DNA of 32,215 nucleotides from Chlorobiota bacterium (GTDB lineage: Bacteria > Bacteroidota > Bacteroidia > Bacteroidales > Marinilabiliaceae): contig JAADEM010000014.1 in NCBI GenBank assembly GCA_013153405.1, positions 1 through 32,215 on the forward strand. Direction: 5' to 3'. Under the pieces are notes generated by a model that was not told where the DNA came from, did no database searches, and saw nothing but the letters and a program-made list of their open reading frames with translations. Below, piece by piece: positions 1 to 32,215 of this stretch. Position 1 is the stretch's first letter. Each line of letters starts with the position of its first letter. The position numbers and the translations under genes were made by a program.

Positions 1-91
1 AATCTCATAAAGCTTTTGTGTTGACTCACAGCAGATTGCTTCGTCGTTCCTCCTCGCAATGACGTCGGATTTATACTTTTTGGACATCCTC
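1..91. repeat. Partial MITE/REP-like repeat, copy A
   Basis: This is the right part of a repeat also found at 11776-11906 and 15243-15375. The shared core (about 32-66) reads as a gattgcttcgtcg...cgcaatgacg segment. The right terminal sequence ACTTTTTGGACATCCTC (75-91) is the exact reverse complement of the left terminus of copy B (11776-11792). The left end is degenerate or lies outside the window. The copy sits just past the stop of the minus-strand response regulator gene. No coding capacity is visible. Confidence 0.75.
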
Positions 92-146
92 CTGTTTTTT
101 ATAAGTTATAACACAAAAACAACAATCCTTTCAACAGGACGACCTG

Positions 147-842
147 TTAACTGAACAAATCTTTTTTAACCTTTCCTTTATACGTCTTTCCTATATCAAT
201 CTTTTTCCCGGCAATTTCCACCTTATTCCTATGAATTGATTTTACCTCTTCCTTATTCACAATAAAAGAACGGTGAATACGAATAAATTTCTCCGGAAGA
301 TTGTTCTCCAGTCCTTTAAGCGACATTAAAGCAATAATCTTTTTATTATCTTTCAAGTGAAATGCAACATATTCCTTAAGCCCCTCGATATAAATTATAT
401 CATCATAATACACTTTAATCAGTTTATGTTCGGCCCTGATTACAATATAGTTTTCCCGGTTGTTTACCCCGGCTTTCCTCATAAGAGAAATCTGTTCTGT
501 TGCTTTTTCAACCGCTACGGAGAAACGTTCAAAAGATATGGGTTTAAGAAGATAGTCGATAACGCCAAGAGAATATCCCTGAAGAGCATATTCAGAATAT
601 GCGGTAGTAAAAATAACAACCGGTTTGTTTTCTGTTTTGTGTAACATGTCCACTCCTGTCTGTTCAGGCATCTGAATATCAAGAAACATCAGATCCACAT
701 CTTCGGTACGCAACACTTCCATTGCTTCGGTAGCACCAGAGCATTTTGCTGTCAGCTCGAGTTGAGGAATTCTTTCGATATAATCAGCCAGCAGTGTCCT
801 TGCCAGAAACTCATCATCTACAACTATACACTTTATCTTCAT
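147..842 (-). CDS. LytTR-family response regulator
   Basis: This 231-residue protein is a two-domain response regulator. The N-terminal receiver domain has the acidic pair D9/D10, the phospho-acceptor D55 in LDIQMPE, T79/T80 and the conserved K100 in YLLKP. The C-terminal part (about 130-228) is a LytTR DNA-binding domain, with IRIHRSFIVN as the family signature. In this family the regulator is phosphorylated by a LytS-type kinase and binds pairs of 9-base direct repeats about 21 bases apart. The kinase gene ends only 13 bases upstream, so the two are co-transcribed, kinase first. Inference: its sites are the boxes at 2003-2032 and 2108-2137, which would make it autoregulatory and the regulator of the TonB receptor operon. 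Confidence 0.95.
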   Translation of the reverse strand: MKIKCIVVDDEFLARTLLADYIERIPQLELTAKCSGATEAMEVLRTEDVDLMFLDIQMPEQTGVDMLHKTENKPVVIFTTAYSEYALQGYSLGVIDYLLKPISFERFSVAVEKATEQISLMRKAGVNNRENYIVIRAEHKLIKVYYDDIIYIEGLKEYVAFHLKDNKKIIALMSLKGLENNLPEKFIRIHRSFIVNKEEVKSIHRNKVEIAGKKIDIGKTYKGKVKKDLFS

Positions 843-855
843 ACAATCGGCAAAA

Positions 856-1941
856 TTAATTGTAAATCTTCAAGTCAACTATAAACTCAGTTCCCGTGTC
901 TTTTATCTCAAGTTCATGTTTCCCTTTGTAAAGAAGCTCGAGCCGCCTTTTCACATTTTCCAGACCTATCCCCTGTGTTTTATCTTTCGAAAGTTTTATT
1001 GATGGAATACTATTGGATATATTGAATAATATCTTGTTATCCATGGCCTTAAGCTTTAGCCTGATCCAACCATTACCGGTATCTGTTATCCCCGAGTGCT
1101 TAAAGCTATTCTCTATAAACGGAATAAATAACAGCGGAGGAACCGGTGTGGACTTATCTATTTCTGAAAAATCAATTTCAATATTTTGTGAATATTCGGT
1201 TTTCAGTTTTTGAAGTTCTATAAAATTATTAATGTACAGAACCTCTTTCCCGATAGGGACAAAGTCATCATTACACTCATAAAGCATATATCGTAACATT
1301 TCAGACAACTTCATAAGCATGGCAGGAGCATTCTCCTTTTTCAGCAGCACAAGTGCATAAATATTATTCAGGGCATTGAACAGAAAATGGGGATTTACCT
1401 GAGATTTCAGAAACTTCATTTCCGACAAAAGGTTTTCACTTCTTATTTCAGCCTTTTTCTTCTCTTCTGAAACCTTTTGATAAATCATCTTATAAACAAT
1501 ACTGGCAAGAACAATAGCAAGTAATGATGTGAGGTTACGAACAAGACTCCGCTTTATGAGAAGAATTCCGGGCTGTTTCTGTAAGTTAAATGCATTCTGC
1601 ATCTCCGGACTTAACATCTGGTTTATCCCGGGGCCTCTCATTACCACATCGCCAAAAGGCTTAAGATAAATATCGATATAAAGTATCAGACCTGACGAAA
1701 CCAGCATCAAAACAATAACAGACAAAGCATATGTAATATACTTCTGTTTTTCAAGCAAACGTGGAATAAGCACAATCAGATTAAAGTAAAAAATAGCTGA
1801 GTGAATTACTGTAAGCTCTACAGCTTTGAAAACCGCCTTTCTGAATATTAAAAGATTTGAAAAAAACAGAATCATAAAAATCAGATACAACATCCAGCTG
1901 AAGATGTGAACTGTTTTGACATTAATAAATCTGTTGCTCAT
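856..1941 (-). CDS. LytS/YehU-like sensor histidine kinase
   Basis: This 361-residue membrane kinase belongs to the His_kinase family (PF06580-type). Four hydrophobic segments are visible (about 12-32, 42-60, 68-92 and 127-150). The third extracytoplasmic section (about 92-127) is short and contains three methionines. A coiled-coil linker follows, then the phospho-acceptor motif QVNPHFLFNALNNIYAL with H185. A C-terminal HATPase domain has an N-box around PFIENSFKHS and a glycine box at TQGIGLENVKRRL. There is no separate large sensor domain, so the signal is probably sensed in or at the membrane. It is first in the operon with the LytTR regulator. Its promoter is the TATATTTG at 1967-1974. 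The ligand is unknown. Confidence 0.94.
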   Translation of the reverse strand: MSNRFINVKTVHIFSWMLYLIFMILFFSNLLIFRKAVFKAVELTVIHSAIFYFNLIVLIPRLLEKQKYITYALSVIVLMLVSSGLILYIDIYLKPFGDVVMRGPGINQMLSPEMQNAFNLQKQPGILLIKRSLVRNLTSLLAIVLASIVYKMIYQKVSEEKKKAEIRSENLLSEMKFLKSQVNPHFLFNALNNIYALVLLKKENAPAMLMKLSEMLRYMLYECNDDFVPIGKEVLYINNFIELQKLKTEYSQNIEIDFSEIDKSTPVPPLLFIPFIENSFKHSGITDTGNGWIRLKLKAMDNKILFNISNSIPSIKLSKDKTQGIGLENVKRRLELLYKGKHELEIKDTGTEFIVDLKIYN

Positions 1942-1966
1942 TACTGTTTTTTCATAATTTAAAAAT

Positions 1967-1974
1967 CAAATATA
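1967..1974 (-). promoter_or_regulatory. Promoter -7 element of the kinase/regulator operon
   Basis: On the minus strand this reads TATATTTG, a perfect match to the Bacteroidota TAnnTTTG element. It lies 25 bases before the kinase start codon and exactly 28 bases from the nearer of the two repeat boxes (2003-2011). Confidence 0.75.
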
Positions 1975-2002
1975 CGTATATCAGATTACATCATATAAAA
2001 TT

Positions 2003-2032
2003 TTCAACCATAGCCACAAAAACATCAACCAA
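2003..2032 (-). promoter_or_regulatory. Paired LytTR-type binding boxes (minus-facing)
   Basis: Two boxes read on the minus strand: TTGGTTGAT (2024-2032) and ATGGTTGAA (2003-2011). They are direct repeats offset by exactly 21 bases, two helical turns. Each differs by one base from the plus-facing box TTGGTTGAA. The core GTTnA fits the known LytTR consensus and the 21-base spacing fits AgrA/AlgR-type sites. The operator role is inferred. Confidence 0.65.
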
Positions 2033-2107
2033 TGTTCCACTACCTAAAAGCATATAATCTCTTTGTAAACCCGAAAAGTCCTGTACCATTAAGCACAATC
2101 ACTGCCC

Positions 2108-2137
2108 TTGGTTGAATATATCTTCCCTTTGGTTGAA
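2108..2137 (+). promoter_or_regulatory. Paired LytTR-type binding boxes (plus-facing)
   Basis: Two identical boxes TTGGTTGAA (2108-2116 and 2129-2137) lie 21 bases apart, each preceded by a CCCTT-like stretch. They lie 28 bases upstream of the likely -7 element of the TonB receptor gene. That is an activator position just upstream of the -33 region. Confidence 0.68.
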
Positions 2138-2165
2138 ATTATTTCTTTTTATCAATGTACTGCCA

Positions 2166-2173
2166 CATATTTG
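2166..2173 (+). promoter_or_regulatory. Promoter -7 element of the TonB receptor operon
   Basis: CATATTTG is a one-base variant of TAnnTTTG, 23 bases upstream of the receptor start codon. No good -33 TTTG is seen at the expected distance. That fits a promoter that needs an activator bound at 2108-2137. Confidence 0.5.
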
Positions 2174-2196
2174 TTTTACCGATAAAAATATAAAGA

Positions 2197-4995
2197 ATGA
2201 ATCTGAGGAAAATAGTGTTTAAAATAACCCCGGCCATTGTGCTGTTTGTTTTAACAGGAATAACCGGAACATTGAAGGCACAGTCTATAAAAGATATTGT
2301 CATTAAAGAACACTATTGGGGAACTCCTCTGAATAAGGTTCTGAAGGATTTTCAGGAAAAGTACGGTTTAAAAATAGAATATGATCCTGAATACACTTCA
2401 CAATTCACTTTTGATGATAAAGGTCGTACCAGCTTCGGCACCTCTGTCGAAAAAGCATTTTATGCTATCTGCCAGGACAATCCTGAACTATCGTTTTATA
2501 TCGATGACAATGAAGTCATACATCTCACAAAAGGTTCAGTACCAACCGGCATGGGTTATTCTCCACCAAAGATAACAGGTACAATACAAAGAAAAAAATC
2601 AGATACAAAGAAAAAAAATCAGCCGCCAAAACCAGAAAGTGCCTTCATAAACAAGAAGTTCACAGGACAACCACAAAAAAAGAACCTGACGATATCAGGT
2701 ATTGTAAAAGACACAGAAACAGGTGAAACACTTTCCTATGCATCGGTTGTTATAAAAGGCACATCAAACGGTACAACTACAAATATTGACGGATATTTCA
2801 CATTATTCAATGTACCTTCCGATACCTCAACACTTGAAATTTCTTACATAGGATACCATAAAGGCATATACTTTCTCAGTCCCGAATCTAATCTTTCAAA
2901 CATAAAAATAAACCTTCAACCAAACTCATCAACACTTGAGGAGGTTACTGTAACTGTACGGAAAGAAAGTTTAATGAAACAGAACTCCAACGAAGTAGGT
3001 GTTGTGAAAATGTCACCACAAAAAATAGCTGAATTACCGGTAATAGGAGAAAAGGACATTTTCCGATCATTCCAGTTATTACCCGGAGTAGCAGGAAGTA
3101 ATGAATCATCATCCGGCTTGTTCGTACTTGGAGGAACTCCGGACCAGAACCTTATTTTATATGATGGTTTTACCGTTTATCACGTCGATCACCTGTTCGG
3201 AATGTTCAGCGCTTTTAATTCAAATGCAATTAAGGATGTACAACTTCACAAAGGAGGATTCGAATCACGTTTCGGCGGACGTATATCAAGTGTGATGGAA
3301 ATAGTAGGAAAAGACGGTAATGAAAAAAACTTCAACCTGGGTGGCGACATTGGGTTTTTAAGTGCCAATATATATACGGAAATTCCGGTTACTGAAAAAC
3401 TGACCGTCTTGCTCGCAGCCAGACGCTCGTGGAAAAGTTTCATATACAACGATATTTTCGACAGTTTCAACGATGCCACCGAACAACCCGTTGCTCAAAC
3501 ACCTTCCGGCAGGCCGGGAGGAGGAATGAGAATGAAAGAAGCAACCACTCCGTCATCATATTTTTACGACCTGAATGCAAAAATTACTTACAAACCTTCG
3601 GATAAAGACAATATATCCTACAGCTTTTTCAACGGCCTGGATGACCTTGACAATTCAAGAGATATAAACAGAGCGAGAAACGGAATGACCATTTCAGGAG
3701 GCACAACCGATATTACAAAATGGGGAAACTGGGGGATGAGCACAACCTGGTCACGCAAATGGAGTGATAAATATTATTCAAATGCATTAATATCTGTATC
3801 CAACTATTTCAGCAACCGCGACCTGTCGATGTCGCGAATAATGAACGGAGTATCAACAACAAAAAGCGCAATAGAAGATAATAACCTGCGTGATTACACC
3901 TTTAAATATGACAATGAACTGAAAATAAACCGCATCAACAATCTTGAATTCGGCCTGCAGGCAACACACCTTACTATTGATTACAACTACACAATGAATG
4001 ACACAACAATAATTCAGGACAGAAATGATAACGGACTTATTATGGCAGGTTACTTTCAGGACAGAATAAACCTTTTCAGTAAGCTGACAATTATTCCAGG
4101 CATTAGGGTGTCGTACTACGATGTTACAGATGAGATGTATTATGAACCAAGAGCTTCAATTCATTATAAACTTTCAAACATGATAAGCATAAAAGGAGCC
4201 TGGGGACATTATTATCAGTTTGCAAACAGAATAATCAGAGAGGATATCTCCACCGGAAGCAAGGATTTCTGGATTTTAAGTGACGGTGACGATGTTCCGG
4301 TAAGCTATGCTGAACATTTCATTGCAGGTGTATCATACGAAACAAAAAATTATCTTTTCGATGTTGAAGCATATTACAAAAACCTGGATGGTCTTTCGGA
4401 ATATTCCCTGCAATACACCCCGTCATTCAACAATGTGGATTACAATGAATTTTTTTATAAAGGAACAGGAACTGCCAAAGGTATAGAGTTCCTTATCCAG
4501 AAAAAATACGGCAAATACACCGGCTGGATAAGCTACACTCTGGGTGAGGTAATGTATAACTTCCCTATTTACGGAGACAAGTCATTTCCCGCAAATCATG
4601 ATGTTACAAATGAATTTAAAACTGTAAACACATTCAGATACAGAAACTGGGTATTTGCCGGCACATGGATATACGGAACAGGAAAACCATATACCGAGCC
4701 TACAGGACAGTATGAGGTTACATTAATCGATGGAAGCACTTCTACATTTATGGATATTGGCCCTAAAAACGGCTCTCGTTATCCCGATTATCACCGGCTT
4801 GATGTATCTGCCACTTTTGAATTTAAACTTGGCAGAACAGGTTTCGGAAGCATTGGCCTGTCCATATTCAATCTTTATAACCGACAGAATGTATGGTATA
4901 AAGAATTTGAATTGTCAGGCGATGACCTCTACGAAACAGATGTTACCCTTTTGGGAATTACCCCAAGCCTGACTTTATCGTTCCGGTTAAGATAA
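2197..4995 (+). CDS. TonB-dependent outer-membrane receptor with STN-like and carboxypeptidase-regulatory-like domains
   Basis: This 932-residue receptor starts with a signal peptide (about 1-28, ending LKAQ). A short STN/secretin-like domain follows (about 32-112). A basic, proline-rich linker leads to a carboxypeptidase-regulatory-like domain (about 165-243, with ISGIVKDTETGETL). The plug (about 255-390) has the LPVIGEKDIFRSFQLLPGV and GGTPDQNLILYDG segments, and the rest is a beta-barrel ending in an aromatic/R strand (SLTLSFRLR). Such receptors import large ligands across the outer membrane using TonB energy. DUF4249 lipoproteins commonly follow this subfamily, and one starts 12 bases downstream. 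An STN domain often signals to a FecR/ECF sigma pair, but none is adjacent; the divergent neighbour is a LytTR system. A glycine-rich GGGMRM loop lies near residue 445. The substrate cannot be told from sequence. Confidence 0.94.
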   Translation: MNLRKIVFKITPAIVLFVLTGITGTLKAQSIKDIVIKEHYWGTPLNKVLKDFQEKYGLKIEYDPEYTSQFTFDDKGRTSFGTSVEKAFYAICQDNPELSFYIDDNEVIHLTKGSVPTGMGYSPPKITGTIQRKKSDTKKKNQPPKPESAFINKKFTGQPQKKNLTISGIVKDTETGETLSYASVVIKGTSNGTTTNIDGYFTLFNVPSDTSTLEISYIGYHKGIYFLSPESNLSNIKINLQPNSSTLEEVTVTVRKESLMKQNSNEVGVVKMSPQKIAELPVIGEKDIFRSFQLLPGVAGSNESSSGLFVLGGTPDQNLILYDGFTVYHVDHLFGMFSAFNSNAIKDVQLHKGGFESRFGGRISSVMEIVGKDGNEKNFNLGGDIGFLSANIYTEIPVTEKLTVLLAARRSWKSFIYNDIFDSFNDATEQPVAQTPSGRPGGGMRMKEATTPSSYFYDLNAKITYKPSDKDNISYSFFNGLDDLDNSRDINRARNGMTISGGTTDITKWGNWGMSTTWSRKWSDKYYSNALISVSNYFSNRDLSMSRIMNGVSTTKSAIEDNNLRDYTFKYDNELKINRINNLEFGLQATHLTIDYNYTMNDTTIIQDRNDNGLIMAGYFQDRINLFSKLTIIPGIRVSYYDVTDEMYYEPRASIHYKLSNMISIKGAWGHYYQFANRIIREDISTGSKDFWILSDGDDVPVSYAEHFIAGVSYETKNYLFDVEAYYKNLDGLSEYSLQYTPSFNNVDYNEFFYKGTGTAKGIEFLIQKKYGKYTGWISYTLGEVMYNFPIYGDKSFPANHDVTNEFKTVNTFRYRNWVFAGTWIYGTGKPYTEPTGQYEVTLIDGSTSTFMDIGPKNGSRYPDYHRLDVSATFEFKLGRTGFGSIGLSIFNLYNRQNVWYKEFELSGDDLYETDVTLLGITPSLTLSFRLR

Positions 4996-5007
4996 AACAA
5001 CTCTAAA

Positions 5008-5856
5008 ATGAATAACATAAAAAACATATTTATTAAATCAGCGGTATTAAACCGGATATTTACATTAGTTATATTTACCCTGTTTATTGCATCCTGCACT
5101 GATGACAACGATTTATCTGTAACTGATACGGTGGTTGTTGAATCATACCTTGTTCCGGGCCTTCCTGTCTCGGTAAAGTTGTCAAGGCTGAAACCCTTTG
5201 TTGAAGACGGAATTGCCGACACCTCTGCTATTGATTCTGCCCGTATATTTATTAATTTTAGTGGTAACGATTTTTTACTCACTCCTGTTGATACCACTCC
5301 GGGAGAATACATTTGTGAAGACACCTCACTTAACATTCTTCCCGAATACACATACGGAATAAGTTTTGAATACAACAACTACATTGTAAGTGCGGAAACC
5401 GTAATACCGGAAAAACCGGAAGGACTTGAGCTCAGCGACATTTATTATTATTACGACCCGTACGGCATACTGCCTGAATATACAGATCCTCTTGACGTTT
5501 ACTGGCTCAATCCTGACGGCAGTAATTACCAGGTTGTTGTTGAATATCTGGATGAAACATACAACCCTATCAATGAATATCTCGATCCCAATAATTACGA
5601 AAGCTACAGAGTTGTTTCTTCCGGAGCATTAAGTACCGATACTTACAGCCTGGCTGCAAGAAAACAACTCGCCTTTTATGGTAATTACAGGCTTATTCTT
5701 TACAAAATAAATGATGAATATGTAAATATCCTGAGTTCAGACCTTTCGCAAAGCACACTAACCATCACCGAACCCATTACAAATATCGATAACGGATTAG
5801 GCATCTTTACCGGAATAAATGCCGATACTATTTATTTTAAAGTAATAAGATTATAA
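5008..5856 (+). CDS. DUF4249-family lipoprotein
   Basis: This is a 282-residue predicted lipoprotein. A hydrophobic signal segment ends in a lipobox with C30 (LFIASC). A beta-rich body follows, with a sequence typical of DUF4249 (TVVVESYLVPGLPVSVKLS near the start and repeated Tyr/Asp-rich strands). Members are nearly always encoded immediately after a SusC-like TonB receptor of this type and are thought to be cell-surface or outer-membrane partners of it; their biochemical role is not established. It starts 12 bases after the receptor stop, so translational coupling or one transcript is likely. The protein is somewhat shorter than many family members, but no frameshift is visible. Confidence 0.82.
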   Translation: MNNIKNIFIKSAVLNRIFTLVIFTLFIASCTDDNDLSVTDTVVVESYLVPGLPVSVKLSRLKPFVEDGIADTSAIDSARIFINFSGNDFLLTPVDTTPGEYICEDTSLNILPEYTYGISFEYNNYIVSAETVIPEKPEGLELSDIYYYYDPYGILPEYTDPLDVYWLNPDGSNYQVVVEYLDETYNPINEYLDPNNYESYRVVSSGALSTDTYSLAARKQLAFYGNYRLILYKINDEYVNILSSDLSQSTLTITEPITNIDNGLGIFTGINADTIYFKVIRL

Positions 5857-5936
5857 TTCTTACTAATTTGAAACATACATAACTAATATAAAACAAATCT
5901 GACCGGATAATAGTTAATAAATAAATATATATACAT

Positions 5937-6758
5937 ATGAAAACTATAAATAAGATTATTAGCGGAACTGTATTATTAGTGGTTATACTAACCGGGTGTG
6001 CAAAACTGCCGACTTATCAGGCAAAATACATAACTGACAAAAAAGAGATACACGAACCTAAGTATTATGACAAAAAGGGTAAAATATCCTACGACATATA
6101 CAATGATGATAAAAATGTGTATGTAAGCATAAAAACAGCCGATTATTACACTCAGGCAAAAATATTGAGATTCGGTCTTACAGTATGGTTCGACGCAAAG
6201 GGCAAAAAGAAAAAAGAAAAAGGAATTGTTTATCCACAAGCTCAACAAAACAAACCGTCATCATCGACAAAAGAAGCCGTAATGGCAATGCAGCGCGGAA
6301 CTCAAAGTCTGGCACAGCTACATAATCTTTTTGAACTGTCTGATAAAAGTATGCTTATCATAGGTATGGAAGGAAAAAACAGTGAAAGAGTTATTTATCC
6401 CGAAAAAGAAAAAAGCGATATAACCGCATCCATAACTTTCGACGACTCAAACTCGTTAAGTTATCTTGCTATAGTTCCCATCGATAAGATATTTACTGGT
6501 GACGAAGCCGGGAATAAAACATTCTCGGTAGGAATTGAACCCGGCTTTTTAGACGTAGGCTCTGCCATGCCGGGAGCCGGAATGAGACATTCAGGAGGCA
6601 TGGGTGGCGGAATGATGGGTGGAGGCATGGGCGGCGGTATGGGAGGTGGCCGGGGAATGAGAGGCGGTGGTATGTCCGGCGGAGGAATGACCTCACTGCG
6701 TTCCACAATGACCGAATCGGTCAAAGTATGGTTTGCTGTTACTCTTACTGACAGTTGA
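5937..6758 (+). CDS. Lipoprotein with a Gly/Met-rich loop
   Basis: This is a 273-residue lipoprotein with a signal peptide and a lipobox ending at C21 (VILTGC). Residues 48-100 look like beta-sandwich strands of a DOMON/CBM9-like fold (AKILRFGLTVWFD). Residues about 208-258 are an extreme low-complexity insert of Gly and Met with Arg, in repeats such as GGGM and GGMGGG. A final strand (SVKVWFAVTLTDS) follows, so the Gly/Met stretch probably forms a loop inside the fold rather than a tail. It lies 80 bases after the DUF4249 gene on the same strand and is probably in the same operon. Metal binding through the methionines is possible but unproven. No specific family is recognised with confidence. 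Confidence 0.85.
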   Translation: MKTINKIISGTVLLVVILTGCAKLPTYQAKYITDKKEIHEPKYYDKKGKISYDIYNDDKNVYVSIKTADYYTQAKILRFGLTVWFDAKGKKKKEKGIVYPQAQQNKPSSSTKEAVMAMQRGTQSLAQLHNLFELSDKSMLIIGMEGKNSERVIYPEKEKSDITASITFDDSNSLSYLAIVPIDKIFTGDEAGNKTFSVGIEPGFLDVGSAMPGAGMRHSGGMGGGMMGGGMGGGMGGGRGMRGGGMSGGGMTSLRSTMTESVKVWFAVTLTDS

Positions 6759-6984
6759 TTTTACACCGGAAAAACCCTATTCATCTTAACAGGATAAAAA
6801 TATTAATAACTATCCTTTTTGCTGCAGAATTTTTAGGTATGACAAACAAAAATTAAACCCAATATGATCATTAGAAATGTAAAACAATTCTAAATATCCT
6901 TTGATTTGCACCTGACAAAAAAGACTGCCTGTAAGATCTGATAATTCAGTATAAATAAGTATTTTCACATTTGCATAAAAAACT

Positions 6985-7028
6985 CAGGCCTGTTCCTGTA
7001 ATGTTCAGGCCTGTTAAACGTTTTTTTT
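6985..7028 (+). terminator. Hairpin with T-run before the ABC binding-protein gene
   Basis: Two copies of the GC-rich palindrome CAGGCCTG (6985-6992 and 7006-7013) can pair as an 8-bp stem with a 13-base loop. A run of eight T follows at 7021-7028. It ends only 24 bases before the start codon at 7053. It may terminate the upstream lipoprotein transcript or act as a leader attenuator of the ABC genes. The rest of the 294-base gap (6759-7052) holds nothing else recognisable. Confidence 0.5.
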
Positions 7029-7052
7029 ATGTAACAATGAAAAATCATAAAA

Positions 7053-8054
7053 ATGAAAACAATAAAGTTTTTATCCATCTTTTTTATATCTGTATTATTG
7101 TTCTCCTGTAGCGGTTCAAACAATGAGATTATTGTGTATACCAGTGTTGATCAGGTTTTTTCCGAACCGGTATTAAAGGATTTTGAGAAAGAGACCGGGA
7201 TTAAGGTAAAGGCAGTTTACGATACAGAAGAGACAAAATCGACAGGAGTACTAAACCGCCTCATAGCCGAGAAAGACAATCCTCAGTGTGATGTTTTCTG
7301 GAGTGGTGATCCGGTAAGAACAATCGTTTTGAAAAACAAAGGTATAACAACCCCCTATCAATCACCGGCAGCAGTAGATATTCCTGCAGTTTACAAAGAC
7401 CCTCAACATCACTGGACTGGTTTTTCAGCAAGAGCCAGAGTTCTTATTTACAACAAAGCATTTTTGCCCGACTCTGTTCCACAATCCATTTTCGATCTTA
7501 CAAAGGAACAGTACAAAGGCAATGTTGCGATAGCTAATCCTCTGTTCGGAACAACCACATTTCATATATCAGCCATCTTTACTGCTCTCGGTGACGAAAA
7601 GGCCAGACAATTTATGACAGACCTGAAAAACAATGATGTGGTAATTGCCTCAAGCAACGGAGATGTAAAAAAACGGGTTTCGAGCGGTGAGATCGCCTGC
7701 GGGCTAACCGATACTGATGATGCCAATGAAGCCATCAAGGAGGGAGCTAATGTAGGTATCGTTTTTCTTGATCAAAACGGCATAGGTACACTCGTTATGC
7801 CCAACACTGTTTGTCTGATCAAAAATTCACCCAATCAGCCGAATGGCAAAAAACTGATAGATTTTCTGCTTAACCGGAAAACAGAAGCCAAGCTTGCTGT
7901 TTCGTGCGCTCAGATGCCGCTTCACAAAGGTGTTAAAGTACCTGAAAGTGTACCGTCGCTTGATAACATAAAGCCAATGAACATAAGCTATGAAAAAACG
8001 GCAAAGAAGCTTGAAGAGATACAAAACTATCTGAAAAACTGGATTGAGAACTGA
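7053..8054 (+). CDS. ABC transporter substrate-binding lipoprotein (ferric/FbpA-like)
   Basis: This is a 333-residue binding protein of the bacterial extracellular solute-binding family that includes ferric-ion proteins such as FbpA/AfuA. The signal peptide ends in a lipobox with C19 (LLFSCSGS), so it is tethered to a membrane facing the periplasm. The first lobe starts with EIIVYTSVDQ and has the typical DVFWSGDP and TGFSARARVLIYN segments. The hinge and second lobe have KGNVAIANPLFGTT and ACGLTDTDDANEA. The permease gene follows after 44 bases. The substrate is probably an oxidised metal or a small anion; ferric iron is inferred from similarity only. No ATP-binding subunit is encoded next to it. 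Confidence 0.88.
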   Translation: MKTIKFLSIFFISVLLFSCSGSNNEIIVYTSVDQVFSEPVLKDFEKETGIKVKAVYDTEETKSTGVLNRLIAEKDNPQCDVFWSGDPVRTIVLKNKGITTPYQSPAAVDIPAVYKDPQHHWTGFSARARVLIYNKAFLPDSVPQSIFDLTKEQYKGNVAIANPLFGTTTFHISAIFTALGDEKARQFMTDLKNNDVVIASSNGDVKKRVSSGEIACGLTDTDDANEAIKEGANVGIVFLDQNGIGTLVMPNTVCLIKNSPNQPNGKKLIDFLLNRKTEAKLAVSCAQMPLHKGVKVPESVPSLDNIKPMNISYEKTAKKLEEIQNYLKNWIEN

Positions 8055-8098
8055 TGTGACAAAGCCGGATATAGAAGACTTTAACACCAAAGATGTAA

Positions 8099-9664
8099 AT
8101 GGGCAAACACAACAAAACCGGGAGATATAACATTTCTGTATCGACAGTGATAAAATGGGCTTTTGTTGTGTTTGTATTTTTACCGCTCGTTTATACCTTC
8201 TTTCTAACTTTTTCGGGAGGAGATAAGTTGCTGGAAAATGTCAGTTTGATGAGTGGCAATACTTTCTTTTTGTTTCTTAAAAGCACCGGAATTGCATTGG
8301 GGGTTGCCACTCTTTCAACAATAACCGGAACAGCTCTTGGTTTCTTGCTGTATAAAACAAAAATACCTTTCAGTGGATTTTTAAAGCTTACAGTGTTGAT
8401 CCCTTTGTTTCTGTCGCCGTACATACTTGCTGTGGCCTGGAGAGATGCATTTTTTATGTTTTTTGGCAACACCGGTATTATTTCTTCCACTTTGGGTGTC
8501 ATACTTGTTCTGACTACCATTTATACGCCATTATCGATGCTGATAACGGGAAATGCAATGGCAAAAATTGATTCAAGTATTGAGGAGAGCGGAGTGCTGC
8601 TAACCACTTACAGCAGAATGTTTTTCAGGATAATAATTCCATTGATAAAACCTGCTTTACTAAGCTCACTAGTTCTGATTTTCATTTTCAGTATTTCAGA
8701 ATTCTCTGTTCCTGCATTTTTCGGTGTTAAAGTTTTTACAACGGAGATATTCACTCAGTTTTCTGCTTTCTACAACCATTCGCTTGCCATATTGCAGTCG
8801 TCGGTTCTGATTATCATTTGCATTGCTTTGCTGATTGCCGAAAGAAGATACCTATCAGAAGCTCCGTTTTTTTCGATAGGTGTACAAGGCGTAAAAACAC
8901 GATTGTATGACAACCGAAAACATCATTATCCCTTGTTTCTATTTCCGTTTATTTGGATTATCATCTCTGTTGTTTTTCCTTTTATTGTTCTTTTGGTTCA
9001 GTCAGCTGATGGTGGTACTTATTTTTTAACTCAGGCACTAAAGCTATTAAGCACCGGCTTTGCTCCATCTTTTATTCTGGCTTTTGCCGGAGCTTTTATT
9101 ATTCTTGTCATATCATTTTTTGCCGGCACAGAAAGGAATAACAGAAAATGGTTCGACTTTATTCTGCTTATACCATTTGCAACACCATCCATAATTGTGG
9201 GAATTAGCTTAATAAAATTCTACAATCACTCTGCTCTAAACTTTATTTACTCTTCATTTGCAATAATATTGATAGGGTATGTTGCTAAATTTACTTTTAT
9301 TGCTGAAAAGCTTATTTCAAATTCTGTACGCCAGATTCCTGCCTCTTTTGATGAAGCAGCACGGGTAGCGGGCATTTCTGTCTTTTCCCGTTTTCGTTAT
9401 ATTCTGATTCCTTTGATACTTCCTTCAATATTTGCCTCTTACATTATCAGTTTTATTTTTATAATAGGTGAGCTGGGAACTACTATTATGGTTTATCCTC
9501 CCGGTACGGAGATTATGCCCATTAAAGCATATACCATAATGGCAAATTCACCCCAACAACTTACAAGCTCAATGTCATTGATAATATTAACAGTAACTCT
9601 GTCATTAACCGTATTGTTTTATATGATCGGCAAAAAGCTGATGAACAGATTTTCATACCGGTAA
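8099..9664 (+). CDS. ABC transporter permease, fused two-domain FbpB-like
   Basis: This is a 521-residue inner-membrane protein with about twelve hydrophobic segments forming two homologous permease halves. Each half has an EAA loop for contact with the ATPase: EESGVLLTTYSRMFF...IPLIKPAL (about 162-187) and DEAARVAGISVF...ILIPLILP (about 418-442). The duplication and length fit FbpB/ThiP-type iron or thiamine permeases. It follows the binding-protein gene and should transport its ligand from periplasm to cytoplasm. The ATPase partner is missing from the neighbourhood and must be supplied from elsewhere in the genome. Confidence 0.92.
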   Translation: MGKHNKTGRYNISVSTVIKWAFVVFVFLPLVYTFFLTFSGGDKLLENVSLMSGNTFFLFLKSTGIALGVATLSTITGTALGFLLYKTKIPFSGFLKLTVLIPLFLSPYILAVAWRDAFFMFFGNTGIISSTLGVILVLTTIYTPLSMLITGNAMAKIDSSIEESGVLLTTYSRMFFRIIIPLIKPALLSSLVLIFIFSISEFSVPAFFGVKVFTTEIFTQFSAFYNHSLAILQSSVLIIICIALLIAERRYLSEAPFFSIGVQGVKTRLYDNRKHHYPLFLFPFIWIIISVVFPFIVLLVQSADGGTYFLTQALKLLSTGFAPSFILAFAGAFIILVISFFAGTERNNRKWFDFILLIPFATPSIIVGISLIKFYNHSALNFIYSSFAIILIGYVAKFTFIAEKLISNSVRQIPASFDEAARVAGISVFSRFRYILIPLILPSIFASYIISFIFIIGELGTTIMVYPPGTEIMPIKAYTIMANSPQQLTSSMSLIILTVTLSLTVLFYMIGKKLMNRFSYR

Positions 9665-9732
9665 CACAACCAAAACAACATTTTGTTTATTCCTGTTTTT
9701 TGTCGATATTGATTTTAACAAAACGACTTATC

Positions 9733-10644
9733 TTGAAAAAACATTTTAAAATATTGTTTTCTGCTCTGCCTGTGTTACTTTTTACAAGTTGTGATAAAGA
9801 AAAAAGCAAGTCACACACAGAAATTCCTGATTTCGTGAATGAACAACAGGTTTTAATACAAGGATATCAGGGCGATGCGATGGAACCTTTTATATCGAAA
9901 GATGATAAATACCTTTTTTTTAACAGTCTGGATGGCGAAAACAATAAGGATATTTATTACGCCTCGAAAATAAATGACACCTCATTTCTGTTTCTGGGAG
10001 AAGTAAAAGGCGTAAATACGTCGTTTGTTGATGCAAATCCCACAATGGATAATCTGAATAACTTTTACTTTATTTCAACACGGGACCTGGATTCCGGAAA
10101 CGGAACTGTTTTTTGCGGAAAATTTGACAACGGGATAATTACAAATTTACATAAGATTGAGGGAAGCGTGAACATTGTATTGCCCGGCTGGATAAATATG
10201 GGTGTTGAGATTTCAGCAGACGGAGAACTGATGCTTATATCAAACGCACATTTTTCAACCGGAGCAGTAATCCCCGATGCCGGAAACATACATATGACAG
10301 AAAATGAAGGAGGAATATTCAACCTGACCGCCGATGACAACGCTTTGTTTATGAACATAAACAATGATAAATCGATACAGTATGCGGGAGAACTTTCGGC
10401 TAACGGACATGAACTTCTGTATTCTCAGGTTACGCTTTCCGTACCACCTATATTTGAATTGCTTTATGCAGTCAGAGAGGATAATGGAATATTTGGAACA
10501 CCGGTTGCAATTACTGAGCCGTTTAAAAATAACCCATACTCTTTCGTCGAAGCACCAACATTATCATCTGACGGCAAACGGCTCTATTATCATAAAAAGA
10601 ACGAAAACGGGATTTTTTGCATTTATATGCTCACAAGAAAATAA
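9733..10644 (+). CDS. PD40 (WD40-like) beta-propeller lipoprotein
   Basis: This is a predicted lipoprotein of about 303 residues. I chose the TTG at 9733 because it gives a compact signal peptide with two lysines and a lipobox (LLFTSC) at residue 20; a TTG at 9700 is the alternative and would add 11 residues. The body has repeated PD40-like blades: FISKDDKYLFFNS with DIYYA, NPTMDNLNNFYFISTR, EISADGELMLIS and LSSDGKRLYYHKK. Such propellers usually bind proteins or peptidoglycan-associated partners in the periplasm; no catalytic motif is seen. It follows the permease after 68 bases and may share its transcript, but its role in transport is unknown. Confidence 0.82.
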   Translation: MKKHFKILFSALPVLLFTSCDKEKSKSHTEIPDFVNEQQVLIQGYQGDAMEPFISKDDKYLFFNSLDGENNKDIYYASKINDTSFLFLGEVKGVNTSFVDANPTMDNLNNFYFISTRDLDSGNGTVFCGKFDNGIITNLHKIEGSVNIVLPGWINMGVEISADGELMLISNAHFSTGAVIPDAGNIHMTENEGGIFNLTADDNALFMNINNDKSIQYAGELSANGHELLYSQVTLSVPPIFELLYAVREDNGIFGTPVAITEPFKNNPYSFVEAPTLSSDGKRLYYHKKNENGIFCIYMLTRK

Positions 10645-10681
10645 GACTGATAATATTCCCGGAACGTAATATGCGTAAAAC

Positions 10682-10689
10682 TATTTTTG
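10682..10689 (+). promoter_or_regulatory. Promoter -7 element before the HD hydrolase gene
   Basis: TATTTTTG matches TAnnTTTG exactly. It lies 30 bases upstream of the ATG at 10720, so this gene probably has its own transcript. No clear -33 element is seen. Confidence 0.55.
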
Positions 10690-10719
10690 TAACTTTCTGA
10701 TTAAATAAAAAACTGAGAT

Positions 10720-11280
10720 ATGAATGATCTTGAATCGCTTAAAAAACTTGTACTTGCTCCATACATACTTAAAGCAACAGCCCTTATCAGTGTGGGACGT
10801 AAAGTGGGCGGCAACCAGTTCAGACACAGCTTTTCTACACTTGGGATTCTGCTTGACTATAAATTTTACAACGATAGTATTCTGCTTAAAGCATCATTAA
10901 TGCACGATTTACTCGAAGACCTGCCCGAGACTCAGGTTGAAGAGATCAGAAATATTGACGAAGAAGGTAGTGCAGTTGTTGAACTGGTTCTGGAAGTAAC
11001 AAAACGTAAAGACGAAACAAAAGCTGAATATCTTGAAAGAGTTCTTAGAACCGGCTCCCGAAATGCTCATTTACTAAAATGTGCCGATCGTATCAGCAAC
11101 CTTACTGACCTTCATCGCGACACTCATACAACCCAGAAAATATCCGATTATCTTGACCAGACAGAGAAATACGTGATTCCCATGGCAAAAATGGTAAACC
11201 AGGATATGGTAATTGAACTTACCGATTTGGTAGCCAAGAGAAGGAAAATTCTGAATATCATCAAAGACATTAATTGCTAA
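10720..11280 (+). CDS. Small HD-domain hydrolase, SpoT/MESH1-like
   Basis: This 186-residue protein is made almost entirely of one HD domain of the RelA/SpoT type. The metal-binding and catalytic residues are visible: H36 (RHSF), H62-D63 with E66-D67 (MHDLLED), and K120...D123-R124...N127 (KCADRISNL). The length is close to stand-alone alarmone hydrolases (MESH1/SAH, about 180 residues). There is no synthetase, TGS or ACT domain. The likely activity is Mn-dependent removal of the 3'-pyrophosphate of (p)ppGpp or a related nucleotide in the cytoplasm; this is inferred from family. It has its own promoter-like element and is followed by a bidirectional terminator. Confidence 0.85.
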   Translation: MNDLESLKKLVLAPYILKATALISVGRKVGGNQFRHSFSTLGILLDYKFYNDSILLKASLMHDLLEDLPETQVEEIRNIDEEGSAVVELVLEVTKRKDETKAEYLERVLRTGSRNAHLLKCADRISNLTDLHRDTHTTQKISDYLDQTEKYVIPMAKMVNQDMVIELTDLVAKRRKILNIIKDINC

Positions 11281-11283
11281 AAA

Positions 11284-11315
11284 AAACACCTTCCCGCTTT
11301 TGCCGAAAGGTGTTT
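11284..11315. terminator. Bidirectional terminator between convergent genes
   Basis: AAACACCTT (11284-11292) pairs with AAGGTGTTT (11307-11315) around a 14-base loop. It has A-rich and T-rich flanks on both strands. It lies between the convergent HD hydrolase and membrane thioredoxin genes. Confidence 0.75.
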
Positions 11316-11337
11316 AAGAAACATTTTCAATAAGATC

Positions 11338-11757
11338 CTATATCGATCTTAATTCATTTAAAATTGCTTTTTTAGTTTTTACCCCGACTATTCTTTTTAC
11401 AACTTTTCCCTTTTTGAAAACAAGCAGAGTAGGAATATTTTGTACTTTGAATTTTTGAGCAATTTCCTGATTATGATCAACATTGATTTTGCCTACAGTT
11501 ACCAGGTCCGGATACTCCTCTGCGATTTCATTAAGGGTAGGAGCAATTATTTTACACGGGGCACACCACGGAGCCCAGAAATCAATAAGAACCAATGGAC
11601 GCTTTGTGAAAGCATGAAAATTCTTTTTGTTAAGTATCTTAATCTTCGGGCTTGTTTTTACCGGAGGTGCATTTTTAAGCTTACGGTATGAGTATGCAAT
11701 GTAACCTACAATGGCCAAAATTACAACCCCGACAATAATTAATATGGTTGTCCACAT
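11338..11757 (-). CDS. Membrane-anchored thioredoxin
   Basis: This 139-residue protein has one N-terminal membrane segment (about 3-23), a short linker, and a complete thioredoxin domain (about 40-138). The active site is W64-C65-A66-P67-C68 in DFWAPWCAPC, and the cis-proline is in NIPTL. The domain should reduce protein disulfides. No charged residue precedes the membrane segment and RKLK follows it, so by the positive-inside rule the domain faces the cytoplasm. The gene is last in a minus-strand run of redox genes. It is separated from the DUF1847 gene by repeat copy B and may or may not share that transcript. Confidence 0.92.
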   Translation of the reverse strand: MWTTILIIVGVVILAIVGYIAYSYRKLKNAPPVKTSPKIKILNKKNFHAFTKRPLVLIDFWAPWCAPCKIIAPTLNEIAEEYPDLVTVGKINVDHNQEIAQKFKVQNIPTLLVFKKGKVVKRIVGVKTKKAILNELRSI

Positions 11758-11775
11758 AATGTATAAACTTTAGAA

Positions 11776-11906
11776 GAGGATGTCCAAAAAGTAAAAAACA
11801 GACGTCATTGCGAGGAGAAACGACGAAGCAATCCCTTGATTCTAAGCATCTGTTAATTTAGAGATCCCTTCATTTCATTCGAAATGACAACTTTTTGGAA
11901 ATCCCC
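11776..11906. repeat. MITE/REP-like repeat, copy B
   Basis: This 131-base element has imperfect terminal inverted repeats: GAGGATGTCCAAAAAGT (11776-11792) and ACTTTTTGGAAATCCCC (11890-11906). The interior is almost the reverse complement of copy C (15243-15375) over about 85 bases, including the gtcattgcgag...gaagcaatc core. A short hairpin (TCATTTC/GAAATGA) lies near its right end. No open reading frame is seen. Confidence 0.85.
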
Positions 11907-11917
11907 TTGGTTGAAAC

Positions 11918-12391
11918 TTATTTTTTCGGCTTTAGCATTTCAAAGGTCTTATGCTTCAGCTTACGGTCTTTGACAATAAGCGGAGTGACAGGAGCTTTGC
12001 TTTTAGCATTAAATATCATATCGTGTCCCAGACACAATCCCATCATTACATTTAGTTCTGTACCCTTCTGCTCCAGATATTTTGCCTGACCTGCCGGATT
12101 ACAGGAAATACCATCGTACCCGTCAAGAATATCATTAAACGGCATTCTTCCGTATTTGCAATGCACCCGTTCCACTTCAAAACCCTCATTCACAAGCATC
12201 TCCTGAAACACTTTTGCTTCGCGGGTAAATGTTGTACAGTTGGCAATACCTATTTTCCTGATTCCGGATTCTCTGGCATATGATATTATCTCGGCAATCC
12301 TATCCACCGACCGGTCGATAGTATCTTCGGCTACTTTCAGAATATGCCTGTCATCCTCATCATACAAATGAGAAAAGCTCTCCTTCTCCAT
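11918..12391 (-). CDS. DUF1847 family protein, short form
   Basis: This 157-residue protein resembles DUF1847, a family of cytoplasmic proteins of unknown function thought to bind metal through cysteines. Conserved-looking segments are GIRKIGIANCTTFTREAK, VHCKYGR, the SCNPAGQAKYL stretch and LNVMMGLCLGHDMIF. Family members usually begin with an extra Cys-rich stretch of about 20 residues, which is absent here. It starts nine bases after the OsmC stop and in the same frame, so an in-frame stop is all that separates the two. It belongs to the trxB-osmC run, which suggests a thiol or redox role. Confidence 0.8.
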   Translation of the reverse strand: MEKESFSHLYDEDDRHILKVAEDTIDRSVDRIAEIISYARESGIRKIGIANCTTFTREAKVFQEMLVNEGFEVERVHCKYGRMPFNDILDGYDGISCNPAGQAKYLEQKGTELNVMMGLCLGHDMIFNAKSKAPVTPLIVKDRKLKHKTFEMLKPKK

Positions 12392-12400
12392 TACCGGATA

Positions 12401-12823
12401 TTAACCTTCTATAAGCTTTATTTCCGAAGTTATCTCAATGGCCTGTTTATAAACAGCACTCACTCCACAGTATCTGTCTTCCGATAAGCTTACAGCTTTT
12501 TTAACCTTGTCGAGCGGAAGATCTTTTCCGGTCACTTCGTAAATCACATGCATTTTATAAAAATGCTTCGGATGTTCATCGGTAAGTTCGCCTTCAACAA
12601 TTACATTCAGGTCTTTAACATCTACACGCATTTTTCTGAGTATGGAAATTACATCCATAGCAGTACATCCGCCAAGTGATGCTAGCATTAAAGGCTTCGG
12701 GCGCGGGCCACGATCTTTACCTCCCACTTCGGGTACGGCATCAATGGTTATTTTATGTCCGTTTACTTCACACTCGAACGCCATTCCGTCGAGCCATTTT
12801 GTTGATACAACTTCTTTTGCCAT
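12401..12823 (-). CDS. OsmC/Ohr-family protein
   Basis: This 140-residue protein is of the OsmC type. The two active-site cysteines are visible: C53 in LASLGGCTAMDV, at the start of the central helix, and C119 in SEDRYCGVSAVY. OsmC/Ohr proteins detoxify organic hydroperoxides with thiol electrons; the distant YhfA-like branch is less well understood. It lies 23 bases after trxB and nine bases before the DUF1847 gene, so it is very likely an operon member. Confidence 0.92.
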   Translation of the reverse strand: MAKEVVSTKWLDGMAFECEVNGHKITIDAVPEVGGKDRGPRPKPLMLASLGGCTAMDVISILRKMRVDVKDLNVIVEGELTDEHPKHFYKMHVIYEVTGKDLPLDKVKKAVSLSEDRYCGVSAVYKQAIEITSEIKLIEG

Positions 12824-12846
12824 AAAACTGAAATTTTTGTTTTTAT

Positions 12847-13767
12847 TTATCCTCTGATGTATTCGGCCGCACTCAATGCCGCTACGGTTCCTTCAGCTAC
12901 CGCTGTAGTTACCTGGCGGTACTTTTTGGCTATACAGTCGCCTGCAGCAAACACACCGGGTATATTGGTTTTCATATCGGCATCAACCGGTATTTCTCCT
13001 CTTTCATTCAGGTTAACAATACCTTTGAATACCTCTGTATTTGGCTGATAACCCACAAATATAAATACTCCGTCAATTTTCATTTCCGAAATCTTTCCTG
13101 TAGGCAAATGCTCAATAGTCACCTTTTCCAGAACCTCATTGCCTTCAAACGATCTGAGTTCAGACTCCATAATGAAGTCTATCTTCGGATTATTCTTAGC
13201 TTCCTGTACAGCATGTTCAAATGCCTGAAAATGATCGAACTGATGGACAATAGTCACCTTACGGGCAAAGTTTGTAAGGGCAACGGCCTCCTCAAGAGCA
13301 GAGTTGCCTCCGCCAACAACAATCAGATCTTTACCGGTAAAGAAATCTCCGTCACAAGTGGCACAATAAGAAATTCCTGTTCCCTTAAACTTATCTTCAC
13401 CAGGAATATTTAATGAACGTGGTTTACCTCCCGGAGCAAGAACAACAGCTTTTGCCTTAAAACTTCTGCCGTCTTTCAGCTCAACCGACTTCACCTCTCC
13501 TTCAAGGTTATACTTTACAATATTCACATTTGTCCTTATTTTACAACCGAAACTTTTTGCCTGCATTTTCATTGTGTTGGCAAGCATAAAGCCTTTTGTT
13601 TTCTCAACACCCGGATAGTTGGCTATTTCGTCGGTCAGAACCATTTGGCCACCAACAGCACCGTCGTTAAGAATTATCGTGCTAAGTTTTGCACGTGATG
13701 AATAAATCCCGGCTGTAAGACCTGCAGCACCACCGCCGATTATCATTACGTCGTATAAATCTTCCAT
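12847..13767 (-). CDS. trxB: Thioredoxin reductase (NADPH-dependent flavoprotein)
   Basis: This 306-residue enzyme is of normal length for bacterial low-molecular-weight thioredoxin reductase. It has an FAD-binding GGGAAG (11-16), the redox-active pair C135-A-T-C138 in ISYCATCDGDFF, an NADPH-binding VGGGNSALEEA motif and the C-terminal FAD motif (VFAAGDC). It moves electrons from NAD(P)H to thioredoxin in the cytoplasm. It sits between an atypical thioredoxin-like gene upstream and OsmC, DUF1847 and a canonical thioredoxin downstream. Confidence 0.96.
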   Translation of the reverse strand: MEDLYDVMIIGGGAAGLTAGIYSSRAKLSTIILNDGAVGGQMVLTDEIANYPGVEKTKGFMLANTMKMQAKSFGCKIRTNVNIVKYNLEGEVKSVELKDGRSFKAKAVVLAPGGKPRSLNIPGEDKFKGTGISYCATCDGDFFTGKDLIVVGGGNSALEEAVALTNFARKVTIVHQFDHFQAFEHAVQEAKNNPKIDFIMESELRSFEGNEVLEKVTIEHLPTGKISEMKIDGVFIFVGYQPNTEVFKGIVNLNERGEIPVDADMKTNIPGVFAAGDCIAKKYRQVTTAVAEGTVAALSAAEYIRG

Positions 13768-13807
13768 TTTCTCTTTAAAACTCGGGTTAAAACCAAATTA
13801 TAAAATA

Positions 13808-13845
13808 CAGGGTGAAGTATGCCTAAGCATTAAAACCTCACCCTG
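13808..13845 (-). terminator. Hairpin between the atypical thioredoxin and trxB genes
   Basis: CAGGGTGA (13808-13815) pairs with TCACCCTG (13838-13845), with an inner ATGC/GCAT stem (13819-13830). Read on the minus strand it is followed by a T-rich tail. It lies just past the stop of the 13859-14206 gene and may give partial termination before trxB. Confidence 0.55.
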
Positions 13846-13858
13846 ATGTTTTTATTTT

Positions 13859-14206
13859 TTATTTAAAATATTCGTCCAGAATAGCTTCTATCTGCTCTCT
13901 TGTCTGGATACTGCTGGTTGCTTTAACCATCTCACCATTTTTGTAATAAACAGTAAACGGCAGACCCATGAACCCGCGACACATCGGAGCATTACGGATA
14001 GGGGCAGCTTCGGGTGTATCAAATCCCATAGAATAGAACTTCACGTCAGGACGCTCTTCCTCAAGTTCTTCCATAATGTCGTACACAGGAATACACATCG
14101 GACCCATGCGTCCGCAGCACACCATTACATTCTCATTCTCATTAATGATTTTCTCCAGCTCAGCTGCAGTTTCAATCTCATGAATTGCTGTTTGTAATAA
14201 TTTCAT
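13859..14206 (-). CDS. Atypical thioredoxin-like protein
   Basis: This 115-residue protein has the size and order of a thioredoxin fold, but the WCGPC motif is replaced by a longer stretch around 30-40 (VCCGRMGPMCIP) with C30, C31 and C38. The cis-proline region (GLPFTVYYKNGE, about 81-92) is preceded by a further cysteine, C76. It starts about 100 bases downstream of a good promoter and is encoded just ahead of trxB. It is probably a partner or substrate of thioredoxin reductase. The spacing CX6C is unusual for an oxidoreductase, so metal or selenium-like chemistry cannot be excluded. The function is inferred from fold and neighbours. Confidence 0.8.
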   Translation of the reverse strand: MKLLQTAIHEIETAAELEKIINENENVMVCCGRMGPMCIPVYDIMEELEEERPDVKFYSMGFDTPEAAPIRNAPMCRGFMGLPFTVYYKNGEMVKATSSIQTREQIEAILDEYFK

Positions 14207-14305
14207 AGCAATAATTTGTTTTAATTTAACTTCTGTTTTATCATTAGTGTCAATTTGTCAATTCTGTTTTCCTGAACCATTCTGACAGATTGAAAAATCA
14301 GGATG

Positions 14306-14334
14306 CAAAATTATAAAAATTAAAATTAATACAA
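14306..14334 (-). promoter_or_regulatory. Promoter of the thioredoxin-system run
   Basis: On the minus strand TTG (14332-14334) is followed after 18 bases by TAATTTTG (14306-14313), a close match to the Bacteroidota -33/-7 pattern. It would give a leader of about 95 bases to the atypical thioredoxin gene. Confidence 0.65.
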
Positions 14335-14708
14335 CCCCATCCGAAATAACATTTTATATTCCAATAAGTTCAACAGTATATTCATAAAAAATGTTAAGTA
14401 TGTCAGACTGGCCGCCGTGCCTTAACGGTCAAGAATCATACCATAAAATCCAGTTATGCGATATGGTAGAAATTTGCTTATCCCGACATTCAGCTGATGC
14501 AAACCTCCTTCATCGTGACTATACATCCGTTATTCGGGCAAAAACATCTCTTATTCAACAGAAAGCATTATGATTAACAACCAAACCTTTTTCAGAAACT
14601 TCCGTATCGGATATTAATATAAAACGAAAATCGTCGGACCCTATGGCCGATTTTTGCTGTTTATGATCAATGATTGTTATATTTACACCTTTTAATAATT
14701 TAACAACT
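14335..14708. other. Intergenic region between divergent redox genes
   Basis: This stretch of about 370 bases separates the promoter of the minus-strand thioredoxin run from the plus-strand TlpA-like gene. A TATATTTA at 14676-14683 could be the -7 element of the latter. A 60-codon open frame (14391-14573) has no family features. Nothing else was recognised. Confidence 0.5.
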
Positions 14709-15236
14709 ATGTTTGGAAAGCTAATACTTGTAATATTCATACTTGTTCAGTTTACTTCGGTAGCCGGTTCTCAAACACCGGCTATAGGACAAAAAGCACC
14801 AGAAATAGAACAGACATCACCTGACGGTAAAGTCCTGAAACTGTCATCGTTAAGAGGGAAAGTTGTATTAATCGATTTCTGGGCATCATGGTGTGGCCCG
14901 TGCCGTAAGGAAAATCCTAACCTTGTAAGGGTATACAACAAATATAAAGATGAAGAGTTCAGAGGCGGAAAGGGTTTTGAAATTTTCAGCGTCTCTCTCG
15001 ACATGAAAAAAAGTTACTGGATTAAAGCCATTGAAGACGACGGCCTCAGCTGGCCTTACCACGTAAGTGACCTTAAAGGCTGGAGAAATGAAGCAGCAAA
15101 ACTGTACGGAATTAAGTTTGTTCCTTCAAATTTTCTGATCGACGGAGACGGAAATATTATTGCTGTTAACTTAAGAGGAGATCGTCTGGAGGCCCAGCTT
15201 AAAAAATTAAAAAAGAAATACTTCTTCTGGTGGTAA
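14709..15236 (+). CDS. TlpA/ResA-like thiol-disulfide oxidoreductase
   Basis: I chose the ATG at 14709 because it gives a clean signal sequence (about 1-21, ending VAGSQ); an in-frame ATG at 14670 would put 13 extra polar residues in front. The 175-residue product is exported and has an AhpC/TSA-Redoxin-type thioredoxin fold. The active site is WASWCGPCRKENP and the cis-proline is in KFVPSNFLIDGDG. Proteins of this group reduce disulfides in periplasmic proteins, often for cytochrome c maturation or after oxidative damage. The C-terminus is unusually basic and aromatic (KKLKKKYFFWW). It is divergent from the cytoplasmic thioredoxin genes. Confidence 0.92.
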   Translation: MFGKLILVIFILVQFTSVAGSQTPAIGQKAPEIEQTSPDGKVLKLSSLRGKVVLIDFWASWCGPCRKENPNLVRVYNKYKDEEFRGGKGFEIFSVSLDMKKSYWIKAIEDDGLSWPYHVSDLKGWRNEAAKLYGIKFVPSNFLIDGDGNIIAVNLRGDRLEAQLKKLKKKYFFWW

Positions 15237-15242
15237 AAAAGA

Positions 15243-15375
15243 GAGGATGTCCCCAAAAGTCGTCAGTCCGATCGAAATGAAGGGATCTCTAAATTCACAG
15301 ATGCTGAGAATCAAGAGATTGCTTCGTCGTTTCTTCTCGCAATGACGTTAAGATCTTACTTTGGGAACATCTTCC
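15243..15375. repeat. MITE/REP-like repeat, copy C
   Basis: This element of about 132 bases is in the opposite orientation to copy B. The termini are GAGGATGTCCCCAAAAGT (15243-15260) and an imperfect inverted partner (15358-15374). The interior carries the same gattgcttcgtcg...cgcaatgacg core. It fills the space between the convergent ends of the TlpA-like and Cys-rich lipoprotein genes and may serve as a transcript end. Confidence 0.85.
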
Positions 15376-15388
15376 TTTTCTCAAAAAT

Positions 15389-15727
15389 TTATTTATCCGG
15401 CACCAATAATCCGGCATGTGCACGGTCCATCAGTTCAAGAAGCCTGGCAAGTGTTTCTGTCTTCACATCTGTTTCTGCTGACTTTAACACTACAGATGAT
15501 TCACAATTCAGGTCATCGTAAAGACCATAAATGTCGGTGTATTCTTTACCATCATACTTCCAGACACAAGTAGTGTTTCCGTCATCATCAGTACAACATG
15601 CAGTAACCTGTTCTCCGCAGATATCGTCCTGTTCACAGTATTCTTCAGGATCATCATTACAACTTATTGTAAACAATGTAAAAACAAACAGTGTCATTAA
15701 AGACATTAATAATGTTCTTTTCTTCAT
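15389..15727 (-). CDS. Small Cys-rich lipoprotein
   Basis: This is a short exported lipoprotein of 112 residues from the ATG at 15727; an ATG two codons earlier (15733) is possible. The signal peptide starts MKKRTLL and ends in a lipobox (FTISC). The mature part is acidic and holds six more cysteines, mostly in its first half (segments EEYCEQDDICG, TACCTDDDG, TTCVWKY and LNCESS). That suggests up to three disulfides or a metal site. No family is recognised. It may be a substrate of the TlpA-like oxidoreductase encoded next to it, but that is only inference from context. Confidence 0.75.
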   Translation of the reverse strand: MKKRTLLMSLMTLFVFTLFTISCNDDPEEYCEQDDICGEQVTACCTDDDGNTTCVWKYDGKEYTDIYGLYDDLNCESSVVLKSAETDVKTETLARLLELMDRAHAGLLVPDK

Positions 15728-15806
15728 GGTCATGTTTTTTATAGATTTAGTTAAACATATTATTTTAAAAACAGTTAATAAGCATAAATGTTGCCTATAA
15801 CAGGAA

Positions 15807-18791
15807 CTATTCTACACCAGTATCAAAAGATACAAGTTTCGGGAAAAATACGAGATCAAGCATTTTCTCCTGAGTTCGGATTTTAAGCTCCATCATGCGC
15901 TGTGCTTTTTTCCTGTCGAATCCCACTTTTGATTTACCGTTAATATAAGCATAAATCAGTTTTACGGTACTTCTGTCAAGGTCTTTATCCGACACCTCAT
16001 CTCCACTTTCTGCCTGTCGCTTAAGTAACTTCTGAGATTTTCCTTTCAACACATCGCCCAAGTGGAGTTGTATATGATATTCATAATCCTCGCCCATACT
16101 TTCCATTCCGAAAAATCCGATATCAAGGGCCGAACTCACTATATACGTACGTGGCACATAAAGTTTATTTTTAAACATAAAAATCTTACTCTCGAAGGTT
16201 TTAAACCTGATATTGTCCAGCTCTTTCAAGCCGGTAAATTCGGCCATATCCATTGCAGGTTTATAGTTATAAATTCCACCGTTCTCTATCTTAAAACTTC
16301 CTTTTACCCTTGTCTCATTTTCGAGCAGGGAATCGCCCAGCATAACTGCTTTAATGTGCATTTCGGCAGTTACAAAACCGCCTATGTTTTTGGCTTCAAT
16401 CTCTGTATTACCATACTCTTTAAAATCATCAAACTCACTAAGCAACCGGTTTATATCTATTCTGTTTATTAAATGTTTTGTATTAATTACGGTTTTACCA
16501 CCGGGTTTAATTTCATATCTTACCGAAACATCGGCATTGCCGCCAAAAGCATTAAACTTCAGCTTATCGATAATGTATAAACTGTCGGTCACCTTAAAAA
16601 GTGCTGACATATTTTTAAAAACAGCTTTGTTATACTTTAAACTGTTTACCGATATTTTACCCCTCATAAGTAGTGTATAATTCTGTATCTCTGTTAGGGA
16701 ATCAACTGTTTCAGTCGTATCCACCAACGGAGCCAGTCGGGAATAATCGATATCGTCAAGATGATACTTTCCTTCAACATACAGTTGTTTCTTCATATTC
16801 AGAAAATAAGTATCGTACAGATTGAAAATCTTTACATCATCGGCACTAAAGCCGATATCAAGATAATTTCCCGACACATCGTAGGCCCAAAGTGAATCAG
16901 CAACCATTTTTATCCTGCCCGACAGATTATTAATACTCATAAGGGAATCGGGCATTTCAACCGTCAGGTTGGAAGCTTCGGCTGTTAAATAACTGTTTTT
17001 GAAAAAAAGTTCGGTTATTTTATCGGTAATTGAATCCGGATTTAAGGTTCCTTCGGATTTAACTGAAAACCTTACATTCCCCGACATGCTGTTAATCAAT
17101 GTATCGGGCACTGCACCGGCAAAATCTTCAAAACTGATGTCTCCATTCGCTTTTATCCTGTATTCGGGATAGGTAAGATTACTTACAAATCCGGTGCCGC
17201 TGATTTCCGAATTTCCGGTTTTGATATTAAAGACAATGGAGTCCAGCACAGTTTTCGACAAATTTGTAAGACTACCTTTTAATCCGGTTCTGAAAGAGCT
17301 GTTTTTAAGGCCCAGACCATAATCAGGAAATTCAACAAATAACCCCTCGGCAGAGATTTCCCCGGGTATGTATTTTACTTTACCGGAAAGTTCCTTGAAT
17401 CCGGGAACAGAATCAACAAACTCTGCCGATACATTTTTCAGAACAATCCAGCCCCTGCTTGAATTAAGCGTACTCTCAATAAATTCATCCGTAATGGAGT
17501 CTGGCAGTGTTCCTCGTGTTGAGAAACCGGCATCGATTTTTCCTGAAACAGATTTTACAAGAGAATCCGGAATAAACGTTGTCAAATCGGCCAGATCTAC
17601 GTTCAGCTCTCCGTTTAATTCCCAGGCAGGCTTTTCCATCCCGGTAATCTTCATCGAGAAATTCCCTCTGGTACTGTCGGCCCGGAACGAAAACTTTTTA
17701 ATATCCACCATAGTGGATGCATCATTGCGAAACTTACCGTTTGTTATGTAAATTTCCGAGTTAATATCTTCCAAAACAGGATAATCCCTGGTACTTAAAA
17801 CTGCATCATTAAGTTCAACATTCATTTCCACATAAGGAATAACCGAATCGGAAACTTCACCTTTAATACCGGCAGTAAAATTAAGAGTTCCTGCAATGTC
17901 TGTTATTCCGTATTTTTCGAGTGAATCTTTTGGTATGTATTTTTTTAGTATTCCGAGATCAAGATTATTACCTGTAAAGGTAAGATCGGTTAAAACAGCA
18001 TCCTGTATCACGGCATTCCCTTTGGCAGTCATATATGCCCCATCGGTAATGACGGTTAACCCTGAAATTTTCAGTGTATCATCAAGGAACCCCATATCAA
18101 ATTTCACCTCGGTTTGCTTCATGCGATCAATAGGTGTTCCTTCGATATTAACATCAGTTACAAACGCATTTCCGGTAATTTCTCCTGCATACTCTTCATC
18201 TTTAACCTTCCCTTTTAATTTAATTTCAGGGATATCAATAGTAGCCCGGTACGACTTTGAACTGTCACAATAGTGAATTTTCACATTTTTCAGAATTAAC
18301 CTTTTAAGGGTGAGATCCAGGAGGCTGCTTGTCGTATCTTCTTCTGTTGCTGTGGTGTCAAGAAGAAAGTCAAAATTGCTAATGCCGTTTTTACCTACCA
18401 CATAATCAATATCGGCACCTTCTATCTCAATATCTTTTACATTAAAAATACCATCAATAAGAGGAGCTGATTCGACCGAAATATAAAGCCTGTCGATACT
18501 TACGACAGAATCGGGAAAGGATGTGCTCATACTGTCGGCCGGATAACCGAGTTTCATATTCTTAAACTCGACTGTCGCCAACGGAAATTTTTTAAGCAGC
18601 GTAAAAGATATTTCATTAACCTCAAGAGGAACATTGAGTGATTCCTTCACGTTTCTGAAAGCCAATCTGGCTATCTTTTTTTCCGACAATGCCGCAATAA
18701 TAACCAAAGCTGACACAAACAGCACAATACTTAAAGTAAATATTCTGACAAATTTCCAAAATCTGTTTTTTGTTGTTTTTTGTTTTACCAT
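15807..18791 (-). CDS. AsmA-like large envelope protein
   Basis: This 994-residue protein has one N-terminal membrane segment (about 13-36) after a basic start. A long, regular, beta-rich body follows with repeated short strands (patterns such as LNVDLADL, SGKIDAGFSTRG and MSGNVRFSVKSEGTL), typical of AsmA/TamB-like bridge proteins. An AsmA N-terminal region lies near 1-150 and an AsmA-like C-terminal region near 850-960. Family members span the periplasm and are linked to lipid movement or outer-membrane biogenesis. The end (KSKVGFDRKKAQRMMELKIRTQEKMLDLVF) is helical and charged. It seems to be a single-gene unit. Confidence 0.85.
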   Translation of the reverse strand: MVKQKTTKNRFWKFVRIFTLSIVLFVSALVIIAALSEKKIARLAFRNVKESLNVPLEVNEISFTLLKKFPLATVEFKNMKLGYPADSMSTSFPDSVVSIDRLYISVESAPLIDGIFNVKDIEIEGADIDYVVGKNGISNFDFLLDTTATEEDTTSSLLDLTLKRLILKNVKIHYCDSSKSYRATIDIPEIKLKGKVKDEEYAGEITGNAFVTDVNIEGTPIDRMKQTEVKFDMGFLDDTLKISGLTVITDGAYMTAKGNAVIQDAVLTDLTFTGNNLDLGILKKYIPKDSLEKYGITDIAGTLNFTAGIKGEVSDSVIPYVEMNVELNDAVLSTRDYPVLEDINSEIYITNGKFRNDASTMVDIKKFSFRADSTRGNFSMKITGMEKPAWELNGELNVDLADLTTFIPDSLVKSVSGKIDAGFSTRGTLPDSITDEFIESTLNSSRGWIVLKNVSAEFVDSVPGFKELSGKVKYIPGEISAEGLFVEFPDYGLGLKNSSFRTGLKGSLTNLSKTVLDSIVFNIKTGNSEISGTGFVSNLTYPEYRIKANGDISFEDFAGAVPDTLINSMSGNVRFSVKSEGTLNPDSITDKITELFFKNSYLTAEASNLTVEMPDSLMSINNLSGRIKMVADSLWAYDVSGNYLDIGFSADDVKIFNLYDTYFLNMKKQLYVEGKYHLDDIDYSRLAPLVDTTETVDSLTEIQNYTLLMRGKISVNSLKYNKAVFKNMSALFKVTDSLYIIDKLKFNAFGGNADVSVRYEIKPGGKTVINTKHLINRIDINRLLSEFDDFKEYGNTEIEAKNIGGFVTAEMHIKAVMLGDSLLENETRVKGSFKIENGGIYNYKPAMDMAEFTGLKELDNIRFKTFESKIFMFKNKLYVPRTYIVSSALDIGFFGMESMGEDYEYHIQLHLGDVLKGKSQKLLKRQAESGDEVSDKDLDRSTVKLIYAYINGKSKVGFDRKKAQRMMELKIRTQEKMLDLVFFPKLVSFDTGVE

Positions 18792-18869
18792 GAGAATACA
18801 ACTAATAAATCAACATAAAATATAATGATTTTACGGAAATTATAAAATTCTGTTCGAATAAAAGAAAAA

Positions 18870-18917
18870 CCGCAGTAGAAATCAGCTTAAACAGAAATGC
18901 TGAAAAATCCGTTGCGG
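18870..18917 (-). terminator. Nested hairpin terminator after ilvN
   Basis: On the minus strand an outer stem CCGCA/TGCGG (18913-18917 with 18870-18874) encloses an inner TCAGC/GCTGA stem. It is followed by TTTTTCTTTT. It lies just past the ilvN stop and should end the ilvB-ilvN transcript. Confidence 0.65.
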
Positions 18918-18924
18918 CCTTTCC

Positions 18925-18951
18925 CGTAAAAGCAGTTTTTATGCTTTTACG
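18925..18951 (-). other. Perfect 10-bp hairpin spanning the ilvN stop codon
   Basis: CGTAAAAGCA and TGCTTTTACG form perfect arms around a seven-base loop. On the minus strand the loop begins with TAA, the ilvN stop. No T-run follows, so it is not a classical terminator by itself; it may protect the mRNA 3' end or act with the hairpin at 18870-18917. Confidence 0.6.
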
Positions 18952-19475
18952 TATTCGTTAATAGGAAGTTCGCTTAAATACGAAGAAAGTTCTTTTTTCT
19001 GTTTTGATATTGAGATTCTACCAGAGCGTACGAACTGCAATATTCCGAAATGCCTGAGTATATCATACAACTTTTCGGTATCTTCCACATGACCTGTTTT
19101 TTCAATTATAACAAAATCCTTCTGTATATCCACCATTCGTGCATTGTACTCCCTGAGCAAATGCTCCAGGTTTTTTTCTATTGCCGATTCGATTGAAATT
19201 TTATAAAGAGCTATCTCCCTGTAAACTATCTCATCGTTCTGATAATAGGCTGCCCTCAGGACTTCAGGAAGCTTGGATATCTGTTTTACCACTTTTTTTA
19301 CCAGAGCCTCCTCCTCTTCAATTACTATTGTAAAACGGTGCACTCCTTTCATTTCACTCGATGAAACAGTTAAACTTTCAATATTTATATGACGCCGTGT
19401 GAATATTATGGTAATACGGTTCAGAAGCCCGATATGGTTTTCTGAAAATGCCGTAATTGTATACATCTCTTTCAT
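18939..19475 (-). CDS. ilvN: Acetolactate synthase small (regulatory) subunit
   Basis: This 178-residue protein has an N-terminal ACT domain (about 3-78, with TITAFSENHIGLLNRITIIFTRRHINIES split over strands and helix) and the ALS small-subunit C-terminal domain. It binds the large subunit, raises its activity and gives feedback control by valine. It follows ilvB after 57 bases on the same strand. Its last codons lie inside a stable hairpin. Confidence 0.94.
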   Translation of the reverse strand: MKEMYTITAFSENHIGLLNRITIIFTRRHINIESLTVSSSEMKGVHRFTIVIEEEEALVKKVVKQISKLPEVLRAAYYQNDEIVYREIALYKISIESAIEKNLEHLLREYNARMVDIQKDFVIIEKTGHVEDTEKLYDILRHFGILQFVRSGRISISKQKKELSSYLSELPINEYVKA

Positions 19476-19532
19476 AATTAACTTATTTTATTTGTTTTTG
19501 GTTAAATCGTTGATATGAAACTGTTTTCAAAT

Positions 19533-21221
19533 CTATTCAAGCACAATTTCATCAACTGCGCTTCCCGGATAAATCATCGGGAATACATTTGCCTCTTTTT
19601 CAATTTTTACCTCTAACAGATACGGGCCTTCTGAGTTAAGCATATCCTCAATAGCCGTTTCAAGATTCTCTCTGCTTGTCACCACATGGCTTTCTATACC
19701 GAATGCACCGGCCAGCTTCGGAAAGTCAGGTGTCGGCATATTGGTTTCGGCATACCGTTTATCCATAAACAAATCCTGCCACTGACGAACCATACCAAGA
19801 AAATTATTATTAAGCACCATCATTTTTACCGGAAGGTTATACTGAAATATCGTACCAAGCTCCTGAAATGTCATCTGAAAACCTCCGTCACCGGCAAAAA
19901 GCACAACTGTCTTATCGGGAGCTCCAACCTGTGCACCCATTGCTGCAGGCAGGCCGAATCCCATAGTTCCCAAGCCACCCGAAGTAATAAGCGAATTCGG
20001 ATTTTTAAAGTCGTAATAGCGTGCAGCAAACATCTGGTTCTGTCCCACATCAGTAACAACTATTGCTTCTCCTTTTGTTTTATCCGAAAGCATTTTTATT
20101 GCCTCTCCTGAACGTATTTTGCCATTTTCAGGATAGCATTCGGGCTGAATTACCTTTTCATATTCTGTTTTATACAGCTTCTCAAATTCATCAAGCCATT
20201 CACCTCCGGCTTTGTAATTCAACCTTGGTGTTATTGCTTTAAAAAATTCTCTGATATCAGCATTTACCGGAAGGTCGGCCTGCACATTTTTATTAAGTTC
20301 GGCTTCATCAATATCGACATGAATAATTTTTGCTTTTACAGCATATCGTTTCAGATCGCCCGTAACACGATCGTCGAACCGCATTCCTGCTGCAATTATC
20401 AGGTCAGCTTCGTTAGTAAGAATGTTGGGTGCATAATTGCCATGCATTCCGAGCATCCCCACATACCACGGGTTATCTTCGGGAATAGCTGATTTTCCTA
20501 ACAGCGTAACTGCCGTAGGAATATGAGTTTTCTCCATGAAAGCAAGAAGCTCTTTTTCGCCATGTGACAATAGAATACCATGACCGGCAAGAAGCATCGG
20601 CTTACGCGATTCTTTTATCATTTTAACCGCTTCATTCAAGTCATCTTCTTTAAGTTTAGGTACCGGATTGTAAGAACGAATCGATTTTATTTTTTTATAA
20701 CGGTAATCAAGAGTGTTTAACTGAGCATCTTTTGTAATATCGAGCAATACAGGCCCCGGACGACCTGTTGTGGCAAAATGAAATGCTTTGGCTATTGCCT
20801 CTGGAATCTCTTCTGCTTTTGTAACCTGATAATTCCACTTCGTTACCGGCATCGATAAACTTACCATATCAGTTTCCTGAAAAGCATCAGATCCCAGCAA
20901 GTGTGAAGGAACCTGGGCTGTTATAAAAACAGTAGGAATAGAATCGAGGTTTGCATTTGTAATGCCGGTAAGCAGGTTCGTTGCTCCCGGCCCCGATGTT
21001 GCAAAACAGATTCCAGGTTTGCCAGTAACCTGAGCATACGCCTGTGCCGCATGGGCAGCTCCCTGCTCATGTCTCACAAGTATATGTTTTATACTGCAGT
21101 CTTCTTTATGCATTTTGTCGTAAATAGGCATAATAGCACCTCCCGGATATCCGAAGATAGTGTCAACTCCTTCCTCTTTAAGCGACCGGAGTATTGCCTC
21201 TGCTCCCGTAATTTTTTTCAT
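19533..21221 (-). CDS. ilvB: Acetolactate synthase large (catalytic) subunit
   Basis: This 562-residue enzyme depends on thiamine diphosphate. The catalytic glutamate E52 is in RHEQGAAHAAQAY. The central FAD-binding domain has GMRFDDRVTGDL, and the TPP/Mg motif runs from GDGG (444-447) to NNN (471-473). It condenses two pyruvates, or pyruvate with 2-oxobutyrate, in valine, leucine and isoleucine synthesis. The ilvC and ilvD genes are not in the window, although they often neighbour it. It lies 42 bases after a FeMo-cofactor-type domain gene on the same strand, an unusual operon partner. Confidence 0.96.
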   Translation of the reverse strand: MKKITGAEAILRSLKEEGVDTIFGYPGGAIMPIYDKMHKEDCSIKHILVRHEQGAAHAAQAYAQVTGKPGICFATSGPGATNLLTGITNANLDSIPTVFITAQVPSHLLGSDAFQETDMVSLSMPVTKWNYQVTKAEEIPEAIAKAFHFATTGRPGPVLLDITKDAQLNTLDYRYKKIKSIRSYNPVPKLKEDDLNEAVKMIKESRKPMLLAGHGILLSHGEKELLAFMEKTHIPTAVTLLGKSAIPEDNPWYVGMLGMHGNYAPNILTNEADLIIAAGMRFDDRVTGDLKRYAVKAKIIHVDIDEAELNKNVQADLPVNADIREFFKAITPRLNYKAGGEWLDEFEKLYKTEYEKVIQPECYPENGKIRSGEAIKMLSDKTKGEAIVVTDVGQNQMFAARYYDFKNPNSLITSGGLGTMGFGLPAAMGAQVGAPDKTVVLFAGDGGFQMTFQELGTIFQYNLPVKMMVLNNNFLGMVRQWQDLFMDKRYAETNMPTPDFPKLAGAFGIESHVVTSRENLETAIEDMLNSEGPYLLEVKIEKEANVFPMIYPGSAVDEIVLE

Positions 21222-21263
21222 TAAATTTATAGTTTAGTTATATGACTGATTTATTATTTCTTA

Positions 21264-21611
21264 TCACTTACCGGATGTAATCTCAGATATTATCTCCTCA
21301 TCAGACCTTAATGCGCCGTTTACATATGACTCAATCAGCTTGTCGGGAGAATCAATTTTAATACCGATAAACAGATTTATTTTTTTTTCGGTAAAAACCT
21401 TTATAATATTTTTATCAATTTTATAAACAATAAAATCGGTTATCCCCTGGTTTACAGCCCACTCAGGCAAATCAGAAATGTCGGAAGGAGGCACTTCAAC
21501 TTCATTGCTCTTTACATTATCACCATCAATTTCAAATATTTCGCAATAATGGCAATTCTCAAAATACTCACTTAATTTGCCTTTGATGACAGGAATAGCT
21601 ACCCGTTTCAT
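21264..21611 (-). CDS. Dinitrogenase iron-molybdenum cofactor (NifX/NifB C-terminal-type) domain protein
   Basis: This 115-residue single-domain protein is of the FeMo-co biosynthesis fold. It starts MKRVAIPVIKGKLSEYFENC, the family's usual first strand and loop; the NCHYC segment (two cysteines) replaces the more common histidine/glycine loop. The WAVNQGITDFIVY segment and a C-terminal helix (DEEIISEIT) follow. In nitrogen fixers such domains carry Fe-S/Mo clusters, but many Bacteroidota have stand-alone forms of unknown role, and no nif gene is present here. It is 42 bases upstream of ilvB and divergent from the FNR-type regulator. Confidence 0.85.
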   Translation of the reverse strand: MKRVAIPVIKGKLSEYFENCHYCEIFEIDGDNVKSNEVEVPPSDISDLPEWAVNQGITDFIVYKIDKNIIKVFTEKKINLFIGIKIDSPDKLIESYVNGALRSDEEIISEITSGK

Positions 21612-21620
21612 TTTATTTAT

Positions 21621-21641
21621 TTTTGTTTTACAGGAACAAAA
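21621..21641. promoter_or_regulatory. Inverted repeat near the FeMo-co-domain gene start
   Basis: TTTTGTT (21621-21627) and AACAAAA (21635-21641) form a perfect 7+7 dyad with a 7-base spacer, just upstream of the minus-strand start codon. It may be an operator, but it is AT-rich. Confidence 0.35.
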
Positions 21642-21686
21642 ATGATTAAAACTTTGAACATGTCACTACTGATAGATTATGAAATT

Positions 21687-21706
21687 TTACAGTTTTTTTG
21701 CTGTAA
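21687..21706. promoter_or_regulatory. Inverted repeat TTACAG-N8-CTGTAA
   Basis: A perfect 6+6 dyad lies in the divergent region between the FeMo-co-domain gene and the Crp/Fnr gene. The size fits a dimer-bound operator; no TTGAT FNR half-site is seen. Confidence 0.35.
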
Positions 21707-21741
21707 TAATTTTGTTTTTCGTTTAAAACAATAACAATTCA

Positions 21742-21749
21742 TAACTTTG
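21742..21749 (+). promoter_or_regulatory. Promoter -7 element of the Crp/Fnr gene
   Basis: TAACTTTG fits TAnnTTTG. It lies 29 bases before the GTG start, giving a leader of roughly 22 bases. Confidence 0.55.
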
Positions 21750-21778
21750 CACACGTTTAAGATTAAAAACCGGCAATT

Positions 21779-22474
21779 GTGACAGGAGAAGGTAATACAG
21801 CAAACTGCAAATCATGCGAGCATTTTTCAAAATGCTTTCAACACCTGTTTCCCGATGAGCTGGATTTTATCAGTGACAAAAAAATACAGCTTACCTACCT
21901 GCAGGGTGAAACACTTTTCAAACAAGGAGCTTTTGCTCCGTACGTATTATTTGTAATCGACGGACTGGTAAAGGTTTACCTTCAGACCGGCAGCAATAAA
22001 CAGATAAACATCCGCCTTGCAGTAGACGGCGATTATCTTGCATTCTCATCGGTATTCGATGAAAACATTTACAACTATTCGGCAGTTGCTTTGAAAGACT
22101 CACTGGTATGTATGATTGACAAAACGGCATTGCGAAAACTGTTTTTGAAAAATTCCGGATTTGCCATGAGAATAACCTCACGTAATTGCCGAAACGAAGC
22201 CTGGCTGCTGGATATGCTGAAAAACGTAACTTACAAACAGATGCGGGGAAAACTTGCATCTGCCTTACTTTACCTTTCATCGGATAAATTCAGGAAACAC
22301 GATGTGTTCCTCCACCTTACACGGAAAGACATTGCCGACTTCGCTTCAATTACCACTGAAAGTACTATCAGGTTTATCAAAGAATTTGAAAAAGAGAGCA
22401 TTCTGAAACTGACAGGAAAAGATATCGTTGTTTCCGATATAAAAAAGCTTGAAGAGATTGCAAAAAACGGTTAA
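21779..22474 (+). CDS. Crp/Fnr-family regulator with FNR-type cysteines
   Basis: This 231-residue regulator starts at GTG; no ATG lies before residue 112 and an in-frame stop precedes it. The N-terminal CKSCEHFSKC (C10, C13, C19) has the C-X2-C-X5-C spacing of E. coli FNR. C111, in ALKDSLVCMID, falls where FNR has its central Cys122. These four residues ligate the oxygen-sensitive 4Fe-4S cluster in FNR. A cyclic-nucleotide-binding-like barrel (about 30-120) is followed by a dimer helix. The C-terminal helix-turn-helix (about 175-225) has a recognition helix TTESTIRFIKEF, which keeps the FNR Glu and Arg but has Ile for Ser. It is probably an anaerobic/redox regulator. It is divergent from the FeMo-co-ilvBN unit and convergent with the EamA gene. 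Confidence 0.9.
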   Translation: MTGEGNTANCKSCEHFSKCFQHLFPDELDFISDKKIQLTYLQGETLFKQGAFAPYVLFVIDGLVKVYLQTGSNKQINIRLAVDGDYLAFSSVFDENIYNYSAVALKDSLVCMIDKTALRKLFLKNSGFAMRITSRNCRNEAWLLDMLKNVTYKQMRGKLASALLYLSSDKFRKHDVFLHLTRKDIADFASITTESTIRFIKEFEKESILKLTGKDIVVSDIKKLEEIAKNG

Positions 22475-22521
22475 TGACCATCCGGAAATAGTAATACGAA
22501 GTTAAAATGTTTCTGCAATAA

Positions 22522-23418
22522 TTATTTTCCTATTATTACCGGTGTCTTCTTTATTTGTGAAATAAACACACCAGCTATAACAATTACAATCCCAATAAAT
22601 TTTTTAACGGTAAGCTGCTCGTCGAGTAACCACCATGCAAATACAGCCGTGAAAACAGGTATCATATTCACAAAAACATTTGCTTTGGTTATGCCGATTA
22701 CCCTGATAGACCAGGTAAAAAATATAAAAGCAACAGAAGATGCAAATACAGCCAGCTGAAGTACCGACCAGTATGCAGCAGGTTTAATTTCCGAAATCTC
22801 AATATTTCTGAAATCAAACAAAAGAAACATCGGAAGGAAATAAAATACTCCTATCATATTCTGATAGGTAATAATAGAAACAGCATTGTAATGCACAGGT
22901 ATTTTTTTCAAAACAACGGTATATCCCAAAGCAGCAAAAACTGCTACAAAAAGCAATAGTATGCCTGTCAAAGGAGCTTTTAAAGTAAGATCTTTTTCAA
23001 GAATAATCATCAAAACACCGGCAAAAGATATAATTATTCCGGAAAGATTGAGCCAGGTTATTTTTGTTCTGAAAAACAATCGGTCGACAATCGGGGCAAA
23101 AAGCGGAATAGTTGAAATTATAACAGCTCCTACCGTAGAAGATACATATTTCAGTCCGAAACTCTCACCCATAAAATACATAAACGGCTCAAAAAATGCC
23201 AGCAGGGCAAACCACTTCAAATCATGTTTCCTCATACTCTTCAACTGCCCTATTGTTTTTAGAACCACATACAATAAAACCGAGCTTATCAGCAACCTGA
23301 AAAATACAACGGTAAACGGTTCGAAAGATTCATAAGCCTGTTTGACCCAGACAAATGAGAAAGCCCAGAAAATCATTGCAAGCGACAGGGAAATGAAAAC
23401 TTTAGCGTTTTTGCTCAT
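22522..23418 (-). CDS. EamA/DMT-family transporter
   Basis: This 298-residue inner-membrane protein has ten hydrophobic segments arranged as two EamA repeats (about 5-137 and 150-290). The first-repeat start (MIFWAFSFVWVKQAYE) and the second-repeat end (AWWLLDEQLTVKKFIGIVIVIAG) are typical. Drug/metabolite transporters export amino acids or other small metabolites; the substrate here cannot be predicted. A TATATTTG at 23434-23441 (minus strand) is its probable -7 element. It ends convergently 47 bases from the Crp/Fnr gene. Confidence 0.92.
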   Translation of the reverse strand: MSKNAKVFISLSLAMIFWAFSFVWVKQAYESFEPFTVVFFRLLISSVLLYVVLKTIGQLKSMRKHDLKWFALLAFFEPFMYFMGESFGLKYVSSTVGAVIISTIPLFAPIVDRLFFRTKITWLNLSGIIISFAGVLMIILEKDLTLKAPLTGILLLFVAVFAALGYTVVLKKIPVHYNAVSIITYQNMIGVFYFLPMFLLFDFRNIEISEIKPAAYWSVLQLAVFASSVAFIFFTWSIRVIGITKANVFVNMIPVFTAVFAWWLLDEQLTVKKFIGIVIVIAGVFISQIKKTPVIIGK

Positions 23419-23433
23419 TTATTACATTTTTTG

Positions 23434-23441
23434 CAAATATA
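23434..23441 (-). promoter_or_regulatory. Promoter -7 element of the EamA transporter gene
   Basis: The minus strand reads TATATTTG, an exact TAnnTTTG, 15 bases before the start codon. Confidence 0.55.
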
Positions 23442-23481
23442 TGTTTTTGATACAAGGGTGATGTGAATTAATAAGAAAATA

Positions 23482-23513
23482 AAAAACCGGCCTTTTATTT
23501 AAGACCGGTTTTT
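23482..23513 (-). terminator. Intrinsic terminator of the peroxiredoxin gene
   Basis: A 13-base stem with one mismatch (AAAAACCGG side 23482-23494; partner 23501-23513) encloses a six-base loop. Read on the minus strand, a T-rich tail follows. It lies 20 bases past the peroxiredoxin stop. Confidence 0.85.
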
Positions 23514-23532
23514 ACTCTATCAACAATATATC

Positions 23533-24156
23533 TTAGCTCATTATCTCTTCGATAGTGATATAGTCGCCTACGCGGCCGGTAAGTTTTTCAACTTCTGTAT
23601 TAACAGGAAGAGTTTTCTTTCCGGGACGCCAGCCGGCCGGACAAACTTCGCCTGTTTTATGAGCATGCTGGTGAGCTTCAATCTGACGAATAAACTCCTT
23701 AACGCTACGACCTACCGGCGGAGCCTGTACTTCCTGTGCCATAACAATACCGTCAGGGTTAATAAGGAAACGTCCGCGAAGAGCAAGGCCTGCACCTTCT
23801 ATAAGAACACCGAATTTTGCAGCTACCTCAGCTGTTGGATCAGCACCCATAGTTAGTTTAAGATCTTTCAGCAAAGGTTCAGTCTCGGCAAACCTCTTAT
23901 GACTGAATTTCGTGTCAGTTGAGATAGCAAGTACCTCACATCCCAAACGACCTTTAATTTCGTCCAAACTTGCATTCATTGCTGCAATCTCTGTAGGACA
24001 AACAAATGTAAAGTCGGCAGGATAGAAACAGATAACTGTCCATTTTCCTTTGTAATCGTCACTGCTTACTTCTACATATTTTCCTGTTTCTGCATTGTAT
24101 GCCTCCATTTTAAATTCAGGCATTGGTTTAAGTACTAATACTCCACTTTGTTCCAT
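23533..24156 (-). CDS. ahpC: Typical 2-Cys peroxiredoxin (AhpC/Prx1 type)
   Basis: This 207-residue enzyme has the peroxidatic C53 in DFTFVCPTE and the resolving C172 in GEVCPAGW, with the catalytic Thr and Arg in the usual places (PADFTF and LRGRFLINPDG). It reduces hydrogen peroxide and organic hydroperoxides in the cytoplasm using AhpF or thioredoxin. No ahpF lies next to it, so the thioredoxin system at 11338-14206 is a plausible electron source. The gene is transcribed alone and ends in a strong terminator. The symbol is used in the broad sense. Confidence 0.94.
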   Translation of the reverse strand: MEQSGVLVLKPMPEFKMEAYNAETGKYVEVSSDDYKGKWTVICFYPADFTFVCPTEIAAMNASLDEIKGRLGCEVLAISTDTKFSHKRFAETEPLLKDLKLTMGADPTAEVAAKFGVLIEGAGLALRGRFLINPDGIVMAQEVQAPPVGRSVKEFIRQIEAHQHAHKTGEVCPAGWRPGKKTLPVNTEVEKLTGRVGDYITIEEIMS

Positions 24157-24356
24157 AATTCTGTTTTTTTAGTGTTTAAATATTTTAAATTAATAATTTT
24201 TGATTTCAGTTAATCTAACAACTGCCATAAAAAAATGTTTATTCAGAGGCAAAAAAAATACATTTCTGACACCATAAAAACGCCATACTCCTGTAGTACA
24301 CGCTATTTCAGAATATAACAACCCCTCCCGCATTCCGCTGTTCCTGTTAAAAGATG
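24157..24356. other. AT-rich intergenic stretch
   Basis: This stretch of about 200 bases lies upstream of the peroxiredoxin gene. It must hold its promoter, but no good TAnnTTTG was found on the minus strand. No RNA gene or repeat was recognised. Confidence 0.4.
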
Positions 24357-24875
24357 TTAATGTGTTTTATACCTGAAAATTTCTGTTTGTTCAACTATTT
24401 CCTCTGGCGTCCTTACTTCTATCAAAAGGTTCTTATTTCGTGTATCAATCTCTTTTCCCGCCAGTTTCTCAGTCCATCCGCCAAATCCAGTTATACACAA
24501 AACCGTTTTACCTTTCTGCCAGGCAAAAGCAAGTTCCGACAAAGTACCTGCCCCTCCCCCGGCACCAATTATAATATCTGCCGTATTTATAATTATTATG
24601 TTTCTGGCAACCCCTACTCCGGTAGGAATTGCTACATCAATATAAGAGTTGGCAAAGGCAGAGGTATCTTCAGGCAATATTCCTATTGTTTGTCCAGCGA
24701 ATGTTGCCGGTGACGACTTTACTCCTTTACACACAGCCTCCATGAAACCGCCTTTCCCGCCGCATACAACGACCTGTTCCAATAACCCGAGTTTTTTGCC
24801 CAACACTTCTCCAAACCGGTAAAGATCTGTACTGCACAAACTTTCACCCGGCCCGATAATACCAATTTTAAACAT
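24357..24875 (-). CDS. TIGR00725/LOG-like nucleotide-binding Rossmann protein
   Basis: This 172-residue protein has the fold of the lysine-decarboxylase-like/LOG group. It has an N-terminal IGIIGPGE, a VVCGGKGGFMEAVCKG segment and the signature GAGGGAGTLSELAFAW, a variant of PGGxGTxxE. Relatives cleave nucleotide 5'-monophosphates (LOG) or bind nucleotides, but TIGR00725 members lack an assigned activity. It is divergent from tsaB and appears to be transcribed alone. Confidence 0.85.
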   Translation of the reverse strand: MFKIGIIGPGESLCSTDLYRFGEVLGKKLGLLEQVVVCGGKGGFMEAVCKGVKSSPATFAGQTIGILPEDTSAFANSYIDVAIPTGVGVARNIIIINTADIIIGAGGGAGTLSELAFAWQKGKTVLCITGFGGWTEKLAGKEIDTRNKNLLIEVRTPEEIVEQTEIFRYKTH

Positions 24876-25052
24876 TCTTTTTTAAGGTTAATTTAATGAA
24901 TTTACCATACAAGAAAAAATAAAAATATCATGGCTCTACTAAAGACAGAATTTATTTAATGTTAAGGTAAAATACCGGAAATAAAAGAATATGACAGAAA
25001 CCTGTTTAATTCTTACAGATAAACCTTTATACCTACTTTAAATATCTTTTAT

Positions 25053-25060
25053 TAGTTTTG
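25053..25060 (+). promoter_or_regulatory. Promoter -7 element of tsaB
   Basis: TAGTTTTG matches TAnnTTTG and lies 19 bases upstream of the tsaB start. Confidence 0.55.
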
Positions 25061-25079
25061 TGCCTGAAACATTACAGGA

Positions 25080-25781
25080 ATGGGATTAATATTGAACATA
25101 GAAACTTCTACAGATGTTTGTTCGGTGGCTTTATCCGACAATGGGATTGTAACGGCAAAAAAGGAACTTTTCCAACCTAACTCCCATTCCACACATCTGA
25201 CCCTTTTAATACAGGAGCTTTTTAAAACATCCGGAACACCGGAAATGAAAGAGCTCAACGCAGTAGCCGTAAGTGCCGGGCCGGGCTCATATACAGGTTT
25301 AAGAATAGGAACGTCGGTAGCCAAAGGAATCTGCTATGCTCTTGGCATTCCGCTGATAGCCATAGATACACTTACGATAATTACCACAGGAGCTTTTAAG
25401 AAACTGACAAATGAAGAAAAAAAGAGCAGTTTGTTTGCTCCTATGATAGACGCCCGCCGGATGGAAGTATACACTGCATTACACAGTGCCGACTTAAAAG
25501 TTATTGAAAAGACCAATGCACTGATTATTGATGAAGAATCCTTTGCCGATAAACTGAAAGATAACAGAATATTTTTCTTTGGTAACGGAGCAGCCAAATG
25601 CAAAGAAATTATTAATCATCAGAATGCTGTTTTTATCGACAACGTAGTTCCTCTTGCTGCAAACATGTCAGAACTTTCCGAACAGGCATTTCAAAACAAC
25701 GACTTTGTTGATGTTGCATACTTTGAGCCCTTTTACCTCAAAAGTTTTGTTGCGACTATTTCCAAAAAGAAGTTTTTCTGA
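25080..25781 (+). CDS. tsaB: tRNA threonylcarbamoyladenosine synthesis protein TsaB
   Basis: This 233-residue protein is of the ASKHA fold. The N-terminal ILNIETSTDVCSVAL strand and the SAGPGSYTGLRIG motif are diagnostic of TsaB. It forms a complex with TsaD and TsaE that adds the threonylcarbamoyl group to A37 of ANN-decoding tRNAs; TsaB itself is a scaffold and lacks the metal site of TsaD. Neither partner is in the window. The ATG at 25080 leaves no spare N-terminal residues. Confidence 0.95.
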   Translation: MGLILNIETSTDVCSVALSDNGIVTAKKELFQPNSHSTHLTLLIQELFKTSGTPEMKELNAVAVSAGPGSYTGLRIGTSVAKGICYALGIPLIAIDTLTIITTGAFKKLTNEEKKSSLFAPMIDARRMEVYTALHSADLKVIEKTNALIIDEESFADKLKDNRIFFFGNGAAKCKEIINHQNAVFIDNVVPLAANMSELSEQAFQNNDFVDVAYFEPFYLKSFVATISKKKFF

Positions 25782-25849
25782 CGTAGATATACATTGTCTC
25801 CTTTAGACATATAAAACGCGGCAATACGGAAACAAAACTTACGTATCGC

Positions 25850-25878
25850 TTTGATTTATCATAAATTCGCTATATTTA
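25850..25878 (+). promoter_or_regulatory. Promoter of the acyl-CoA ligase operon
   Basis: TTTG (25850-25853), a 17-base spacer and TATATTTA (25871-25878) give a Bacteroidota -33/-7 pair. The expected start of transcription near 25885 rules against the GTG at 25880 and favours the ATG at 25904. Confidence 0.65.
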
Positions 25879-25903
25879 TGTGAATAAATTAAACTTGAAT
25901 ATC

Positions 25904-27562
25904 ATGCTGAAAGAGAAGCTTGTAAAATACATTGAAGACAGCCTGAAAAAGAACTGGGCCATTGACGCCCTGGCTGATTATGACGGGAAATCAATAAAAT
26001 ACCGTGAAACAGCAGAAGAGATACTCAAGCTTCATCTGTTTTTTGAAAAAACCGGCATTAAAAAAGGAGATAAAATTGCATTACTCGGAAACAACTCTGT
26101 AAACTGGTCAGTGGTTTTTCTTGCAACAGTAACTTACGGTGCTGTTATTGTTCCTATTTTGCCTGATTTCGGAGCCGACAACATACATCATATAGTTGAT
26201 CATTCCGATTCTGTTTATTTTTTTGTTTCCGATCAGGTCTGGAAAAATATTGATCCGGATAAAATGCCACAATTAAAAACTATTTTCTCTCTCGAGATTT
26301 CCTCAATACTGTTTTCAAGGAGCAAAAAAACCACCGAAATCTACAATAAACTCGGAAACCTGTTCGAAGAAAAGTATCCTTTAGGCATAAATCCTGAACA
26401 TGTTAGCTTCCCGGATATTGACAACAATGACCTGGCACTCATAAGTTACACGTCAGGAACCACCGGATTTTCAAAAGGAGTTATGCTGTCACACAACAGC
26501 CTTACAGCCAATGTAAGATATGCTCAACGAAACATGCCATTAAAAGCCGGCGATTCAATACTTTCATTGCTTACACTGGCACACTCTTTCGGTATGGCAT
26601 TTGATTTTCTGTTTCCGTTTTCTCTGGGATGTCATATTACATTCCTTACCAGAATACCGCCGCTGCCGGTACTTGTTAAGGCATTTGCTCAGGTAAAACC
26701 ACGACTGATTATGCTGGTGCCTCTAATCCCGGAAAAAATTTACAAAAAACAACTACTTCCGGCAATCGAGAAACCGACCACAAAACTTCTGTTAAGCATT
26801 CCCGGGCTAAATACCCTTGTTTACAAAAAAATGAGGGATAAACTCATGAAAGTATTCGGGAATAATTTTCATGAAGTTGTACTCGGAGGAGCAGCATTCA
26901 ACAGAGACGCAGAAATTATATTCCGTAAAATGAAATTCCCGTTTACCGTAGGTTACGGAATGACCGAATGCGGACCTCTCATCAGCTATGCTCCATGGAA
27001 AGAGAGCAAACTGGGTTCATGCGGAAGGGGTGTTGATACTTTAGAAATAAAAATAGATTCCGACGATCCGGAAAATATTGTAGGAGAAATAATGGTCCGT
27101 GGCGAAAACGTGATGGACGGATATTATAAAAACCAGGAAGCAACAGCACAAGCCATTGATGAAGACGGATGGCTCCACACCGGTGATCTCGGAGTAATTG
27201 ATAAAGACGGTTTTATTTTTATACGCGGCAGGAATAAAAACATGATACTTGGTCCCTCCGGTAAAAATATATATCCCGAGGAGATTGAATCGGAAATAAA
27301 CAACTGTATGTACATTCAGGAATCACTTGTAGTTGAAAGAGATGAAAAACTGGTTGCCCTTGTTTATCCCGACCAGGATAAATTTAAAGAATTTGACCAC
27401 AACAAAAATAAACTTCTCACAACACTGAATGATTATCTGAAAAAATTAAACAAAAAACTCCCATCACACGTAAATATAGCACGTTTCGAGATAATGGACG
27501 AGGAGTTTGAAAAAACGCCCAAAAAGAGTCTGAAACGATATCTGTATCAGGAAAAGAAATAA
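25904..27562 (+). CDS. AMP-binding long-chain acyl-CoA synthetase/ligase
   Basis: From the ATG at 25904 the protein has 552 residues; an upstream GTG (25880) would overlap the promoter. The adenylation domain shows the phosphate-binding TSGTTGFSKG (about 183-192), YGMTECGP and HTGDLGVIDKDGF, followed by RGRNKNMILGPSGKNIYPEEIE and a C-terminal catalytic lysine in TPKKSLKRYL. It activates a carboxylate, probably a fatty acid, to the acyl-adenylate and then the CoA (or carrier-protein) thioester. The chain-length preference is unknown. The DUF4010 gene starts four bases after the stop. Confidence 0.9.
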   Translation: MLKEKLVKYIEDSLKKNWAIDALADYDGKSIKYRETAEEILKLHLFFEKTGIKKGDKIALLGNNSVNWSVVFLATVTYGAVIVPILPDFGADNIHHIVDHSDSVYFFVSDQVWKNIDPDKMPQLKTIFSLEISSILFSRSKKTTEIYNKLGNLFEEKYPLGINPEHVSFPDIDNNDLALISYTSGTTGFSKGVMLSHNSLTANVRYAQRNMPLKAGDSILSLLTLAHSFGMAFDFLFPFSLGCHITFLTRIPPLPVLVKAFAQVKPRLIMLVPLIPEKIYKKQLLPAIEKPTTKLLLSIPGLNTLVYKKMRDKLMKVFGNNFHEVVLGGAAFNRDAEIIFRKMKFPFTVGYGMTECGPLISYAPWKESKLGSCGRGVDTLEIKIDSDDPENIVGEIMVRGENVMDGYYKNQEATAQAIDEDGWLHTGDLGVIDKDGFIFIRGRNKNMILGPSGKNIYPEEIESEINNCMYIQESLVVERDEKLVALVYPDQDKFKEFDHNKNKLLTTLNDYLKKLNKKLPSHVNIARFEIMDEEFEKTPKKSLKRYLYQEKK

Positions 27563-27565
27563 AAA

Positions 27566-28828
27566 ATGAATATCACAGAAAACATCCCGGCCGATCTGAT
27601 AAACTTCACTGTTGTTGCTGCTTTTTCACTTCTCATTGGTCTTGAGCAAAGACGCAGGCATCTTGATGAACCAAGAGATTCAAATTTCGGAATGGACAGA
27701 ACATTTACCATGATAGGTATTCTGGGATTTGTCCTGTATCGTATCTCGCCCGGCAATTTAATGGTATTTACGGCAGGAGGCATTGCCATAACAGTTTTTC
27801 TGGCTATATATTATTACAAGAGAATCGAAAATCAGAATAAATACGGGCTTACCTCCATTGTTATCGTTCTTATCACATACAGCCTTGCTCCTCTGATTTA
27901 CCTGGCACCCCTGTGGCTGTCGATACTGGTGGTTAGCGTTATATTTATTCTCACTCAGCTAAAACAGCAGTTTCGTATGCTCAGCGGCAAATTTGACGAC
28001 AACGAATTTATTACACTGGCAAAATTTCTTGTAATAAGCGGCATCATATTACCGTTACTGCCCAATTCGGAAATAAGTGATTTAATCCCTGTTTCACCTT
28101 TTAAATTCTGGCTTGCCGTAGTGGTCGTTTCCGGCATCTCTTACCTGAGCTATATACTTAAAAAGTTTGTTTTCCCGAAAAACGGAATACTGATAACCGG
28201 AGTCCTGGGTGGCATGTACAGCAGCACAGCCACTTCAGTGGTTCTGGCCCGGAAAAGTAAGGATCCCGATGTTGCTGCCAATCAGATAGCCTCTTCTGTG
28301 ATTCTGGCTACAGGAATGATGTTTATCCGGATTTTTGCCATTGTACTTATTTTCAATGCAGATCTGGCAAAACATCTTATTGTTCCGTTCTCGGTACTTA
28401 CTCTTATTACATTCATTACAGCAGGAGTATTGTACCGTTCGGGCAAAAAAGGTAAAGTCACAGAACTGCAGCCGTCTAAAAATAAAAATCCCCTGGAGTT
28501 CAATACTGCTATGCTTTTCGCTTTTCTTTTTGTACTATTCTCCGTTGTAACAAAATATGTTCTTGGTGAATTTGGCACAAAAGGACTTGACCTTTTAGCT
28601 TTAATTGTAGGAGTAACAGACATAGACCCGTTTCTTGTATCTCTGTTTTCCGGAAAGTATCAGGTAACTCTTACCGATATTGCCAATGCTACACTTATTG
28701 CAATAAGCAGTAACAATCTGATGAAACTCGGATACGTGATATTTCTCGGAGATAAATCCGTAAGAATCCCGATTATCACCGGTTTCAGCATTATAATTGC
28801 CGTATGTGTTTTATTCGTCTTTATTTAA
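27566..28828 (+). CDS. MgtC-like/DUF4010 membrane protein
   Basis: This 420-residue integral membrane protein has about eleven or twelve hydrophobic segments. The N-terminal part (about 10-130) has the MgtC/SapB signature LLIGLEQRRR. The rest is the DUF4010 domain, with GVLGGMYSSTATSVVLARKSK near the middle and GVTDIDPFLVSL near 355-370. Function is not established; a transport or ion-homeostasis role is usually supposed. It is separated by only four bases from the acyl-CoA ligase stop, so the two are co-transcribed. Confidence 0.9.
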   Translation: MNITENIPADLINFTVVAAFSLLIGLEQRRRHLDEPRDSNFGMDRTFTMIGILGFVLYRISPGNLMVFTAGGIAITVFLAIYYYKRIENQNKYGLTSIVIVLITYSLAPLIYLAPLWLSILVVSVIFILTQLKQQFRMLSGKFDDNEFITLAKFLVISGIILPLLPNSEISDLIPVSPFKFWLAVVVVSGISYLSYILKKFVFPKNGILITGVLGGMYSSTATSVVLARKSKDPDVAANQIASSVILATGMMFIRIFAIVLIFNADLAKHLIVPFSVLTLITFITAGVLYRSGKKGKVTELQPSKNKNPLEFNTAMLFAFLFVLFSVVTKYVLGEFGTKGLDLLALIVGVTDIDPFLVSLFSGKYQVTLTDIANATLIAISSNNLMKLGYVIFLGDKSVRIPIITGFSIIIAVCVLFVFI

Positions 28829-28850
28829 TTTACACTCTCCGGTAGGCCCC

Positions 28851-30239
28851 TCAGAAAACATCTTTGTAGGAAGGCAGAATAAGAGTGAAAGTACTGCCTT
28901 TATTGATTTCGCTCACAGCGGTAATTTTACCCTTGTTTATTCGGGCAAATTCTTTACAGAGAACGAGACCAAGGCCTGTCCCAATCTCTCCGGAAGTTCC
29001 TTTGGTGGATATTTTGTTTTCAGTGTCGAGTATCTGTTTTAGCACTCTTTCTGGTATTCCGATTCCAGTATCACTGATATCTACTCTACAATTCTCTCCG
29101 TTACATTCGCACTTTATGGTAACATTACCTCCACCCCGGGTATATTTAATTGCATTGGAAAGCATATTCCGGATTATTGTATTAACCATATTTTCGTCAG
29201 CACGTACAATGCAGGTTCCGGTTGTATCCTCAAACTGTATTTTTACTCCTTTGTTCTTTGCCTGAAGCTTTGCCAAATCAATATTGTTTTTAATTACTTT
29301 CTTCAGGTTTAGTTTTACAGGTGTATACTCCATCCGGTTAGAGTGCATCTTAGACCACTCGAGCAGATTCAGAACTAACTTATAGGCCTGTTCTGCCGAT
29401 TCGTGAATTCCATCAACAAGACGAATAATTTCCGGGTTATTTACCTTCTCTTTATTTAAAATCAGGATTTCGGTTAATCCCAGTAATGAATTAAACGGAC
29501 TTCTCAGGTCGTGTGATATTATGGAAAGAAACCTGTCTTTCGACCGGTTCAGCTCCTCTAGTTTCCGGGCTTTTTCTTCAAGCTCGATATTTTGTTGCTT
29601 AATCAGTTTTTCATGTGCAATTACCTCTTCTCTTATTTTGTTCAGCTTAATGTTTTTTTCCTTCAGCTTATTATTTGCATCCTCAAGCAGATTGAAATAT
29701 ACATTGGCAAAGATGTATGTTCCGGTAAGTGAAAAAAACATTCCGATTATGAGATCAACATATCTGCTCAACCGGTTTTCATAATTAACAACAAGCTCCG
29801 GATGAAAATACTCAACAATAATTAAAAGAATGGAAATGGTTATTAATGAAGGAATAAGAATTCTCCTGGTTTTCACTGAAACTGAAACATGCATTCCTAC
29901 AATAAAGAACGGAATATAATATTGAAAAGGACTGTTTGAGCCACCATTGGCAAACCAAACTATCGGAGTAAACAAAAAAACCAGATAACCGAAAGCCAGA
30001 ACCTCAGGCAGAAAATACTTCCCTGTTTTGCGCGAATAAACATAAAGGGTTATGAAAAGTACTATTCCGATTATAATCAGAATATTTACAATCCAGTTTA
30101 ATTGCAAAATAATATTTGCAATCAGAACAATAAAAAACAAAACCGCCCCTGCAAGAAGAGTAGCATTTAATATTCGGTGTTTTATATTGAACTGTTCGGG
30201 GTCCCCTGTTATAAATTTTATATTATTTAAAATTTGCAT
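28851..30239 (-). CDS. Membrane sensor histidine kinase
   Basis: This is a 462-residue kinase. About six membrane segments fill residues 25-181. A coiled coil follows (about 183-232), then HisKA with H243 in FLSIISHDLRSPFNSLLG and a HATPase domain (N-box NMLSNAIKYTRGGG, G1 DISDTGIGIP, G2 GTGLGLVLCKEF). It lacks PAS, HAMP and receiver domains, and no response regulator is adjacent, so it is an orphan with an unknown signal. It ends 22 bases from the convergent DUF4010 gene. A TACATTTG at 30257-30264 is its likely -7 element. Confidence 0.93.
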   Translation of the reverse strand: MQILNNIKFITGDPEQFNIKHRILNATLLAGAVLFFIVLIANIILQLNWIVNILIIIGIVLFITLYVYSRKTGKYFLPEVLAFGYLVFLFTPIVWFANGGSNSPFQYYIPFFIVGMHVSVSVKTRRILIPSLITISILLIIVEYFHPELVVNYENRLSRYVDLIIGMFFSLTGTYIFANVYFNLLEDANNKLKEKNIKLNKIREEVIAHEKLIKQQNIELEEKARKLEELNRSKDRFLSIISHDLRSPFNSLLGLTEILILNKEKVNNPEIIRLVDGIHESAEQAYKLVLNLLEWSKMHSNRMEYTPVKLNLKKVIKNNIDLAKLQAKNKGVKIQFEDTTGTCIVRADENMVNTIIRNMLSNAIKYTRGGGNVTIKCECNGENCRVDISDTGIGIPERVLKQILDTENKISTKGTSGEIGTGLGLVLCKEFARINKGKITAVSEINKGSTFTLILPSYKDVF

Positions 30240-30256
30240 AAATAAACCGAAACAGT

Positions 30257-30264
30257 CAAATGTA
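30257..30264 (-). promoter_or_regulatory. Promoter -7 element of the orphan histidine kinase
   Basis: The minus strand reads TACATTTG, an exact TAnnTTTG, 17 bases upstream of the kinase start codon. Confidence 0.55.
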
Positions 30265-30377
30265 AGATACTCAGATGCTAAATTAACAATTTTATTCTAA
30301 AATGATGAAACAAACAGGTATTGTTTTATTTCATTTGCAGGTAATAAGCTATATTTAAAAACTATTTAATATTACTG

Positions 30378-30866
30378 ATGTTTGATCCGGATAAATTAAA
30401 AGAAGAGGCTGGTAAAAAAAATAAAGAAAACAAACGCTTTCTTGATAAACTCAAAAAGAAAAAGCCTAAAAATCTTGACAACGTGGTTTCTGAGCTTCAC
30501 GATGAAGTGTTTGGATATACCGACTGTTTGAATTGTGCCAATTGCTGTAGATCAATAAGTCCGATAATTATAGACAGAGACATTGATCGGATCTCACGTC
30601 ACCTGAAGATAAGCCCCTCTGTTTTTACAACAAAATACCTAACTCTTGACAGTGACAATGATTATGTTTTCAAAGAAACTCCTTGCCCGTTTCTGATGCA
30701 TGATAACTATTGCATGATTTATGATGTAAGGCCGCGTGCATGTCGTGAATATCCACATACCGACCGTAAAAGATTTTATCAGATAAGCACTCTGACATTA
30801 AAAAATACCTTTGTCTGTCCCGCAGTTTTTGATATAGTTGAGAAACTTAAAGATATTTACAAATGA
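30378..30866 (+). CDS. YkgJ-family cysteine-cluster protein
   Basis: This is a 162-residue protein with a lysine-rich N-terminal helix (about 5-35) and then the CxxCxxCC motif C50-C53-C56-C57 (DCLNCANCCRS). Further cysteines are C103, C112, C122 (RPRACREYP) and C147. The eight cysteines are expected to bind zinc or an iron-sulfur cluster, as in the YkgJ/FliB-like family, whose activity is unresolved. It is followed after 55 bases by porQ, which has its own promoter. Confidence 0.9.
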   Translation: MFDPDKLKEEAGKKNKENKRFLDKLKKKKPKNLDNVVSELHDEVFGYTDCLNCANCCRSISPIIIDRDIDRISRHLKISPSVFTTKYLTLDSDNDYVFKETPCPFLMHDNYCMIYDVRPRACREYPHTDRKRFYQISTLTLKNTFVCPAVFDIVEKLKDIYK

Positions 30867-30873
30867 ATTGACC

Positions 30874-30903
30874 TTGCATTAACAGACTAAAAATCTATTT
30901 TTG
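30874..30903 (+). promoter_or_regulatory. Promoter of porQ
   Basis: TTGC (30874-30877), an 18-base spacer and TATTTTTG (30896-30903) form a good -33/-7 pair. The ATG at 30922 follows after 18 bases, which fixes the start against an upstream TTG at 30901. Confidence 0.65.
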
Positions 30904-30921
30904 TCGTTTGATATTGTAATT

Positions 30922-31962
30922 ATGCGAATAGGACTCATAAATTTCATAACTGTTTTAATCCTGTCATTTCCTGTTTTATTAAGAGCTCAACAGGGTGGGG
31001 ATGCTGTATATGAGTTTCTTAATCTTACAAATTCGGCACGCATTGCAGCCTTGGGAGGAAATCAGGTCGGACTCAGCGACAATGACCTTAACCTGGTTTT
31101 TCATAATCCGGCAGCACTGAATGATACTATTAACGGACAACTGGTTCTCAATTATGTTCCATATCTCTCCGATATTAATTATGGATATGCTGCATATGCA
31201 CAAACTTTTGAACGAATAGGAACATTCTCGTTTGGAATTCATTATATCAATTACGGAACATTTGACCGAGCCGACGAATACGGAAATATAAACGGAAGTT
31301 TTTCGGCCGGTGAATATGCTTTTTTAATAACTTATGCCCGGCAGCTTTCAGACAGGTTTAATGCCGGTATTACTATGAAGCCGATAATATCAAACTTTGA
31401 AAGATATAATTCTTTCGGCTTTGCTTTTGATGTGGGTTTTATGTATTCTTCAGCTTCAGGATTGTTTAATGCCGGTGTTACATTAAAGAATTTCGGAGCA
31501 CAGCTTACAACCTATAACGAAACCACAGAACCTCTACCCACCGACCTTCAGGCAGGTATGAGTATAAAACTTGCTCATGCCCCTTTTCGTTTTTCAATAA
31601 CTGCACAGGACCTTTTAAGCTTTGATCTCACTTACACATTGCCCGATAACGAAGAGAGTGCTGCCATTGATTTTGAAGATGATGAAGAACCGGGGTTTGG
31701 TGATAAGTTTATGCGCCATATGATATTCGGAATGGAGTTTATCCCTTCAAAAAACTTTTATGTTTCTGCCGGATATAATCACCGTAGAAGAAAAGAACTT
31801 ACAATCGATGCCAAATCCTCAACTGTTGGTTTTTCATGGGGTTTTGGATTTCGTGTATACAAATTCAGGTTTTCATATGGTTCTGCCCGCTATCATCTTG
31901 CCGGTTCATCAAACCACTTCTCCATCTCGACAAACCTTTCATCTTTCAGCAAAAAAAGATAG
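30922..31962 (+). CDS. porQ: Type IX secretion system protein PorQ
   Basis: The ATG at 30922 gives 346 residues with a signal peptide (about 1-22, ending LLRAQ). The mature protein begins with the PorV/PorQ-family stretch FLNLTNSARIAALGGNQVGLSDNDL and has beta-barrel strands ending FSISTNLSSF. PorQ is an outer-membrane barrel that, with PorU, PorV and PorZ, forms the attachment complex linking secreted T9SS cargo to A-LPS. Other por genes are not in the window, so the system lies elsewhere. Confidence 0.88.
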   Translation: MRIGLINFITVLILSFPVLLRAQQGGDAVYEFLNLTNSARIAALGGNQVGLSDNDLNLVFHNPAALNDTINGQLVLNYVPYLSDINYGYAAYAQTFERIGTFSFGIHYINYGTFDRADEYGNINGSFSAGEYAFLITYARQLSDRFNAGITMKPIISNFERYNSFGFAFDVGFMYSSASGLFNAGVTLKNFGAQLTTYNETTEPLPTDLQAGMSIKLAHAPFRFSITAQDLLSFDLTYTLPDNEESAAIDFEDDEEPGFGDKFMRHMIFGMEFIPSKNFYVSAGYNHRRRKELTIDAKSSTVGFSWGFGFRVYKFRFSYGSARYHLAGSSNHFSISTNLSSFSKKR

Positions 31963-31990
31963 AACTATTTTCCAGAATTTTTGGATAAAG

Positions 31991-32005
31991 TCGTTAAAAT
32001 AACGA
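31991..32005 (+). terminator. Weak hairpin after porQ
   Basis: TCGTTA and TAACGA form a six-base stem with a three-base loop, followed by a short T-stretch. It lies 28 bases after the stop; termination is uncertain. Confidence 0.3.
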
Positions 32006-32151
32006 AGCTTTTATGTATAAAAACTTTGCTCCTTTAACTCTAAACAAGGCTGTATTTATATTTTTACAATAAAACACACTCTCCTCTTCTTCTTATAACT
32101 TCCTGATTTTTTGCCGGTAAAACAACCTCAACAACAAGAAAAATGAAAATT

Positions 32152-32197
32152 TTTAGTACCTTGTCTTGCATAGTACTAAATTTTATACATATATTTG
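32152..32197 (+). promoter_or_regulatory. Promoter with overlapping inverted-repeat operator
   Basis: The dyad TTTAGTAC-N13-GTACTAAA (32152-32159 and 32173-32180) encloses a TTGC -33 element (32166-32169). A perfect TATATTTG -7 (32190-32197) follows. The gene it serves begins beyond the window. The geometry fits a repressor that blocks polymerase; from memory of similar Bacteroidota leaders, a PadR-type regulator gene is a guess. Confidence 0.6.
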
Positions 32198-32215
32198 CAT
32201 AACAAACTTCAGTGT

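Follow-up and report, generated by a model that had tools for sequence, protein, structure and literature searches.

Four 9-bp boxes in the intergenic region at the start of the window (the whole stretch of DNA analyzed here, 32,215 nucleotides) are, with high probability, two operators of a LytTR response regulator (gene at 147-842), which would activate its own operon and, in parallel, the divergent receptor-DUF4249-P5 operon. This reading, made from the DNA sequence, draws on the geometry of the boxes, on their conservation in a congener, and on the recurrence of the same spacing at other LytTR loci.

A LytTR two-component locus with two mirrored box pairs

The genes and predicted regulatory elements of the locus are as follows:

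147-842, minus strand: LytTR response regulator, 231 aa, with a receiver and a LytTR DNA-binding domain
856-1941, minus strand: LytS-type sensor kinase of the His_kinase family (Pfam PF06580, 2.6e-23), first gene of the regulator operon
1967-1974, minus strand: -7 element of the kinase/regulator promoter, TATATTTG, a perfect TAnnTTTG
2003-2011, minus strand: predicted LytTR box, proximal, kinase side, ATGGTTGAA
2024-2032, minus strand: predicted LytTR box, distal, kinase side, TTGGTTGAT
2108-2116, plus strand: predicted LytTR box, distal, receptor side, TTGGTTGAA
2129-2137, plus strand: predicted LytTR box, proximal, receptor side, TTGGTTGAA
2166-2173, plus strand: -7-like element of the receptor promoter, CATATTTG, with one mismatch to TAnnTTTG
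2197-4995, plus strand: TonB-dependent receptor of 932 aa (Pfam domains: CarboxypepD_reg-like, Plug)
5008-5856, plus strand: DUF4249 protein (Pfam PF14054, 1.9e-12)
5937-6758, plus strand: P5, Met/Gly-rich, without a known protein family

The kinase and regulator genes lie on the same strand, separated by 13 bp, in a putative operon, and the combination of a receiver-LytTR regulator with a PF06580 kinase identifies the pair as a two-component system of the LytTR/LytS type. The regulator matches the Pfam families Response_reg (1e-18) and LytTR (PF04397; 4.2e-17, 62.6 bits), and its LytTR domain matches the AgrA structures 3bs1, 4g4k, and 4xyq (2.5e-6). It scores under the NCBIfam cut-offs for the BtsR, LytR, and AgrA equivalogs, the best being BtsR (125 bits vs 246). 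The TonB receptor, which falls under the NCBIfam SusC/RagA cut-off (TIGR04056; 72.5 bits vs 368), is the probable regulated target. The DUF4249 gene is probably co-transcribed with it, and P5 is the probable final gene of the receptor operon.

At E 0.001, P5 has no match in Pfam or NCBIfam, its one Pfam match being at chance level (E 0.09); by eye the protein is lipoprotein-like, and our guess is that its Met-rich tail might bind metal. Receptor residues from about 30 to 115 form an extra N-terminal domain ahead of CarboxypepD_reg, which matches FecR_C weakly (E 0.1) and by eye resembles STN signalling domains. A scan of 11 window genes found no match to FecR or a sigma factor, so the LytTR system may fill the role that FecR and a sigma factor have elsewhere. 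Past the module, 7053-9664 encodes a fused ABC permease together with an extracellular solute-binding protein; they come nearest to 2-aminoethylphosphonate transporters, yet score far under the NCBIfam cut-off.

The gap between the kinase-regulator and receptor operons measures 255 bp. Within it, each pair of 9-bp boxes is a direct repeat with a period of 21 and a 12-nt spacer; the two pairs point away from each other, and on both sides 28 bp separate the end of the proximal box from the -7-like element. The original prediction had described these boxes, their coordinates, the period, and the 28-bp distances, and a re-check against the sequence found every position right to the base. The four boxes share 48 of 54 pairwise identities, and the distance between the two operators is about 76 bp (2032 to 2108). 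The kinase -7 element ends 25 bp ahead of the kinase ORF start (1941), and the receptor -7-like element ends 23 bp ahead of the ATG at 2197. The classic LytTR consensus has a GTTnA core, which the window boxes share.

This arrangement agrees with the operators of known LytTR regulators. Published LytTR sites are described as repeats of 9-11 nt with spacers of 11-13 nt and no common consensus (PMC4847170), and the 9-nt repeats and 12-nt spacers of the window fall within these ranges. A LytTR-domain regulator is encoded at the locus itself, and both pairs lie just upstream of the predicted core promoter. If transcription starts a few bases past the -7 element, simple arithmetic centers each pair at about -57; AgrA repeats are reported to center near -60 (PMC4227749), and LytTR repeats placed just upstream of a core promoter are reported to mediate autoactivation (PMC6193735). 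From the AgrA-like domain, the published site layout, and the centering near -57, we infer that the regulator binds both operators and activates both promoters.

We therefore propose a mechanism in which TTGRTTGAA, directly repeated, forms each operator. Since the period of 21 corresponds to two helical turns, a pair of LytTR domains would bind head-to-tail along the same face of the DNA. The bound pair would sit upstream of the core promoter, where a distance of 27-29 bp to the -7 element would let the protein recruit the Bacteroidota RNA polymerase. Kinase signalling in response to a presumed signal would yield phosphorylated regulator, which would occupy each operator as a head-to-tail pair and activate transcription from the presumed starts. 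Switching on the kinase-regulator operon would provide positive feedback, and the divergent receptor-DUF4249-P5 operon, with its presumed cargo, would be switched on in parallel.

The same sites could instead serve to repress either promoter or both, or a DNA loop could join the two pairs, so that the promoters are switched oppositely. Operators about 76 bp apart could interact, and for AgrA, repression of bsaA through a site located downstream of its promoter has been reported (PMC4227749). In the window, however, each operator is located upstream of its -7 element, clear of the core promoter and of the start. The published LytTR parallels considered here that are located upstream of promoters are activating (PMC6193735), and the same gap and phase are seen at further LytTR loci, which is what activator sites would show (see below). 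We thus consider repression or looping improbable.

The same layout in a congener and at other LytTR loci

The nearest regulator relative among the genomes searched is encoded in G002, a member of the same genus (66% identity); two further congeners, G001 and G003, contain no regulator as close as that of G002. The G002 locus comprises the five genes in unchanged order, with 79% identity for the receptor, 59% for the DUF4249 protein, 55% for P5, and 59% for the kinase, and the intergenic DNA around the boxes has diverged. Its receptor promoter reads TTCGTTGAA-N12-TTGGTTGAA-N28-CATTTTTG, with the lag of 21 and the gap of 28 intact, and its kinase promoter reads CTCGTTGAA-N28-TAGATTTG, the position of the distal box falling inside a run of N. 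Absence of the boxes from orthologous gaps had been named as a result that would speak against the original prediction. In the one close orthologue found, that of G002, they are kept: as the full pair on the receptor side, and on the kinase side as the proximal box, the distal one being hidden by the N gap.

Comparable arrangements are found at distant loci in which the two operons stand head-to-head. In L285, from another class, the kinase side reads TTGGTTGAA-N12-TTGATTGAA-N28-TATTTTTG and the receptor side TTGGTTGAA-N28-GAGTTTTG with a degenerate distal box. L210 carries ATGGTTGAA-N29-TATTTTTG and TTGATTGAA-N28-TACATTTG, with degenerate distal boxes on both sides. At L216 and L219, a same-strand series of barrel protein (a family assignment tested for L216 alone), P5-like protein, receptor, and DUF4249 protein stands opposite the kinase; boxes are present on both sides, with gaps of 28 (barrel side) and 29 (kinase side), and the kinase-side -7 element is TACTTTTA, which has one mismatch and lies 72 bp (L216) or 160 bp (L219) from the kinase boundary. 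A Saprospiraceae locus (L092) has TTCATG-based pairs on both sides with a gap of 28, their common register having been read by eye, and a Cyclobacteriaceae locus with another divergent gene (L083) has a pair on each side and -7-like elements with two mismatches. At L212, where a regulator gene faces the receptor, neither inspection nor scoring found boxes. In the regulator tree, a grouping of the head-to-head regulators as a single clade is at best tentative (support 63/73).

On the sides of L210, L285, L216, L219, and L083, between 0 and 2 of 500 shuffles score as high as the actual sequence. Scored with TTGGTTGAA, the two sides of L092 are equalled by 37 and 4 of 500 shuffles; the boxes of this locus read differently, and because their sequence differs, we did not judge it by the TTGGTTGAA score. 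The kinase-side score of L162 was discarded, as the promoter had been truncated by the chosen boundary and N stands in place of the distal box; the geometry of this locus was read separately. Other lags equal or beat 21 on three sides because the proximal box carries the score there: on the kinase side of L210, lag 17 scores 13 vs 12 for lag 21, and another lag ties with 21 on the receptor side of L285 and the non-kinase side of L083. Gaps of 27-29 were allowed in the head-to-head searches (26-29 in one), so the figure of 28 is not fully independent of that choice.

We further analyzed kinase promoters at LytTR loci in general, using a rule free of box sequence: a 9-mer that recurs at lag 21 with at least 7/9 identity and is followed, after 27-29 bp, by a perfect TAnnTTTG. 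The sample comprised 134 other upstream regions, with the window and the congener excluded. Of these, 99 came from a first set (138 loci, 105 usable regions, 101 after deduplication, and 99 without window and congener) and 35 from a replication set fetched once the rule was fixed (40 loci, 38 regions, 35 new). The kinase taken at each locus was the best match to the window kinase, which is not always the established partner of the regulator. The rule is met in 13 of the 134 regions, compared with a mean of 0.37 and a maximum of 2 in 200 shuffles that keep the -7 elements, and with 0-3 loci at other lags. The replication set by itself yields 3 of 35. In the first set, lag 21 is ahead of other lags and gaps, and when the -7 element is ignored, it occurs in nine loci vs at most five for any other lag. 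One genus (g12) accounts for six of the 13 passing regions, L090 is closely related to L103, and the repeat at L128 looks coincidental, which leaves about six to eight independent cases.

Of the 134 regions, 59 have any TAnnTTTG close to the start. In an alignment of 58 promoters, TTGA shows phasing at the proximal position (10 and 4 at the best phases) as well as at the distal one (9 and 3), vs 0-3 elsewhere. Compared with the window, this phase is mostly shifted by one base towards the -7 element, so the true gap is 27-29. The predicted spacing of exactly 28 bases thus holds for both operators of the window and widens to 27-29 at other LytTR loci. Similarly, the proposal of a motif for this LytTR subfamily stands for TTGRTTGAA in the lineage of the window and does not extend to other regulators, whose boxes differ (TTCATGAAT, TTCGTTCAA). 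A search of the 58 aligned promoters for a -33 element found no enriched TTTG, a result compatible with activator-dependent promoters but short of proof.

The composite pattern RTTGA-N16-RTTGAA-N28-TAnnTTTG has 16 exact sites in 119 genomes, including the kinase-side site of the window, vs 3 for the backward pattern; 12 of the 15 non-window sites lie outside open frames of more than 100 codons. One precedes a LytTR-locus kinase (L231) that is 40% identical to the window kinase. In three genomes of genus g3 (L234, L235, and L236), the composite lies ahead of a conserved 81-84-aa protein, PqqD-type by eye, and in two genomes of genus g6 (L240 and L241), it precedes a gene whose product we take to be a MoxR-like ATPase. 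The latter sites suggest a LytTR regulon with a quite different function. The site at L230 resembles a simple repeat. Some composite sites elsewhere are probably targets of paralogous LytTR regulators.

That several composite sites in relatives precede genes without an obvious tie to a LytTR kinase could also mean that another transcription factor binds the repeats and merely controls the regulator and receptor operons. Against this, the same lag and gap occur before LytTR-locus kinases phylum-wide while the box sequence changes by locus, and at L092 the boxes have changed in step on both sides. The geometry is, moreover, the one published for LytTR sites (PMC4847170). A different factor is accordingly very unlikely, even more so than repression by the LytTR regulator.

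Regarding the link between LytTR regulators and the receptor module, a LytTR regulator and kinase occur in the fetched flanks of at least 16 of 44 receptor-family loci, in varied orders and orientations, and DUF4249 in those of at least 34; both counts are minima because flank lengths differ. Weaker relatives of P5 were found in 7 of 27 receptor loci. P5 accompanies the receptor/DUF4249/LytTR module at several distant loci, where it sits between regulator and receptor (L205, L211) or between barrel protein and receptor (L216 and L219, the latter at L219:7752-8654). The TonB transporter-DUF4249 pair BT2172/BT2173 has been reported to act together (PMC11003636). When the repeat rule was applied before receptor genes, it gave no clear excess at linked loci, with 2 of 15 linked vs 3 of 29 others at one -7 mismatch and 1 of 15 vs 0 of 29 at a perfect -7 (L300 is counted among the 29, though linked by the later count). 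The case for direct control of the receptor therefore comes from the window together with the congener and the remaining head-to-head loci. The boxes in G002, the distant head-to-head loci, and the recurring lag and gap support the original prediction that the regulator controls both promoters; that this control is activation, we infer.

Rarity of the arrangement in its own genome

Boxes with up to one mismatch number 14 in the window vs 17.9 expected; a lone box is uninformative, and the arrangement is what is special. Under a loose rule for mirrored pairs (any lag of 12-35, any gap of 15-45, boxes 7/9 alike), a like pair arises in 19 of 4,000 dinucleotide shuffles of the intergenic gap, whereas the likeness observed in the four boxes is reached in 0 of 20,000, which bears out the original view that such a double coincidence is unlikely by chance. 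With the boxes also kept in the congener amid diverged surroundings and the lag and gap recurring elsewhere, an origin as chance repeats in AT-rich intergenic DNA is negligible, the expected frequency of single boxes and the 19 loose matches notwithstanding.

The original prediction had proposed scanning the genome for paired boxes beside TAnnTTTG. In the 3.78-Mb genome, GTTGA-N16-GTTGA-N29-TAnnTTTG with 0-1 mismatch recovers solely the two window sites. With RTTGA cores, one mismatch adds a single site (C55:11697-11759), and zero mismatches with spacings relaxed by 1-2 bp again leave solely these two, vs one match for the backward control. A count of the paired core without the -7 element (GGTTGA-N15-GGTTGA, up to one mismatch; 50 in the genome vs 5 in the control) was set aside, the backward control being unfair if the core is frequent in coding sequence. 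As GTTGA is probably recurrent in coding DNA, we used the composite with the -7 element in place of this count.

Scans at up to two mismatches were left uninterpreted. At this threshold, the GTTGA composite has nine genome sites including the two in the window, vs 10 for the backward control, and the RTTGA composite gives 37 vs 27 in the own genome, 21 vs 17 in G002, 15 vs 3 in G247, and 36 vs 11 in G390. Part of the G390 matches are simple ATTGAAC repeats; in this genome (L307), ATTGAACATTGAAC simple repeats at several positions imitate the composite pattern. In G247, the sole exact match with flexible spacing (control, 2) lies outside its head-to-head locus, where the distal boxes are degenerate. 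A loose form of the rule also matches four further places within the 32-kb window. The intergenic region has no match among phage records.

Relation to known LytTR systems and significance

The operator type is already known, including the LRS-like repeats of Bacteroides; its use here is new. Like the AgrA and YpdB operators, the window has two 9-bp direct repeats with a 12-bp spacer upstream of a core promoter, with a LytTR gene alongside. It differs from them in the TAnnTTTG -7 element that takes the place of -35/-10, in the TonB receptor as target, and in the box TTGRTTGAA. The agr P2/P3 region of Staphylococcus is similar in that a single intergenic region provides each of two promoters with LytTR repeats, and one of these promoters belongs to the regulator's own operon. 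The target of P3 is a regulatory RNA, whereas that of the window is a probable uptake operon, and the promoter class differs as well.

LRS systems combine a LytTR regulator lacking a receiver with a membrane protein in place of a kinase. The window system falls outside this definition, since its regulator has a receiver and its partner is a histidine kinase. It nevertheless resembles the LRS and the Bacteroides LRS-like operons in placing the repeats just upstream of its own promoter, which in the Bacteroides operons uses TATCTTTG (PMC6193735). The latter are described with 11-bp repeats and an 11-bp spacer, located 11 bp upstream of TGTA-19-TATCTTTG (PMC6193735). Summing these spacings gives a period of 22 and 34 bp to the -7 element, compared with 21 and 27-29 for the window. 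In the same account, autoactivation is shown for HdrRM and presumed for the Bacteroides LRS-like operons (PMC6193735). The BT2172/BT2173 pair shares with the window a TonB receptor gene beside a DUF4249 gene, and the portion of its description considered here names no LytTR regulator or P5-like protein (PMC11003636).

Relatives of the regulator at E 1e-30 or better are encoded, at least one per genome, in 108 of the 119 genomes searched, including that of the window, and an open-access literature search found no binding motif or target for LytTR two-component regulators of Bacteroidota, the Bacteroides LRS-like operons coming closest (PMC6193735). What is new here is a defined box and spacing rule, seen in part of the phylum's LytTR-locus promoters, and a specific predicted link from one LytTR regulator to the receptor-DUF4249-P5 module. 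The former opens the way to regulon prediction, and the latter ties a sensor kinase to a receptor-DUF4249 module. In a more general reading, which we hold to be somewhat likelier than its opposite, Bacteroidota LytTR two-component regulators would use a fixed code (a period of 21 and a proximal box 27-29 bp from TAnnTTTG) in which the box letters vary, and one branch would command itself together with a TonB receptor-DUF4249-Met/Gly-rich uptake module. If this is true, the regulon of an orphan LytTR system would be readable from its spatial code alone.
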